NCBI RefSeq assembly: GCF_003046585.1
Contig: NZ_QAAE01000006.1
Span: 124,001 to 188,000 of the forward strand
DNA length: 64,000 nucleotides
Source of the DNA: Nitrosomonas aestuarii
GTDB taxonomy: Bacteria; Pseudomonadota; Gammaproteobacteria; Burkholderiales; Nitrosomonadaceae
Direction of reading: 5' to 3'
Positions 1 through 64,000 of this stretch are shown here, piece by piece. The first letter of the stretch is position 1, and each line of letters begins with the position of its first letter. The translations under genes and the position numbers were made by a program. Under the pieces are notes generated by a model. That model made no database searches. It was not told the DNA's origin and saw only the letters and a list, made by a program, of their open reading frames with translations.

Positions 1-1
1 C

Positions 2-1267
2 CGTCCCATGGGAGCTGGTCTTGAACTATATGCAAGACGCAGCGACGGTAGTGAATTTCCGGTGGAGATCAGTTTAAGTCCCTCGGAAACGGAACAGGGT
101 TTATTGGTAACCAGTATCATTCGTGATATTACTGCGCGTAAGCAGGCTGAAAAAGTACAGGAACAAACCAGAATCCGTTACGAAAAACTGGTTAATAACC
201 TGCCTGTGGGCGTGTATCGCAACAAACCCGATAAAATAGGGAAGTTCCTGGAAGTAAATCAGGCAATGGTAGATATCTTTGAAGCAGAATCCACTGAACA
301 ACTGCTTTCTCATCCCTTCAGCGAATCGTATTGCGATCCGGTTGATCGAAAAACTTTCATCGACACGGTGATACGCCAGGGCCATATTCGCGATCACGAA
401 GTTTGTTTGAAAACAATGCAGGGGCGAGAATTTCATGCTGCGCTAACCGCCGTGATGAAGAAAGATGCCAGCGGAGAAATCTTTTTCGACGGCATTATGC
501 AGGACATCAGCGAACGCAAGGAAACGGAACGCAAAGTCCAGCAATTGAACGAAAGTTTGCGCGTCCGCTCGATGGAATTGGAAACAATCAATCAGGAACT
601 CGAAGCATTCAGTTATTCTGTTTCCCACGATTTGCGCGCACCATTGCGGGCCATAGATGGTTTCAGCCGCACATTGCTCAACGAATATGCTGATCGTCTG
701 GATGACAAGGGACGGGACCGGCTTTCCAGAGTACGTGCTGGCGCTCAACGTATGGCGAGTCTCATTGACGATCTGCTCAAGCTGTCGCGGGTTACCCGTA
801 CAGAACTCAAATGGAAATCAGTCGATCTTTCGCTGCTTGCCAGCGAGGTAATCGAAAATTTGCGTCAGGACGAACCGAACCGAGCGGTACAGTTCTCGGT
901 GCAGCCCGGAATCACCGTTCAGGGCGATGTGCATTTGCTGCGCGTGGTTATGGATAATCTCCTGGGCAATGCCTGGAAATTTACCAGTCAACGCTCCGAA
1001 GCCAGGATTGAAGTGGGTTGCAAACTTGACGAAAAGTTAACTTATTACGTACGTGATAACGGCGCCGGATTCGACATGGCTTATGCGGACAAATTATTTG
1101 GTGCTTTTCAACGATTACATGATGCCAGCGAGTTTTCTGGTACCGGTATCGGGCTAGCCACTGTGCAGCGCGTAATCCACAAGCATGGTGGCCGCATCTG
1201 GGCTGAAAGTGCTGTCGATCAAGGCGCTATTTTCTACTTTACATTGAACGAGAAAGAAAACAAATGA
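2..1267 (+). CDS. PAS-domain sensor histidine kinase, 5' end outside window
   Basis: Membrane-segment-free C-terminal part of a sensor kinase that autophosphorylates on histidine and hands the phosphate to a receiver. Numbering from the methionine at base 8: end of one PAS domain (about 1-45), a complete PAS (about 55-170), a short coiled linker, HisKA with the H-box SVSHDLRAPLR (His207), and HATPase with N-box DNLLGNAW (Asn317, Asn321), G1 box DNGAGFD (350-356) and G2 box GTGIGLA. The layout resembles phytochrome-like/Cph1-type kinases. The reading frame is open to the left edge (Arg-Pro precede the methionine), and the first residues match the middle of a PAS fold, so the true start lies upstream. 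Its stop overlaps the next start (ATGA), so it is translationally coupled to the receiver at 1264. The signal sensed is unknown. Confidence 0.93.
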   Translation, partial: RPMGAGLELYARRSDGSEFPVEISLSPSETEQGLLVTSIIRDITARKQAEKVQEQTRIRYEKLVNNLPVGVYRNKPDKIGKFLEVNQAMVDIFEAESTEQLLSHPFSESYCDPVDRKTFIDTVIRQGHIRDHEVCLKTMQGREFHAALTAVMKKDASGEIFFDGIMQDISERKETERKVQQLNESLRVRSMELETINQELEAFSYSVSHDLRAPLRAIDGFSRTLLNEYADRLDDKGRDRLSRVRAGAQRMASLIDDLLKLSRVTRTELKWKSVDLSLLASEVIENLRQDEPNRAVQFSVQPGITVQGDVHLLRVVMDNLLGNAWKFTSQRSEARIEVGCKLDEKLTYYVRDNGAGFDMAYADKLFGAFQRLHDASEFSGTGIGLATVQRVIHKHGGRIWAESAVDQGAIFYFTLNEKENK

Positions 1268-1701
1268 ACGATAAAACGATACTGCTGGTGGAGGACAACC
1301 CGGATGATGAGTTATTGACGCTGGAAGCACTGGAGGCAAATCGAATCGGAAATAACGTAATTGTAGCGCGTAACGGCGTTGAAGCACTCGATTACTTGTT
1401 TGGTGAAGGTGCTTACGCAGGACGCGATGCTATGGACTGGCCAGCAGTCGTGTTACTGGATTTAAAGCTACCGAAGATAGACGGTCTGGAAGTATTGCGG
1501 CGTATTCGTGCCGACGAACGCACCCGGCTGCTGCCAGTGGTAATTCTGACTTCGTCCAATGAGGAAGAGGACCGACTCAAAGGTTATACGCTCGGAGCCA
1601 ACAGTTATGTACGCAAACCTGTTGATTTCGATCAATTTATCAAAGCAGCGGGACAACTGGGACTCTACTGGTTATTGCTGAATGAAGCGCCACGTGGCTG
1701 A
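1264..1701 (+). CDS. Single-domain response regulator (CheY/Rcp1-like)
   Basis: Stand-alone receiver of 145 residues without an output domain. The acidic pocket is Glu10-Asp11 (VEDNPDD), the phospho-acceptor is Asp66 in LLDLKLPKIDG, the switch Thr is Thr96 (ILTSS) and the conserved Lys is Lys118 (RKP). The loop between beta-2 and beta-3 is long, as in Rcp1-type receivers paired with phytochrome-like kinases. Its ATG overlaps the kinase stop by four bases, so the kinase at 2-1267 is its probable donor. Twenty bases downstream lies a REC-PAS-PAS-GGDEF-EAL gene in the same direction, which suggests that phosphate flow from this kinase tunes cyclic di-GMP. The partner it acts on is inferred, not shown. 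Confidence 0.93.
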   Translation: MNDKTILLVEDNPDDELLTLEALEANRIGNNVIVARNGVEALDYLFGEGAYAGRDAMDWPAVVLLDLKLPKIDGLEVLRRIRADERTRLLPVVILTSSNEEEDRLKGYTLGANSYVRKPVDFDQFIKAAGQLGLYWLLLNEAPRG

Positions 1702-1721
1702 CATCAATTAGGAAAGTATTC

Positions 1722-4172
1722 ATGCCGAATACTCAGAATCATACAACACCCTTGCGTATATTGCTCATTGAAGATGCAGAAGATGATGCACAACTGCTGG
1801 TAGACCACCTAGAGTCAGAAGGATTGGTGTTTGACTGGAGGCGGATTGATACCGAACGCGACATAATTGTGAAGCTACAGGAATCATGGGATATCATTAT
1901 TTCAGATTTCTCCATGCCTCACTTGAACGGTACCCATGCACTCGAAACCGTTCGTCGGCTCGACCCCGATGTTCCTTTTATTTTCGTTTCGGGAACTATC
2001 GGTGAAGACACTGCTGTAAAAGCCATGAAAAGCGGTGCACATGATTATATCATGAAGAATAATCTGAACCGCTTGCTGCCGACGATTCAGCGCGAACTAC
2101 GTGATGCTCAGGCGCGTCGAGAGGGTCGTCACGCTGAACAGATACTTCGCAAGCTGTCGCTGGTTGTAAAGCAGGCAACTGACAGTGTTTTTATTACCGA
2201 TTCCAAAGGACGTATCGAATATGTCAATCCGGCTTTTGAAACGCTTACTGGCTATACTGCCGATGAAATAAACGGGAATACGCCCGCTATCCTCAGGTCT
2301 GGCAAACATGATCTTGCTTTTTACCAGCAGTTATGGCGCACCATCAACTGTGGTGACATTTTCAAAGGCACTTTGATCAATCGTCGCAAGAATGGAGAAT
2401 TGTTTCATGAGGAAAAGGTGATCACGCCTTTGAAAGATGCACAAGGGCACATTACTCATTTCGTTTCTACCGGCAGAGATATTACTGCTCGCGTATATGT
2501 TGAGCACGCAAACGCCCGACTGATTTCTATTCTGGAGGCAACGCCTGATCTCGTTGCTATTTTTGAACAAGATGGGCGTATCCGCTATTTGAATAAGGCT
2601 GGGCGCCAGCTTCTCGGTTTAGATTTCGAAGAAGAAGTCAGTACGCGCCATGTACAGGATCTGGTTCATAATGACACAGCGCAACAACACATCTCTCAAG
2701 CTCTGTTAGCTGTCCGCGAGTATGGTATATGGAATGGGGAAACGGTTTTACGAGTTGCTAAAGGAAAAAGGTTGCCGGTTTCACAGGTGATACTGGCACA
2801 CCGGAATACCGATGGCAGTATTGAGTATCTGTCGACCATCATGAGGGATATCTCAGAGCGGAAACATTTTGAGGCTGAACTGCAACACCAGACTAATCAC
2901 GATCGTCTGACCGATCTGCCAAATCGTTTTTTTCTTGTTGACCGGTTTACGTCAGCGCTGGAATATGCAAAGCGGCACGGCGAATATGTTGCCGTACTAT
3001 TCCTGGATATGGATAATTTCAAGAGAGTCAATGACAACCTGGGCCACGCAGCCGGGGACTCCTTGTTGCAGCAGGTAGCTCAGCGGCTAAAGGGTTGCTT
3101 TCGTTCAAACGATACAGTTGCGCGTCACGGCGGTGATGAATTCACCATCGTAGCTAATGATATCAAAAACTCGGAAGATGTACTTCGATTGTTGCAAAAG
3201 CTACGTACCGCTTTTGAGCGTCCAATATTTATCGGATCGCAAAACATCTATATCACTTTCAGTATCGGTATTGCCTTGTATCCGCACGATGGCGATCAGA
3301 TAGAAGATCTGTTACATCATGCCGATATTGCCATGTTCCGGGCTAAATCGAGTGGACCAAACCAATATCGTTTTTATGCATCCGAGATGAATGCGCGTAG
3401 TCATGAATTATTGAAGCTGGAGGAAGACTTGCGCCTGGCTTTAGACCGTGAGGAATTCTTGCTACATTATCAGCCCCAGTTAGATTTACGCAGTAATCGT
3501 ATTATCGGCATGGAGGGATTGATTCGCTGGCAGCACCCGGTGCGCGGACTTGTCTCACCTGCGGATTTTGTACCTTTGCTGGAAAATTCGGGTATGATTA
3601 TTCCTGTCGGCGAATGGGTGTTGCGGCAGGCCTGCAGGGCTCACCGTACAATCCGTGAAGCGGGATTTGATAATTTTCATGTTTCCATCAATGTTTCTGC
3701 AGCTCAGTTTAGTGATGAGTATTTGTTCGACAAGATAAAGCGTACCTTACAAGACGAACAGATGCCTCAACAAGCGCTGGAACTTGAGATTACGGAAAAT
3801 ATTCTCATCAAAGACCCAATAAGTGCCACCGAAACGTTGCGAGCGATACATGGACTAGGTGCAAGGATCGCAATTGATGATTTCGGCACCGGATACTCGT
3901 CACTGGCTTATTTAAAACGTTTTCCGCTTAATGTACTGAAAATCGACCGGACTTTCGTCAGTGACCTTATCGATGACCCAAGCGATGCTGCGATCGCTGA
4001 AGCAAGCATCTCGCTGGCGCATAAACTTGATCTTGAGGTAATTGCTGAGGGTGTTGAAACCGTGCAACAATTAGAGTTCATGCGCACTCATGACTGCGAC
4101 ATGGTTCAGGGATATTATATAAGCAAACCCTTACCCTGGCTTGAATTGATGAAATTTTTACAAAGAAGATAG
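1722..4172 (+). CDS. REC-PAS-PAS-GGDEF-EAL cyclic di-GMP regulator
   Basis: Soluble 816-residue protein that can in principle both make and break cyclic di-GMP. Domains in order: receiver (1-130, phospho-acceptor Asp62 in SDFSMPHLNG), PAS (about 140-260), PAS (about 265-385), GGDEF (about 390-550) and EAL (about 560-815). The synthase motif is intact (GGDEF 470-474) and an inhibitory I-site RxxD is present (Arg461-Asp464, five residues before GGDEF). The phosphodiesterase motif reads EGL (598-600) and the other catalytic signatures (NVSAAQF, ELEITEN, DDFGTGYSS, LKIDRTFV, AEGVET) are kept, so both activities look possible. Third gene of the operon that starts with the kinase. The receiver probably takes phosphate from that kinase or from the small receiver upstream. 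Confidence 0.95.
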   Translation: MPNTQNHTTPLRILLIEDAEDDAQLLVDHLESEGLVFDWRRIDTERDIIVKLQESWDIIISDFSMPHLNGTHALETVRRLDPDVPFIFVSGTIGEDTAVKAMKSGAHDYIMKNNLNRLLPTIQRELRDAQARREGRHAEQILRKLSLVVKQATDSVFITDSKGRIEYVNPAFETLTGYTADEINGNTPAILRSGKHDLAFYQQLWRTINCGDIFKGTLINRRKNGELFHEEKVITPLKDAQGHITHFVSTGRDITARVYVEHANARLISILEATPDLVAIFEQDGRIRYLNKAGRQLLGLDFEEEVSTRHVQDLVHNDTAQQHISQALLAVREYGIWNGETVLRVAKGKRLPVSQVILAHRNTDGSIEYLSTIMRDISERKHFEAELQHQTNHDRLTDLPNRFFLVDRFTSALEYAKRHGEYVAVLFLDMDNFKRVNDNLGHAAGDSLLQQVAQRLKGCFRSNDTVARHGGDEFTIVANDIKNSEDVLRLLQKLRTAFERPIFIGSQNIYITFSIGIALYPHDGDQIEDLLHHADIAMFRAKSSGPNQYRFYASEMNARSHELLKLEEDLRLALDREEFLLHYQPQLDLRSNRIIGMEGLIRWQHPVRGLVSPADFVPLLENSGMIIPVGEWVLRQACRAHRTIREAGFDNFHVSINVSAAQFSDEYLFDKIKRTLQDEQMPQQALELEITENILIKDPISATETLRAIHGLGARIAIDDFGTGYSSLAYLKRFPLNVLKIDRTFVSDLIDDPSDAAIAEASISLAHKLDLEVIAEGVETVQQLEFMRTHDCDMVQGYYISKPLPWLELMKFLQRR

Positions 4173-4236
4173 CATTAACAGGAATAGCAGTTCTGGTGCT
4201 AATAATAGTGATGATCAGGTTGCAGCAGGCAAAATT

Positions 4237-4260
4237 GAGCCTGGGCCACCGGCTCTCTTT
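4237..4260 (+). terminator. Possible weak terminator after the signalling operon
   Basis: Arms GAGCC (4237-4241) and GGCTC (4251-4255) with a short inner GG/CC pairing, followed by TCTTT. It lies 65 bases after the GGDEF-EAL stop and before the tRNA promoter. The run of T is short, so rho-independent function is only possible. The rest of 4173-4410 holds no gene I can support. Confidence 0.3.
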
Positions 4261-4410
4261 CATGCTTTCACGCCAGCACAACTACCAATTCGCCATTGAA
4301 CAAATCTTTTATAAGAAAGGGCAGAATTCAGATCGCCCGGTTCTGTCGGAGTTTAGCGGACTGAGCGGGTTATTAAACGAATTACTGACGACAAATAAAG
4401 CAATTGTAAA

Positions 4411-4439
4411 TTGACCTTTAGCAGATGAAAGAGTATAGT
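4411..4439 (+). promoter_or_regulatory. Sigma-70 promoter of the tRNA cluster
   Basis: TTGACC (4411-4416), a 17-base spacer and TATAGT (4434-4439), with tRNA-Pro beginning 11 bases later. Spacing and placement are what is expected of a stable-RNA promoter. Confidence 0.75.
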
Positions 4440-4450
4440 GTCGGCTTTTC

Positions 4451-4527
4451 CGGGGTGTAGCGTAGCCTGGTAGCGCGCCTGGTTTGGGACCAGGATGTCG
4501 GGAGTTCGAATCTCTCCACCCCGACCA
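4451..4527 (+). tRNA. tRNA-Pro (UGG)
   Basis: Cloverleaf with acceptor CGGGGTG (4451-4457) pairing with CACCCCG (4517-4523), an encoded ACCA tail, anticodon stem CCTGG/CCAGG and loop TTTGGGA giving anticodon UGG. The T-arm GTTCGAATC is normal. First of three tRNAs in the same direction. Confidence 0.97.
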
Positions 4528-4563
4528 ATTACAGCCCTAGATATATAGGGTATGCTCGATATG

Positions 4564-4640
4564 GTGCCCGTAGCTCAATTGGATAGAGCACCAGCCTTCT
4601 AAGCTGGGGGTTACAGGTTCGATCCCTGTCGGGCACGCCA
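4564..4640 (+). tRNA. tRNA-Arg (UCU)
   Basis: Acceptor GTGCCCG (4564-4570) pairs with CGGGCAC (4630-4636), followed by discriminator G and CCA. Anticodon stem CCAGC/GCTGG with loop CTTCTAA gives UCU. It follows tRNA-Pro by 36 bases and probably shares its transcript. Confidence 0.97.
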
Positions 4641-4666
4641 GTTATATTTCTATCTAATAGTTGGTC

Positions 4667-4722
4667 TTTTACACTCTAAACCACATCAGTTTGTGTAAAA
4701 TAAGCATAAATGCTTATTTTTT
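4667..4722 (+). other. Overlapping alternative hairpins between tRNA-Arg and tRNA-His
   Basis: Two perfect stems share bases 4697-4700. TTTTACAC (4667-4674) can pair with GTGTAAAA (4693-4700), while AAAATAAGCA (4697-4706) can pair with TGCTTATTTT (4711-4720), loop TAAA, ending in a T run. The second is terminator-shaped but AT-rich, and the two cannot form at once. It could reduce read-through into tRNA-His or be a processing site. Confidence 0.4.
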
Positions 4723-4725
4723 AAT

Positions 4726-4802
4726 GGTGGCTGTAGCTCAGTTGGTAGAGTCCCGGATTGTGATTCCGGTTGTCGTGGGTTCGAGCCCCATCAGCCACCC
4801 CA
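4726..4802 (+). tRNA. tRNA-His (GUG)
   Basis: Acceptor GTGGCTG (4727-4733) pairs with CAGCCAC (4792-4798), discriminator C, CCA encoded. Base 4726 is the extra G at position -1 typical of tRNA-His. The anticodon loop carries GTG. Last of the tRNA cluster. Confidence 0.96.
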
Positions 4803-5301
4803 TAAATCAATCACTTAGAACAACTTGACCAAACCCTGGCTCCTTCTGCGAGACACGAAAAAGGACGCTGCCCAGAAAGCTCAATCTATTCATTCCTCCT
4901 GTATTTTAGTTTTCAATTATTAACTCATTTGAATATCACGCCACTCGAGCCTGTGGACAGCTATATCTTTTTACCAGCCAGTATCCCATTTGGTTATACA
5001 CCATTATAAATCGTATTTTATGATGATAGATCAATATATTAGGTAATTTCACAAACAAACTTATAAAATAGCAAGCTGTCTATCATAACCAACAGATTAC
5101 AACCTGAATATCAGACAGGAATCTGATTCAGGAAACATTCATGTCATTATTTTCCAACCAGAAATATGGCACTAACCGAGTCAGGTATCAACAAACATAA
5201 CGCGATTAATAATAAGCGGTAAGCATGTTTCCGTCATGACGCAAGATGATGGCTAGACGACATAAAAAGGTGATAACTGCATGAGCGATGGCAAACTTGA
5301 G

Positions 5302-5327
5302 CGCGAATAACGTCCGCGAATAACGTC
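5302..5327 (+). repeat. Tandem 13-base repeat
   Basis: CGCGAATAACGTC occurs at 5302-5314 and again at 5315-5327 with no spacer. Two units only, in non-coding DNA. Confidence 0.85.
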
Positions 5328-5354
5328 CTGATATTACAGTATCACTTTACTTAC

Positions 5355-5380
5355 CCACAGCAAAATTATCTTTGCTGTGG
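5355..5380. terminator. Perfect 10-bp hairpin, terminator-like
   Basis: CCACAGCAAA (5355-5364) and TTTGCTGTGG (5371-5380) around loop ATTATC. It is followed by ATTATTC rather than a pure T run, so it may equally be an operator or RNA processing hairpin. No gene ends close by. Confidence 0.35.
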
Positions 5381-5646
5381 ATTATTCATAGACGCAATTT
5401 TTAATTCTTATCTTCTTTTGTTAAAAATAGTTTCCTGTCTTTCGAAAACAGAAATCCTCTCAGGAAGTTTTTTCATTATCGCCTGCAAATTCTTTGAGAT
5501 AATTAGATTGTGATAGTAATAATCGTTATAACGTAACCCTATAAACATAACCCGAGAGCCATGATAACAAAGCCGAAGGTGTCGAGATTCTTTACTCCCC
5601 AAAATCATCGCAGAGTTAATGAGTTGATTTTATTAAAATAACATTA

Positions 5647-5662
5647 TGGCACGGATTTTGCT
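5647..5662 (+). promoter_or_regulatory. Sigma-54 (-24/-12) promoter of the PEP-CTERM gene
   Basis: TGGCACG (5647-5653), four bases, TTGCT (5658-5662): an exact match to the RpoN consensus with GG and GC ten bases apart. It lies 57 bases before the PEP-CTERM start. PEP-CTERM genes in several proteobacteria are known to be driven by RpoN with the PrsK/PrsR two-component pair, which must lie outside this window if present. Confidence 0.85.
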
Positions 5663-5718
5663 TTGACTACTTACGTGTTTCTCAACACTACAAATGAATA
5701 AAAAAAGAGGAAAGAAAT

Positions 5719-6378
5719 ATGTCCATACGACAAATCATATTTACGATGTTATTACTGCCAGCTTTCAACATCACAAATGCTGTTGCCGCACCAGTTTATC
5801 TCAATAACACTAATATTAGTGTTGCGGTTGGAGCAGGCACCTCCCCTGGCAGTTTTAACAATACGTTTAACGGCGGCAACACTATTGATAAAGTGATTGA
5901 CGCACCTTCTGCTACTGCGACTGAATTTCACGATCAAAATACTCACATCTGGTTCACAGCAACCAATGTGGGTGGTGGACTGGAACTTCAGTTCAACTTT
6001 GGCCAGGAATTTGACTTAAGAACATTGCACTTCTGGAACTATACAAGTGAAGGTTATGATGTAGATAATATTAACTTCACTTTTTTCAATAGCTCTAACA
6101 CCCAGGTAGGAACGTTAGGAATTGTGCCTGCATTAGGCAGCTCTCCTGGGATTTTAGCACAGGACATTCCCCTTGCCGCACCGTTGAATGTTCAATTTGT
6201 GACGGCGTTCTTAACTGGCACCAATAGAGAAGTTGATTTCCAGAACATAGGATTTACTGCCGAAGTATCCACGCCCAGACCCACCCCAAACCCAAACCAA
6301 GTCCCTGAACCAGGAATTATTAGCCTTCTAGCAATTGGTTTGTTTGGCACATTAATAGGCAGGCACCGATTTCTCTAA
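5719..6378 (+). CDS. PEP-CTERM sorting domain protein
   Basis: Secreted 219-residue protein. A signal peptide (1-24, cleaved after AVAA) is followed by a Thr/Asn/Gly-rich beta-type region with no catalytic motif, resembling discoidin/F5-F8-like or simple adhesive folds (for example HFWNYTSEGYDVDNINFTF). The C-terminus is a textbook PEP-CTERM tag: Pro-rich linker (about 185-195), VPEP, a hydrophobic helix and a terminal RHRF basic cluster. Such tags are processed by exosortase EpsH/XrtA-type enzymes and the proteins go to the exopolysaccharide matrix or cell surface. The start has an AGAGGAAAG ribosome site. Transcription is probably by sigma-54 (5647-5662). No exosortase gene is in the window, so it is an unlinked substrate. 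Confidence 0.93.
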   Translation: MSIRQIIFTMLLLPAFNITNAVAAPVYLNNTNISVAVGAGTSPGSFNNTFNGGNTIDKVIDAPSATATEFHDQNTHIWFTATNVGGGLELQFNFGQEFDLRTLHFWNYTSEGYDVDNINFTFFNSSNTQVGTLGIVPALGSSPGILAQDIPLAAPLNVQFVTAFLTGTNREVDFQNIGFTAEVSTPRPTPNPNQVPEPGIISLLAIGLFGTLIGRHRFL

Positions 6379-6503
6379 TATACACCTCAAAGTCAACTGA
6401 GACGTGCACTCAGAAATAATCGTCTAGCTGAGCGAGACGTGCTATTAAAAAATACTGTCGATCTGGATTTATTAATTAGCTTTGCACTGACTCGCCGATT
6501 TCA

Positions 6504-6535
6504 CCGAACCTGCCAGCCGACGCTGGCAGGTTCGG
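6504..6535. other. Perfect 14-bp inverted repeat downstream of the PEP-CTERM gene
   Basis: CCGAACCTGCCAGC (6504-6517) and its complement (6522-6535) around loop CGAC. It is very stable but no T run follows, so it may be a 3'-end-stabilising hairpin, a factor-assisted terminator or a solitary palindromic repeat. Upstream, GAGACGTGC is repeated at 6399 and 6434. Confidence 0.7.
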
Positions 6536-7359
6536 GAATAACTGAAAATTGCCAGTTCTTATCCGAATGCTAATCTGAGTACTGCTGTTTAATGTCATCG
6601 GTTATATTGCCACTTGTAGCGCAAGAATAGCCTCTGTAAAAAACCTGCCCCCTATGCTGTAATGATCAGAAGATGCTTTATTGCTCACGGGAGTCTCTCT
6701 GCTCTCCAAGAACAAAATAATCAAAACATAACTCATTCCTAGATTCGTATAATAAGCTAATTTTGTAATAATCAAAAACAACGCACCTTCAGAAATTAAC
6801 GCATAAAAACACAGCTGACTAATTTTGGCACACCCCGTTTAATGATTTTTATCATCCTGCTGCTTTTGCGCTCTATTGGCAGCGCGATTTTATTCTGGAC
6901 ATAAATACTACAGCCAATGACTGCTGTATAATGTAAATGTAGTAATTTAATCTGCTGAACTTCATCTCGAATACGGTCGTCATGTTCCTGTTTCAGGCCG
7001 CCTAAGAAGCTTTTCAAACGGCATCAATGCGTCTTCAGTCATGCAATTCAATGGTAACCACACCAGACATTTCTGCATGAACAACGAACACAGCACATGG
7101 ATAATGTGCGCAGAGATCACAAAGCAGCGTCAATTCTGAAACAATCAAAACTTTTATGAAGAAACAACAATCATTCGCGGAATACAGGTCTGTTGCAATC
7201 CAGAATCAAACGCACGATTCCATCGTCAGGCTTAATATCGGTTCATGAGTCCTCACTGGCAAACACAGTAAAAACTGCTTGAATAATGTGCTCAGGAAAA
7301 AGTATATTGGTGCATGCTGAGAATCTCTCGTTAAGAAAAAGAAAACTTTTTTGCATTAT
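6536..7359. other. Gene-free stretch
   Basis: More than 800 bases, AT-rich, with frames broken on both strands. A 73-codon minus frame (6796-7017) has no recognisable motif or ribosome site. No tRNA, repeat array or promoter could be supported. It may be decayed sequence. Confidence 0.5.
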
Positions 7360-7371
7360 AAGGAAGATACT

Positions 7372-7875
7372 ATGATTCTATATTTTAAAAAGATACTTTT
7401 GCTATTCATACCTTTCATTTTTGGCATGGGAATACATTTCCCGGCCTTAGCACTAGACAGCATTGATGTGCATAAAAAAGTAATCAGTCCAGAAGAGCAC
7501 TTCTGGATTGAAAGTCAGGCACGCTTTTCGGCACGTATTGATAGTGGCGCAAAAAGTACATCTATTCACGCCATAGATATTGAAGTAGAAGATGCAGCAG
7601 AATCCATGGAGGAAAATGTCGGTAAACAGGTCAGCTTTACCATCGTTAATGAGAAAGGTGAGCAATGGTCGATGTCCAGGCGAATCAGCTCTGTAACCAA
7701 AGTTCGAAATTCACAAGGCGTCGAGTATCGTTACAATGTTCCGTTACGCATTGGCTGGAACAAAATTAATAAAACAATCGATGTTAATTTACGCGATCGC
7801 AGCAGAATGACTTACAAATTACTTGTTGGACGAGACTGGATGAAGCGCGAAGTAGTCATTGATTTAGAACAGTAA
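7372..7875 (+). CDS. Secreted retropepsin-like protein (RimB/'ATP-dependent zinc protease' family)
   Basis: Protein of 167 residues with a signal peptide (1-28, ending FPALA). The mature part carries the family core: FSARIDSGAKS (Asp57-Ser58-Gly59-Ala60), RRISS, a LRIGWN strand and the closing LLVGRDWMKREVVIDL. The family is commonly annotated as 'ATP-dependent zinc protease', but the D-S/T-G-A signature points to an aspartyl-protease (retropepsin) fold. The ATG at 7372 is preferred over an upstream TTG at 7351 because AAGGAAG ends six bases before it. It stands alone, while a lipoprotein paralogue (36819-37694) sits beside an ATP-grasp ligase and a 7TM-transglutaminase. It may act on the same periplasmic substrate, which is not known. 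Confidence 0.87.
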   Translation: MILYFKKILLLFIPFIFGMGIHFPALALDSIDVHKKVISPEEHFWIESQARFSARIDSGAKSTSIHAIDIEVEDAAESMEENVGKQVSFTIVNEKGEQWSMSRRISSVTKVRNSQGVEYRYNVPLRIGWNKINKTIDVNLRDRSRMTYKLLVGRDWMKREVVIDLEQ

Positions 7876-8122
7876 TCTATATTATCACCTGTCCAGAAAC
7901 GTGCATCCCTGCACATTCGCTTACCAATACCAGTATCTGTGCGCGCCGTCTACGATAAGCGGCGTGTCACCCTCAATGAATGACACCTTCAAGTTGATCA
8001 CGCTTATCAGATATCGTTGCCACCTCGTATCGCTTTCTCATTATATAGGCTATGGTTATACTGCTGTGAAACCAGATTGTATCCCAAGTTATTTTATTGA
8101 AGCGCTACTAGACAATTCAGGA

Positions 8123-11023
8123 TTATTTTTGCATGACGCATGCCGCAATATTACAGGTATCGTGCAGCGCACCCGAAACAAAACGGTCCATTTTTGATAA
8201 CCATTTTGCCGGCATATAGTTTTCAGTGATATTGACCAGATTAACGCCGGTCAAATCTTTACGTTGCAAGACATCCTGCATCACCGTAAAGGCCAGTAAA
8301 TTTCCAAGGGTTAAATCGACCATCATTTCCATTTCGTTCGGATTGTGACTGCCGCCATAACTTCTTTCCATTAACAGCACTTGACCGGAGTCCAAAAGCT
8401 GCGAGGGCTGTAAGTGCTGCTTAATCTCGTGTCTGATTTTGACTGCAAAGCTTTCCTCCAGATTCCTGACAATATCATCCACTGCCTCCTGCGCTTTTAT
8501 CATGACCGAATCATTTGCCTCACGCATATCCAATGATAGTCTCACCTGCGCATAATTTTTGACAAAACTAACCGGCTCAATACGCCCAATGGTGATGCCT
8601 TCACCTCCAGCAGACACCTGAGCGGTCAATTCTCCAGCCGCAGCGGCCTGCAGAATACGCAAGATTTCTTCACCAAATTCGGGAGTAAAATTTTCAGCTT
8701 GTATGGCCAGGGTAACAGCAGCCTGACCGGGGATGACGTTACGGTTAGTACCAGGCTGAATGTCTATATCTCCAATTACTGATTGCAGCTCATTGAAATA
8801 CCCGGCGTTTTTTACAATCCAGTCATGGAATATACGCGCTAATCTCGCAATCCCGACACCGGGGTCTCGACGATCTGCTGTTGCTGTGGCACCGGCATGG
8901 TTTTTTTCTCCTTCCAGTTCGCAACGCAGTGCAAAACCCGGATTGGCATGACAATAACTATCACCAATCGGATGTATCATGCCCACTGTAAAACGTGTAT
9001 TCAAAAAAGGCGTTTGCTGAGTAAGTTCACGCAACCGGCAATTCATCTCCAAAGCAGCTTGCTCAGCCAGCAGTCCATCAAAGAAAAAATCTCTTTGATG
9101 AATACCCATAATTGTTCCAACTGTAATAATCGGTACACCCGCACGATCCAATACTGGCCCCTGCTCGATATGCCGCTCAAAAGTATGCCTGGTGAAGAAA
9201 TCCGTCGGGTTATAACAAGAATTAATCAAATCCTGGCCTGTTCCCTGTAATTCATGGGCCAGATTTATTCTGCCATCTTCACAGGCCATTTTGAATACCG
9301 TCAGACAGTCAATCAGTTTATCACCATAACGTTCACAATCTTGGTTAACCATGTTGTGAACCGATTCCGGTCTCGCATGACCTGCAACCGCAGCACTGCC
9401 AGACATGGAAACACCTTCGCCCGTAAATGTCATTTCTTCATTATTAAACGCGGTGACAGCAAGCCTGACCATGGAATCATCATCCGCTATTTTAATGTCA
9501 CAATATTCCTCCAGGTCAGCTATCAGTTCTGCTGTTTGAATGCCGCCCGTTACACCCAAGCGGCCATCGAACTTTCCGCCATCATTGACTGTATCTATGT
9601 GAGAACAATGATTCACGCTATGACGCAGTATATTCCTTATGTTAAGTTTTTTCTGGCTGAGCGCATTACGTTCTGTATGATTCAAACGTACACCATGTAT
9701 ATTCCCAACCTTGTCAATGAAAACGGAAAGCTGAACCTTGTTCATTTGCCGAATGGTTTCCAAGGCACATTTTTGAAACTGCACATTGAGCGCTCTGGCG
9801 TCAATATGGCCGTCATCTCGTGTAGCAAGCACGCCCAATTTATCAATGCGCCGTCGCTGCCGAACGCCGATGCCACGTAGCGGACTGTTTGCAGTCACAG
9901 TACGTAAATGTTCGCGCAAATCTTCCCCATTTTTTATTTTTTCAGCCAAGTATTGCAACGAATTAAAATATACAATTGTAATCGCGCAATCAGCCAGTGC
10001 CTCCAATTCTTTTTCAGCCCAAAATGCATCACCGGCCAAAATCTGCGCAAGCTGCAGCTTGTCCGCCAAGCTGTCAAGTTCAGTACGGATACTGCCTATA
10101 GCATGATGATGATTTTCACGCGCTTCGATTAATGCCGGTATATGTAAGTGAAATTCGTCCCCACTTCCCGTCAATTGTAATTTCTCATTTCGGTACTGCT
10201 CGTCTTCGTTATGAAAATTGTTAACATAACTCCAGGTATCAGGATCGCCTATGGAACCCGGTTCTGCCCCGGTTAACGACCGGATCAACTGATTATGTGC
10301 TTGTAGATCGATGTCTTGCAATCTGCTCGGAGATCCAAGTTTTTTTGAGACTTCAGTACGTTGATCTCGCGTTAGATACTCCGGGCGTAACCGGAAATGT
10401 CCCAATAAGTATGCAGTAAACAATAAAGATTCGGAAGCATCCAGTTTCTCGCGAAGCGCCTCGATAACAAAGGGCCCTGCGGGTTCCAGTGTTGGGTCGA
10501 TCACGCGCTCCACCACTCGTTGATGCACCTGATCCCAAAACTTCAGTACTGTAAAAACATGGCTTCGCGCCAGAACAAATTGAATTACTTTTTCGTGATG
10601 CAAGGCATATGCGCCCACCTGAATTGTTTTTTGAGTGGGATGCACATTTGCGACCACATTGGATAGCATTTTGCGTAACTGCGGATCGAGCAAATCACCC
10701 AGTTGAGCTAGCGGATTATGGGCGCGTAAAGCATGAGGACGCAAACGCATGTCAACTTGATCGAGTGCATCCGGCGACATATCACGCTCAAGAATCATAC
10801 CGCGTTGAATAGCCCAGCCGGGAATCTTCATCTCTATAAGCTGTTTGATAATCAGGCTGGTTTTTTTACCGCAACCATATTCAGCAACGGAATACGGAAG
10901 CGATAGATATGTGAGTATTATTTTAAAAATCGCTTCCTGTTCGGTTAGCAGCGGCAACCCTGAAGAAGCATCCTTTGCAATGGCAGCCGGCAGCCCATCA
11001 ATCGGTTCGCAATAAAATAACAT
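8123..11023 (-). CDS. Fusion: transglutaminase-like domain + M20 Zn amidohydrolase (HyuC/AmaB-like)
   Basis: Protein of 966 residues, more than twice the usual length of an M20 carbamoylase/hydantoinase-type hydrolase. Residues about 410-966 hold the M20 enzyme: SHIDTVNDGGKFDG (His475, Asp486), NNEE (Glu529-530), HIEQGP (His618), NHAGAT (His709) and the late metal ligand in GGSHNPNE. All metal and catalytic positions appear present, so hydrolysis of a carbamoyl- or acyl-amino compound is likely. Residues about 1-230 look like a transglutaminase/cysteine-protease fold: GCGKKTSLI..L..MKIPGW (Cys51), SHVFTVLKFW (His155) and VIDPT (Asp176). A helical linker (about 230-405) joins them. This N-terminal call is mine from pattern, not a family hit. 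Start ATG with GAGG five bases upstream. No signal peptide, so cytoplasmic. Divergent from acnA. Confidence 0.85.
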   Translation of the reverse strand: MLFYCEPIDGLPAAIAKDASSGLPLLTEQEAIFKIILTYLSLPYSVAEYGCGKKTSLIIKQLIEMKIPGWAIQRGMILERDMSPDALDQVDMRLRPHALRAHNPLAQLGDLLDPQLRKMLSNVVANVHPTQKTIQVGAYALHHEKVIQFVLARSHVFTVLKFWDQVHQRVVERVIDPTLEPAGPFVIEALREKLDASESLLFTAYLLGHFRLRPEYLTRDQRTEVSKKLGSPSRLQDIDLQAHNQLIRSLTGAEPGSIGDPDTWSYVNNFHNEDEQYRNEKLQLTGSGDEFHLHIPALIEARENHHHAIGSIRTELDSLADKLQLAQILAGDAFWAEKELEALADCAITIVYFNSLQYLAEKIKNGEDLREHLRTVTANSPLRGIGVRQRRRIDKLGVLATRDDGHIDARALNVQFQKCALETIRQMNKVQLSVFIDKVGNIHGVRLNHTERNALSQKKLNIRNILRHSVNHCSHIDTVNDGGKFDGRLGVTGGIQTAELIADLEEYCDIKIADDDSMVRLAVTAFNNEEMTFTGEGVSMSGSAAVAGHARPESVHNMVNQDCERYGDKLIDCLTVFKMACEDGRINLAHELQGTGQDLINSCYNPTDFFTRHTFERHIEQGPVLDRAGVPIITVGTIMGIHQRDFFFDGLLAEQAALEMNCRLRELTQQTPFLNTRFTVGMIHPIGDSYCHANPGFALRCELEGEKNHAGATATADRRDPGVGIARLARIFHDWIVKNAGYFNELQSVIGDIDIQPGTNRNVIPGQAAVTLAIQAENFTPEFGEEILRILQAAAAGELTAQVSAGGEGITIGRIEPVSFVKNYAQVRLSLDMREANDSVMIKAQEAVDDIVRNLEESFAVKIRHEIKQHLQPSQLLDSGQVLLMERSYGGSHNPNEMEMMVDLTLGNLLAFTVMQDVLQRKDLTGVNLVNITENYMPAKWLSKMDRFVSGALHDTCNIAACVMQK

Positions 11024-11323
11024 AGGACCTCAATAAAGCTTTAAAAGCCTTTCATTCTGAACCGATGCACATTCAAACTCAAGCACGCCTGCAATAAAAA
11101 AGATATTCGATTCATCTGAAATCTCTAATAAACGTGACACAAGCCTTTCAAAAAGTTATATTAACCCGACACTCGCTTTACCTGAAACCGGATTTATACT
11201 AAAAATGCGTTGATCAGGGATGAATATCCACATCTATTGACTATTCATGCGAATAATCAACCCCGGTTTTTAAGATATTGCAACCCATATTTAATAAACA
11301 CATGTACTACCTAGGAACATACC
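11024..11323. promoter_or_regulatory. Divergent intergenic region, fusion gene / acnA
   Basis: Three hundred AT-rich bases that must hold both promoters. A small inverted repeat TATTC-ATGC-GAATA lies at 11242-11255 next to a TTGACT (11237-11242), about 80 bases before acnA. I see no clear -10 box at proper spacing, so no start site is assigned. Confidence 0.4.
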
Positions 11324-14185
11324 ATGACGCACAATCTATTTAACAGCCAGCAAGATCTGACAATTTCTAACGGAACGAGCGCTAAATATTTTTCTCTGCC
11401 TGCACTGGAGAAAAATGGACTGGGTAAAATCTCCCGATTACCGGTATGTATCCGAATTATTCTGGAATCTGTGCTACGCAATTGTGACGGCAAGAAAATT
11501 ACGGAAGCGCATATCCGGCAACTGGCTGGCTGGGAACCTAACGCTGCAAGAACGCACGAAATTCCATTTGTTGTTTCCCGGATCGTTTTGCAGGATTTTA
11601 CCGGCGTGCCATTACTGGTAGATCTGGCGGCCATGCGTAGCGCTGCCAAAAAACTAGGGAAAAACCCTGAGTTAATTGAGCCGCTTGTGCCCGTTGATCT
11701 GGTGGTTGATCATTCCATTCAGGTTGACCATTATGGCAATAAGGATGCGCTCAAGCTGAATATGGAAATTGAATTTGAACGTAATCATGAACGGTACCAA
11801 TTTATTAAATGGGGAATGCATGCGTTTGAGACATTCAAGGTAATTCCACCGGGCATCGGTATCGTGCACCAAGTTAATCTAGAACATCTTGCACGCGGCG
11901 TGCACCTGAATAATGGCGTCATTTTTCCAGATACGCTCGTCGGCACCGATTCTCACACCACCATGATTAACGGCATAGGTGTTGTGGGTTGGGGCGTTGG
12001 CGGCATCGAAGCCGAAGCAGGAATGCTCGGTCAGCCAGTTTACTTTCTGACACCTGACGTCATCGGTGTTAATTTAACAGGCCGGTTACGCGAGGGCGTT
12101 ACCGCAACAGATATGGTGCTTACAGTCACCGAGATGCTGCGCAGTGCAAATGTAGTCGGAAAGTTTGTTGAATTTTTTGGCGAAGGTACCGCGTCACTAA
12201 CAGTGCCTGACCGTGCCACAATTGCCAATATGGCGCCAGAATACGGAGCGACCATGGGTTTTTTCCCTGTCGATGACGCCACCATTGCATACTTTAAAGG
12301 AACAGGACGTAGTGAAGAGGAAATAGACATACTTCAGCGTTATTTTCAGGCTCAACAGATGTTTGGCATTCCTCGCCTCGGCGATATCGACTACAGCAAT
12401 GTTCTGGAGCTCGATTTAAACACGGTTTCACCTTCGCTCGCCGGCCCGAAAAGACCGCAAGACCGCATTGATATGGCTCAAATGAAAAACCGCTTCACTG
12501 AGCTATTCTCAAAACCGGTTTCTGAAAACGGTTATGGCAAAAAACACGACGATCTGAGTCAACGCTATCGGGTACGTCATGCGCCCAATGAGGAAGCCGA
12601 TGTGTGCACCCGTATTGACACCAACATCCCAGATGAAAGCGGTTTGCCATCCGGCAGCGAGCGTCATATTACTGAAATGGTCAGCAATCACCCAACGCCT
12701 GACGCAGTTGAATTACCCTGTGATAATTTAGAAGAGACCATTGATCTGGGGCATGGGGATGTTTTGATAGCGGCCATCACCTCCTGTACGAACACTTCGA
12801 ATCCAAGTGTGCTTCTTGCAGCCGGTTTATTGGCCAAGAAAGCGGCAGAAAAAGGACTGTCTGTCGGGCATCATATCAAAACATCGCTCGCACCCGGCTC
12901 CAGAGTAGTTTCGGATTATCTTGCGGTCACCGGTCTGTTGCCTTATCTGGAAAAACTGGGCTTTAATATAGCCGGTTACGGCTGCACCACCTGTATTGGC
13001 AATGCCGGACCGCTGGCTGAGCCTATCGAAGAATCTATCGTCAAGAATGATCTGGTATGCGCGGCGGTCCTTTCAGGAAACCGTAATTTTGAAGCGCGTA
13101 TTCATACCAATATCCGCGCAAATTTTCTGGCCTCTCCACCACTAGTCGTGGCTTATGCCATTGCCGGCACAGTATTAAAAGATCTTACGACCGAACCGTT
13201 AGGCACAGATGATAAAAATAATTCCATCTTTCTCAAGGATATATGGCCAAGCAGTGAGGAAGTCCAGGCGTTGATGAAATTCGCGACCAATGCCGACACA
13301 TTCCGCAAACTCTATAGCGATCTCACCAAAGATCATCCACTCTGGAACAGTATTTCATCTGCCACCGGTGAAACATATGATTGGCCTTCATCCACCTATA
13401 TCGCTGAACCGCCGTTTTTTGAAAATTTTTCCATGCAACCTGAAAAATCCGATAAAACAAGCGATATCCAAAACGCTTATGCCCTTGGAATATTTGGCGA
13501 CTCGGTTACAACAGACCATATCAGTCCGGCCGGAGCAATCAAAGCAGCCTCTCCGGCGGGTGAATATTTACTGGAAAATCATGTTGCAAAAGCTGATTTC
13601 AACAGTTACGGCTCCCGCCGCGGGAACCATGAAGTAATGATGCGCGGAACTTTCGCCAACGTACGAATCAGAAATCTGATGGTACCTGGAAGCGAAGGCG
13701 GCGTTACTTTTTATCAAGCGGACAAGCAGGCAGAAAGCAAACAAATGAGTGTTTATGAAGCCGCCATGAAATACCAGTCACAAGGTATTCCGACTATTGT
13801 GTTTGGCGGCAAGGAATATGGTACCGGCTCCAGCCGGGATTGGGCCGCAAAAGGAACGCAACTGCTGGGTGTAAAAGCAGTTATCGCATCCAGCTATGAA
13901 CGCATCCACCGCAGTAATTTGATTGGCATGGGTGTGCTTCCCCTGCAGTTCAAGAATAATGACAGCGTCAAATCACTAGACATCCAGGGTGATGAACAGT
14001 TTGATATTCAGGGACTGGATGATCTGCAGCCACAACAGGATGTAACACTTGTTATACATAAAAAAGACGGCACCGAAAAAGAAGTCAGGCTTTTATGCCG
14101 CATCGATACCGTAATCGAAACAGACTACTATCTGCATGGTGGAATTTTACCTTACGTACTCAGAGAATTGCTTCACAAAGACTAA
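11324..14185 (+). CDS. acnA: Aconitate hydratase A
   Basis: Cytoplasmic 953-residue [4Fe-4S] enzyme of the TCA cycle interconverting citrate and isocitrate, possibly also methylcitrate-derived substrates. The cluster cysteines are Cys488 ([10 protein letters not shown]) and Cys554/Cys557 (YGCTTCIGN). Other signatures include [23 protein letters not shown], the swivel domain with [13 protein letters not shown] and the active-site loop [14 protein letters not shown]. Length is slightly above the usual 890-900 residues, owing to a longer segment about 400-470. AGGAA lies six bases before the ATG. Monocistronic: divergent from the amidohydrolase fusion and followed by more than 400 bases without a gene. 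No iron-responsive element-like structure was evident at either end. Confidence 0.97.
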
Positions 14186-14612
14186 ACCCGGGGGATCGGC
14201 ATCAAAATTGTTTTAATGCGTCAAAAAGTCGATCATTTAACAGACGGGGCAACAAACAGATTGAATTGAGTAATGTTGATACATTCATGGGCAAACTCGC
14301 TACAAATATTCGTACTTAGCCTGAACGCCATCAACTGAGTAATGACATATTAATAGCCGATTTTGTGGTCAAAATTGAACGTGGCTCAATACCAGATTGG
14401 TTGTCTGTCTGAATATAGTTACAGGCATGATAGTGATTCTGGAACACAATACATGATGAACTATTTCGATCTTTAAAAGACAAACAACCTTTCATTTGGT
14501 TTTACGTTAAATGACAAATGCGTACAATCGTTTGGCCAGATGAAACCGGTTTCACGCAGATTACAATACACCTTTACTGGCCTGGCTGATAAACCCAAAA
14601 CAGGAGACGGAT
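14186..14612. other. Intergenic region acnA / Grx-MauE
   Basis: No coding frame, RNA gene or clear terminator supported. A TACAAT sequence near 14561-14566 could be a -10 box for the next gene but lacks a convincing -35. Confidence 0.4.
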
Positions 14613-15314
14613 ATGAATGAACAAATATCAAACGAAGTATTCCGGAAAGAGACCTGTCCCTATGGCAAAAAAGCAGTCAAACTGCTTGATCAGCAAGGCG
14701 TAGATTACCAGGATCATATCTTCCAGTCCGAGAAGGATGAGGAAGATTTCAAAGCACGCTGGCGTGTTGATACTACACCGCAAATCTTTTTAAATGGCGC
14801 GCGTATTGGAGGCTATACAGAGCTGGCAGATCATTATGATGTAGAGACAGATAAGGATGAGGCTGAAGAAACTTCATATATTCCTGTAATCGCTGTTTTT
14901 GGCATCGCTCTCCTCATGGCGATACTCACACAGAATATCATGTACAGCTTTATGGGATATGCCTTGTGTCTATTAGCTTGTCTTAAGCTGATGGATCTGA
15001 ATGGTTTTGTAGAAGGTTTTAAAAAATATGATCTCATCACCAAAGTCTGGCCGTTTTATGGAAAAATTTATCCTTTTGCTGAATTGATTGCCGGACTGGG
15101 TTTTTTAGCACCGCAGTATCTTCATCTCACTGGTTGGTTAGCCTTGTTCGTCGGCATTGCCGGTGGCATTTCTATTTTCAAGGCGGTTTATATTGATAAA
15201 ACCGATTTAAACTGCGCCTGTATCGGCGGCGGATCCAACGTGCCGCTTGGGGCAGTGAGCTTCTCTGAAAATGCCATGATGGCGCTGATGGGCGCGTGGG
15301 TATTATTTATTTAG
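14613..15314 (+). CDS. Glutaredoxin-MauE/DoxX-type membrane fusion protein
   Basis: Protein of 233 residues. Residues 1-80 form a glutaredoxin domain (TCPYGKKAVKLL, TTPQIFLNGARIGG) whose active site reads Cys-Pro-Tyr-Gly (Cys15), so it lacks the second catalytic cysteine of dithiol glutaredoxins. Residues about 95-233 form four membrane helices of the MauE/DoxX class with a conserved cytoplasmic-type basic loop. Between helices 3 and 4 lies Cys201-Ala-Cys203 before a Gly-rich turn, a possible second redox pair. Such fusions are expected to pass electrons between thiols and the membrane quinone or vitamin-K-epoxide-reductase-like systems, which is inference here. Start supported by GGAG eight bases upstream. 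No operon partner. Confidence 0.88.
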   Translation: MNEQISNEVFRKETCPYGKKAVKLLDQQGVDYQDHIFQSEKDEEDFKARWRVDTTPQIFLNGARIGGYTELADHYDVETDKDEAEETSYIPVIAVFGIALLMAILTQNIMYSFMGYALCLLACLKLMDLNGFVEGFKKYDLITKVWPFYGKIYPFAELIAGLGFLAPQYLHLTGWLALFVGIAGGISIFKAVYIDKTDLNCACIGGGSNVPLGAVSFSENAMMALMGAWVLFI

Positions 15315-15436
15315 CCGAGCATTAATTCTGCAACTAGGCATGTTTTTTAAATATAAATTTACGCTCAACACCATATATTCTTATTAATCTGCGGCAATGC
15401 TTTTTTAACCCATAATCTCCAACTGAACCCGACAAT

Positions 15437-16927
15437 ATGGCACAGACAACTCCGGATACAAAACACGCAGTCGATAGCGTGGGCTGGCAATTTGATAACA
15501 GTTATGCGCGTCTGCCGGAATCCTTTTATGCTCGGATTCACCCGGTACCGGTGCGGACGCCGCGTGTAGCAATATTGAACCATACGCTGGCGGAATCGTT
15601 GGGACTGAACCTACGCACTTTGTCCCAAGCTGAAGCCGCAGCACTGTTTTCCGGCAATGTTTTGCCTGATGCAGCACAGCCTATCGCACAAGCTTATGCC
15701 GGTCATCAATTCGGCAGTTTCACGATGTTGGGAGATGGACGGGCAATTTTGCTTGGGGAACACACTACCCCGGACGGTAACAGGTTTGATATTCAGTTAA
15801 AAGGCTCGGGACGTACACCGTTTTCACGGCGCGGCGACGGCCGTGCGGCACTCGCCCCCATGCTTCGTGAATACATCATCAGCGAAGCGATGCATGCGCT
15901 GGGCATTCCCACCACACGCAGCCTGGCCGTTGTCACGACCGGTGAACCTGTTGTAAGGGAGACACTGTTGCCGGGTGCCATACTCACGCGCGTGGCGGCA
16001 AGCCATATCCGCGTAGGCACGTTTGAATATGTTGCAAGGTCGACAGATGTGGAAGGTATCAGAATTCTGGCCGATTATGCCATCCGGCATCATTACCCGG
16101 ACCTTCTCGAAACTGACAACCCCTATCTTGCGCTGCTACACAACGTGATCGAACGTCAGGCGTCACTGGTGGCGCAGTGGCTGCTGGTGGGTTTCATTCA
16201 CGGCGTAATGAATACGGATAATATGGCGATCAGTGGTGAGACGATTGACTATGGACCATGTGCGTTTATGGATACATACGATCCGAATACGGTATTCAGT
16301 TCGATCGATCATCAGGGGCGCTATGGTTATCATAATCAATCACGCGCCGCACAATGGAATCTTGCGCGCTTTGCCGAAACATTGTTGCCGTTGCTGCATC
16401 CGGCACAGGAAAAAGCGCTTACTTTGGCGGAAGAAGCGATCCATGCTTTTCCCGGGATTTTCCAGAATTACTGGCTGTCGGGCATGCGCAAAAAATTAGG
16501 GCTGTTTACTGAGGAGATGGAGGATATTCAGCTCATTGAAACGCTGTTGACCTTGCTGCATAAACATCAGGCCGATTATACCAATAGTCTGCGGGCACTG
16601 GCTTTGGAAGTCTTGCCTGATGAAAACGTGTTTCTGGATGACGCATTTGTTACATGGCATACGCACTGGCAGGCGCGATTATCACACCAGCCTGAGTCCA
16701 TGCAATCGTCCTTGAATTTGATGCAAAAAAACAATCCGGCGATCTTGCCGCGTAATCACCGCGTTGAAGCGGCACTGACCGCAGCTTCTGAACAGGGCGA
16801 TTATGCGCCGATGCACCGATTGCTTGCAGCAGTGGCCACTCCCTATACTGATACACCGGAATATCTGGATTATCGTACCCCACCGGAACCAACAGAGCGC
16901 GTCTATCAGACATTCTGCGGCACGTAA
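15437..16927 (+). CDS. selO: Protein adenylyltransferase SelO (YdiU/UPF0061)
   Basis: Pseudokinase-fold enzyme of 496 residues that transfers AMP to Ser/Thr/Tyr of target proteins and is linked to oxidative stress. Visible family signatures: [57 protein letters not shown], and the metal/catalytic stretch HGVMNTDNM (Asp261-Asn262) with DYGPCAFMD (Asp271). The C-terminal tail ends in Cys-Gly-Thr. The cysteine is an ordinary TGC codon, in the place where eukaryotic homologues carry selenocysteine. No strong ribosome site precedes the ATG at 15437, but the N-terminus matches the family, so the start is kept. Single gene convergent with the GMC fusion at 17014. Confidence 0.95.
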
Positions 16928-16966
16928 GCAAATGAAGTTTTCTTCAATCGAAGTGTGCACTCAACT

Positions 16967-17003
16967 GCGTAGCTGCCCCGGATTACCCTCGGGGCAGCTA
17001 CGC
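16967..17003. terminator. Strong 14-bp hairpin between convergent genes
   Basis: GCGTAGCTGCCCCG (16967-16980) and its exact complement (16990-17003), loop of nine. It lies 39 bases after selO and 10 bases after the GMC stop. Neither side has a T run, so it probably acts on both strands as a transcript-end hairpin with factor help. Confidence 0.55.
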
Positions 17004-17013
17004 GGATCATGAT

Positions 17014-20000
17014 TTAGACTGCCTGATTGGTCTGGTCCAGCGCTGACAGCATATACGGATAGACATCTTTCACTGCATTTTTGCCAAATATGCAATCAAT
17101 ATGACCGTAACCAGGTATCACATGGCGCGCGTAGCCATCCGGCCCGTTGACTTCCACCAGCTTACTGAAGCTGCGTTCGGTGGATTCTGGAAGATAGCTG
17201 GCATTTTCCACACCGTGAATGAAAGTAATGGGAATCTTTAATTTATCCCAGTGCGGCGTATAAACATTTTTACCTTCCGCATTTACGATATGTTTCTCAC
17301 GGGCGCAAAGTGCCAGATGTCGAAAGATATCCATATGACAAATACCGAATAATTCATGCAAATTATCATGCGTCAGACGGTTTAGCTGGTCATGTTCGTA
17401 AAGCAGGGAATACATGAAACTGACACGGTGGCATACGGCACTTGCGCAGCGCTCTTCCACATCAAAATGTTGCAGATTGAGCGCCTTGTCATATAACTTG
17501 TTCAACCAACTGCTTTTATTGTCAGCATAAGCGGTGGCTGAATCGACGCCAATCGCATCCAGCAGTGACGGCAAATGCAAACCAGCTTTTGCTTTTACAA
17601 TCGGCGCGACGATATGATCCGGTCCGATTTGTGAAGCTACCGCAGCGCGAACATGTTGCAATCCGCTCATCATGGCCATGAAAAATGTGGTGGATCCGGC
17701 GCAATGAACCAATGCTTGGATATCCGGGCTACCTGTGGCATCCAAAATAATCTTAACAGCCGCCGGATAATCGTAACGGGCAATGTCATCAAGCGTCCAC
17801 CCCTGCTTCGCACTGGACAAAGCAATACTGATGCGCATTTCCAGCAACCAACAGTCATAGCCGTTGATATAGAGATATTCCAGCAGATTGGTATCGATAG
17901 TATCCGTCGTAAAAATTTGACTGGAAACACCGGCACCATGCACCATCAGCAGTGGCCCTTTTTTACCCCCCTGATAACGGGTAAGGCGCAGAGGAACGCC
18001 GTCGCTTGTATTGAAATGATACACTTCCGGTGCGCCGACACGCAGACTGCGCTTTTTACGCGGCGGCGCATCTGCATCCAGGTATTGTGGAGGCACCAGC
18101 ACGCCACCGTAAATATGGTAGAGATCTCCGGCGAAATAAATACCGAAACGTGCAATGGCTTGCAGCCGATCGGTCATAGTTAGTGCACCTATTGCGTCAA
18201 TAGTGGTGATCTGGCGGACAAAATCAAGCGGCTGAATGTACAACATCCCGCGCCCTTTAACTGCAGCAGCATCATCCGCACCGTCGTAGATAGTGATATA
18301 TAGTTGAGTAGTATCAGACCAGATATCGATACCTGGGTCATTATGAATGATTTTGTGACCTTCGAAATACCAGGTTTTGCCGTCTTCTGCGTACATCTGG
18401 AAACGGTATTTCATGTATTCCTGACCCACCTGCTTGGGATCACGTGCGAACAGATTAAAAACGCCTTGTGTGACAGTCAAGGGGGATGCCGACAGGCCGG
18501 GTGCAGTGACTGTACCCACCATGCCGCCATTATAGCCACCGCCTTGCTTAATTAAGGCATCGAGATCATTGACACTGACGGTCAGTGTAAAATCCAGACT
18601 ATTACCGCCTTCCTTACCGGAGCGTACGGCTTGCTCATAATCACCGTGTTCAGCCCACCAGCCGCGCATTGTTTCGGTAAAGCGCACGCCGACGGTGGCC
18701 GGTTCCGCTTCACGAGGCTGCGAAAGACTGGTGAAATCATAGGTGTAACCCTCAGCTTCGGCGAAAAGCTCCATGCTGCGCTCAGTAAGCGCGGAAATGG
18801 TCAACAATGGATTAACGCCCAATGAGCGCGGCACAATGCTGCCGTCAGCCACATGAAGTCCTTCATGCACCGTGGTGCCCGCCGTGCCGGTAAACACCCT
18901 GCCGCGGTGATCTACCACGCCGGATTGTGCATCTTTGCCCATGCAGCAACCACCCAGCGGGTGCACAGTAACCAGACTGTTATCCAGTTCTTTTGTCCAG
19001 ATTGGATTCTGAACGTAGGTACCGCCATTGGCGGCGGTAACCTGCTCCATAAAATCGCTGTCACGTTTAAACACGGGTTTGTCCCCGACATCAGGCCAAT
19101 CGACACTGATGCAATTATTGTGCATGGTCAAGCGGCCATCAGAGCCGTCATGGCTCATAATCAAATAAACTTGGGTATTATGAACCGCACCGTGGTAAGC
19201 GCCACGCACCATACTTTCCAGAACGCGTCCATGTTCGCTGATTTCATCGTTCAGGCCACTATCCGTATCCTTGCCAATCAAACCGGCAGCCGATGCCATC
19301 AGTCCTGGCAGAATACTGCTGAGCGCACCGGGCAGGCTGCCCTCTTCCAGAATTAAACCCTGTTCCAGATCTGCGGTTGCGCGATCATCAATCATGGTCG
19401 TGATGCAGGGCCCGACCGGATCAATCTCGCCTACCGGATGATTGCCAAAACCGATCGCGTTAATTGGCATATCATTGTTAAAACCGAACCCCAGCACATC
19501 GCCATTCGATGAAAAGTGCTCGCCGACTTTATCAGAAAGGGGCAAACCATTTTCTTTCGAGCGCAATAGAATTTCTGTACTGCCAAGCGTACCTGCACCG
19601 AGAAATACCTGCTTACAACGCAACACAAGATCGGGCGCATCGAAAGTTTCCCGCCCGACTTCCATGATCTGGCAATGCACCAGCCAGTCATTACCGTCTT
19701 TTTCCAGCCAGCGTACGGCTATCTGGGTGTAGATTTCCACGCCGTTGTTCCAAGCGTCCGGCAGGTAATTCATCAGCGTAGTATTCTTGGCACCGTAGTT
19801 GCAACCGGATACGCAGTCACCGCAGTAGGTACAGGCCGGCTGATGCACGCCAGCTTCATTAATCCGGTCTTTGAACGTTACATTGATCGGCGGAAAGGTG
19901 ACCGGTCGGTTAACCGCTTTGGCGGAATTTTTCTGCGCTTCCGCCTTGGGCAGCGTCGGTACGCCATGCTGACCATCCGGGAACGGCTGCGCGCCAAGCA

Positions 20001-20442
20001 TGGTCATTGCGCGGTCATAACAGGCAGACATCCGCTCTCTGTCCTGACGGATTTCATCCGGCCAGCGCGGGTCGTCAAAGACGCGGTCATCCGCTTTCAG
20101 AGACACATTGGCATTGATCAGCGAAGTGCCGCCTAAACCGCAACCAACAATAACATTCATGTCCTTGCCGGCATACAGATTGAACAGGCCGGTATGGTCA
20201 CCAATATGTTTGTCATGCAGGTTGATTTGAAACTCTTTACCTGCTTCGAGCAGGGTATCAGGGTACTCGCCGGTCTGGATTTCCCTGCCGCGCTCCAGCA
20301 GACACACGTCCAGCTTGCTGCCGTCGCCGCGCTTCATTCTTCCCAAACGGGATGCGGCGATAGCACCGCCATAACCTGAACCAATTACAATTGCATCATA
20401 TCGATCTTTTAAACGGGTGCGAGGTGAGGCAAGGCGTTTCAT
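17014..20442 (-). CDS. GMC oxidoreductase fused to an alpha/beta hydrolase (cholesterol-oxidase-like)
   Basis: Protein of 1142 residues. Residues 1-560 are a FAD-dependent GMC oxidoreductase: GSGYGGAIAA dinucleotide motif (about 21-30), a four-Cys-like segment CTYCGDCVSGC, and the C-terminal HPLGGCCMG active-site histidine, all typical of cholesterol-oxidase class proteins. A beta-rich middle region (about 580-800) has no clear function. Residues about 830-1142 are an alpha/beta hydrolase: oxyanion-side MVHGAG, nucleophile elbow VHCAGS with Cys914 in place of the usual Ser, and GYGHIDC with the catalytic His. Likely substrate is a hydrophobic alcohol/ester, possibly a sterol or hopanoid-type lipid; that is inference. 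GGAG eight bases before the ATG. No signal peptide. Single gene, divergent from a secreted cyclophilin. Confidence 0.9.
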   Translation of the reverse strand: MKRLASPRTRLKDRYDAIVIGSGYGGAIAASRLGRMKRGDGSKLDVCLLERGREIQTGEYPDTLLEAGKEFQINLHDKHIGDHTGLFNLYAGKDMNVIVGCGLGGTSLINANVSLKADDRVFDDPRWPDEIRQDRERMSACYDRAMTMLGAQPFPDGQHGVPTLPKAEAQKNSAKAVNRPVTFPPINVTFKDRINEAGVHQPACTYCGDCVSGCNYGAKNTTLMNYLPDAWNNGVEIYTQIAVRWLEKDGNDWLVHCQIMEVGRETFDAPDLVLRCKQVFLGAGTLGSTEILLRSKENGLPLSDKVGEHFSSNGDVLGFGFNNDMPINAIGFGNHPVGEIDPVGPCITTMIDDRATADLEQGLILEEGSLPGALSSILPGLMASAAGLIGKDTDSGLNDEISEHGRVLESMVRGAYHGAVHNTQVYLIMSHDGSDGRLTMHNNCISVDWPDVGDKPVFKRDSDFMEQVTAANGGTYVQNPIWTKELDNSLVTVHPLGGCCMGKDAQSGVVDHRGRVFTGTAGTTVHEGLHVADGSIVPRSLGVNPLLTISALTERSMELFAEAEGYTYDFTSLSQPREAEPATVGVRFTETMRGWWAEHGDYEQAVRSGKEGGNSLDFTLTVSVNDLDALIKQGGGYNGGMVGTVTAPGLSASPLTVTQGVFNLFARDPKQVGQEYMKYRFQMYAEDGKTWYFEGHKIIHNDPGIDIWSDTTQLYITIYDGADDAAAVKGRGMLYIQPLDFVRQITTIDAIGALTMTDRLQAIARFGIYFAGDLYHIYGGVLVPPQYLDADAPPRKKRSLRVGAPEVYHFNTSDGVPLRLTRYQGGKKGPLLMVHGAGVSSQIFTTDTIDTNLLEYLYINGYDCWLLEMRISIALSSAKQGWTLDDIARYDYPAAVKIILDATGSPDIQALVHCAGSTTFFMAMMSGLQHVRAAVASQIGPDHIVAPIVKAKAGLHLPSLLDAIGVDSATAYADNKSSWLNKLYDKALNLQHFDVEERCASAVCHRVSFMYSLLYEHDQLNRLTHDNLHELFGICHMDIFRHLALCAREKHIVNAEGKNVYTPHWDKLKIPITFIHGVENASYLPESTERSFSKLVEVNGPDGYARHVIPGYGHIDCIFGKNAVKDVYPYMLSALDQTNQAV

Positions 20443-20520
20443 TTGTCGACTCCATGAAAAAAGTTGGACATTGAATGAAATCAGCTTTTCCTGCTATCTT
20501 TGTACATAGCATTGGCTGAG

Positions 20521-20542
20521 TTTTGCAATATTAATTGCAAAA
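20521..20542. promoter_or_regulatory. Palindrome in divergent promoter region, possible operator
   Basis: TTTTGCAAT (20521-20529) and ATTGCAAAA (20534-20542) around ATTA. It sits 79 bases upstream of the GMC gene and 175 bases upstream of the cyclophilin gene. The shape suits a dimeric regulator, but none is identified. Confidence 0.4.
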
Positions 20543-20716
20543 TACGTTTTAAACAAATCAATACCGCAGTACACTTTGAGTGCGCCGGCGCTTTCATTAA
20601 CAAGCAACTGATGACACCTTAATTTCCGGCAATTAGTTGCTGCAAAAACAGCGATGTTTTCACCAAAAAACAAGGCATTCGTATAATATTCCGTTTAATC
20701 TACTGTGAATCACATT

Positions 20717-21643
20717 ATGTCTTTCATTCAAAATTACGCTAAAGCACTCGTAACCGCAAGCCTTATATTTGCCCCGTCCATGACGCAGGCTAATCCGGTC
20801 GCCTGTTTCAACACTAATCTAGGAAATTTCTGTATGGAATTACTGGAAAGGCAGGCGCCCAAAACGGTGGCTAATTTTGTCAACTATATTGACAGCGGGG
20901 CTTATTTGCAGAGTATATTTCACCGCAGTATGCCAGGGTTTGTCATTCAAGGTGGTGGATTCAAGGTGATAAAAGGCGATAATGGCGCGACAGTTACAGC
21001 AGTGAACACTTTCGACCCGGTTGAGAACGAATTTGGTATTTCCAATACTCGTGGCACAGTCGCCATGGCGAAACTGCCGGAAAAACCCGATAGTGCGACT
21101 AACCAGTGGTTTGTTAATCTGAGTGATAATTCAGGCTCCCCGGCATTTTTAGATACTCAAAATGGTGGTTTTACCGTTTTTGGAAGAATTCTGTATGACG
21201 GAATGGCCGTATTTTCTGCCATTGAAGATTTGCCACGCACTAATTTTGGAGAACCTTTATCCAGCACGCCGACTGTTAATCTTGACGTTACCAAGCCAGC
21301 CATGATCGAAAATTTTGTGCGGGTCAGCAACGTGGAATTGCATGATGTGACAAGCGTTTTTAACAATAACATTTTAAGTTTTGCAGTCGATGCCGGTAAC
21401 AACGGTTTTTTTGAGGCACAGCTGGAACTGGTTGTCACAGATACGGGTGTCGTGTTTGAATTTGACCCTGCCAGCGTCATATCATTATCGACAGCGCCGA
21501 CCAATGTGGCGACTTTTTCGGCACAGAACCGTACACTTACTATTCCATCCGTGATAGTGAATGAAACAACTCTGCTGAACAATGTGGTGCTATCGCTAAC
21601 TGATCCGGCTAATTTACAATTTACACTGGTAAGTTTTGAGTAA
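20717..21643 (+). CDS. Secreted cyclophilin-type peptidyl-prolyl isomerase with C-terminal extension
   Basis: Protein of 308 residues from the ATG at 20717 (a GTG four codons earlier is in frame but would put extra residues before the signal peptide). Signal peptide 1-25, ending MTQA. A cyclophilin domain (about 28-195) catalyses proline isomerisation: LGNFCMELLE, APKTVANFVNY, SIFHRSMPGFVIQGG, RGTVAMAK, NQWFVNLSDN and FGRILYDGM are all recognisable. The last 110 residues are beta-rich (SFAVDAGNNGFFEAQLEL...), resemble no domain I know and may mediate surface or matrix binding. It is predicted periplasmic or extracellular. The next gene is a PhoD-like phosphatase 143 bases on, and co-transcription is possible. 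Confidence 0.88.
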   Translation: MSFIQNYAKALVTASLIFAPSMTQANPVACFNTNLGNFCMELLERQAPKTVANFVNYIDSGAYLQSIFHRSMPGFVIQGGGFKVIKGDNGATVTAVNTFDPVENEFGISNTRGTVAMAKLPEKPDSATNQWFVNLSDNSGSPAFLDTQNGGFTVFGRILYDGMAVFSAIEDLPRTNFGEPLSSTPTVNLDVTKPAMIENFVRVSNVELHDVTSVFNNNILSFAVDAGNNGFFEAQLELVVTDTGVVFEFDPASVISLSTAPTNVATFSAQNRTLTIPSVIVNETTLLNNVVLSLTDPANLQFTLVSFE

Positions 21644-21786
21644 AAAGATGCTATCAGGTTATAAAAAAGCATATTCACAGAAATGGAGAAATCGATGATT
21701 CTACGGTAGAATCAGTTACAAAGCCGGATCATCAAGAAAGTGCAGCATACTATGTTCCTGCAACCACAAGCCAGAGGGGAGCCAAA

Positions 21787-23238
21787 TTGCAATTATTTGC
21801 TTACAATCAGGTGGGGCAAACTGACGAACTCGTCATTTGGGTTGGCGTCCTGGGTATATCCGATCCGCCGCCCGTATCATTTTCGATTGCCGGAGGCGAT
21901 GCGGTCATCCCAAAAGATACAGGAGCATCATTTGAACCACTGGGTGATGGCAGCGCGTTAAATCACCGCGCCATATTTGTATTTGACTGGCCTGACACGC
22001 CTGAACGTTTCCCAATTGAGGTGGCTTGCGGCGATGCAAAAGTGCATTTAACCAGCAAACGTCCGCCACGCTTGTTGCCGGTTCTGGGGGAAACCAGTTT
22101 CAACTTGCTCCTACTATCATGCTATTACCAGCCAAATGACAAGACCGCACGAAATGTTGCCTGGTTGATCAGACAACTCAAACCAGCCGCTGATTTTACG
22201 TTTCTCGCCGGAGATCAGGTTTATCTTGATTTGCCTTTACTGCAAGACCTTCCAAAAGAAAAAACAAAACTGGCGCAAATCTTGGGGAAAAAATATCTAA
22301 CCAACTGGTTCTCAGCCCAGCTATCACAACCGGGATTAGCCAACTTGCTCACGCATGGTCCGGCAATGTGCATACCCGACGATCACGAGTATTGGAATAA
22401 TTATCCTTATTACCAATTACAGCTCAATAACACACACTCAACCAATGACAGGGAAAACTGGCGTGACGTAGCGACATTGCTGTACCAGCGGTACCAGATG
22501 GCACCTGCCCAAAACAACGGCTTTTTCCGTATGGATATAGCGCCGCTGTACATGCTGTTTGTTGATGGCCGCAGCGTACGCGACGATGCAGACGATCATA
22601 TGTTCAATGCGGCATCAATCAATGCGTTAACGCAATGGACAGATGAATTGCTGGCCCGAAAAGCGGCCAATATGTCCGCAGTGGGTTTACTAAGCTCCGG
22701 CCAGGCGTTTCTGATGGAAAAGGCAGATGCATGGAGACGTCGTTTGGTGGATGCTGAAATGCCGAACTATAAAGATTTTGAAACCTTGAAAACAGCATTG
22801 ACCAAATTGATTAACGCCGGCATACCGGTGATTTATTTGACCGGCGATGTCCACTGGGGACGTATCGTAGAGGGCAGAAATAAAACAGGTGAAGTGATGT
22901 TCTGTGAAATTATTGCTTCACCTGCGCGTCTGATTGATTCGATTGGTCAGGATCAGTTGAATTTTGTAAATAATAAACTGCGCAAGATTTTTGACGCAAC
23001 CAAACCTTTTCCCTATCACACTGATCCTCCAGATGAAGTACCTGATATGAAACTTGCGAATCTTGATTTTTCAATCAAGCATAAACAATCCGGAGATCAT
23101 GTCGCAATGCTGCGTTTTAACCAGATTCCGGGCGGTGTTTCTTTAGCAGTGGATTACTACTGTACTGATCCGGATACTCAAAAACGTACTATGTATAGCA
23201 AAACAGTTGCGCCTATTAAAATAGTAAGCCTGAATTAA
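21787..23238 (+). CDS. PhoD-like metallophosphatase
   Basis: Protein of 483 residues of the alkaline phosphatase D/calcineurin-like class. Metal-binding motifs: AGDQVYLD (Asp143), PDDHEYWNN (Asp199, His200) and LTGDVHWGR near residue 352. A beta-sandwich-like N-terminal domain (1-100) precedes the catalytic part. Unlike secreted PhoD it shows no Tat or Sec signal, so it is probably cytoplasmic. The start is TTG at 21787 with GAGGGGA six bases upstream. The frame is open further upstream but offers no better start. The next gene (23263) follows by 24 bases with its own ribosome site, so the two form an operon. Its substrate is likely a phosphodiester or phosphomonoester, unspecified. Confidence 0.88.
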   Translation: MQLFAYNQVGQTDELVIWVGVLGISDPPPVSFSIAGGDAVIPKDTGASFEPLGDGSALNHRAIFVFDWPDTPERFPIEVACGDAKVHLTSKRPPRLLPVLGETSFNLLLLSCYYQPNDKTARNVAWLIRQLKPAADFTFLAGDQVYLDLPLLQDLPKEKTKLAQILGKKYLTNWFSAQLSQPGLANLLTHGPAMCIPDDHEYWNNYPYYQLQLNNTHSTNDRENWRDVATLLYQRYQMAPAQNNGFFRMDIAPLYMLFVDGRSVRDDADDHMFNAASINALTQWTDELLARKAANMSAVGLLSSGQAFLMEKADAWRRRLVDAEMPNYKDFETLKTALTKLINAGIPVIYLTGDVHWGRIVEGRNKTGEVMFCEIIASPARLIDSIGQDQLNFVNNKLRKIFDATKPFPYHTDPPDEVPDMKLANLDFSIKHKQSGDHVAMLRFNQIPGGVSLAVDYYCTDPDTQKRTMYSKTVAPIKIVSLN

Positions 23239-23262
23239 ATATATTGGATAAAGGGAAGTAAA

Positions 23263-24030
23263 ATGATCAAGCAATGTCTTTCAAAAAGCAGTATTGACAG
23301 CCAGAAAATCCATTTGTTATCACGCAATAAAAATGAATCCAATGTCAATTGGCTTGAGCGTGCCTATCATGACCTGAATATTGCGAACCCGAGTCAATGG
23401 AACTGTATTGTATTGACGGGGGGGAAGGATATTGCGTCTTTTCGCATCCGCGTAGCCCAATCCTACCTGCGTGGAGACATGCTGCCTTCTTTCTGGTCTG
23501 ATTGCGGGTTGCTAAAAGTCAATTCCAAAAAATTCGCCAATTCCAAGTTTTATTATTTACCTTTACTGCAACCGTCTACCGACAGCTATGCACCGAAACG
23601 CAACGGGCTGGTGGAAATACAGCTCAACAAGTTATTTGATCAGCGAGAATTTCCAAACTTGGCGCTACTGGCAATTCCAGTTGCACAGAAAGGCATTTTT
23701 GACACATTAAAAGACTATAAAAATGAACGCATCGTGTATGATGCCGTAGAAAATATTTTGCCCTGGCTGGCTTACGTATGGGGCATCGGTAACGCCACCA
23801 ATCCTTTGATGCAGCAAATTGGTTTTCCCTCTGCAATGATGTTGAGTCAATTATTCAGCGTTCATAATTTTGATTTGGCACCTGGTGCCAACGGCAGTCT
23901 TTCATCACCGGAAGTCTTTTGGAGCGGGGTGAAACACTGGCAGGATTTTTACAGTAAAACGCAGGAAAATGGCTTGCTGCCAGAAGCACGCTATGTGACA
24001 GATCATATTTATGATATTGATGAAAACTGA
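23263..24030 (+). CDS. Unknown protein paired with the PhoD-like phosphatase
   Basis: Protein of 255 residues that I do not recognise. No signal peptide, membrane helix or known catalytic motif is visible. It is moderately hydrophobic with aromatic-rich patches (PWLAYVWGIGNATNP, GVKHWQDFY) and two cysteines. The first residues look like a soluble helical start, and the middle has the strands NCIVLTGG and LALLAIPVA that suggest an alpha/beta fold. Ribosome site AGGGAAG seven bases before ATG. It shares an operon with the PhoD-like enzyme and is followed by a plausible terminator, so the two are a unit. It could be a partner, substrate-specificity factor or second enzyme of that pathway. Confidence 0.75.
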   Translation: MIKQCLSKSSIDSQKIHLLSRNKNESNVNWLERAYHDLNIANPSQWNCIVLTGGKDIASFRIRVAQSYLRGDMLPSFWSDCGLLKVNSKKFANSKFYYLPLLQPSTDSYAPKRNGLVEIQLNKLFDQREFPNLALLAIPVAQKGIFDTLKDYKNERIVYDAVENILPWLAYVWGIGNATNPLMQQIGFPSAMMLSQLFSVHNFDLAPGANGSLSSPEVFWSGVKHWQDFYSKTQENGLLPEARYVTDHIYDIDEN

Positions 24031-24086
24031 TAAACGCGGCAGATACGCGCAAGACCCACCAGACCATCATCAATTGACAGTGTCAA

Positions 24087-24113
24087 GGTTTCTTATCAGA
24101 AAACCATTTTTTT
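24087..24113 (+). terminator. Rho-independent terminator after the PhoD-like operon
   Basis: GGTTT (24087-24091) pairs with AAACC (24101-24105), loop TTATCAG region, followed by A and seven T (24107-24113). It lies 57 bases after the stop of the 255-residue gene. The stem is short but the T run is good. Confidence 0.55.
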
Positions 24114-24197
24114 AGACCAAAACTGAAATTTCACGATCACATGGTTTTTCTTGATCGTATTCATTGTTTTCGTTTGCGAAAATAATGTGCGTGTCAT

Positions 24198-25107
24198 TCA
24201 CAACGCTTTCTGTCGACACAAATCCCAGTAAGGCGTACCTTTAAACCGCGCCACCAGAAAGTCAATAAACACCCGGACACGCTGCGAAAGATAACGAGTC
24301 TGCGGATAAATAGCGTAGGCTGTTAACTTCGGGCACGTATAACTTGTCAGCAGCGGAACCAAGGCGCCCCGCTCAATTTCCCGATAAACAATAAACGGCG
24401 GAATTAGAATGATACCCAGTCCATTGACGGCGGCATCGCGCAGAAATTCACCGTTACTGGCTTTCAGACAGAGATTTATTCTAGTTTTGATCAAGTTTTT
24501 ATCGGCGTCGCATAAATGCCAGTGATTGTAATCGCGAAGCAGATTATAGGCCAGATATTGACGGTTAATCAGGTCATTCACTGATGTTGGCATCCCCTTG
24601 CATTCCAGATAAGCCGGGCTGGCGCATATGACGGCTTCGATGACCGCAAGGCGGCGTGCAATCAGATTGGAGTCTGCAAGATTGGCAATACGAACTGCCA
24701 GATCAAAGCCTTCCGCCATCAGGCCCACCTGGCGGTCATTAAAATCCAGATCGAATTCAATACGCGGATGAATTTGTAAAAATTCATGAATAGCCGGCCC
24801 CAGATGCATTAAACCAAAACTTAGCGGCAATGCTACTTTTAGCGTGCCATGCGCTTCGGATACTGCATGCTCGGCTTCAAATAAATCATCCAGTATGCGT
24901 AGCGACTGATGATAAAACGTACGCCCGGTTTCAGTCAGGGTCATGCCGGGTTGTTCGGTGAAAAAGCGCGGCGCCCAAGTGCGTTTCCAGCTCTTTCAAA
25001 CGCCGACTTACAACAGATTTTGCAACGCCCAGCCGGTCTGCCGCGCCACTGATGCTGCCTGTTTCAACCATGCGTATAAACGTATGCATATTTTCGAATC
25101 GGTTCAT
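24198..25107 (-). pseudogene. LysR-family regulator broken by a frameshift
   Basis: The winged-helix N-terminus starts at ATG 25107 (MNRFENMHTFIRMVETGS, then AADRLGVAKSVVSRRLKELE) and runs into a stop after HRTTRHDPD. The remainder continues in another frame from 24944 (MTLTETGRTFYHQSL) through the whole substrate-binding domain to 24198. The family normally reads HRTTR-R-x-TLTE here, so one extra base or two missing bases near 24945 explain the break. As written, no full regulator is made unless the ribosome slips or the base is a sequencing error. It is divergent from the pirin-DoxX pair, the usual arrangement for its regulator. The effector-binding part is otherwise intact, so decay is recent. 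Confidence 0.88.
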
Positions 25108-25242
25108 TGTGAATTTTATAGTTGCTAAAAACAGAACAGTTATTTGTCAATATGGTTGTTTATTCTTAATAAGATAACAGCAATAATACTTCTGACACAC
25201 ATTGACAGTGAAATTACAACGTAAAAAACAGGTGGAAATATT

Positions 25243-26109
25243 ATGGACAAATCAACACACAACACCCGTTTCATCCCTGCAACGGCAACCAGGGAAGGTG
25301 CCGGCGTTACTGTGTTCCGCACTATCGGCACACCCGCATTGAGAAACTATGACCCGTTTCTTATGCTGGACCATATCAGCAGCAACAATCCCGCTGATTA
25401 TATTGCCGGGTTTCCGTCACACCCGCATCGCGGATTTATCACTTTTACATACATGCTGGATGGGCAAATGATACACCAGGACAGCATGGGCAATACGGGC
25501 AACCTGGGTCCGGGTAGCGCACAATGGATGAAAGCCGCCAGCGGCATTATTCATTCGGAAATGCCGAAACAGGAAAATAGTCTGCTGCGAGGTTTTCAGT
25601 TATGGATCAATTTGCCTGCGGCACACAAAATGGATCGTCCCGAATATCTGGAATACGCTGCCTCGGCCTTTCCTGTCGTAAACACATCCGACTATACACT
25701 CAAAGTGTTAATCGGAAACTATGCCGACACATTCGCACCGATTCGCGATGACATCACCGAAGTGTCTTTCTTTGACGTACAGGTTCTACCCGGCAGGTCA
25801 TTTCAGTTGCACGCTCCGACTAAATGTAGTGGCTTTCTCTATCCGTATGAAGGTGCCGGACAACTCAATGGTTCCAACGTTGCCTCTCAAACGCTTGTCA
25901 TTGCTGATATTGAAGATAATCCGGTTGAATTTACCGCCGGTTCACAAGGGGCACGGTTTCTTGCTGTGCATGGCAAACCGATAGATGAACCCATTGTTCA
26001 GTATGGCCCGTTTGTTATGAATACCCGCGAAGAGATTGAACAGGCCAAGAAGGACTATGAATCGAACCAATTTGTGCGCGATCAAGCATGGATTTATCAG
26101 GGCAAATAA
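25243..26109 (+). CDS. Pirin family protein
   Basis: Bicupin of 288 residues with the pirin signatures FLMLDHISSNN, FPSHPHRGFITFTYMLDG (metal His/His), DSMGNTGNLGPGSAQWMKAASGIIHSE and LRGFQLWINLPA. Family members bind iron and some have quercetinase activity; in bacteria many act in stress or central metabolism by an unproven mechanism. The start has AGGTGG eight bases upstream. It is followed 25 bases later by a DoxX gene in the same direction and is divergent from a lysR that now carries a frameshift, a common pirin-DoxX-LysR layout. Confidence 0.94.
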   Translation: MDKSTHNTRFIPATATREGAGVTVFRTIGTPALRNYDPFLMLDHISSNNPADYIAGFPSHPHRGFITFTYMLDGQMIHQDSMGNTGNLGPGSAQWMKAASGIIHSEMPKQENSLLRGFQLWINLPAAHKMDRPEYLEYAASAFPVVNTSDYTLKVLIGNYADTFAPIRDDITEVSFFDVQVLPGRSFQLHAPTKCSGFLYPYEGAGQLNGSNVASQTLVIADIEDNPVEFTAGSQGARFLAVHGKPIDEPIVQYGPFVMNTREEIEQAKKDYESNQFVRDQAWIYQGK

Positions 26110-26134
26110 TTTTTTAATACATTAGGAGATACAA

Positions 26135-26527
26135 ATGAAACAAATCAGTCAACTGATTGCACGTGTTTTTATAGGTCAACTTTTTTTACTGTCCGGCATC
26201 AGCAAAATGCAGGGATATGAAGGTATGCAAGGCTATATGAACGCGATGAGCGTACCAGGCGAACTGTTGCCGTTGGTGATCATATTGGAAGTGGGCGGCG
26301 GATTGGCCGTTATCGCGGGATGGCAGGTACGCAGGGTATCAATCGCATTGGGATTGTTTACCCTCGTAGCTGCTGCAGTTTTTCACAATGATTTTGCAGA
26401 TCAAATGCAACTGATCATGTTCATGAAAAATATCGCGGTAGCAGGCGGTCTGATGTTGCTTGCCGCACACGGCGCAGGTGTTTACAGCCTGGATCAGCGT
26501 CGCTCAGCAGTTTATGCATCATCATAA
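26135..26527 (+). CDS. DoxX family membrane protein
   Basis: Four-helix membrane protein of 130 residues with the DoxX core (IARVFIGQLFLLSGISKMQGYEGMQGYM, ILEVGGGLAVIAGW, FHNDFADQMQLIMFMKNIAVAGGLMLL). Family members are small quinone-linked or thiol-redox membrane proteins of uncertain activity. TAGGAGAT precedes the ATG by five bases. Second gene of the pirin operon. Its stop codon abuts the last codon of the convergent aminopeptidase gene (26528) with no spacer. Confidence 0.92.
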   Translation: MKQISQLIARVFIGQLFLLSGISKMQGYEGMQGYMNAMSVPGELLPLVIILEVGGGLAVIAGWQVRRVSIALGLFTLVAAAVFHNDFADQMQLIMFMKNIAVAGGLMLLAAHGAGVYSLDQRRSAVYASS

Positions 26528-27628
26528 TCATTGAGAGTACGACTCAAAAACGCCGGCAAAATTAGTTTGCCGGCGTTCATGCATGGTTATTTTCAGAAAA
26601 GCAGAACGTTCCTCTTTAGAAAGTTTGCCTATTTCTTTGACAACACTGAAAAAGCTGGCCATGTCGCCATTTTGCTGAAAAAGCAGTGCCTCAAATGCTG
26701 GTATTAACTGAGTATAGACTGAAACATTAGCCAGACGCGCATTGTTGATCGGTTGCGAAAACCAGCGATCATAGCGTCTGAATTCAGCTCTACTGGTTTT
26801 TAATAGCGCAAATTCCTCGCGTAAATCATCAAAAATACGCGCCTTCCCAGTACGCTTTTCTATTTCGCTGATGTCTGCATCAAAAAGCGTTTCCAGTCGC
26901 ATGCGATGATTGCGCACAAGAGTATTAAATATCGTTTGTCTTTTCCGTCGAGCGCGATATTCGGCATATTCATTTGTCGTACCATTGTGCGCAAGCCAGC
27001 GTTTGACACCTTCCTGCTCAACCAAAGTCGCGAACGATTCGTTGAAGACCGTATCGCCAGGCACATAGACAACCTGATGTGCAAGTTCATGAAAGATCAA
27101 ACGCGCAAGTTCCAATTCCGACTCGATAAAAGTATTCAACACTGGATCAACAAACCATCCCAACGTTGAATAAGCAGGGATTCCGCTGACGTGAACATCG
27201 TACCCTTCGGCCCTAAGCTTATTTGCATAGTTTTCAGCCTTGGTCAGCGAGAAAAAACCGCGATAACTCACACAACCTGCTTGTATGAAGCACCACTTTT
27301 TTAATTTGAAAGAAAACTCTGGCGCGGCGACAACATTCCAGACTGCGTAAGGCCGTTCCAGATCGGCATATTTTGTGTAGCTTCGATTATTGGGAAGCTT
27401 GAGTTCGTTACTTGCAAAGCTACGTATTGTTATGATCTTATTGAGTGTACGCTTCAAATCAGGATCGACACTGGGATCAGCAATCAGAGTATTAATCGGC
27501 TGGGATCGGCGCAAAATATCCATATGGCCGCCGACTGCTTGAGCATAGTAAGCCAAATTAGCGCAACCGCTGACCGATGTTATCAGGGTGGCAATTGTAA
27601 GTATTTTTAGAAAATGTGGAATCTGCAA
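26528..27628 (-). CDS. Lipoprotein zinc aminopeptidase (COG4324-type)
   Basis: Predicted outer- or inner-membrane lipoprotein of 366 residues. Signal with lipobox VSGC (Cys22). Zinc site HELAH (180-184) with the third ligand Glu197 in FNESFATLVEQEG, matching the putative aminopeptidase family COG4324. Other family stretches: IPAYSTLGWFVDPVLNT before the zinc site, YSKYADL/VWNVVAAPEFS earlier. It cleaves N-terminal residues by inference from the family name, but no substrate is established. Monocistronic and convergent with doxX, from which it is separated by zero bases. Oddly its last 17 codons contain a full terminator hairpin, so the final stretch may have been read into a former 3' region by loss of an earlier stop. 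Confidence 0.87.
   Translation of the reverse strand: MQIPHFLKILTIATLITSVSGCANLAYYAQAVGGHMDILRRSQPINTLIADPSVDPDLKRTLNKIITIRSFASNELKLPNNRSYTKYADLERPYAVWNVVAAPEFSFKLKKWCFIQAGCVSYRGFFSLTKAENYANKLRAEGYDVHVSGIPAYSTLGWFVDPVLNTFIESELELARLIFHELAHQVVYVPGDTVFNESFATLVEQEGVKRWLAHNGTTNEYAEYRARRKRQTIFNTLVRNHRMRLETLFDADISEIEKRTGKARIFDDLREEFALLKTSRAEFRRYDRWFSQPINNARLANVSVYTQLIPAFEALLFQQNGDMASFFSVVKEIGKLSKEERSAFLKITMHERRQTNFAGVFESYSQ
26546..26577 (-). terminator. Rho-independent terminator inside the aminopeptidase 3' end
   Basis: On the minus strand AACGCCGGCAAA (26577-26566), five-base loop, TTTGCCGGCGTT (26560-26549), then TTT: a 12-bp perfect stem with a T run. It lies within the last 17 codons of the gene at 26528-27628, ending before the stop codon. 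On the plus strand the same hairpin follows doxX and is preceded by A. Confidence 0.7.
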
Positions 27629-28091
27629 AATTTTTTAAATAATTGCCTGATGCGAATCAACTCCCGTCAATACTTTTCTAACTGGAGAGGATGATTTGCG
27701 TATTTTTTTAAAGAAGTGCTAGCACCTAATTTTATCACTCAAATAGAACCATTCCTTCGATCTATTAATCCTCAAATCCGGGCACGCTGGGCTCAAGTTG
27801 CAAGACCTGAACAGAAATAGCAGAAAAACGCTTGACACATCTACAGCGAGCATTCTATTGCATCCACGCTATCAAGATTCTTGATGCTATCATCTACTTT
27901 TTTGTGTTAATTTGCACGTTGTAAAGTGCTGAACTGTTAACTCTGATTTCCAATACCCAGATTCCTTATTTATTGTCTCCATGCCCACTTAAATGTTTTT
28001 TGCACCACTTTTTAACCTGCATTATTCCAGCACTCATTTTATCTGAGCATTCATAAAAACATAATGACAATATATTACTGAAGTACCCATT
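27629..28091. other. Intergenic region with a possible gene remnant
   Basis: Separates the divergent aminopeptidase and lipid kinase genes. It holds an open frame without a proper start (listed separately) and a TTGACA near 27834 for which no well-spaced -10 box was found. Nothing else supported. Confidence 0.4.
27695..27820 (+). pseudogene. Possible short gene remnant
   Basis: An open stretch encodes about 42 residues, protein-like in composition (EVLAPNFITQIEPFLRSI, RARWAQVARPEQ) and ends in a normal stop. A GTG at 27716 could start a 34-residue peptide but lacks a good ribosome site. The sequence looks like a truncated coding region of a lost gene. I do not recognise the family. Confidence 0.25.
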
Positions 28092-28982
28092 ATGTCTAAC
28101 GAACGATTAGTTATTATTGTAAACCGCAAAGCGGGAACAGCAAGGCGACTGGGACGCACCGGCCTGCTAAAAGCGTTACAGATCGTCAACAGACCCATTC
28201 AACTGATGTGGCTTCACCCGTCAGAATTATCAACCTGGATACAGAAACTGATTAATGACGGTACCGACAAACTCGTCATTGGCGGCGGAGACGGTACAAT
28301 CAATCAGGCAATCCAATATTTGGTCGGCACTAAAATTGTACTTTTCCCCCTGCCACTAGGCACAATGAATCATTTCGTCAAGGATTTACAACTACCAACC
28401 CAACTCGATGAATTTTTACCGTTACTGAATAGTGAAGTCAACCGGCATATTGACGTAGGCTGCGTAAATAATCAGTTCTTTTTGAATAACGTTTCCCTGG
28501 GCATGTACCCGCTTGTCGTTCGATATCGGGGAATGGCCCGATTCTCACAGCGCTTCCCAAAGCTGATCGCAACCATTTATGCACTGACAAAAGTGCTGTT
28601 GCGCCATCAATCCAGGCGATCATTCTTATGGCGTACCAATAAAGGGGACGACATCAAATCACCGATGTTTTTAATTGCTAACAATCATTACGAGCTTGAT
28701 ATTACCTCATTGGTCCATCGAAAGCGTCTGGATCGTGGAAACTTGATGATTATTGCCCCCGTTGATGTCAAATTATTGACATTGCTGGAAGCGATGCTTT
28801 ACGCCTGGACCGATCGCATACAAGACGCCACTCGCCTTGACATCCGTGCAGTCACAGATATCGTCATCAACACTGATTCAGATCATACCCACGCCGTTAT
28901 TGATGGAGAACTCACAAAACTGAGCACACCTATTAAACTGCGGACGAAAAGTGCAGCATTATGTGTCGTGGATGCAAATTGA
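28092..28982 (+). CDS. Diacylglycerol/lipid kinase family protein (DAGK catalytic)
   Basis: Soluble 296-residue protein with the DAGK catalytic fold: phosphate-loop-like NRKAGTARRLG near the start, the nucleotide motif GGGDGT (64-69) and PLGTMNHF. The C-terminal beta domain holds VIDGEL. It is predicted to phosphorylate a lipid alcohol with ATP, but relatives range from YegS-type lipid kinases to sphingosine kinases and the substrate cannot be read. Start ATG at 28092 lacks a clear ribosome site. A metallophosphoesterase follows 128 bases later in the same direction, a pair seen repeatedly in proteobacteria. Confidence 0.92.
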   Translation: MSNERLVIIVNRKAGTARRLGRTGLLKALQIVNRPIQLMWLHPSELSTWIQKLINDGTDKLVIGGGDGTINQAIQYLVGTKIVLFPLPLGTMNHFVKDLQLPTQLDEFLPLLNSEVNRHIDVGCVNNQFFLNNVSLGMYPLVVRYRGMARFSQRFPKLIATIYALTKVLLRHQSRRSFLWRTNKGDDIKSPMFLIANNHYELDITSLVHRKRLDRGNLMIIAPVDVKLLTLLEAMLYAWTDRIQDATRLDIRAVTDIVINTDSDHTHAVIDGELTKLSTPIKLRTKSAALCVVDAN

Positions 28983-29110
28983 TAGTATCGATTGCATAAG
29001 CGCTTTGGTAGAAAAATTTCATTGGACATTTCCGTTCATATAGACTAGGCAGTTTGGAAACTGTATTGTTAAAGTCTGAAAGATAAGTTCATACGTATTT
29101 CTCAGAATCA

Positions 29111-29947
29111 ATGACAAAAATCCTTCACTTATCTGACCTGCATTTTGGAAAGCACTTTTTACCCGGTGTGAGCGAAGTCGTGTTGGCACAAGTTGAAATG
29201 CTGTCCCCGGATGTGATCGTGATCAGTGGTGATTTTACCCATCGCGCCAAAACGCAGGAATTCGAAGCCGCACGAAAATTTCTACAGCGCTTGCCACCAC
29301 TTCCGCGCGTTATCGTCCCTGGAAACCATGACGTGCCACTGTATCGTTTTTGGGAGCGCTTATGGCATCCGCACGCGCTGTATCTCAGCTATCTGGCTGA
29401 CAGACTCGACACCTCACTTTGTGTCGATGACGCGATATTTGTTGGTCTGGATTCCACCGCACCATACCAGGCGATTAAGAATGGTCGATTGAGTCGAGAG
29501 CAGCTAGCGTTCTGTGCGCATACCTTTGCTGCGGCACCGGACGATATGTATAGAATAGTCGTCATGCACCACCATCTGGTACCGGCACCAACATTCGACC
29601 GAACCTGGCCGATGCCGCAAGCCAAACGTACTCTGGAAGCATTTACGCGCATGCAGGTTGATATTGTATTAGCGGGCCACCTACACCGCGCCTATGTCGG
29701 TCATTCTCTCGACGTATATGCAGGGGAAAATCGGGATCACGGGATTATCATCGTACAATGCGGCACAACAACCTCACGCCGTGGCCGTGGTCTCGAACGT
29801 GAAAAAAATTCTTTTAACTTAATTACACTTTCGGACACGAATATTTTGGTAGAACATTATCACTATCATGAACAGATAACTATTTTTGAATTAGTAAGCC
29901 AGCATGCTTTTAAACGCCGCAGGCCAAAAGGAACTAATCACAATTGA
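29111..29947 (+). CDS. Calcineurin-like metallophosphoesterase
   Basis: Cytoplasmic 278-residue phosphoesterase with all five metal motifs: LSDLHFG (Asp9, His11), ISGDFTHRAK (Asp41), PGNHDVPLY (Asn72, His73), MHHH and AGHLHRAY. The class includes cyclic-nucleotide, UDP-lipid and nuclease enzymes. The C-terminal tail is basic (KRRRPKGTNHN), unusual for a purely soluble enzyme and possibly membrane- or nucleic-acid-touching. It follows the lipid kinase gene and may act in the same lipid-phosphate step. Weak ribosome site. Confidence 0.92.
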   Translation: MTKILHLSDLHFGKHFLPGVSEVVLAQVEMLSPDVIVISGDFTHRAKTQEFEAARKFLQRLPPLPRVIVPGNHDVPLYRFWERLWHPHALYLSYLADRLDTSLCVDDAIFVGLDSTAPYQAIKNGRLSREQLAFCAHTFAAAPDDMYRIVVMHHHLVPAPTFDRTWPMPQAKRTLEAFTRMQVDIVLAGHLHRAYVGHSLDVYAGENRDHGIIIVQCGTTTSRRGRGLEREKNSFNLITLSDTNILVEHYHYHEQITIFELVSQHAFKRRRPKGTNHN

Positions 29948-30150
29948 AAAAAACAAAATCATGACAAGAACACAATTGTCTGACTGTAACCGTCCAGACC
30001 AGTTCCGTCTTACTTGCTATTTCTACAGTGCAATTTATTTGAATAATGCAATCGTACGGCACTGTATGAAGTGATCTCCCCATCAAGTCAGATTAAATAT
30101 TACATTTATTCTGAAATTCAAGGAAATAAAGTGAAATGAGATTATAAATT

Positions 30151-32106
30151 ATGACTATCTTAAAATGGATCGGAATCACCTTCATATCGTTCGTTTTTTT
30201 ATGTGTAATGTTAGTCTCATTGATGAACTGGAATTGGGCGCGCGATATGGCTGCGCAAAAAGTCAGTGATTTGACGAACCGAAAACTGACCATTGATGGC
30301 GACTTGACTATCAAATGGTCTATATCTCCCCACATAAGAATTGAACAAATACAATTTGAAAATGCGGCATGGAGCAGTCAACCAAATATGCTGGAACTCG
30401 CAGTGCTGGAGCTACGCATTGAGCTGCTCGAACTGATCAAAGGTCGTGTGGTGTTTCCTGAAATTATACTTACGAAACCACATATAATTTTAGAGAAATC
30501 GCCGGAAGGTAAACCCAACTGGACATTCTTCAGCACTGATGAAGAGCCTCCATCGAAAGATCGTACCGAATTTCCAATTATCGAACATTTGAGCATTAAA
30601 GATGGAAGTTTGGTTTATCGTGATTCATCTGCACAGACAGCCATTACTGCAACACTTGCGACGATCAATGAGCAAACGGATGAAGAAACCACCGAACTAG
30701 AAGCCAAGGGAGAAATTAATGGGCGACCGGTGGAAATAAGCTTAAATGCCGGCCCATTGATTGCAATTCTACAAACAGAAACTCCCTATCCACTAGCTCT
30801 GGATTTACAAGCCGGGAAGACGACTCTTAATATTAGCGGCACAATTACACAGCCTTTGGAATTCAAGGGGCTGGATTTAAATTTTATAATAAAGGGACCT
30901 AATCCCGAAAAATTATCACAGATACTCAGATTACCATTGCCCAGTTTGCCACCTTATCAGTTGAAAGGTGAATTGTCTTACCTGGATAACACATTGCAAT
31001 TGAAAGCTCTGGATGGACGAATCGGTAACAGCGACATCGCCGGCAAAATCAGCTTGAAAATGAGTGAGCCTCTTTTCATAGATGCAGACCTTACTTCGCA
31101 AAATGTCGATTTAGACGACCTTGGTCCACTCATCGGTCTTGCTCCCGATACCGGGCCTGGCGAAATGGCCTCTGTAGCGCAGGAAAAAGAAGCAAGAGAA
31201 GAAGCAGCCAATTCACTGGTTTTGCCCAAAGAATCCATTGATTTTGAACGCATAAAAACAATCAATGCCAATATCGTCTTTCGAAGCAAACATGTCGAAT
31301 CAAAGCTGCCTGTGGATGATCTTGTTATGAAGGTCATCCTTGATAGCGGGCATTTAATACTTGCCCCGTTAGATTTTGGTGTCGCTACCGGGAGTATTCG
31401 ATCACGCTTTGAACTTGACGCGCGAACACAGCCGATTGAAAGTAAAATAGAAACTGAAATACGTCACGTTCGACTGGGTGAAATTTTACACCGTTTTGAA
31501 ATCGCAGATAAAAGTGCGGGGCTGATTGGTGGCCAAGCAACATTTTGGTTCAACGGCGATTCTATTTCGGAAATGTTCGCCTCAGCTGATGGCGGGCTAC
31601 TTATGATTATGACAGGTGGTCAGTTTGACGATCTCTTGGTGGAACTCGCCGGAATTGACATCGGGGAGGCATTGGTCGCATTATTCGGTGATCAAAAAAA
31701 TGATGCAAAGATTAATTGTGCTTTTGTAGATATTCCAACCAGTAACGGCATCATGAACATGGATACCCTGGTAGTTGATACAGAGGACACTGTTCTTCTG
31801 GGCAAGGGTTCAATTGACTTCAATACGGAACAACTGGATTTAATTATTGATCCAAAACCAAAGGATCTGAGTCTTTTTTCAGCCCGCGCCCCACTGCATA
31901 TTGAAGGCAATTTCAATGAACCAACCTTTACAATTGGCAAATCCGCTATTCTACGCGGAGCAGCTTCGCTTGCATTATTACCTTCGGCCCCGATTGCGAG
32001 TTTATATTCACTTCTTCAGGAAGAAATGAGAGACGGAAATAAAAACAATCAGGAAAACATTCATTGCTCTGGTCTTGTAGACGCCATTCATGAAGCGCGA
32101 GACTAG
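30151..32106 (+). CDS. AsmA family envelope protein
   Basis: Protein of 651 residues. One N-terminal membrane helix (about 6-28) anchors a large periplasmic part with the AsmA repeats: LTIDGDLTIKWSISPHIRIEQIQFENA near residue 45, LELRIELLELIKGRVVFPEIIL, and the C-terminal AsmA-like region about 380-610 (MTGGQFDDLLVELAGIDIGEAL). AsmA-type proteins are bridge-like lipid transport or outer-membrane assembly proteins between the two membranes. A small BON lipoprotein gene follows by 33 bases and is probably co-transcribed. Nothing odd in length or frame. Confidence 0.93.
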   Translation: MTILKWIGITFISFVFLCVMLVSLMNWNWARDMAAQKVSDLTNRKLTIDGDLTIKWSISPHIRIEQIQFENAAWSSQPNMLELAVLELRIELLELIKGRVVFPEIILTKPHIILEKSPEGKPNWTFFSTDEEPPSKDRTEFPIIEHLSIKDGSLVYRDSSAQTAITATLATINEQTDEETTELEAKGEINGRPVEISLNAGPLIAILQTETPYPLALDLQAGKTTLNISGTITQPLEFKGLDLNFIIKGPNPEKLSQILRLPLPSLPPYQLKGELSYLDNTLQLKALDGRIGNSDIAGKISLKMSEPLFIDADLTSQNVDLDDLGPLIGLAPDTGPGEMASVAQEKEAREEAANSLVLPKESIDFERIKTINANIVFRSKHVESKLPVDDLVMKVILDSGHLILAPLDFGVATGSIRSRFELDARTQPIESKIETEIRHVRLGEILHRFEIADKSAGLIGGQATFWFNGDSISEMFASADGGLLMIMTGGQFDDLLVELAGIDIGEALVALFGDQKNDAKINCAFVDIPTSNGIMNMDTLVVDTEDTVLLGKGSIDFNTEQLDLIIDPKPKDLSLFSARAPLHIEGNFNEPTFTIGKSAILRGAASLALLPSAPIASLYSLLQEEMRDGNKNNQENIHCSGLVDAIHEARD

Positions 32107-32139
32107 AAAATATTTTTAAATTGCGATAGAGAACAACTG

Positions 32140-32457
32140 ATGATCAAAATAATACGTCACATATGGATTCTTGGTTTTTTAATTATCATGATTGGATTAA
32201 GCGGCTGCGCTGGTCTACTCAGCACAGAAACAGTAGAAAGCGCATCAGAGGAAGATGTGATTTTGGCTATGGAAATTAAAGCAAAGCTCATTGAAGCAAC
32301 AGAACTAAGTGCCGCACCCATACATGTGGAAGCTTCTAACGGCATTGTAGTACTGAGCGGTTTCACCGAAACAGAGTCACAACGTCAATTAGCCAATTCG
32401 ATTGCGCGGAAAACACGTAATGTCAAGCAGGTCGACAACCGGATCCAAGTCAAGTAA
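32140..32457 (+). CDS. BON-domain lipoprotein
   Basis: Lipoprotein of 105 residues: signal peptide with lipobox LSGC (Cys23), then one BON domain (about 40-105) with EDVILAMEIKAKLIEA, IHVEASNGIVVLSG and NVKQVDNRIQVK. BON domains bind phospholipid or other envelope parts and occur in OsmY/DolP-type proteins. It follows the AsmA gene by 33 bases, consistent with shared envelope roles. Confidence 0.93.
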   Translation: MIKIIRHIWILGFLIIMIGLSGCAGLLSTETVESASEEDVILAMEIKAKLIEATELSAAPIHVEASNGIVVLSGFTETESQRQLANSIARKTRNVKQVDNRIQVK

Positions 32458-32895
32458 TCTTGATGAGCAGTCGCACAGACTTGATCTGAACACTTATACA
32501 GTTAGCTTGGATGACGCGGCACCCAGACTTAACAATATCTCCAGACAGAGTTGTTTGGAGTCTGACAGATGAAATCGAAGCCGATGTCTATCCTGCGTCT
32601 GGCCAATCAAGGGCATTCGTTTAAAACAGCAATTCGAACACGAGTACTGTTAGCACTGACCGCCCGTCATACGCTGCACACCTTTCCATCGCCTTATGTT
32701 TAATTCCTTCAACTCACCGGCGAGCTTGATGTTGCGAAACGAAGTAATCGTGAAGCAGCGACTTGTTGCAGACGATTTGGTAATTACAGACAACATCCTT
32801 CATGATACTTGGCGCTAAAATACTGCAAAGTCCATCTTGTACTATAATAGCTGACATGTACGGCAACATATCATTTCAATATTCAGATACATTCC
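32458..32895. promoter_or_regulatory. Intergenic region ahead of proA
   Basis: No gene seen. A TATAAT at 32843-32848, 48 bases before proA, is a plausible -10 box, but the -35 position (about 32820) shows no TTGACA-like hexamer. A weak CTCCA...TGGAG pairing lies near 32540-32562. Confidence 0.4.
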
Positions 32896-34161
32896 ATGAA
32901 CATCACCGAAATTAAAAGCTATATGCAATCCGTTGGCCATGAAGCACGCGCAGCATCTCGTCTGGTTGCGAAGGCCGAGACGGCAGTCAAGAATCGGGCG
33001 CTGATCGCTATGGCAGACGCGATCAGCCGCGATGAACAAAAACTCCTGATCGCCAACGCACATGACCTTGACATTGCAAAAACCAAAGGACTGGAAGCCG
33101 CCTTGGTTGACCGATTGAAGCTATCAGCCAAAGGGATTTCGAGCATGGCGGAGGGCCTGCTGCAGATCGCAGCACTGGCCGATCCAGTGGGTGAGATCAG
33201 CGGGCTGAATTATCGACCATCCGGCATACAGATCGGAAAAATGCGCGTGCCCTTGGGCGTAATCGGCATTATTTATGAAGCACGCCCCAATGTGACGGCG
33301 GATGCCGCGGGACTTTGCCTGAAAGCGGGCAATGCGGCGATTCTGCGCGGTGGCACAGAGGCGATTCACAGTAACCAGGCAATCGCGGCATGTGTTCGAG
33401 AAGGCTTGAGAGCTGCTGGATTGCCGGAAACCGCAGTGCAAGTTATTGAGACGACAGACCGTATGGCAGTGGGTGAGTTGATTACAATGCAGGATTACGT
33501 CGATGTCATTGTGCCGCGCGGTGGCAAAGGATTGATTGAGCGCATTTCAAATGAAGCGTGTGTTCCCGTGATCAAGCACCTGGACGGTGTCTGCCATGTC
33601 TATATCGACGATCAGGCAGATTTCGACAAGGCAGTCAAAATTGCCGACAATGCCAAAACACAGCGTTACGGTACCTGTAACACCATGGAAACGCTGCTCG
33701 TACATAGCAATATTGCCGGAAAAGTATTACCGGTACTCGGAGAAATCTATCTGGATAAAGAAGTTGAAATGCGTGGTGATGATGCCGCTCGTGCAATCAT
33801 TGCGCAGATGAATCCGGCCACGGAAGAAGACTGGTCGACGGAATATCTGGCCCCCATTCTCAGTATTCGGGTAGTCGCCGATCTGGATCAGGCGATCGAT
33901 CACATCAATCGCTATGGCTCTCAACATACAGATGCGATTGTCACTGAGAATTACTCACGCGCACGCCGCTTTCTGCGTGAAGTAGATTCCAGCTCTGTCA
34001 TGGTGAACACCACCACGCGCTTTGCAGACGGTTTTGAATATGGACTGGGTGCCGAGATCGGCATTTCCACTGATAAGATTCATGCGCGCGGCCCGGTGGG
34101 GCTGGAAGGTTTAACCAGTCAGAAATATATTGTGCTCGGAGATGGGCAAATCAGGCAATAA
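32896..34161 (+). CDS. proA: Gamma-glutamyl phosphate reductase
   Basis: NADPH enzyme of 421 residues that reduces gamma-glutamyl phosphate to glutamate semialdehyde in proline synthesis. Catalytic Cys261 sits in [12 protein letters not shown]. The cofactor loop [14 protein letters not shown] and the C-terminal [25 protein letters not shown] are standard. Usual length. It is first in a likely short transcript with lpdA 47 bases later, although the two have no shared pathway. ProB is not in this window. Confidence 0.97.
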
Positions 34162-34208
34162 CACACCCTATTGATTTCAACGCTTACTGTACACTTAAAA
34201 AAATAATT

Positions 34209-36038
34209 ATGGCTCAAGTTGTCGAGATAAAAATTCCGGATATTGGTGATTTTCAGGATGTGCCTGTGATTGAAGTACTCGTTTCGCCCGGTGATACTGT
34301 GGAAAAAGAAACTGCACTTATAGCGCTGGAAACAGACAAAGCAACAATGGAAATCCCGTCTCCGCAAGCCGGAACGGTCAAAATGGTTACCGTAAAAGTG
34401 GGTGACAAGGTTTCACACGGCACCTCTATCCTGACGCTGGAAGCAGTCGATCAAGAAGCACAAACCAACGCCTCCGACACTTCCGTTTCCGAGGAAAAAC
34501 GACCGACAGCGCAAATCAACGAAACGCCTGCCGATCCACCGCCCGTAAAACCCGAGCTCCATACTGAGAATAATAACAAAACCTCAACAGAACAAAGCAA
34601 ACCAATGGGAAATATACCACGGGGCGATTTACATGCGGAAGTTGTGGTACTGGGTGCAGGACCAGGAGGTTATACTGCCGCTTTCCGCGCGGCTGATCTG
34701 GGTAAAAAAGTGATTATGATCGAACGTTATGCCACGCTGGGTGGCGTGTGCCTGAATGTCGGCTGTATTCCGTCTAAAGCACTTTTACATATGGCCAAGG
34801 TCATCACTGAAGCGGGTGACGCTGAAAATCATGGTATCGTTTTTGGCAAACCGAAAATTTCTCTCGAGAAACTGCGAACATGGAAGGAATCCGTTGTCGG
34901 AAAGCTGACCAAGGGCCTGAAGACGCTCGCCAAACAACGCAAGGTAGAAATACTGCATGGCACAGGAAAATTCGCCACTCCACACATGATACAGGTAGAA
35001 ACCAGTGAAGGTAAGAAATCTGTTTCATTTGATCACTGTATTATTGCTGCCGGCTCGAACGTAGCGCGTATACCGGGTTTTCCTTACGATGACCCACGCA
35101 TTATTGATTCCACCGGCGCCCTCAAGCTGGAAAAAATACCCAAACATATGCTGGTTATCGGCGGCGGCATTATCGGATTGGAAATGGCGACTGTTTATGC
35201 GGCACTGGGCAGCAAAATCAGCATTGTTGAATTTATGGATCAGCTAATTCCAGGTGCAGACAGCGATTTGATCAAACCTCTCTACAGACGGATCAAGAAA
35301 CGCTATGAGGCCATTTACCTGGAAACCCGCGTGACCGAAATTGAAGCCAGGAAATCCGGTCTCACCGTCAGCTTTGAAGGTGAGAACGCACCGGCGCCAC
35401 AGACCTATGATTGTATTCTGATGGCAGTTGGTCGCCGTCCAAATGGTTTTAATATCGGTGCTGAAAGTATTGGCATTCAGATTGATGAAAAAGGCTTTAT
35501 TCAAGTCGACCAGCAACTGCGCACCAGTATCACGCATATTTTTGCTATCGGTGACATCATCGGCAGCCCTATGCTCGCACACAAAGCAACTCATGAAGGC
35601 AAGCTCGCCGCCGAAATTATTGCCGGACATAAGGTCTTATTTGATGCACGCACAATTCCGTCTGTTGCCTACACAGACCCAGAAGTTGCCTGGATGGGTC
35701 TGACCGAGCATGAAGCAAAAAAACAGGAAATCGAGTATGAGAAAGCCAGCTTCCCCTGGGCAGCCAGCGGACGGGCTATTTCTATGGCACGGGATGAAGG
35801 CATAACGCAATTTATTTTGGATAAAAAAACACGCCGCATTCTGGGAGCAGGCATCGTCGGTATAAACGCAGGTGAACTCATTGCAGAAACTGTGCTGGCG
35901 CTGGAAATGGGCGTAGACATGGAAGACATCAGTCTGACCATTCATCCCCATCCCACTCTTTCTGAAACTGTTCTTTTTGCAGCCGAAATGGCTGAAGGAA
36001 CAATTACAGATTTGTATGCGCCCAAAAACAAAACATAG
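34209..36038 (+). CDS. lpdA: Dihydrolipoyl dehydrogenase with N-terminal lipoyl domain
   Basis: FAD disulfide oxidoreductase of 609 residues, E3 of 2-oxoacid dehydrogenase complexes. Residues 1-80 are a lipoyl domain with the lipoylation lysine Lys44 in ETDKATMEIPS. A Pro/Thr/Glu-rich linker (85-138) joins it to the flavoenzyme: GAGPGGYTAAFRAADLG, the redox pair Cys181-Cys186 (GGVCLNVGCIPSK), NAD motif GGGIIGLEMATVYAALG and C-terminal HPHPTLSET. The lipoyl-E3 form is typical of betaproteobacterial pyruvate dehydrogenase. The E1 and E2 genes that usually adjoin it are absent here. Confidence 0.96.
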   Translation: MAQVVEIKIPDIGDFQDVPVIEVLVSPGDTVEKETALIALETDKATMEIPSPQAGTVKMVTVKVGDKVSHGTSILTLEAVDQEAQTNASDTSVSEEKRPTAQINETPADPPPVKPELHTENNNKTSTEQSKPMGNIPRGDLHAEVVVLGAGPGGYTAAFRAADLGKKVIMIERYATLGGVCLNVGCIPSKALLHMAKVITEAGDAENHGIVFGKPKISLEKLRTWKESVVGKLTKGLKTLAKQRKVEILHGTGKFATPHMIQVETSEGKKSVSFDHCIIAAGSNVARIPGFPYDDPRIIDSTGALKLEKIPKHMLVIGGGIIGLEMATVYAALGSKISIVEFMDQLIPGADSDLIKPLYRRIKKRYEAIYLETRVTEIEARKSGLTVSFEGENAPAPQTYDCILMAVGRRPNGFNIGAESIGIQIDEKGFIQVDQQLRTSITHIFAIGDIIGSPMLAHKATHEGKLAAEIIAGHKVLFDARTIPSVAYTDPEVAWMGLTEHEAKKQEIEYEKASFPWAASGRAISMARDEGITQFILDKKTRRILGAGIVGINAGELIAETVLALEMGVDMEDISLTIHPHPTLSETVLFAAEMAEGTITDLYAPKNKT

Positions 36039-36254
36039 CTGCTTTTTCTACATTATCAGTCAATTGATTTTATTTCATGAACTTATCCAAAGTTACACTG
36101 GCTTTGTCTTGCCACTCCTGTTATATTCCTTAGCATAGGGTTATAGGTTAAAAATCATTAATTAGCTATGACTTAATATCGGCGACCTATTTCCACATCG
36201 TCAACAAGACAATTTAACATTTTAAAAATCATGAATTTATTTAATGGTGATTAG

Positions 36255-36665
36255 ATGCTTATGGTGCTAAAACGAAATTACATCATTACATGTCTGTTGG
36301 TTTTATTTTTTTGCGGCGTTACCATCAACGCAAGTGCCACACATATATCAAAACCCGTTCTTGTTGAATCCGACACACACTATATAGTGGGAGAAAAAAT
36401 CGTTATTAACGGATGGGTAGATTACAATGCACAACCAACAGCGGATGTTTTGTTGAATTTTCAAGTCATTACCGAGAACAATACAGTAATTGTCGAGAAG
36501 TCTTCCTCCAGCGATAAGCAGGGTCATTTCCAATTTGAATTAGATACTAAAAATCTGCCACCAGGTATCTACAAGATTATGGTCACTTCTCATTGCCTTG
36601 AAGTTCACCGTAGTATCTGTTCCTACAACAGTGAAACTTTAGTTGTTGAACTCAACAGCCCGTAA
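36255..36665 (+). CDS. Small secreted Ig-like (MG2-type) protein of unknown role
   Basis: Protein of 136 residues with a signal peptide (about 1-29, ending NASA). The mature part reads like one beta-sandwich domain: VGEKIVINGWVDYNAQPTADVLLNFQVI, SDKQGHFQFELDTKNLPPGIYKIMV, the pattern of MG2/carboxypeptidase-like modules that lie in alpha-2-macroglobulin-like and adhesive proteins. Two cysteines near the end (HCLEVHRSIC) could form a disulfide. It lies 153 bases upstream of the retropepsin/7TM/ATP-grasp operon in the same direction and may be its substrate or cofactor, which is a guess from position. Confidence 0.75.
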   Translation: MLMVLKRNYIITCLLVLFFCGVTINASATHISKPVLVESDTHYIVGEKIVINGWVDYNAQPTADVLLNFQVITENNTVIVEKSSSSDKQGHFQFELDTKNLPPGIYKIMVTSHCLEVHRSICSYNSETLVVELNSP

Positions 36666-36818
36666 CGCCTGCTGCCAACACCTACGCTTGTTACCGTAAA
36701 AAGGTGATTGGAGGCTGGCATCATAGTCGGTAAAATCAAATAGTGAGCCTGGTTAGATTGTCTAGCTATTACTCTCATTACAAGCACATCTTTATTCATA
36801 CAATACCACATTACTAAT

Positions 36819-37694
36819 ATGCTGTTTCTTAATAGTAAAAAGTTAATTCTTCCAAAATCACGTCCACATTATCTCTTTTTTATCATCAACTTGGTGTTTT
36901 TGTCCGGATGCCAGTCACTCGATCATGTGCCCTCAGACCATAATGAGTTAAATCCAGCATTCTTTTCTCGGCAAGATAACCTTGAAGAACGGATTACTGA
37001 GTTGAATATGCGCGAAAAAGCACTCATTTCGCGCGAAGCAGCTATCAGCGCGCGAGAAAGTGAGTTGGTAACATTGTTGGCTGAATTATTTAAACAAAAG
37101 GAGCAACTGGAAAGTCAGCAGGAAAAACAACATAATCAAACGAACAAAGCTGCGCTCCCGCCCAATTCGCGGCCAACTGGACAATCTCCCAAACCCGTTA
37201 CGAATAATTCGCGCACCCCGACAAGCAAAACCTCAAATACTTCAAATAAAACAAATACCAAAGATAAAAGAACGATTCTTGGCGGTCTGGAATATGTCTA
37301 TCTTGACCCACCTGGCATTAGCCTGAGTGCCAGAATTGATACCGGTGCACAAACTTCATCGCTGAATGCACTCGACATGGTCGAATTTGAACGTGACGGC
37401 AAACCCTATATCAAGTTCAATATTATCGACCCGAATACAGAAGAAAAAATTGAGTTAACACGCCGCATACGCGGCCACACCAAAATCAAGAAACACAAGA
37501 TAGAATCCCAGCGCCGCCCCATTGTTCGATTACGAGTCAAATTGGGCGACATCGACGAACAAATCAGCTTCACTTTGATTGATCGCAGCAAATTCAAACA
37601 ACAGGTTCTCATTGGCAGAAACTTCTTGCGCGACTTGGCAATTGTCGATGTCAGCAAGGAATTCACCCTGCCCAAACCAGATAATACTCAATAA
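36819..37694 (+). CDS. Retropepsin-like lipoprotein (RimB/'ATP-dependent zinc protease' family)
   Basis: Protein of 291 residues: lipobox LSGC (Cys31), a coiled coil (about 53-105, ERITELNMREKALISREA), a Pro/Thr/Asn-rich linker (108-150) and the family domain (about 155-285) with SARIDTGAQTSS (Asp174-Thr175-Gly176), RRIRGHTK and VLIGRNFLRDLAIVDV. The D-T-G-A loop suggests an aspartyl-protease fold, although databases call it a zinc protease. It is held to the membrane by lipid and a flexible stalk. The next gene (7TM-transglutaminase) starts three bases after its stop, and an ATP-grasp ligase follows. This trio is conserved in many proteobacteria and has been proposed to make or cut peptide-like amide tags. 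Confidence 0.9.
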   Translation: MLFLNSKKLILPKSRPHYLFFIINLVFLSGCQSLDHVPSDHNELNPAFFSRQDNLEERITELNMREKALISREAAISARESELVTLLAELFKQKEQLESQQEKQHNQTNKAALPPNSRPTGQSPKPVTNNSRTPTSKTSNTSNKTNTKDKRTILGGLEYVYLDPPGISLSARIDTGAQTSSLNALDMVEFERDGKPYIKFNIIDPNTEEKIELTRRIRGHTKIKKHKIESQRRPIVRLRVKLGDIDEQISFTLIDRSKFKQQVLIGRNFLRDLAIVDVSKEFTLPKPDNTQ

Positions 37695-37697
37695 TAA

Positions 37698-39245
37698 ATG
37701 CAAGCCAAATCCAGACTTTATACTGTTGTTTTACTGATTCTGTTCACCGGTATCGGATTAATTCTTTACAAGCACCTGATGCTGGGCTTTCCACTTATGC
37801 CGGATGACAAAAAGTTTGTCTGGACAATCGAAGCAAAGATTGATTTTCAGGCTCACGGGGATCCGGTCATAGTCTCCTTGGCCCTGCCACCGAAAGAACC
37901 ACATCTCACCTTCATGGAAGAAGATTTTGCATCATCCGATTACGGCTTCAGTGAGCTAGTGTCTAATAGTGAGCGTCGCGGCCAGTGGAGCAAAAGAACA
38001 GCCCAGGGTACTCAAACGGCATACTACCGCCTAAGTGTCTACGAAAATGATAAAATTATTGAAATTCCGCCATCCGATGCACCAGAACAACTCAAAAAAC
38101 CTGAATTGGATGAAGTATTCCTGACGGCCTCCTTGACATTATTAAAAAAGGTTCGAGCCAGATCTGCAAACCCTGAAATCTTCACACGCGAATTGGTTCA
38201 AACATTAAACTCGACATCTCCCGGTCAGAATCAACGCTTATTACGCAATGACAAAGCTGGTGAGGATTATAAAACACAGCTGATTCTTGACTTGCTGGCA
38301 CTGGAAGGTATCAGCGCGCGTGTTGTCCGCGGTCTTTTTCTTGAAGACGGACGCAGGCGCCAGTCTCTCACTAATTTTGTGGAAATACATGACGGAAACC
38401 AATGGATATTATTCAATCAGGACACAGGTAAAAGTGGCAAGCCGAAAAATTTTTTGATCTGGCAGCGCGGCGGACAATCTTTACTGGACGTAGTTGGCGG
38501 CAAAAATTCACAAGTTTCTTTTTCAATTATTAAAAATACGCATTCAACTCGAAATCTTGTTGTCAGCAGCAGTCTGAACAAACAGGCAACTGTGATCGAT
38601 TTTTCTATTTACAGTCTACCCATTGAACAACAGAATGCTTTTAAAATGATCCTTTTGCTGCCGATCGGTGCATTAGTCGTAGTCATCATGCGTATTCTTG
38701 TTGGCATCCGTACCTCCGGCACCTTTATGCCGATTCTGATTGCGCTAGCCCTGATTCAAACCACCCTGATAACGGGTATTGTAATCTTTCTACTTGTCGT
38801 AAGTACCGGTCTGCTCATACGCTCCTATTTATCGCGACTCAATTTATTACTGGTCGCACGCATATCTGCGGTCATTATTGTCGTCATTACCATTATTGCA
38901 AGTATTAGCATTATCAGTCACAAGCTGGGTCTGAGTCAGGCGCTCACGGTAACTTTCTTCCCGATGATTATTCTGGCATGGACAATTGAACGCATGTCTG
39001 TACTCTGGGAAGAAGATGGCCCCAGAGAAGTTATGATTCAAGGTGGAGGAAGTCTATTAACAGCAGTGATTGCCTATATTTTCATGACCAACCGTACTGT
39101 TGAATACCTGACTTTCAATTTTCCGGAATTAATGCTGGTTAATCTGGCATTAATTTTGATACTTGGTCAATACACTGGTTATCGTTTAACCGAACTTTAT
39201 CGTTTTCATTCAATGGGAAAGCAGCATGTTTCTGACAAGCTTTAG
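37698..39245 (+). CDS. Inactive-transglutaminase-like domain fused to seven membrane helices
   Basis: Protein of 515 residues. An N-terminal membrane helix (about 7-26) is followed by a periplasmic transglutaminase-like domain (about 30-310) and seven helices at 318-510 (for example MILLLPIGALVVVIMRILVG). The transglutaminase core lacks a clear catalytic Cys (the region LILDLLALEGISARVVRGL aligns but no Cys precedes it), so it is thought to bind rather than cut. ATG three bases after the retropepsin stop, and the stop overlaps the ATP-grasp start by 20 bases. This tight coupling points to a protein complex. Confidence 0.9.
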   Translation: MQAKSRLYTVVLLILFTGIGLILYKHLMLGFPLMPDDKKFVWTIEAKIDFQAHGDPVIVSLALPPKEPHLTFMEEDFASSDYGFSELVSNSERRGQWSKRTAQGTQTAYYRLSVYENDKIIEIPPSDAPEQLKKPELDEVFLTASLTLLKKVRARSANPEIFTRELVQTLNSTSPGQNQRLLRNDKAGEDYKTQLILDLLALEGISARVVRGLFLEDGRRRQSLTNFVEIHDGNQWILFNQDTGKSGKPKNFLIWQRGGQSLLDVVGGKNSQVSFSIIKNTHSTRNLVVSSSLNKQATVIDFSIYSLPIEQQNAFKMILLLPIGALVVVIMRILVGIRTSGTFMPILIALALIQTTLITGIVIFLLVVSTGLLIRSYLSRLNLLLVARISAVIIVVITIIASISIISHKLGLSQALTVTFFPMIILAWTIERMSVLWEEDGPREVMIQGGGSLLTAVIAYIFMTNRTVEYLTFNFPELMLVNLALILILGQYTGYRLTELYRFHSMGKQHVSDKL

Positions 39246-40239
39246 AAGACTCAAGAACATGGGTATTGTAGGCATGAACCAGAGAAACTTCGCTCTGGTA
39301 TCGCGTTATAATCCACGTCACTTATACCCGTTGGTAGACGATAAATTGAAAACAAAACAACTGGCGCAAGCAGCCGGTATTACAGTGCCCAAATTGCTTG
39401 GGACCTTACACTATCAATATGATGTCAAAGAGCTCAAAAACATGCTCAACGCCTATCAGCAGTTTGTTATCAAGCCTGTTAAAGGCAGTGGAGGAAAGGG
39501 TATTCTGGTCATCACCGAACAAAATCATAATCTCTACTATAAACCCAGTGGTGAAGCCGTCAAACTCTCGCATATCGAGCGGCATGTTTCTAATATCCTG
39601 AGTGGACTGCATAGTCTTGGTGGCAAACCCGATTCTGTCATGATCGAATCTCTGATACAAATTGATCCGGTTTTTGCTGATTATAGCTATGAAGGCATTC
39701 CGGATCTTCGCGTGATTGTCTTCAAAGGGTATCCCATTATGGCCATGTTGAGACTGGCTACACATGCTTCTGATGGCAGAGCCAATCTGCATCAGGGTGC
39801 AGTCGGTGTCGGTATCGATATCGGCACCGGCGAAGCACTGCATGCGGTTCAGTATGGGATCCCTGTTTATCATCATCCAGATACACACAAGGCATTTAAT
39901 GATTTAACGGTGCCACATTGGAACAAACTGCTTACATTGGCTGCCGCATGTTACGAAATGACCGGACTGGGTTATCTTGGCGTTGATATTGTCATGGATA
40001 GGGACCAAGGGCCTATGATAATCGAGTTGAACGCTCGGCCTGGACTTTCCATACAAGTTGCCAATTTTTCGGGGCTAGCGCCTCGTGTTGCAATCGTTGA
40101 AGCACTGGAGAGTTTTGATCATGATGCGCAATCGCGCGTCGACTTTAGCAAGAAAAATTTTGCCGCCGTTCGGAATTTAATACGCCCTCGAAGACGGACA
40201 AATCATATCAAAAATGCATCATTTCTTATTCTTAATTAA
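39226..40239 (+). CDS. ATP-grasp ligase (alpha-L-glutamate ligase-like)
   Basis: Cytoplasmic 337-residue ATP-grasp enzyme of the RimK-like class. ATP lid and binding residues: FVIKPVKGSGGKGILV (Lys-rich P-loop equivalent), MIESLIQIDP, DLRVIVFKGYPIMAMLRLATHASDGRANLHQGA and the Mg site IIELNARPGLSIQ. It should join an amino acid, probably glutamate-like, to a peptide or other carboxylate using ATP. GGGAAAG lies just upstream of the ATG. Third gene of the retropepsin/7TM-transglutaminase operon, with a 20-base overlap. The substrate is unknown. Confidence 0.92.
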   Translation: MFLTSFRRLKNMGIVGMNQRNFALVSRYNPRHLYPLVDDKLKTKQLAQAAGITVPKLLGTLHYQYDVKELKNMLNAYQQFVIKPVKGSGGKGILVITEQNHNLYYKPSGEAVKLSHIERHVSNILSGLHSLGGKPDSVMIESLIQIDPVFADYSYEGIPDLRVIVFKGYPIMAMLRLATHASDGRANLHQGAVGVGIDIGTGEALHAVQYGIPVYHHPDTHKAFNDLTVPHWNKLLTLAAACYEMTGLGYLGVDIVMDRDQGPMIIELNARPGLSIQVANFSGLAPRVAIVEALESFDHDAQSRVDFSKKNFAAVRNLIRPRRRTNHIKNASFLILN

Positions 40240-40253
40240 GTACCAAACCATCA

Positions 40254-41042
40254 TCACTTGTTGTTATCGGTTCTCTCGCTAGCCGATTCTTTGTTTTCCG
40301 TTTGAGCATACACGTGGTTCCGATCCGTTAATTCACTTTTAAAATCCAAACCGACCTTCTCTACGACTTTTGTCAGAGTAGAACGCGCCGCATACATTCC
40401 CATTCCCAAATGAAAAAGTGTTTTTAAGGGAACGGAGCCATTGAAGAGTAAAGGTATCAGTCGCACAATATCGGTGGTGCCATCAGCATAGACCACATCC
40501 AACAGCGCGGGTGGCGGCGAAAACTCCAGGGGATCAACGATTGCACGTATCGCAATAAAAGGAATATCCTTTTGTGCGGCAAAATCCGCTACGATCGCTG
40601 TTTCCATATCTGCTGCACAAGCACCTGTTTCCTCTCCCAGTTCTAATTTTTCTCGTCGTGAAAATAACGGCGCCCGACTGCCAGTCAGCGTTCCGCCCAC
40701 AACAGTTAAGTATGAAGGCAGTAACTTTAGCACACGTTCACGCCACTCCAATGTCACCGGCAATTGCCTGCCGTTATAATAAATACTTTCCGGCACCACC
40801 AGATCCCCGGGTACCAATTTGTTATCCAGGGCAGCAGCCACGCCAAAGCTAAGCAGGGCATCAACTTCATACTCATGCAGTATCTCAGATGCTTTCAGTG
40901 CGCCTTCATTGCCCATTCCACTGAGGCAAAGCCGCGTAGTCGGTGCGATTCTGGCAATTTTAAAAAGTGGAAAACGTAGTTTCATTAAACAACTGGCTTC
41001 AGACTTTAATGCCGACACAATGCCCACAATACTATCACTCAT
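40254..41042 (-). CDS. hpnG: Adenosylhopane nucleosidase/phosphorylase
   Basis: Nucleoside-phosphorylase-like enzyme of 262 residues that releases adenine from adenosylhopane to give ribosylhopane, a step to extended hopanoids. Signatures: SGMGNEGALKASEIL, LLSFGVAAALDNKLVPGDLVVPE, the purine-site GACAADMETAIVADFAA and AIRAIVDP. An upstream ATG (41087) would add 15 residues, but the ATG at 41042 overlaps the shc stop (ATGA) and has GGGAG eight bases away, so coupling to shc fixes this start. The C-terminal tail is longer and charged. Convergent with the ATP-grasp gene, 14 bases apart. Confidence 0.92.
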   Translation of the reverse strand: MSDSIVGIVSALKSEASCLMKLRFPLFKIARIAPTTRLCLSGMGNEGALKASEILHEYEVDALLSFGVAAALDNKLVPGDLVVPESIYYNGRQLPVTLEWRERVLKLLPSYLTVVGGTLTGSRAPLFSRREKLELGEETGACAADMETAIVADFAAQKDIPFIAIRAIVDPLEFSPPPALLDVVYADGTTDIVRLIPLLFNGSVPLKTLFHLGMGMYAARSTLTKVVEKVGLDFKSELTDRNHVYAQTENKESASERTDNNK

Positions 41043-43009
41043 TCCTTGTGCTCCCAGGTTAAGGCGCGATAACGGGCCAAAGCCCATACTGGAAAGTATT
41101 TAGAATACCCATGATATTTCAGATAAAAAACACGTGGAAAACCTGGCGCAGTAAACCACGGTTCCTCCCATAGACCTTCTGCAGATTGACTGCGCAATAA
41201 ATATTTGACTCCATCGGACACTGACTGACTGTTGACCTCTCCGGCAGCCATCAAACCAAGCAGCGCCCAAGCCGTCTGAAAAGAGGTGCTGGTCTCAAAC
41301 CGACCCGCCTGTTGTTGATCGAAGTAGGAATCGTTTGTTTCACCCCAACCTCCATCTTCTCGCTGCACCGATTTCAGCCACTGAACTGCCCGTCGAATTG
41401 AGAAATGATTCACATCAAGTTTGGCCAGCCTTAAAGCCTCCAATACTGACCAGGTTCCATAAATATAGTTTGTACCCCAGCGACCAAACCAGGCACCATT
41501 GGCTTCTTGTTCATGAAGTAAAAAAGCGATACCCTGCTGTACCGCCTGCTGATGACGCGACTCACCATATAGACTAAGAAAGCCAATGCAACGAGCGGTC
41601 ACATCACTTGTCGGAGGATCAATCAATGCGCCATGATCGGCAAATGGAATTTCATTGAGATAGTGATAAGTATTATCGATATCAAACGCAGCAAAACCGC
41701 CGTTGCTTGACTGCATACCCGCAAGCCAGTTGGCGGCACGCATGAGCGGTTGTTCATAAGTTCGCGCATTTTCAGATGTTTGTGCTTGCACCAACGCCCA
41801 GGCAACAGCTGCAGTATCATCAAGATCCGGATAATGTGGGTTGGCATATTGAAATGCCCAGCCGCCACCCGGCAGTCTCGGACATTTATCACGCCAGTCA
41901 CCCGCTTCATCCAGGACTTGTTTTGTCAACAACCAGTCCATTGCCGTATGTATCGGTTTTTGATCCGTTCCGGGATCTTCCTGTAGCGCCAGTCCACTTA
42001 GCACGGTATCCCATACAGGCGATGTGCATGGCTGACACCAAGCTTGCTCGCCATCATCGATTAACAGACCTTTTAATGCATCACGGCAAAGTACCCGATC
42101 AGGGTGATCATCACTATATCCTAGTAACGCCAATGCTTGATATGCATTGACCATAGCAGGAAAAATAGCGCCTATCCCACACTCACCATTTAATCGCTCC
42201 AGCGTCCATCGTTCGGCTCGTCGTATCGAGTAGCGACGCAGAAATTCGGGAACACGCGGCTCCACCCTGGATAAAATGCGTTCCACCCCCATAAAAAATC
42301 GTTTCAGGCGCGTTTCCGCTTTGGGAAAATAATTCGTTTCTTGTTCGGGTGGAACTGTAAACAATTCACGAATATCAATATTTCGCGGATTAACCGCTTT
42401 CGCTTTTAAAGTACACAAAATTGAAAGCGGCACCATCACGGTACGCGACCAGTACGATATCTTGCTTAGATGAAACGGAAACCAGCTGGGTAACAATATC
42501 AATTCAGACGGAACAACAGGAACGCCGCGCCAGGGTATCTGTTGATACATCGCCAGCAGCAAACGTGTAAAAACATTTGCCCTGGCTGCACCCCCACGTT
42601 TTAGAATTGCTTCGCGCGCACGAACCATGTGGGGCTCTTCAGGAGAATCGCCCACCAGCTTCAACGCATAATAAGACTTGATAGTGCAACTGATGTCAAA
42701 ATCCCCACCATAATACAGTGGCCAGCCATTATGTACCTGATCCTGCTTCGACCTGATAAAACGGGCAATTTTGTTTTCAAGCGCTATATCCACCTCATCC
42801 ATAAAATGCATCATCAAAATATATTCTGCGGGTATCGTGCAGTCGGCCTCCAACGGAAAACACCAATGACCATCATGATTCTGTAGTGCCAATAACGCCG
42901 AACGTGCCTTGTTAAATTGGATATCCAGCGCCAGTTCATCTGCTCCATTTTTGTTGGTTAAATCAGTATTGTCCTGGGTCATTTCTATGCGTTCATGCAT
43001 CCCGTTCAT
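41039..43009 (-). CDS. shc: Squalene-hopene cyclase
   Basis: Monotopic membrane enzyme of about 656 residues that cyclises squalene to hopene/hopanol, the committed hopanoid step (hpnF). The protonating motif is DLDDTA (Asp395, Asp397, Asp398) and several QW repeats are visible (GGWGETNDSYFD, GAWFGRWGTNYIYGTW, GLWEEPWFTAPGFP). Possible starts are TTG 43021, ATG 43009, ATG 43000 and ATG 42982. The ATG at 43009 has a weak AAG-type site and is taken provisionally. Follows mlaA by about 130 bases and is coupled to hpnG. Confidence 0.96.
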   Translation of the reverse strand: MNGMHERIEMTQDNTDLTNKNGADELALDIQFNKARSALLALQNHDGHWCFPLEADCTIPAEYILMMHFMDEVDIALENKIARFIRSKQDQVHNGWPLYYGGDFDISCTIKSYYALKLVGDSPEEPHMVRAREAILKRGGAARANVFTRLLLAMYQQIPWRGVPVVPSELILLPSWFPFHLSKISYWSRTVMVPLSILCTLKAKAVNPRNIDIRELFTVPPEQETNYFPKAETRLKRFFMGVERILSRVEPRVPEFLRRYSIRRAERWTLERLNGECGIGAIFPAMVNAYQALALLGYSDDHPDRVLCRDALKGLLIDDGEQAWCQPCTSPVWDTVLSGLALQEDPGTDQKPIHTAMDWLLTKQVLDEAGDWRDKCPRLPGGGWAFQYANPHYPDLDDTAAVAWALVQAQTSENARTYEQPLMRAANWLAGMQSSNGGFAAFDIDNTYHYLNEIPFADHGALIDPPTSDVTARCIGFLSLYGESRHQQAVQQGIAFLLHEQEANGAWFGRWGTNYIYGTWSVLEALRLAKLDVNHFSIRRAVQWLKSVQREDGGWGETNDSYFDQQQAGRFETSTSFQTAWALLGLMAAGEVNSQSVSDGVKYLLRSQSAEGLWEEPWFTAPGFPRVFYLKYHGYSKYFPVWALARYRALTWEHKE

Positions 43010-43140
43010 ATAAATCTTCAATGTAATTAGTGGTTGGATCTCAGTAATGTATTCATGTTGTTTTAATTATTCGGATCAGATCCGTTTTCATGAATGTCCT
43101 GCTTAGCGGTATCCTGCATCAGGGGCTTTCCGGGCGCACC

Positions 43141-43971
43141 TTAATCAGAAATCTGTTTTTTTATTTTTGTCTCAAATGGATTGTCTTGAAATGGCTCTTC
43201 ATCATAAAGATTAAGCGGCGGATTGCCGTCGTAAACCAAAAATTCTCGTTGCTGCAGTGATGCTTCCCGAACAAATAAATAAGGATCAAGCGCCGCCTGA
43301 TCACGTATGCGCATAGGACCTGCAAGACGCGCCCGTTTATCAACCGCTCCCAAAATGGTTAAAGGCGCAAATACCCCAGCCCCGGCAACCGCACCTACAT
43401 AAAACAGCACATTGGTTACCATTGTCACCGGCACGCTTGCCACGTCGCGCTTGCTACTGGGCCCCAAAATAGGAATAAATAAATAAGAGCCTGTATCGAC
43501 ACCCCATACGCCCAAAGTTTGTCCGAAATCCTCATCGTGTTTTTCCAGTCCCATATGGGTTGCCATATCAAACAAGCCAAACAACCCTACTGTCGAATTA
43601 ACTAGAAAACGTAAGCCATCCGCAAACCCCTGTTTCACCTTTCCTTGTAAAAAGGCATTTAAAACAACATTCGGATACGAAAGGTTGTCATAAAAATTAC
43701 CAATCGAACGCTGTGCAGCATTCGGCACATATTCCACATAAACATCGACTACCGGTTCAAAAAACACACGATCTACCTTATCGGTGAAATTATATGACGC
43801 ACGGTTAATATCCTCATGCGGATCAACTGGGTCCACATCACTGCCGTCTTTTTGAGACAGTGTAGAGCAGCCTTGCAGTATTAAAATAAGTGCCAGTAAA
43901 AAAATAATTTTAGGCAAATTATTGATTTTATTCGAACTCATACTGTAGGAGGACTGAACATATCCATTCAT
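43141..43971 (-). CDS. mlaA: MlaA/VacJ-type lipoprotein
   Basis: Outer-membrane lipoprotein of 276 residues with lipobox LQGC (Cys35). The family core is complete: DPHEDINRASYNFTDKVDRVFFEPV, VPNAAQRSIGNFYDNLSYPNVVLNAFLQGK, FGLFDMATHMGLEKHDEDFGQTLGVWG and the pore-like FIPILGPSSKRD. MlaA extracts mislocalised phospholipid from the outer leaflet of the outer membrane. It lies between hpnA and shc on one strand, so it probably serves hopanoid/phospholipid placement. The mlaBCDEF genes are not here. The start may instead be the ATG ten codons later (MSSNKIN). Confidence 0.93.
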   Translation of the reverse strand: MNGYVQSSYSMSSNKINNLPKIIFLLALILILQGCSTLSQKDGSDVDPVDPHEDINRASYNFTDKVDRVFFEPVVDVYVEYVPNAAQRSIGNFYDNLSYPNVVLNAFLQGKVKQGFADGLRFLVNSTVGLFGLFDMATHMGLEKHDEDFGQTLGVWGVDTGSYLFIPILGPSSKRDVASVPVTMVTNVLFYVGAVAGAGVFAPLTILGAVDKRARLAGPMRIRDQAALDPYLFVREASLQQREFLVYDGNPPLNLYDEEPFQDNPFETKIKKQISD

Positions 43972-44064
43972 CTACCAACAAAACCGATCAACGTTATCAC
44001 TTTATAAAAGTTGCTATTTTATATGGGATGTTCCACCATGTCACAAAACTGAAAAATGCGGCAG

Positions 44065-45081
44065 CTAAATCCGTTGCTGCATTGGTAAGCGGCGCGTGAT
44101 GAGTCCTTGGCCACTTAACCAATCAATTTCATCCTCCAACGCTTTACGCAATGTATTTTGTGGAAGCCCCAGCTCTTTGACTGATTTATCGCTATCAAAA
44201 TGCATCGGATAACGCGCGAGTCTCACGCCAGTTAACGGTGCCCTAGGTTGACGGCGTGTAACATAATCAGCAAGAAATTCAGAAACAGCACCTGCAGTTA
44301 ACGCAACCCAATACGGAATGCGAACTTTGGGCATAGCAAGTCCGGTGATCTCCTCAATCATACGCAACAACTCACCCAGCGTCATATTTTCATTACCCAG
44401 TATATATCGCTCTCCATACCGGCCTTTCTCGGCCGCAAGTATATGACCAGCGGCGATGTCGCGAACATCTATCAAATTAAACCCACAATCAAGATAAGCC
44501 GGCGTGCGTGTATTGATAAAATCCAGAATCATGCGTGTAGGCGGCGTAATTTTACGATCACCCGGACCAACCGGTAAAGTAGGTGCAACAATGACAATAG
44601 GCTGACCATCCTTGGCCGCTTTAAAAGCAGCCTGCTCTGCAAGAAATTTTGACCGGCAATAAGGTCCTGGCATTTCATGTATTCCGCGCTTTATGGCTGC
44701 ATCAATCGCATCAACATGGCGCGCCTTTCCCGTTAAAATAGATTCAGTAGAGGTATAGACAATGACATCAAGATCATGATTTGCAGTTTCATTCAGTATG
44801 GTGCAGGTACCTTCATAATTGACACGCCTGAAGTCATTTTTATCACGCGTCCACAAGTTCGGATTGGCCGCGAGATGATATAATCTGTCGACGCCTTTTA
44901 ATGCTTTTTTGACAGCATCGGCATCACATACCGAACCACGCACCACTTCCACGTCAGACGATAACGGCACATCTGCTAATTCCAACACTCTGACAGTTTC
45001 ACCACGTTCAAGCAATTGCTGAACCAAATGCGATCCAATAAACCCTCCTCCGCCTGTCACCAACGAGCGTCGATTACTCAC
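44065..45081 (-). CDS. hpnA: Hopanoid-associated sugar epimerase
   Basis: Short-chain dehydrogenase/epimerase of 338 residues. NAD site TGGGGFIGSHL at the N-terminus, HLAANPNLW, catalytic YCRSK (Tyr-x-x-x-Lys) and IDVRDIAAGHI. The family is tied by gene linkage to hopanoid clusters; its reaction is thought to modify the side-chain sugar but remains unproven. It is first in the order hpnA-mlaA-shc-hpnG. The 388 bases upstream have no gene. Confidence 0.92.
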   Translation of the reverse strand: MSNRRSLVTGGGGFIGSHLVQQLLERGETVRVLELADVPLSSDVEVVRGSVCDADAVKKALKGVDRLYHLAANPNLWTRDKNDFRRVNYEGTCTILNETANHDLDVIVYTSTESILTGKARHVDAIDAAIKRGIHEMPGPYCRSKFLAEQAAFKAAKDGQPIVIVAPTLPVGPGDRKITPPTRMILDFINTRTPAYLDCGFNLIDVRDIAAGHILAAEKGRYGERYILGNENMTLGELLRMIEEITGLAMPKVRIPYWVALTAGAVSEFLADYVTRRQPRAPLTGVRLARYPMHFDSDKSVKELGLPQNTLRKALEDEIDWLSGQGLITRRLPMQQRI

Positions 45082-45469
45082 GCCTCTTCCTGTTTTTTTA
45101 ACAGCATAAAGATTCTTTTATAAGGAAAACAATTTTTAAAAACGTGCAGCAATATTCATTTACTGCAACAAAATGAGCTGTGCAGCTGACACGAAAACAT
45201 AGAAAGGCACACTTATGAGGTATCCTACTTGTTGTTTCTAAATAGTACTAAACTTATACATGATAAGAATAATTAAGCACAATATTTATTCAATTTTCTT
45301 TACAAAACCAAATTTTAATATTTTACAATAAAGCAACACATGATCTGCATGAGTTTATAGCATTTTACTATCCCTTAGAACAGCCCATTCTGATGTTGGG
45401 CGCACTCCACTCATATCTGTGTGCTGCACCGCATGTCACATCACTATATAAGCGTCAGATATTTAGTCA
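45082..45469. other. Gene-free region between hpnA and exbB
   Basis: On the minus strand this is downstream of exbB and upstream of hpnA. It has no exbD. Right after the exbB stop an ATG overlaps it (TGATG) but runs only eight codons. The rest is AT-rich and probably carries the hpnA promoter, which I cannot place. Confidence 0.5.
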
Positions 45470-46096
45470 TCAAATTGACGGCACACTGGTGGACCGCCGT
45501 TCTCCCTGAACAGTTTCAACGAGTTTGAGCGCTTGCAATTCCATTTCAATTGCCAGTGCATCGACTTTTGCGCGGAAATGACGGTAGAAAATCATACTTG
45601 GTATAGCAACCAGTATACCAAAGGCAGCATTATACAACGCTACAGAAATCCCGTAGGCCAGTTGCCCAGGATTACTGCCTGCCGGCGAATTAGACCCGAA
45701 GATCTCAATCATACCGACCAGAGTCCCGAACAATCCCATTAACGGACTAAGCGCTGCAATGGTACCAAGTGTTGTTAAATAGCGATCCAGATCGTGCGTA
45801 ACAACACGCCCCGCCTCTTCAATAGATTCCTTCATGATCTCACGCGGACTATTTTCATTTTGTAATCCTGCTGCAAAAATCCGTCCTAACGGGGAATGCT
45901 GCTGGAGCTTTGAAATCATATCAAGTGTCACACCGCTCCTTTTATATTCATTCAATACTCTCGGCAACAAATCTCTTGGCACAACAACACGTTGACGCAA
46001 CGACCACATCCGTTCACCAATGATACCTACAGCAATGATGGAAGCAAAAATAATAGGCCAAACAGGCCAACCCGCTGCTTCAATTAAAGATAACAC
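45470..46096 (-). CDS. exbB: ExbB/TolQ/MotA-type proton channel protein, no ExbD partner adjacent
   Basis: Inner-membrane protein of 208 residues with three helices: N-terminal (about 7-27), and the long pair about 115-140 (ALSPLMGLFGTLVGMIEIF) and 150-175 (AYGISVALYNAAFGILVAIPSMIFYR). It should couple proton flow with ExbD to energise TonB-dependent uptake or another envelope process. In related betaproteobacteria exbB is divergent from xseA and followed by exbD and lpxK; here xseA is divergent as expected but exbD is missing downstream. Whether ExbD is elsewhere cannot be told. Confidence 0.9.
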   Translation of the reverse strand: MLSLIEAAGWPVWPIIFASIIAVGIIGERMWSLRQRVVVPRDLLPRVLNEYKRSGVTLDMISKLQQHSPLGRIFAAGLQNENSPREIMKESIEEAGRVVTHDLDRYLTTLGTIAALSPLMGLFGTLVGMIEIFGSNSPAGSNPGQLAYGISVALYNAAFGILVAIPSMIFYRHFRAKVDALAIEMELQALKLVETVQGERRSTSVPSI

Positions 46097-46220
46097 GCAA
46101 AACTCTCCTCATTAATCAGACCGAATGCTTTTGATACAAAAAAATCATGTATCCTAAAACCCAAACCAGTACATAATGTATCCTGTCGATTTGTTTTCAG
46201 CAACAATCCTTTTTATTTTG

Positions 46221-46249
46221 TTCACAAATTCTGTGCATAACTTTGTGAA
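46221..46249. promoter_or_regulatory. Inverted repeat in the exbB/xseA divergent region
   Basis: TTCACAAA (46221-46228) and TTTGTGAA (46242-46249), 13 bases apart, 125 bases upstream of exbB and 186 upstream of xseA. It has the form of an operator for a dimeric regulator. The rest of 46097-46434 shows no gene. Confidence 0.35.
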
Positions 46250-46434
46250 TATCTTTTGAGAATCAATATTAAGTCACCAAATAAAAAAAGATTTTTATAG
46301 ATGGCTGCATTTTAAGTAAATTTGATAAGATTAATACAAACAATGTGTTACACCAAACGCCATGATTGTAAAATTGTCAGGCCTATTATCCGCTCATTTA
46401 CACCCAAACATGTGGATTAATATCAAATATTAGT

Positions 46435-47781
46435 ATGCAATTGTCACCAAAACTTGAGATTTCGCATAAGATTATAACGGTAAGCGAATTGAATCGCCAT
46501 GCCAAAACCGTTTTGGAAAATACCATACCATTGCTCTGGGTAAATGGTGAGATTTCAAATCTAAGGCAATATCCTTCAGGGCACTGGTATTTTTCACTTA
46601 AGGATACTCATGCACAAGTGCGTTGTGTCATGTTCCGGCACAAAAACCAGTATATTGAATGGCAGCCTCAGGAAGGTGGGCAAGTAGAAGTGCTTGCGTT
46701 AGTAACGCTGTATGAAACGCGTGGCGATTTTCAACTGAATGTAGAAACCATGCGCCGTGCCGGTCTGGGGGCATTATTTGAAAAATTCGAACAACTCAAG
46801 ACACGACTGGAACAAGACGGTTTGTTTGACGCTGCCCGCAAAAAAAAAATACCCACCTTTCCCCGGCAAATCGGTATTATTACTTCTCCAGCTACGGCTG
46901 CCTTGCATGATGTAATCACCACCTTAAGGCGCCGCATGCCCATGCTGCCGATTGTCATTTACTCCACACCCGTTCAAGGCAAAGATGTCGCAAAAAGTAT
47001 TGCTGCATCCATTGCAACTGCGTCCCGGAGACGGGAGTGTGATATATTGATTTTATGCAGAGGTGGTGGCAGCATTGAGGATTTATGGGCATTTAATGAA
47101 GAACTCGTCGCACAGGCCATCGCAGCCTGTACAATACCTGTCATCAGCGGCATAGGCCACGAAACCGATTTTACCATTGCCGACTTTGTTGCCGACATAC
47201 GGGCCCCCACACCGACTGGCGCCGCTGAATTGGCCAGCCCGGAAATGAAAGAACTGCAACAACAGCTCAACAGACAATACAAAATGCTGCAACACACAAT
47301 GCTGCATCATCTGGAAAACCGCATGCAGCGAGTTGATCTGCTCGCTCATCGTCTCATTCATCCGGGCGAACGTATTAACAATCAATTTGCACATCTTCAG
47401 CATTTACGCGAACGATTGACCGGAAACTGGACTTATCAAATCGAAAGCAAATTCTGGAAAATTAAAGTATACGAGCAACGGATTTTATCCAACCGTCCCG
47501 ACTTCACTCAGCTAACCGAACAACAGAGCAGATTGACCGCACAGTTGCAACAAACTTTTTCTCATTACGTTGATCTCCTTGTCAGTCAATTACAGCATCG
47601 GCAGGTCAAATTAACGCACTTAAATCCTCAATCAATCTTGGATCGAGGGTACAGCATTACTTATTCTCTGCAAGATACGGTTGTACGGAATGTTAATCAA
47701 ATCCATATAGGCGATAAAATTCAGGTAAAATTCGCCCGAGGGCAAATCGATGCAGCAGTAATAAAAATTAAAAAAAGATAA
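46435..47781 (+). CDS. xseA: Exodeoxyribonuclease VII large subunit
   Basis: Nuclease subunit of 448 residues with an N-terminal OB fold (SELNRHAKTVLENTIPLLWVNGEISNLRQYPSGHWYFSLKD), the catalytic core (IGIITSPATAALHDVITTL, GGGSIEDLWAFNEE, GHETDFTIADFVADIRAPTPTGAAELA) and a coiled C-terminal arm. With XseB it degrades single-stranded DNA from both ends in mismatch repair and recombination. Start ATG at 46435 matches family length. It is divergent from exbB and followed by a DUF423 gene at 73 bases. Confidence 0.97.
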   Translation: MQLSPKLEISHKIITVSELNRHAKTVLENTIPLLWVNGEISNLRQYPSGHWYFSLKDTHAQVRCVMFRHKNQYIEWQPQEGGQVEVLALVTLYETRGDFQLNVETMRRAGLGALFEKFEQLKTRLEQDGLFDAARKKKIPTFPRQIGIITSPATAALHDVITTLRRRMPMLPIVIYSTPVQGKDVAKSIAASIATASRRRECDILILCRGGGSIEDLWAFNEELVAQAIAACTIPVISGIGHETDFTIADFVADIRAPTPTGAAELASPEMKELQQQLNRQYKMLQHTMLHHLENRMQRVDLLAHRLIHPGERINNQFAHLQHLRERLTGNWTYQIESKFWKIKVYEQRILSNRPDFTQLTEQQSRLTAQLQQTFSHYVDLLVSQLQHRQVKLTHLNPQSILDRGYSITYSLQDTVVRNVNQIHIGDKIQVKFARGQIDAAVIKIKKR

Positions 47782-47854
47782 CTGCGGAAAAATCCTCGAC
47801 AAACGAACGGCCTAATAATCAGTTAAACTCAACAACTCCCAAAAGGAAAATTCT

Positions 47855-48229
47855 ATGCATAAAACCTTTCTGTTACTGGGTGCCATCAATATCTTTTTTT
47901 GTATTGCTCTGGGCGCTTTCGGCGCACATGGTTTAAAAAATATACTCAGCAACGATATGTTGAGTATTTTCCATACCGGCCTGCAATATCACATTTATCA
48001 TGCACAAGGCCTGCTATTTATTGGATTGCTATTGTTGTATTATGCCAAATCACGTCTTATTGAACTGTCCGGCTGGCTCATGCTACTAGGCATCGTACTG
48101 TTTAGCCTAACCCTGTATGTGATGAGCCTGACCGAGCTGCGTATTCTGGGCATGATCACACCATTTGGTGGCGCATCCTTTATGATAGCCTGGATTGTAT
48201 TGGCCGTTGCACTATGGAAAGCAAAATAA
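47855..48229 (+). CDS. DUF423 membrane protein (YgdD-like)
   Basis: Four-helix inner-membrane protein of 124 residues with the family start GAINIFFCIALGAFGAHGLKN, the motif FHTGLQYHIYHAQGLLFIGLL and the end TPFGGASFMIAWIVLA. Function is unknown across the family. AAAGGAAA lies about eight bases before the ATG. It sits 32 bases before an RNA methyltransferase gene, so the two are likely co-transcribed; DUF423 genes often adjoin such genes. Confidence 0.93.
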   Translation: MHKTFLLLGAINIFFCIALGAFGAHGLKNILSNDMLSIFHTGLQYHIYHAQGLLFIGLLLLYYAKSRLIELSGWLMLLGIVLFSLTLYVMSLTELRILGMITPFGGASFMIAWIVLAVALWKAK

Positions 48230-48260
48230 CCATCCCACTGTTAATTGCTTTTAAAATCTA

Positions 48261-49436
48261 TTGAAACCAGATTCATTGCAATTTTTTGCCCCCTGCCCGC
48301 GAGGGCTGGAATGTGTATTAGCCGAAGAATTGATAAAAATAGGTGCCAAATCAATCAAATCAGCTAATGGCGGCGTACACTTCAAAGGAAGTTGGGAAAC
48401 CTGTTATCAAGCTAATCTAGAAAGCCGTATCGCGAGTCGTATTTTATGGCAGATAGCCCAAAAATCATACCGCGATGAACAAGACATCTACAACACAGCT
48501 TATGCATTCGCCTGGCATGAATGGTTTTTACCCGAACTAACCATACGCGTCAATTTGGCTGCTATTAAATGTCCATTGCGCAGTCTTGATTTTATTACGC
48601 TGAAAATCAAGGATGCCGTATGTGACAAGTTCCGGAAAACAACCGGAAAACGTCCCAGCATCAGTACCATACAGCCCGATATTCGCATTCATGGCTTTCT
48701 GGATGCACAGGAATTTACGCTGTATTTGGATACTTCCGGCGACGCTTTATTCAAACGCGGAAATCGAAAAACTGCTGGCGATGCACCCTTGCGCGAAAAC
48801 CTAGCAGCCGGCATCTTGCAATTAACCGGCTGGCAACCGGAAACGCCACTACTGGATCCGATGTGTGGCAGCGGTACTTTCTTGCTCGAAGCTGCACAAA
48901 TCGCACTGAATATTCCACCTGGATCACAACGTCGCTTTGCCTTTGAGAAATTCAAGCAATTCGACCAGACTTTATGGAACAAGCTTAAAAATAAAGCACT
49001 TTCAGGACAGTTATCAGTATCCCTGCAATCCATTTACGGCAGTGATCTATATGGCTATGCACTGACAGACGCCCGCACTAACCTGGAAGCAGCGGGATTA
49101 CTTGATGCAGTACATTTGAAACAAGCCAATATACTGGAAATATCTGCGCCGGAACCTCAAGGTGTTTTGGTCACCAACCCGCCTTACGGTGTGCGTATCG
49201 GTGATACTGAATCATTAATTGAGCTTTATCCAAAATTAGGCGATGTACTCAAAAACAAGTTCAGTGGCTGGCACGCCTATATTTTCACCACCGATCCATC
49301 GCTTCCCAAAACAATTCGCCTAAAAGCATCTAAACGTACACCGTTGTTTAACGGCGCACTGGAGTGTCGCCTGTTGGAATATAAACTGATAGCAGGCAGC
49401 ATGCGAAAAACAAGAAATGACACATCCACAAATTAG
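48261..49436 (+). CDS. RlmL-like 23S rRNA guanine N2-methyltransferase domain protein
   Basis: Protein of 391 residues: an N-terminal THUMP region (CPRGLECVLAEELIKIGAKSI) and a Rossmann methyltransferase with motif I DPMCGSGTFLLEAAQIAL and catalytic NPPYGVRIG. It matches the RlmL (N-terminal) half of E. coli RlmKL, which modifies G2445. The RlmK half is absent, as in many bacteria. An in-frame stop lies just upstream, and no ATG precedes the conserved N-terminus, so TTG at 48261 is the only fitting start although without a good ribosome site. Last intact gene before the IS-rich region. Confidence 0.92.
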   Translation: MKPDSLQFFAPCPRGLECVLAEELIKIGAKSIKSANGGVHFKGSWETCYQANLESRIASRILWQIAQKSYRDEQDIYNTAYAFAWHEWFLPELTIRVNLAAIKCPLRSLDFITLKIKDAVCDKFRKTTGKRPSISTIQPDIRIHGFLDAQEFTLYLDTSGDALFKRGNRKTAGDAPLRENLAAGILQLTGWQPETPLLDPMCGSGTFLLEAAQIALNIPPGSQRRFAFEKFKQFDQTLWNKLKNKALSGQLSVSLQSIYGSDLYGYALTDARTNLEAAGLLDAVHLKQANILEISAPEPQGVLVTNPPYGVRIGDTESLIELYPKLGDVLKNKFSGWHAYIFTTDPSLPKTIRLKASKRTPLFNGALECRLLEYKLIAGSMRKTRNDTSTN

Positions 49437-49489
49437 CTAAGAAATTAGAATATCTAGTCTAGGTAACTTCCAGACCGCTCACTGTTCTG

Positions 49490-49610
49490 GTCAAACCAAA
49501 CCAGACACTTTTATTTGAGACAATTCATATTTGATTGGTGACATTCCAATATGGCTGAGTGTAACCGTTCATTGTTGTAGTAACCTGTAAAAGCGTCATT
49601 ACGCGGGGAC
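49490..49610 (-). mobile_element. IS3-type orfB C-terminal remnant
   Basis: Minus strand encodes DAFTGYYNNERLHSA (49597-49553), the conserved end of IS3-family orfB, followed after a frame shift by WNVTNQI and SNKSVWFGLTRT. Only the tail remains. Gene-poor debris fills the rest of 49437-49759. It lies on the strand and side expected if it belonged to the orfA split by IS21 further right. Confidence 0.65.
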
Positions 49611-49759
49611 TTTGTGTAACACCCTGACTGTAAGATCACGAGTCTGGCAATGAATCAATTATCGCTATGCTACAGCGAACGATAATTTCTACCGCTGAAC
49701 TCTTAGGGTACTGGTCTGCATATTTTCTCTCAACCATACGTATCTAACGCCTGCTGGAC

Positions 49760-49918
49760 TTAATTCAATCTGGTGATTTGCTTTGAGTTGAGCAGCCTGC
49801 GGTCCTTGTATAGGGTTTGGCGTGACACACCGCTAATTCGGGCTGCTTCAGCTACATTTTGCAGTTTTTCAGTAAGCGCTATCGCATCGACTTTCTTTTG
49901 TATTTCCAGATCTACCAT
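49760..49918 (-). pseudogene. Helix-turn-helix fragment, transposase-like
   Basis: A 52-residue frame (MVDLEIQKKVDAIALTEKL, then AEAARISGVSRQTLYKDRRLL) reads as a helix-turn-helix segment like those starting several transposases. No catalytic part is attached. The family could not be fixed. Confidence 0.5.
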
Positions 49919-49934
49919 AGAAGGCCTGGTTGGC

Positions 49935-50476
49935 TCAACAACTTCGGATACTGCCAGGTTGCCTTCCAGCAAAATATGCAATGAAACCGTCATCACAAGA
50001 CTTTCTGATTTCGATTTTTTGTTTCGCAATAGAATGCTTGAGAGGTGATTCAATGAAGTAAAACTTGTTGCCATAGCTAAACGTGTGGTTATGCCTGATT
50101 TTCCGATATTCTTTCAAGACAACAAAGATTTTCTAAATTGATGTGTTCAGGGATTGACGTGAACTCAGAGGTGTCATTTTTAGAAATAACCTGGATGTGA
50201 CTGCGCCAAAATGTTGGAATAAAAACATCCTGAAAATAGCGATTAGCGTTATCCATATCTTTGATTCTATTGAGTCTTAATTCAGAAATGAGTCTGTCCT
50301 GGAAGGTATTGAATGAACGTTCGATTCTCCCTTTTCCTTGCGGTGAGTCAGCAAATATGATCTCGATGCCTAACTCGTTACAGGCGCGTTGCATCTGAGA
50401 AGTTACACCGTTTAGGCCCACCAAATATGCCGGCTCTTTCGACGTAGAGCGCTTTAAACAGACCTTTTTGATCAAT
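49935..50476 (-). pseudogene. ISNCY-type DDE transposase, C-terminal remnant with frameshift
   Basis: The minus frame to 50089 has QRACNELGIEIIFADSPQGK and RIERSFNTFQDRLISELRL, the DDE-core pattern of ISNCY/integrase-type transposases (GRxER and the SPQxKG motif). Near 50118 the frame shifts and the usual C-terminal beta domain continues as RKIRHNHTFSYGNKFYFIES and KQKIEIRKSCDDG. The N-terminal part is missing, so it is inactive. Confidence 0.8.
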
Positions 50477-50599
50477 TTAATAAGCACCTTGAAGCTGCTT
50501 ATTAAAAGCACCCACTTCCGATTCTATGACAACTGTCAACATTTTGCGTGCACCTTCTTGCAACACTTCCTGTAACGGATCCTTTTGTTCTGGTATATT
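50477..50599 (-). pseudogene. IS256-family transposase N-terminal fragment
   Basis: Forty codons between two stops give NIPEQKDPLQEVLQEGARK followed by MLTVVIESEVGAF, the N-terminal block that precedes the DDE core in IS256/Mutator transposases (PLxExLxEGARxLL..AIEAEV). Nothing of the core follows: the next residues lead into the ISNCY remnant, so two elements were joined here. Confidence 0.65.
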
Positions 50600-50822
50600 T
50601 CAGCTTGAAAACATGACTATCTGCCTTGCGGTGTTTTCCTCTTTTTATTTGTCGATCTGCCGAGATCTTTACCAACAGGTTCGCCCCCTTTCTTCTCGCT
50701 TGTCATGCAACAGAAATGATCATAACTCGTGCAACGGCTACTTCCAGTGATAAAGCATATTGCTACGAATACCTAATGAATCCACAGTCTTCTGTACGCT
50801 GCTACCCTGTTCCGTAATCAAT

Positions 50823-50850
50823 TGTCAACGGCAACTTAATTCTGACCCAC
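50823..50850 (+). repeat. IS21-family left terminal repeat
   Basis: Starts TGTCAACGGCAACTTAA and ends TGACCCAC. It matches the inverted right end with about six mismatches in 28 bases. Confidence 0.8.
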
Positions 50851-50902
50851 TTTTCTGGTAAAACGGCAATATAAAATTGATCCACCCTTAGCGTTTTATT
50901 GC

Positions 50903-52707
<1,805 letters not shown>

Positions 52708-52759
52708 CTCATCGACACCGCCTTCTTTTATAAAAAATGGCGGCAATTGTGCCTCACAG

Positions 52760-52787
52760 GTGGGTCAATTTTAAATTGTCGGTGACA
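52760..52787 (-). repeat. IS21-family right terminal repeat
   Basis: On the minus strand starts TGTCACCGACAATTTAA and ends TGACCCAC. It lies between istA and the 5' half of the interrupted orfA. Confidence 0.8.
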
Positions 52788-52888
52788 AATGCGACCGCTT
52801 CTTCTTTAAATAACCTCGAATAATGTTTGCAAACTGGCTTTACTTTCATAACCACCTCGATCAGTGACATTAAAATCGTCTCTCATCA

Positions 52889-52906
52889 ATGTGTCTAGTG
52901 TCATTA
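52889..52906. repeat. Direct repeat copy 1, IS3-type terminus
   Basis: ATGTGTCTAGTGTCATTA. On the minus strand TGACACTAGACAC begins about 54 bases before the orfA start, the place of a left terminal repeat. A near copy stands at 53708-53726 in the same orientation. Confidence 0.7.
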
Positions 52907-52989
52907 AATCAGAACATATCGTATGATGTATCCGAGAATGAGACAGAAGCGACAAATATGAAAAAATTGATGAATTGGGTTATGCGAAT

Positions 52990-53637
52990 ATGGTCAATTA
53001 CGTCATGGAACACATAGATCGAGCGTTCAAATTATTACTCAAGAATCACTACATTGATGACCTAAACACACACGCTGGCGTGATTTACGGCGTATGGGCA
53101 AACTATCGCCTCGCTTATCTGAATCCAGCGTGGTTTCGATTCGCTCTGGAGAATGGAGGAGAACCGCATATAACTGCTGACTGGGGTTTAGGTAGATCGA
53201 TTCTGGATTGCATGTCGGGTGTAGTAAGAGAATTTTATAAAGCGAAGTTTGATAAGTGTCTTATGTCTCATGAGGTATGTAATCATCTGTACGAATGCTC
53301 AAGTAAAACTGTTTATCGGCGCTATCATCAGATAGTCTACCCTTTGGGGGACCGTGAAGGACTGTTATTTGTAAACTCACTCATCACCAATCGACCTCAC
53401 GATAAAGAGAAACGCCCAGATAGAGATGCAAACGAATTGTTTTACGTGGACGAGAATGGTTTTATTTGTCAGTGTGCACTTTGCCGCAGGACAAAAAATC
53501 TTCGGGAAGCAGAACGATGGGATTGGGTACCTGAGTGGGTAAGGCAGTGTCCGGAGCACACTAGTCATACATTCTGCCCATCCTGCTTCGGCCATTACTT
53601 TCCATTGACTACTACGACAAGCAAAGGGAGGACTTGA
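52990..53637 (+). CDS. PAS-like protein with C-terminal cysteine cluster
   Basis: Protein of 215 residues from the ATG at 52990 (a TTG at 52975 is possible; neither has a good ribosome site). Residues about 15-120 are PAS-like (GVIYGVWANYRLAYLNPAWFRFALENGG, then YPLGDREGLLFVNSLI). The tail holds a cysteine set, Cys160, Cys162, Cys165, Cys187, Cys196 and Cys199 (CQCALCRRTKN ... FCPSCFGHYF), like the zinc-type tails of PAS or receiver proteins that end in 'CxxCR...SHGxCPxC'. No kinase or output domain follows, so it may be a sensor or adaptor. It sits between two near-identical 18-base repeats beside the IS region, suggesting it moved or was flanked by IS copies. Confidence 0.8.
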   Translation: MVNYVMEHIDRAFKLLLKNHYIDDLNTHAGVIYGVWANYRLAYLNPAWFRFALENGGEPHITADWGLGRSILDCMSGVVREFYKAKFDKCLMSHEVCNHLYECSSKTVYRRYHQIVYPLGDREGLLFVNSLITNRPHDKEKRPDRDANELFYVDENGFICQCALCRRTKNLREAERWDWVPEWVRQCPEHTSHTFCPSCFGHYFPLTTTTSKGRT

Positions 53638-53707
53638 ACCAGCGACATGCTTTTATTGTTAGAAACCCACAATCTCGGGGGTATTAGAAACTCTGTGTCA
53701 TTCCATT

Positions 53708-53726
53708 ATGTGTGCTAGTGTCATTA
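53708..53726. repeat. Direct repeat copy 2, IS3-type terminus
   Basis: ATGTGTGCTAGTGTCATTA, identical to copy 1 (52889-52906) except one extra G. The two flank the PAS-like gene in the same orientation. Confidence 0.7.
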
Positions 53727-53772
53727 CCAAGGGAAACTGGTGGACTAATGAACAAGGGACTTTGTCGTAACT

Positions 53773-53800
53773 GTACTAATGCGTACTAATGCGTACTAAC
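53773..53800 (+). repeat. Short tandem repeat, period 10
   Basis: GTACTAATGC twice and then GTACTAAC, in non-coding DNA downstream of the PAS-like gene. Confidence 0.85.
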
Positions 53801-53936
53801 TCAAACTTAATCTGACAGAATATTCAATAGCCTCGATTAAGAGCTACTGCGTGTACGCCTGAGCAACGCGTACTTTCCCTAGAATTAACAGAAATGTATC
53901 GCAGGTCGACTTCTACAGAATTTTAAGTAATTAGGC

Positions 53937-53972
53937 AAGCCTCCATTTAGAGAAATTCTCTCTTGGAGGCTT
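53937..53972 (-). terminator. Hairpin downstream of htpG
   Basis: AAGCCTCCA (53937-53945) and TGGAGGCTT (53964-53972) with an inner AGAGA/TCTCT stem, 40 bases after the htpG stop on the minus strand. No T run follows, so termination is probable but may need help. The rest of 53638-54012 contains the repeats above and no gene. Confidence 0.5.
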
Positions 53973-54012
53973 GGAAATTAACCAGCAGACTTCCCTGAAT
54001 GTTTAATCAGTA

Positions 54013-55929
54013 TCAGCTCTGCGTGGTTGACAATAACAAATCATTGAGCCGCTTAACAAAGGCTGCAGGGTCTTCCGGTTGACCGCCTTCAGCAAGCAAC
54101 GCCTGGTCAAATAAAATATGACTCCAGTCTTCAAAATGTGCGTCTTCTAATTTAAGTCGCTTGACCATAGGATGGTGTGGGTTAATTTCCATGATCGGCT
54201 TAGAATGATTCACATTTTGACCCGCTTGTTTTAATAAACGCTCCAGATTTCCACCCATGTCGTGTGTATCTGCAACAAGACAGGCAGGTGATTCTGTCAA
54301 ACGCAAAGTTACCCGGATATCCTTCACCTTATCTTCCAGTGTTTTTTTCATCCGCTCTACCAAATCCTGGCATTCATCTGCTTCTTTCTTCTGTGCTTCT
54401 TTCTCAGCCTCGTCTTCCAGGTTACCCAGATCCAATCCTCCTTTGGCAACAGATTGCAACTGCTTACCTTCAAATTCAGTCAAGTGGCTAACCAGCCATT
54501 CATCTACCCTGTCTGCGAGCAAAAGTACCTCAATGCCTTTCTTACGGAATACTTCCAGATGCGGACTGCTTTTAGCAGCTTTAAGACTATCCGCTGTTAC
54601 AAAATAAATTTTTTCCTGGCCCTCTTTCATACGGCCAATATAATCTTCCAGAGAAACTGATGGCTCATCCACTTCGCTGACTGTAGTTACAAACCGCAGC
54701 AGCTTGGCAATGCGTTCGCGATTGATAAAATCCTCACCGACACCTTCTTTTAACACCTGGCCAAACTCTTTATAGAAGGTTTTGAATTTATCTTTTTCGT
54801 TATCCGTTTTGCCTTTTGCCAGATCTTCTATCAAGCCTAAAACTTTTTTTATAGACCCGGCTCTGATTGACTCAATATCTTTCGATTCCTGCAATATTTC
54901 GCGGGAGACATTCAACGGCAGGTTATTAGAATCAATGACACCGCGCACAAATCGTAAATAATTTGGCATCAGTTTTTCGGCGTCGTCCATGATGAACACG
55001 CGTTGTACATACAGTTTAATGCCATGGCGATGCTCACGATCAAATAGATCAAATGGCGCGCGAGATGGAATATAAAGCAATTGAGTATATTCCTGTCTGC
55101 CTTCTACTCGGGCATGCACATAAGTCAACGGGGGTTCAAAGTCGTGGGCAACATGTTTATAAAACTCCTGATACTGTTCGTCCGTTATCTCATTTTTAGG
55201 ACGTGCCCATAACGCATTGGCCTGATTGGTAGTTTCATCCTCATCTGTAATCTTATTTTTCTTTTCTTCATCTGACCATTCTTCCTTTTTCATCAGAATC
55301 GGCAAAGTAATATGATCGGAATATTTTCGAATTATATTGCGCAAGCGCATACCGTTCAGCAAATCATCTTCGCCTTCGCGCAAATGAAGTATAACCTCTG
55401 TCCCTCGCGTTTCCTTGTTGATAGTTTCAAGTGTGTAGTCACCCTCACCACTGGATTCCCAGCGTACTCCGTGTTCTGCAGTCAATCCCGCACGTCTTGT
55501 ATTAAGTGTCACCTTGTCTGCAACAATAAAAGCAGAATAAAATCCGACACCAAATTGACCGATCAAATGTGCGTCTTTAACCTGATCGCCGGTTAATGAA
55601 TTAAAAAATTCACGTGTGCCTGATTTCGCAATTGTCCCGATGTGATCTATGACTTCCTGCCGGGACATGCCAATTCCGTTATCTGTAATGGTTATGGCGC
55701 GCGCCTCCAGATCATAGCTGACTTGTATTTTTAGATCAGAATCCGCTTCATAGAGCGCTGCATCCGTCAGGCCTTCAAAACGCAATTTATCTGCAGCATC
55801 CGATGCATTAGAGATCATTTCACGCAAAAATATTTCCTTATTACTGTATAAGGAATGAATCATCAACTTTAGAAGTTGTTTAGCCTCAGTCTGAAAACTC
55901 AGATGCTCTTTTATTGTTTCAGCTTGCAC
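54013..55929 (-). CDS. htpG: Hsp90 chaperone HtpG
   Basis: Cytosolic chaperone of 638 residues with the GHKL ATPase at the N-terminus ([50 protein letters not shown]), middle domain and dimerisation domain with LTESPACLV and DNLLLSTT-like tail. The preferred start is GTG at 55929, since GGAG lies six bases before it; a TTG at 55941 is the longer frame but would put that site inside the gene. A clear sigma-32 promoter stands at 55961-55988, so heat induction is expected. Monocistronic. Confidence 0.96.
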
Positions 55930-55960
55930 AGTGTTCTCCAAATAAAAATCAGGATTTTGG

Positions 55961-55988
55961 TAATGGGGGCGAAATTTTGTATTTCAAG
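55961..55988 (-). promoter_or_regulatory. Sigma-32 heat-shock promoter of htpG
   Basis: Minus strand: CTTGAA (55988-55983), a 14-base spacer, CCCCATTA (55968-55961). Both boxes match the RpoH consensus. The GTG start is 32 bases downstream. Confidence 0.85.
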
Positions 55989-56132
55989 TAATATTGAAGC
56001 AATTTTCCACAAACCTGAGGTCTTTATAATCCAGAAATAATAAACAGTGCAGATCTGTCCAGAAAGTTTATTTCAGCAGGTTTGTATCTACCGGTACAAA
56101 ATATTGCCTTCCTCTGCTCGAGCATTATTAAA

Positions 56133-57578
56133 TCACATTGAATTTTGAATGGCGTAGAGGCTTAATCCCATCAACGATTGTGGGAATATGCCTAGCGCAA
56201 GAACAGCCAGTCCATTGGCGCTGATCAACACTTTTACATCATTGTTAACAATAATCGGATCTTCTGTATCAGGCGCATCAAAATACATGAATTTAACAAT
56301 TCGTAAATAATAAAACGCCCCGATTAATGAGAAAATAACAGCCGCAATAGCCAACCAGATAAATCCGGCATTAACGACAGCCTGTAACACTGCAAATTTG
56401 GCATAAAAACCAACCATGGGCGGAATACCCGCCAAAGAGAACATGATCAGCATTGTCATAAATGCATACCATGAATTTCTTTTGCTAAGCCCTTTAAAGT
56501 CACTGATATTTTCAGCCTCAAATCCACTGCGTGACAAAATCATTATCATGGCAAAAATGCCAAGTGTCATGAGTACATAGGTAAATACATAGAATAGAGA
56601 CGAACTATACCCATTCCAATCAGCACTGATAAAACCAAGTATCAGAAAACCCATGTGAGAGATTGTCGAATACGCTAGCATTCGCTTAATATTGGTCTGT
56701 GCAATTGCTGCAATATTGCCGACCGCCATCGACAACACCGCCAGAATCACTAACATGCCTTGCCAGTCAGTGACCATCCCCCCCATTCCTTCAATGAGTA
56801 ATCGCATGACGAAAGCAAAAGCTGCAAACTTGGGAGCAGAACCAATGAAGAGAGTTATTGCCGTTGGCGCGCCTTGATAAACATCAGGCGCCCACATATG
56901 AAAAGGAACAGCGCTGAGCTTAAAACCAATACCAGCTACTATAAAGACCAAGCCAATAACCAGAACCTCATGATTACCAACACCGTTTTGTATTGCCTCC
57001 GCCACTTTACTGACATGTAACGATCCGGTCGCACCGTATACCATAGACATACCATATAACAGGAAACCCGAGGCCAATGCGCCCAAGACAAAAAATTTCA
57101 TAGCAGCTTCCGTTGCCACAATGGAATCACGCTTCAAGGCGACCAAAGCATATAATGACAACGATAACAGTTCCAGACCTATATACAGCGTGAGGAAGTG
57201 ACTGGCAGAAATCATTACCATCATTCCAAGCGTTGCAAACAATATCAGGCTGAAAAATTCACCTGTCAAAATGCCTCGCTCTTTCACATAGGTATAGGAA
57301 TAAACCAACACAGCGGATACCGTAATATATACCATTATTTTCAGGATATCTGCCATCGCATCATCTACAAACATGCCCGAAAAAGTATAAGTTGTTTCAG
57401 TCGAAAATGAAATAAAAGTCAGAAATGCGCATCCCAAAAGTATCGCCTGAGTTAACAAGTAAGTTATGTAGCGTCTTTTTTCTCCAGTTGCCAGATCTAC
57501 CAGCATGACCACGCACACCATTACAAGTAAAAATATTTCAGAATAGGCTGGTGTAAAATCAGGTGGTATAAAATTCAT
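56133..57578 (-). CDS. nuoN: NADH-quinone oxidoreductase subunit N
   Basis: Antiporter-like membrane subunit of complex I, 481 residues, about 14 helices. Recognisable: [18 protein letters not shown] with the conserved Glu, [41 protein letters not shown] and [12 protein letters not shown]. It moves protons coupled to quinone reduction. Last gene of the operon G-H-I-J-K-L-M-N, 46 bases after nuoM. Confidence 0.97.
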
Positions 57579-57624
57579 TAAACGTTCATCCTCATCTCGA
57601 GAAATTTATTATTCTGGTTTTTAT

Positions 57625-59109
57625 TTACAACTTGCTGTTACCAACATGCTCTAGCAAATTTTCAACGCTTGCATGCATTACCTCTGTCAGTGGAAAGGGG
57701 TAAACACCTAGCCATAACACCGCTATCGCCAGAATGGCAAGCAATACGAATTCGCGCTTGGAGATATCGTGCAACCCCTCAACCGCCGGAGTGGCTACTG
57801 CCCCAAATATGACACGTTTATACATCCATAAGGTATAAGCTGCCCCAAAAATAAGTGTTGTTGCAGCTAAAAATGCATACCAGAAATTAACTTTTACTGC
57901 CCCCATTATTACCATGAATTCGCCGACAAAACCACTAGTGCCGGGTAAGCCAGCATTCGCCATCGCAAATAACATAAAGAATGCTGCAAAAATAGGCATT
58001 TTATTAACGACACCACCATAATCTGCTATTTGTCGTGAATGAAGCCTGTCGTATAACACACCAACGCACAGAAACATGGCACCGGATATAAAACCGTGGG
58101 AAATCATTTGCACCATGGCACCCTCAATGCCATAGGCGTTAAACAGGAAAAACCCGAGGGTTACAAAACCCATATGCGCTACCGATGAATATGCAATCAG
58201 TTTCTTCATATCAGTTTGCATTAACGCGATGAGTCCAATATACACCACCGCAATCAGCGACAGTACTATCATCATTTCCGCCAGGTAATGGCTAGCATCA
58301 GGTGTTATAGGTAATGAGAATCTCAGAAAACCATATCCACCAAGCTTAAGCATAATTGCAGCCAAAACGACCGAACCGCCTGTAGGTGCTTCCACATGAG
58401 CATCTGGCAACCAGGTGTGCACTGGCCACATGGGAACCTTCACGGCAAAAGCAAGCAGGAAGGCAATAAATATTAAGACCTGCGATTTAAACGGTATAGG
58501 TTGTTGATGATAATCCTCAATGGAAAAACTGCCGCCTGAAGACTGATAAAGATAAATAAAGGCAATCAGCATCAGCAAAGACCCTAGTAGGGTATAGAGG
58601 AAAAATTTTATAGCTGCATATACTCTATTCGGACCACCCCAAATACCGATAATCAAAAACATCGGAATTAGGGATGCCTCCCAGAATACGTAAAAAAGCA
58701 CAGCATCGAGCGATGCGAAAACGCCATTAACTATACCAGACATCAACAAAAATGCGCCCATGTATTGGGAAACACGGGTTTGAATTACTTGCCAACCTGC
58801 AATTACAACCAATGGCGTTGTGAAGCAATTCAACAAAATCAATGGCATAGAGATACCATCTACGCCGATGTGATAATTGACGTTAAAACGCTGAAACCAA
58901 GTACGATTCTCCACAAACTGCATCGCACTTGTTGCGGCATCAAACTCTGTATACAAAGGTATCGCTACCAAAAAACCCATTATTGATCCTGCGAACGCAA
59001 TCCAGCGTGCTAGCTGTGCGTTGCGATCACCCCCGGTAGCTAATACTGCTATACCAACCAGAATTGGCAACCAAATAATCAAACTTAAGAGTGGGAAACC
59101 AAACAACAT
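57625..59109 (-). CDS. nuoM: NADH-quinone oxidoreductase subunit M
   Basis: Antiporter-like subunit of 494 residues with the key Lys/His motifs FYVFWEASLIPMFLIIGIWG (Glu), AVKVPMWPVHTWLPDAHVEAPTGGSVVLA and QTDMKKLIAYSSVAHMGFV. Fourteen helices expected. It forms the outer part of the membrane arm. Upstream nuoL is 78 bases away. Normal length. Confidence 0.97.
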   Translation of the reverse strand: MLFGFPLLSLIIWLPILVGIAVLATGGDRNAQLARWIAFAGSIMGFLVAIPLYTEFDAATSAMQFVENRTWFQRFNVNYHIGVDGISMPLILLNCFTTPLVVIAGWQVIQTRVSQYMGAFLLMSGIVNGVFASLDAVLFYVFWEASLIPMFLIIGIWGGPNRVYAAIKFFLYTLLGSLLMLIAFIYLYQSSGGSFSIEDYHQQPIPFKSQVLIFIAFLLAFAVKVPMWPVHTWLPDAHVEAPTGGSVVLAAIMLKLGGYGFLRFSLPITPDASHYLAEMMIVLSLIAVVYIGLIALMQTDMKKLIAYSSVAHMGFVTLGFFLFNAYGIEGAMVQMISHGFISGAMFLCVGVLYDRLHSRQIADYGGVVNKMPIFAAFFMLFAMANAGLPGTSGFVGEFMVIMGAVKVNFWYAFLAATTLIFGAAYTLWMYKRVIFGAVATPAVEGLHDISKREFVLLAILAIAVLWLGVYPFPLTEVMHASVENLLEHVGNSKL

Positions 59110-59187
59110 GTTTATTCCGTTTTAATTGTTAGTGTTTATTAGTTCCAAGTATCAGAAGAGATTCGCTGTGTTACTAAGCATAAATAC

Positions 59188-61128
59188 TTAATACAGCCAC
59201 AGGGTCAGGATTGCAAAGATACCGACTATCATAGTGAATGCATAGTGGTAGATATAACCGGTCTGGAAACGTTTAACCAATGTTGCAGTCCATGCAACCA
59301 GTTTGGCTGAGCCATTCACCATAATACCGTCTATAATTTTAGTATCACCAAACTTCCACAACACGGTACCTAGCGCACGTGTACCGCCTGCAAATAACCA
59401 TGAATATAATTCATCTATGTAGTATTTCCGATCCAGTAAAGTATAAATGGGCCCGCTGACCGCTTTTATCTTACCCGGAATATCCGTTCTAACCGTATAC
59501 AAATACCAAGCTGTAAATATACCCCCAACAGACAACCAGAACGGGGCGGTAGATAGAGCATGAACCATCATGCCGCCAATGCCAGTAAACTCTGCACCGA
59601 GTTTTTCTATTGCATCATGCTCAGGGAGCACGTAAATCACGTTATTAAAATAATCACCAAAAACTATCGGACCGATAAACCAGCCAGCAGCGACCGTTGG
59701 TATCGCCAATATCACCAGCGGTAGCGTAACGACCCAGGGCGATTCATGCAAATGTTCTTTTGTATGCTCATCCATACGTGGCTGCCCATGAAATGTCATA
59801 AATAGCAACCTGAATGTATAGAGTGCAGTAACAAACACCGTCGCCAAAACACAGAAATAAGCAAAGCCAACACCAGGTATATCTGCAAATCCTACTGCCT
59901 CAATGATGGCGTCTTTTGAGAAAAAACCTGAAAATCCTGGTACCCCTGCACTCGCTAACGCTGCTATAAACATAGTCCAGTATGTAACGGGCATATATTT
60001 CTTCAGGCCACCCATTTTTTCCATATTTTGTTCATGATGCATCGCAATAATGACAGAACCTGCACCCAGGAATAACACTGCCTTAAAGAATGCATGCGTC
60101 ATTAAATGAAAGATTGCCGCAGAGTAAGCTGATGCGCCGAGGGCAACAGTCATATACCCCAGTTGCGACAGCGTCGAATAAGCTACTACCCGCTTGATAT
60201 CATTTTGCACAACGGCCACTAACGCCATAAATAGTGTCGTTATACCTCCGACTACAAGTATGGTTGAAAGTGCCACATCGGAAAGTTCGAACAACGGCGA
60301 CATACGCGCAACCATAAATATTCCCGCAGTGACCATTGTAGCCGCATGAATCAGGGCAGAAATAGGTGTTGGCCCTTCCATCGAATCAGGTAACCAGACA
60401 TGTAGTGGAAACTGAGCAGATTTCCCCATTGCTCCGATAAAGAGCAATATGCAAATAACAGTAATAACTAGCCACGATGCTCCAGGTACCACTTCGATGG
60501 TCTCTGCCACAACATCGGGAGCTTGTTCGAATACGGTAGCATAATCCAAAGAACCAAAATACATCAGTACCAAGGCTATGCCCAGCAGAAATCCAAAGTC
60601 ACCTACTCTATTGACCAGAAATGCTTTAAGATTGGCATAGATTGCTGTTGGCCGAGTATACCAAAAACCAATCAACAAATAAGACACCAGTCCCACCGCT
60701 TCCCACCCAAAAAACAATTGGAGGAAGTTATTCGACATGACCAGCATCATCATTGAAAACGTAAATAAAGAAATATAGCTAAAAAACCGTTGGTAGCCAG
60801 GATCGCCATGCATGTAACCGATGGTATAGATGTGCACCATCAACGACACCAGACTGACAACAACCATCATAGTGGCAGACAATTGGTCAATGAGAAATCC
60901 TATTTCAAAACGCGTGTCCCCGGTCACTAACCAAGTGTATACAGTACCGTTATATACATTCCCTTCTAAAACATCCAGAAAAATAATAAGGGATGCTATT
61001 AAGGAGACAAAGACCAGAGAAATAGTCACACGATGACTCCAAATCGTGCCAATGTAGCGGCCAAATAATCCGGCTGCAAGAGCCCCTATTAGCGGAGCTA
61101 TTGGTACCAGCAAATAAAGTGTTTGCAT
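59188..61128 (-). CDS. nuoL: NADH-quinone oxidoreductase subunit L
   Basis: Largest antiporter-like subunit, 646 residues, with the long C-terminal lateral helix expected about 520-620 along the membrane arm. Motifs: FFGWEAVGLVSYLLIGFWYTRPTA (Glu), GKSAQFPLHVWLPDSMEGPTPISALIHAATMV and QNDIKRVVAYSTLSQLGYM. Proton pumping at the tip of the arm. It follows nuoK by 61 bases. Confidence 0.97.
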   Translation of the reverse strand: MQTLYLLVPIAPLIGALAAGLFGRYIGTIWSHRVTISLVFVSLIASLIIFLDVLEGNVYNGTVYTWLVTGDTRFEIGFLIDQLSATMMVVVSLVSLMVHIYTIGYMHGDPGYQRFFSYISLFTFSMMMLVMSNNFLQLFFGWEAVGLVSYLLIGFWYTRPTAIYANLKAFLVNRVGDFGFLLGIALVLMYFGSLDYATVFEQAPDVVAETIEVVPGASWLVITVICILLFIGAMGKSAQFPLHVWLPDSMEGPTPISALIHAATMVTAGIFMVARMSPLFELSDVALSTILVVGGITTLFMALVAVVQNDIKRVVAYSTLSQLGYMTVALGASAYSAAIFHLMTHAFFKAVLFLGAGSVIIAMHHEQNMEKMGGLKKYMPVTYWTMFIAALASAGVPGFSGFFSKDAIIEAVGFADIPGVGFAYFCVLATVFVTALYTFRLLFMTFHGQPRMDEHTKEHLHESPWVVTLPLVILAIPTVAAGWFIGPIVFGDYFNNVIYVLPEHDAIEKLGAEFTGIGGMMVHALSTAPFWLSVGGIFTAWYLYTVRTDIPGKIKAVSGPIYTLLDRKYYIDELYSWLFAGGTRALGTVLWKFGDTKIIDGIMVNGSAKLVAWTATLVKRFQTGYIYHYAFTMIVGIFAILTLWLY

Positions 61129-61189
61129 CTCAATCTACTTTTTTATGTGTCAGTTATATATCTTTTTATTCAAATATGAATTGAAGTTA

Positions 61190-61495
61190 CTAGCCTTTTA
61201 ATTGATCCAGATCATCCACATTAATTGTACGTAAATTTCGGAATAAAACGACCAGTATTGCCAAACCTATTGCTGCTTCAGCTGCAGCTACGGTCAGAAT
61301 GAAAAATACAAATATCTGCCCTGAAATATCCTGCAGATAATGTGAAAATGCTACGAAATTCATATTTACTGCCAACAACATCAGCTCAATCGACATCAGA
61401 ATGATAATGACATTTTTTCTGTTGAGAAAAATACCCACAATGCCAATAGCAAATAATATTGCACCAAGCACTAGATAATGAGATAACGATACCAA
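61190..61495 (-). CDS. nuoK: NADH-quinone oxidoreductase subunit K
   Basis: Three-helix subunit of 101 residues. The two conserved membrane glutamates are Glu37 ([14 protein letters not shown]) and Glu73 ([10 protein letters not shown]), both required for proton transfer in the E. coli enzyme. Follows nuoJ by 55 bases. Confidence 0.97.
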
Positions 61496-61550
61496 GCTAA
61501 CTACCTCTTTTTTTATTATTCAAGATTGTGATCAGTATTAACACAGATAT

Positions 61551-62156
61551 TTAATTCTTTTTATCTGCTGGCATTGAAATTATTCGTAGGCGATCTTTTT
61601 TGTTAACACTGACTTGCTTAGCAACATCAAGCGTTTTCTTGTCTTCACGATGACGCAGTGTCAACGCAATGGCTGCTACCATTGCGACCAACAAAAGCAC
61701 CGCCGCCAACTCAAACGCATAAACATATTCTGTGTACAGCAAGCGCCCCAATTCCTTAGTGTTACTGTAGTCAGCCGCTTTAGGTTCAGGTGCAGGCATT
61801 TCTTCCAGACTAAAATGTTGCCCAAGCATAATCATGGCGATTTCTACAACCATTACTAGTGCTACCAGTCCACCCAAAGGGAACCATTTCCAGAAACCTT
61901 CCCGCAGTTTCTCCAGATTGATATCCAGCATCATCACGACAAACAGGAACAACACCATCACAGCACCAACGTATACAAGAACCAATGTAATAGCTAAAAA
62001 TTCAGCTTCCAGCAATAACCATAAGCCCGCACATGTAACAAAAGCTAAAACAAGTAACAAAGCAGAATAAACTGGATTACGCACGGTAATCACACCTAGC
62101 GCCGATGCAATCAGTACTGTCGAAAAAAAATAAAAAATTATATCCTGAAAATTCAT
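61551..62156 (-). CDS. nuoJ: NADH-quinone oxidoreductase subunit J
   Basis: Five-helix subunit of 201 residues: NPVYSALLLVLAFVTCAGLWLLLEAEFLAITLVLVYVGAVMVLFLFVVMML is the conserved helical core with the pi-bulge region, and EYVYAFELAAVLLLVAMVAAIAL the last helix. The charged C-terminal tail (RHREDKKTLDVAKQV...) is longer than in E. coli. Follows nuoI by 19 bases. Confidence 0.96.
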   Translation of the reverse strand: MNFQDIIFYFFSTVLIASALGVITVRNPVYSALLLVLAFVTCAGLWLLLEAEFLAITLVLVYVGAVMVLFLFVVMMLDINLEKLREGFWKWFPLGGLVALVMVVEIAMIMLGQHFSLEEMPAPEPKAADYSNTKELGRLLYTEYVYAFELAAVLLLVAMVAAIALTLRHREDKKTLDVAKQVSVNKKDRLRIISMPADKKN

Positions 62157-62175
62157 TCGTATTTACCGACTTATA

Positions 62176-62664
62176 TCAACGATAATGTGCATCCGCTTCT
62201 CTGTCCTTGGCAATCTGCTCCTCATACCGATCACCAATCGCCAGCAGCATTTCTTTGGTGTAAATCAAATCACCTCTTTTTTCGCCATGATATTCAAGTA
62301 TGCGAGTCTCAACAATCGAATCAACTGGACAGGATTCTTCGCAAAAACCGCAAAAAATGCATTTACTGAGGTCTATATCATAGCGGGTTGTTCGACGCGT
62401 ACCATCTTCCCGTTGTTCTGAATCAATCGTAATAGCCATTGCTGGACACACTGCCTCACACAGTTTACATGCAATACATCGCTCCTCTCCGTTAGGATAG
62501 CGTCTTAATGCGTGTAACCCACGAAAACGCGGTGACTGCGGCGTTTTCTCTTCAGGATAATGCACAGTTATTTTGGGCTTAAACATATAGCGCCCGGTAA
62601 CCATCATTCCTTTCCACAATTCCAGCAACAAAAAGGTGCTAAAAAACTTTTTGATTCGATTCAT
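62176..62664 (-). CDS. nuoI: NADH-quinone oxidoreductase subunit I
   Basis: Peripheral 8Fe-ferredoxin subunit of 162 residues carrying clusters N6a and N6b: [11 protein letters not shown] (Cys63, 66, 69, 73) and [11 protein letters not shown] (Cys102, 105, 108, 112). It passes electrons from NuoG to NuoB. GAGGG stands before the ATG. It follows nuoH by 15 bases. Confidence 0.98.
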
Positions 62665-62679
62665 AACAAACCCTCTTTT

Positions 62680-63777
62680 TTAGAACCAGAGATTCAACGG
62701 AAATCCCTCGCGTACGGTTTGGGGTAGTTGCATCACTAAACCCAATACAACTATCCATACTAATGTGATAGGAATAAATACCTTCCACCCCAACCTCATA
62801 ATCTGATCATAACGATATCTAGGGAATGTTGCGCGAAACCAGAGAAAGAAAAATAGCAAAAAAGCTATTTTTAACAATAACCATATAAACCCTGGAATCA
62901 TGTTTAAAGGCGCAATATCCAGAGGCGGCAACCACCCCCCCAGAAACATGAGCGCTGTCAGAGTTGCCACCAATATCATATTGGCATATTCCGCAAGGAA
63001 AAATACGGTAAATGCCATTCCCGAATAATCTACATGAAAACCAGCCACAATTTCAGACTCGCCCTCGGCCACATCAAATGGTGCACGATTCGTTTCGGCC
63101 ACACCTGATATAAAATACACCAGAAACATGGGAAACAACGGTATCAGATACCAGTGCAACATACTGCCTCCCTGTTGACCATTTACAATATCCCCCAAAT
63201 TCAGGCTTTGTGACATCATGAGTACACATACCAAGGCAAAGCCCATGGCAAGTTCGTATGATACGACCTGCGCTGCAGATCGCATGGCGCCTAAAAATGC
63301 ATATTTAGAATTTGATGCCCAGCCTGCAATAATTACGCCATAAATGCCCATCGATGTCATTGCCAGTATATAAAGTAATCCCGCATTAATATCTGCCAGC
63401 ACCATTTCGGCGGAAAACGGTACTACAGCCCATGCTGCTAACGCGGGCATGATGGTCAGTATAGGCGCCAGTATAAAGAGAAATTTATTTGCCCCAGTCG
63501 GAATAACAATTTCTTTCATTAAAGCCTTTACTGCATCTGCAATCGGCTGTCCCCAGCCACGCAACCAAGGTATGCCAAAAAATGTCACGCGATTGGGCCC
63601 GACGCGTATTTGCATGTAGGCAATAATTTTGCGTTCTGCAAACGTAAGGTAGGCAACGCCAAGCAGCAATGGAACAATAATGGTAAAAATAAATGTCATA
63701 TTTGTCGCAAGTGTGAACAACATGGCACCCCATTCAACGCCAAACAACTGTTCAAACTGCTGTTGCATAAATTCCAT
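62680..63777 (-). CDS. nuoH: NADH-quinone oxidoreductase subunit H
   Basis: Eight-helix subunit of 365 residues forming the quinone chamber with NuoB/D. Conserved loops: [46 protein letters not shown] and [26 protein letters not shown] with its acidic residues. Follows nuoG by 19 bases. Confidence 0.97.
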
Positions 63778-63796
63778 TAGATCGCGTTCCTTCCCA

Positions 63797-64000
63797 TTAC
63801 ACTTTTTCTACCGATATTTCCCCGAACATCGCGCCTAGCTTGAACGTTTTGGGATGGGCGCAAGGTAACCGCACGCAATTGGCTGGTAATTTCTCATCAC
63901 AAACTGCCTGCAGCTGTATAGCTTCATTTCCTTGCTTGATACTTATCTGATCTCCAGTACTGATTCCTAAAGTTTCCATCAATGCAGATGACAACTGAGC
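63797..64000 (-). CDS. nuoG: NADH-quinone oxidoreductase subunit G, 3' end only
   Basis: The last 67 codons of the large iron-sulfur subunit, frame open to the right edge. [13 protein letters not shown] and [21 protein letters not shown] fit the C-terminal molybdopterin-binding-like fold of NuoG. Position upstream of nuoH supports the call. The start lies outside the window. Confidence 0.85.

Follow-up and report, generated by a model that had tools for sequence, protein, structure and literature searches.

The minus-strand gene at positions 8123..11023 of the 64,000-nucleotide stretch of Nitrosomonas aestuarii DNA analysed here (the window) encodes a protein of 966 aa in which a cysteine amidase-like domain is joined to a divergent M20 hydantoinase/carbamoylase-type part. 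The domain make-up, the invariant catalytic residues, an exchange of two C-terminal segments and the co-occurrence with a set of partner genes are shown here. We read the protein as a bifunctional amidohydrolase for the two-step breakdown of an N-carbamoylated, carboxamide-capped amino acid, a reading that we hold to be slightly more likely than not (probability about 0.55), its activity, substrate and order of steps being inferred.

Structure and distribution of the fusion gene

The reading frame (11023..8123; all features below lie on the minus strand) opens with an ATG, is uninterrupted and is supported by an alignment of 16 full-length sequences, namely the window protein and those of 15 further loci. 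These were recovered by scanning a species-genome collection, and every one is a full-length relative (37–73 % identity): Nitrosomonas marina Nm71 and Nm22, three Bacteroidota (including Flavilitoribacter nigricans), three Verrucomicrobia (two Opitutia/Opitutales MAGs and strain E54), three spirochaete MAGs, the Gammaproteobacteria Lacimicrobium alkaliphilum and Bowmanella dokdonensis and two unclassified bacterial MAGs. The search relied on exact matches to five 8-residue patterns, which distant members and stand-alone N-terminal domains may escape; no stand-alone N-terminal domain was found with it. Within the genus, the full-length fusion was present in 3 of 85 genomes (our own included, the other two at 73 % identity), while two further genomes returned short M20 matches only. 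A profile of residues 1–390 matched a single genome in the phylum (1/398) and in the class (1/274), in both cases that of the window, and a whole-protein query of the order (300 genomes) matched 19, comprising our own genome and 18 that aligned over parts of the M20 half. In its own genome, the fusion was the sole match of itself at E 0.001, and no second M20 carbamoylase of its kind was detected in that search.

The N-terminal domain is present in all 16 sequences, and the residues identical throughout are Cys51, His155, Asp176, His475, Asp477, Asp486, Glu529, Glu530, His618, Gln621, His709, Asn762, Asp832, Arg834, His893, His954 and Asp955. The initial annotation, made from the sequence alone, had proposed a transglutaminase-like cysteine domain fused to an M20 amidohydrolase with all of its metal residues kept. 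Both claims held, given the 16 full-length sequences, the fold matches of the N-terminal domain and the invariance of the metal residues (16/16), and the codons of Cys51, His155, Asp176, His475, Asp486, Glu529/530 and His618 are as it had placed them. One of its grounds for refutation, that every homologue might begin close to residue 400, did not materialise, and the domain order was found elsewhere in Nitrosomonas, Bacteroidota, Verrucomicrobia, spirochaete MAGs and Gammaproteobacteria. Two features go beyond that annotation: the last two M20 segments stand in exchanged order, and partner genes are located elsewhere in the genome.

Several other origins for the gene were rejected. A chance ORF or wrong start is ruled out by the 15 full-length homologues; a phage gene found no match in a phage collection; and for a plasmid gene, 51 records matched, none over 80 % of the query, with the 20 listed falling within residues 329–775. 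An operon with the window neighbours was likewise set aside, as the seven scanned (aconitase, glutaredoxin-MauE, SelO and others) suggest no pathway. Promoter- and terminator-like signals at the fusion locus were no higher than in shuffles, and no neighbour of the fusion was conserved across phyla among the loci compared; neighbouring gene groups were common only to the three spirochaete loci, to Bacteroidota pairs and to the Nitrosomonas pair of L032 and the window.

The N-terminal amidase-like domain

Residues 16–250 (10274..10978) are predicted from the model and its fold matches to form a protein-glutaminase-like domain of the transglutaminase superfamily. Cys51 (10871..10873), the proposed nucleophile, lies at or just ahead of the start of a helix (residues 50–64 in the full model, 53–64 in the domain model), His155 (10559..10561) at the beginning of strand 154–164 and Asp176 (10496..10498) directly after strand 169–175. 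A cysteine at the start of a helix, a histidine on a strand and an aspartate after the next strand constitute the layout of the transglutaminase superfamily. The domain is followed by a connector (residues 251–389, 9857..10273) that is mainly helical by DSSP of the model and contains the invariant residues G259, D260, P261, W264, N268 and N269. The best model of the domain (residues 1–250, 16 sequences; m0c9d10008c45) reached a pLDDT of 84.1 and a pTM of 0.80; two of the five models reached pLDDT values of only 53 and 49, and residues 42–50, adjoining Cys51, fell under 50 in the domain model.

The best match among solved structures was protein-glutaminase (2zk9; VIA Z 10.0, 130 aligned, rmsd 3.1, model 21..214 on chain 2..148), followed by NTAQ1 (4w79; Z 7.3). 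Weaker matches included SseI (Z 6.2), the C-terminal region of the Pasteurella toxin (5.5), PNGase (5.3) and vasohibin (5.3), and lower still were transglutaminase 3 (4.7), the amide synthase GdmF (4.6) and the NlpC/P60 enzyme 4xcm (2.9). On this list, assignments as a plain transglutaminase or as NlpC/P60 were set aside as weaker than protein-glutaminase. Peptidase C39 does not appear in this Foldseek-derived list, an absence that does not exclude it. The ranking is a re-scoring of Foldseek's list rather than a full structure search, and since models without a clear match typically give a best Z of 7–8, a Z of 10.0 is moderate and only a little above that level. Foldseek itself placed 3a56 first (E 5.4e-4, probability 1.00), with a whole-length alignment of TM 0.35–0.39 and rmsd 14.2. 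Sequence searches lent little support: PF18626 (Gln_deamidase_2) gave weak matches in 4 of the 16 members (best E 0.043, below the curated level) and none in the window protein in the Pfam search, and an hmmsearch of PDB sequences with the N-domain profile did not find protein-glutaminase, only leucine-rich repeats.

Protein-glutaminase of Chryseobacterium proteolyticum (2zk9, 3a54) employs the triad Cys156/His197/Asp217, and NTAQ1 the triad Cys28/His81/Asp97 (PMC4214742). The fusion resembles the former in fold and in its Cys-His-Asp arrangement, with a near-identical His-to-Asp spacing (21 residues against 20); it differs in Cys-to-His spacing (104 against 41), is only 16 % identical, has no significant Pfam match and is joined to a metalloenzyme. 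NTAQ1 shares the Cys-His-Asp glutamine amidase fold at 6 % identity and acts in humans, as a stand-alone enzyme, in the N-end rule pathway. The aligner output gives ranges only, without superposition of the triads, and the triad geometry is inferred. The domain is thus predicted by the model to be a Cys-His-Asp amidase nearest to the glutamine deamidases, its activity being inferred. The earlier suggestion of a peptide- or amide-cleaving or ligating domain is refined accordingly: the nearest relative is a glutamine deamidase, not a peptidase or ligase.

One rival explanation holds that the domain transfers rather than hydrolyses, as a transglutaminase or amide synthase would, and that the fusion is biosynthetic or modifying. 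The presence of transglutaminase 3 and GdmF in the fold list speaks for it, as does the position of the fusion gene between two synthesis genes in the Bacteroidota loci L033 and L036. Against this, the top fold matches (Z 10.0 and 7.3) are both hydrolytic glutamine amidases, and we consider this rival unlikely.

The M20 half and the order of its last segments

Residues 390–966 (8126..9856) form the divergent M20 hydantoinase/carbamoylase-type part, identified by sub-threshold NCBIfam matches and VIA. The full-protein model (pLDDT 86.6, pTM 0.84) contains the catalytic and dimerisation domain fold of the family, and the M20 half matches the carbamoylases 8c46, 8apz and 5i4m with a VIA Z of about 25 (8c46: Z 25.5, 349 aligned, rmsd 2.6; 8apz: Z 25.5, 351 aligned, rmsd 2.7). 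By homology, the metal ligands are His475 (SHIDTV, 9599..9601), Asp486 (GGKFDG, 9566..9568), His618 (ERHIEQGP, 9170..9172) and His954 (8162..8164), and Glu529-Glu530 (NNEEM, 9434..9439) provides the base and a further ligand; each is identical in 16/16. Alignment with the carbamoylase SGAGHD motif indicates that the 'late His' of the initial annotation corresponds most probably to His954 (SGALHD) and not to His893.

Compared with the N-carbamoyl-L-amino acid and beta-alanine amidohydrolases (8c46, 8apz and 3n5f; fold Z 22.9–25.5), the fusion has in common the metal ligands and the HIEQGP, NHAG, NxIPG and DxR motifs, and differs by a 390-residue N-terminal addition, an insertion of roughly 45–55 residues between 640 and 700, a second strand-helix region ahead of DxR and an exchange of the last two segments. 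It falls short of the cut-off in each NCBIfam model matched (TIGR01879: 86.3 vs 204; NF006771: 100.6 vs 399), and no Peptidase_M20 Pfam match was found in the protein up to E 10. NF010373 ('unknown domain/N-carbamoyl-L-amino acid hydrolase fusion protein') likewise describes an N-terminal domain ahead of a carbamoylase; its match to the fusion is weak (46.1 bits, cut-off 1087), the best stretch (403–662) lying inside the M20 part. For the M20 half we infer a divergent N-carbamoyl-amino-acid hydrolase, its activity and substrate both being inferred. The earlier designation as a carbamoyl/acyl-amino hydrolase held, refined by the C-terminal exchange.

Arg834 (8522..8524; 16/16) lies in an SxDxR motif that aligns with the carbamoylase DxR in the HMM alignment. 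Arg291 of 8c46, which we take to be the DxR arginine, contacts the substrate carboxylate (PMC10952681), so the M20 part of the fusion should need a free carboxylate and would then act after removal of the amide.

The first displaced segment (8249..8398, located by motif order and profile), comprising a strand, the GGSHNPNE loop and a helix, ordinarily closes the fold. The second (8138..8197; 16/16), SGALHDTCNIA with His954, normally precedes it and here forms the extreme C-terminus. In 16/16 fusions, GGSH lies ~60 residues ahead of SGALHD at the protein end, whereas in 29/29 ordinary relatives SGAxHD comes first, followed by the SH motif of the GxSH segment (a narrower regular expression caught both motifs in 23/29). 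A profile built from these 29 relatives matched the window protein weakly, and out of order, at both places (888–918 to profile 375–406, 1.3 bits; 944–962 to profile 347–365, 0.3 bits). Returning the segments to the ordinary order in silico raised the score by 5.2–21.1 bits in 16/16 fusions, while the equivalent exchange lowered it by 36–50 bits in 29/29 ordinary proteins, a control that is partly circular as the same 29 built the profile. None of 480 random equal-size exchanges reached the true gain of their sequence, with some gaining up to 14 bits; in L040 the true exchange beats the random ones by just 0.2 bits. A sequencing or assembly artefact is ruled out, as the arrangement is identical in 16/16 sequences. 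We found no description of a permuted M20 in the open-access literature searched, most subscription papers being outside its scope.

The ranges of a sequential aligner, which on 8c46 and 8apz reaches model residue 964 and ends at chain residue 371–372, and on 5i4m and 5thw ends at model 923–925 and reaches chain 425–426, suggest that both displaced segments occupy their usual places in the fold; this is inferred from a predicted model. A further rival holds that the M20 half has lost catalysis or serves only a structural role, the exchange having moved a metal-binding histidine to the C-terminus. The low confidence of the GGSHNP loop region (pLDDT under 50 at 890–896 in the full model) can be cited for it. 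On the other hand, every ligand including His954 is invariant in 16/16 and the aligner ranges fit both segments in their usual places, making this explanation very unlikely.

Partner genes and the proposed reaction

In two of the Bacteroidota (L033 and L036), a small protein is followed by an SSF symporter, a carbamoyltransferase, the fusion and an AsnB-like protein, in that order; these are the only 2 of 15 loci with the fusion inside the cluster. A query with the L033 carbamoyltransferase found a close match in 15/16 fusion genomes (46–80 %, the query itself 100 %), weaker matches at 22–42 % being PyrB- or ArgF-like, and an AsnB-like query did the same in 15/16 (54–74 %, the query itself 100 %). 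In the window genome, the pair sits on a different contig (G000:C2). Across the 15 clusters compared (13 fetched plus L033 and L036), the sodium:solute symporter (SSF) was present in 14 and the small protein ahead of it in 12. An ordinary M20 was found in 8/15 (8/8 confirmed by Pfam; the gene group c4 has 10 members, two of which are the fusions of L033 and L036), and an isochorismatase-family protein in 5/15, together with the ordinary M20 (5/5 confirmed by Pfam). It is possible that these last two perform the same two steps by unrelated means. The fusion as a simple substitute for the ordinary M20 was rejected, since it fits 7/15 clusters and not the 8 that hold both.

The partner carbamoyltransferases retain the carbamoyl-phosphate site (STRTR and HPTQ) and the arginine of MR(T/A)V in 15/15. 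The TRxQ of aspartate carbamoyltransferase, whose aspartate-binding residues we take to be Arg229 and Gln231 of E. coli, is replaced by NSIA or NAIS, i.e. N(S/A)I(A/S), in 15/15, as also seen against the E. coli chains, and the L033 copy falls below the ATC and OTC cut-offs. The enzymes should therefore transfer a carbamoyl group, but the acceptor is probably not aspartate, a likely inference drawn from residues.

Within the genus, the carbamoyltransferase was present in 4/85 genomes (E up to 1e-60, a threshold chosen to exclude PyrB and ArgF), including all three holders of the full fusion (hypergeometric p 4e-5, uncorrected for relatedness; two of these three are strains named Nitrosomonas marina). 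In the phylum sample, it was present in 2/398 genomes. Two genomes, G307 and G499, hold the cluster and, close to it, an ordinary M20 (AsnB-like assigned by reading only); no fusion was found in G307 by the genus search or in G499 by the N-domain profile search of the phylum sample. Conversely, G1014 (L039) holds the fusion without a close carbamoyltransferase or AsnB-like partner.

In the remaining 15 genomes (L039 excluded for want of partners), pairwise identities of the N-half and the M20-half run in parallel (r 0.95), an indication that the fusion is old and has been passed on whole. The carbamoyltransferase and AsnB-like proteins are similarly correlated (r 0.96), while the fusion correlates at 0.84 with the AsnB-like protein and only moderately with the carbamoyltransferase (0.71). 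These correlations suggest one old fusion event, with fusion and cluster histories partly separate.

A number of these observations count against the two-step reading: the ordinary M20 in 8/15 clusters, the lack of the fusion in G307 and G499 and of partners in G1014, the unmet Pfam and NCBIfam cut-offs, the merely moderate Z of the N-terminal domain, the fusion within only 2/15 clusters and the r of 0.71. A possible rival is that the fusion has different carbamoyl or amide substrates (such as N-carbamoyl peptides, or ureides derived from hydantoins or pyrimidines) and that its link to the carbamoyltransferase cluster reflects a shared lifestyle. It is favoured by the fusion lying within the cluster at just 2/15 loci and by the ordinary M20 already present in 8/15. 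Set against it are the co-occurrence in 15/16 fusion genomes over several phyla, compared with a carbamoyltransferase in 2/398 phylum genomes, and the genus test, in which all three fusion holders fall among the 4/85 carbamoyltransferase holders.

Under the two-step reading, Cys51-His155-Asp176 of the N-terminal domain would attack the carboxamide and free ammonia; the dinuclear-metal M20 part would then hold the freed carboxylate through Arg834 and hydrolyse the N-carbamoyl group, giving ammonia, CO2 and the amino acid. The substrate would probably be made by partners in the same genome, the carbamoyltransferase with its altered acceptor site and the AsnB-like amidotransferase, encoded beside the sodium:solute symporter, and the fusion would probably recycle a salt-protection compound. 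Several fusion holders look marine or soda-lake by name. A carbamoyl group on the nitrogen and an amide on the carboxylate yield an uncharged amino acid derivative. One such compound, N-alpha-carbamoyl-glutamine 1-amide, is an osmolyte described in 1991 with Ectothiorhodospira marismortui as its known producer (reference in PMC1224877; see also PMC7824335, cited here for this reading). Its carbamoyl and alpha-amide groups are those that the partners would add and the fusion would remove, and its breakdown would call for just such a pairing of a glutamine-amidase-like domain with an N-carbamoyl hydrolase. That it, or a close analogue, is the substrate remains tentative, and we would not put it quite at even odds, as it is inferred from the chemistry of the gene set alone. 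No gene for its synthesis or breakdown was found in the open-access literature searched, which includes few subscription papers. That literature likewise yielded no description of an amidase-M20 fusion, in keeping with the initial annotation, which knew of no enzyme with this make-up; a search on a related dipeptide amide was equally without result.

If the substrate is indeed this compound, these loci would supply candidate genes for the osmolyte of 1991 and place it in an ammonia oxidiser as well as in members of several further phyla. Independently of this, the fusion enzyme would be a ready-made cascade of an amidase and an L-carbamoylase, and the conserved exchange of two core M20 segments represents a natural experiment in how far a fold tolerates rearrangement.

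The partner-gene cluster in fusion genomes and beyond

In the window's own genome, the partner genes form a four-gene cluster on a different contig (C2, 152406-157510; locus L076, 5907-11011), encoding a small protein, an SSF symporter, an altered carbamoyltransferase without the aspartate-specific residues and an AsnB-like amidotransferase. The carbamoyltransferase and amidotransferase are present in 15 of the 16 fusion genomes; of the 15 clusters compared, 14 include the symporter and 12 the small protein. Two further cluster holders, G307 (locus L123, 6049-12831) and G499 (locus L125, 4806-12784), carry an ordinary M20 carbamoylase close by, and searches of both genomes did not find the fusion.

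Dimerisation region of the fusion

Positions 256-290 of the ordinary M20 profile are matched twice in the fusion, at the end of residues 697-778 and again in a second strand-helix region at residues 805-876 (window 8396-8611), suggesting that the dimerisation region may contain an internal repeat.

Viral listing and other proteins of the window

The fusion-bearing contig of Nitrosomonas marina Nm71 (locus L031, 2772-10081) is listed as viral in IMG/VR. There, small minus-strand ORFs come after the fusion, which could therefore lie at a prophage edge.

Elsewhere in the window, a MauE-like membrane domain is joined to a glutaredoxin domain (14613-15311), and a 1142-aa protein (17017-20442) begins with a GMC oxidoreductase half (Pfam); its second half resembles an alpha/beta hydrolase, on sequence reading only.
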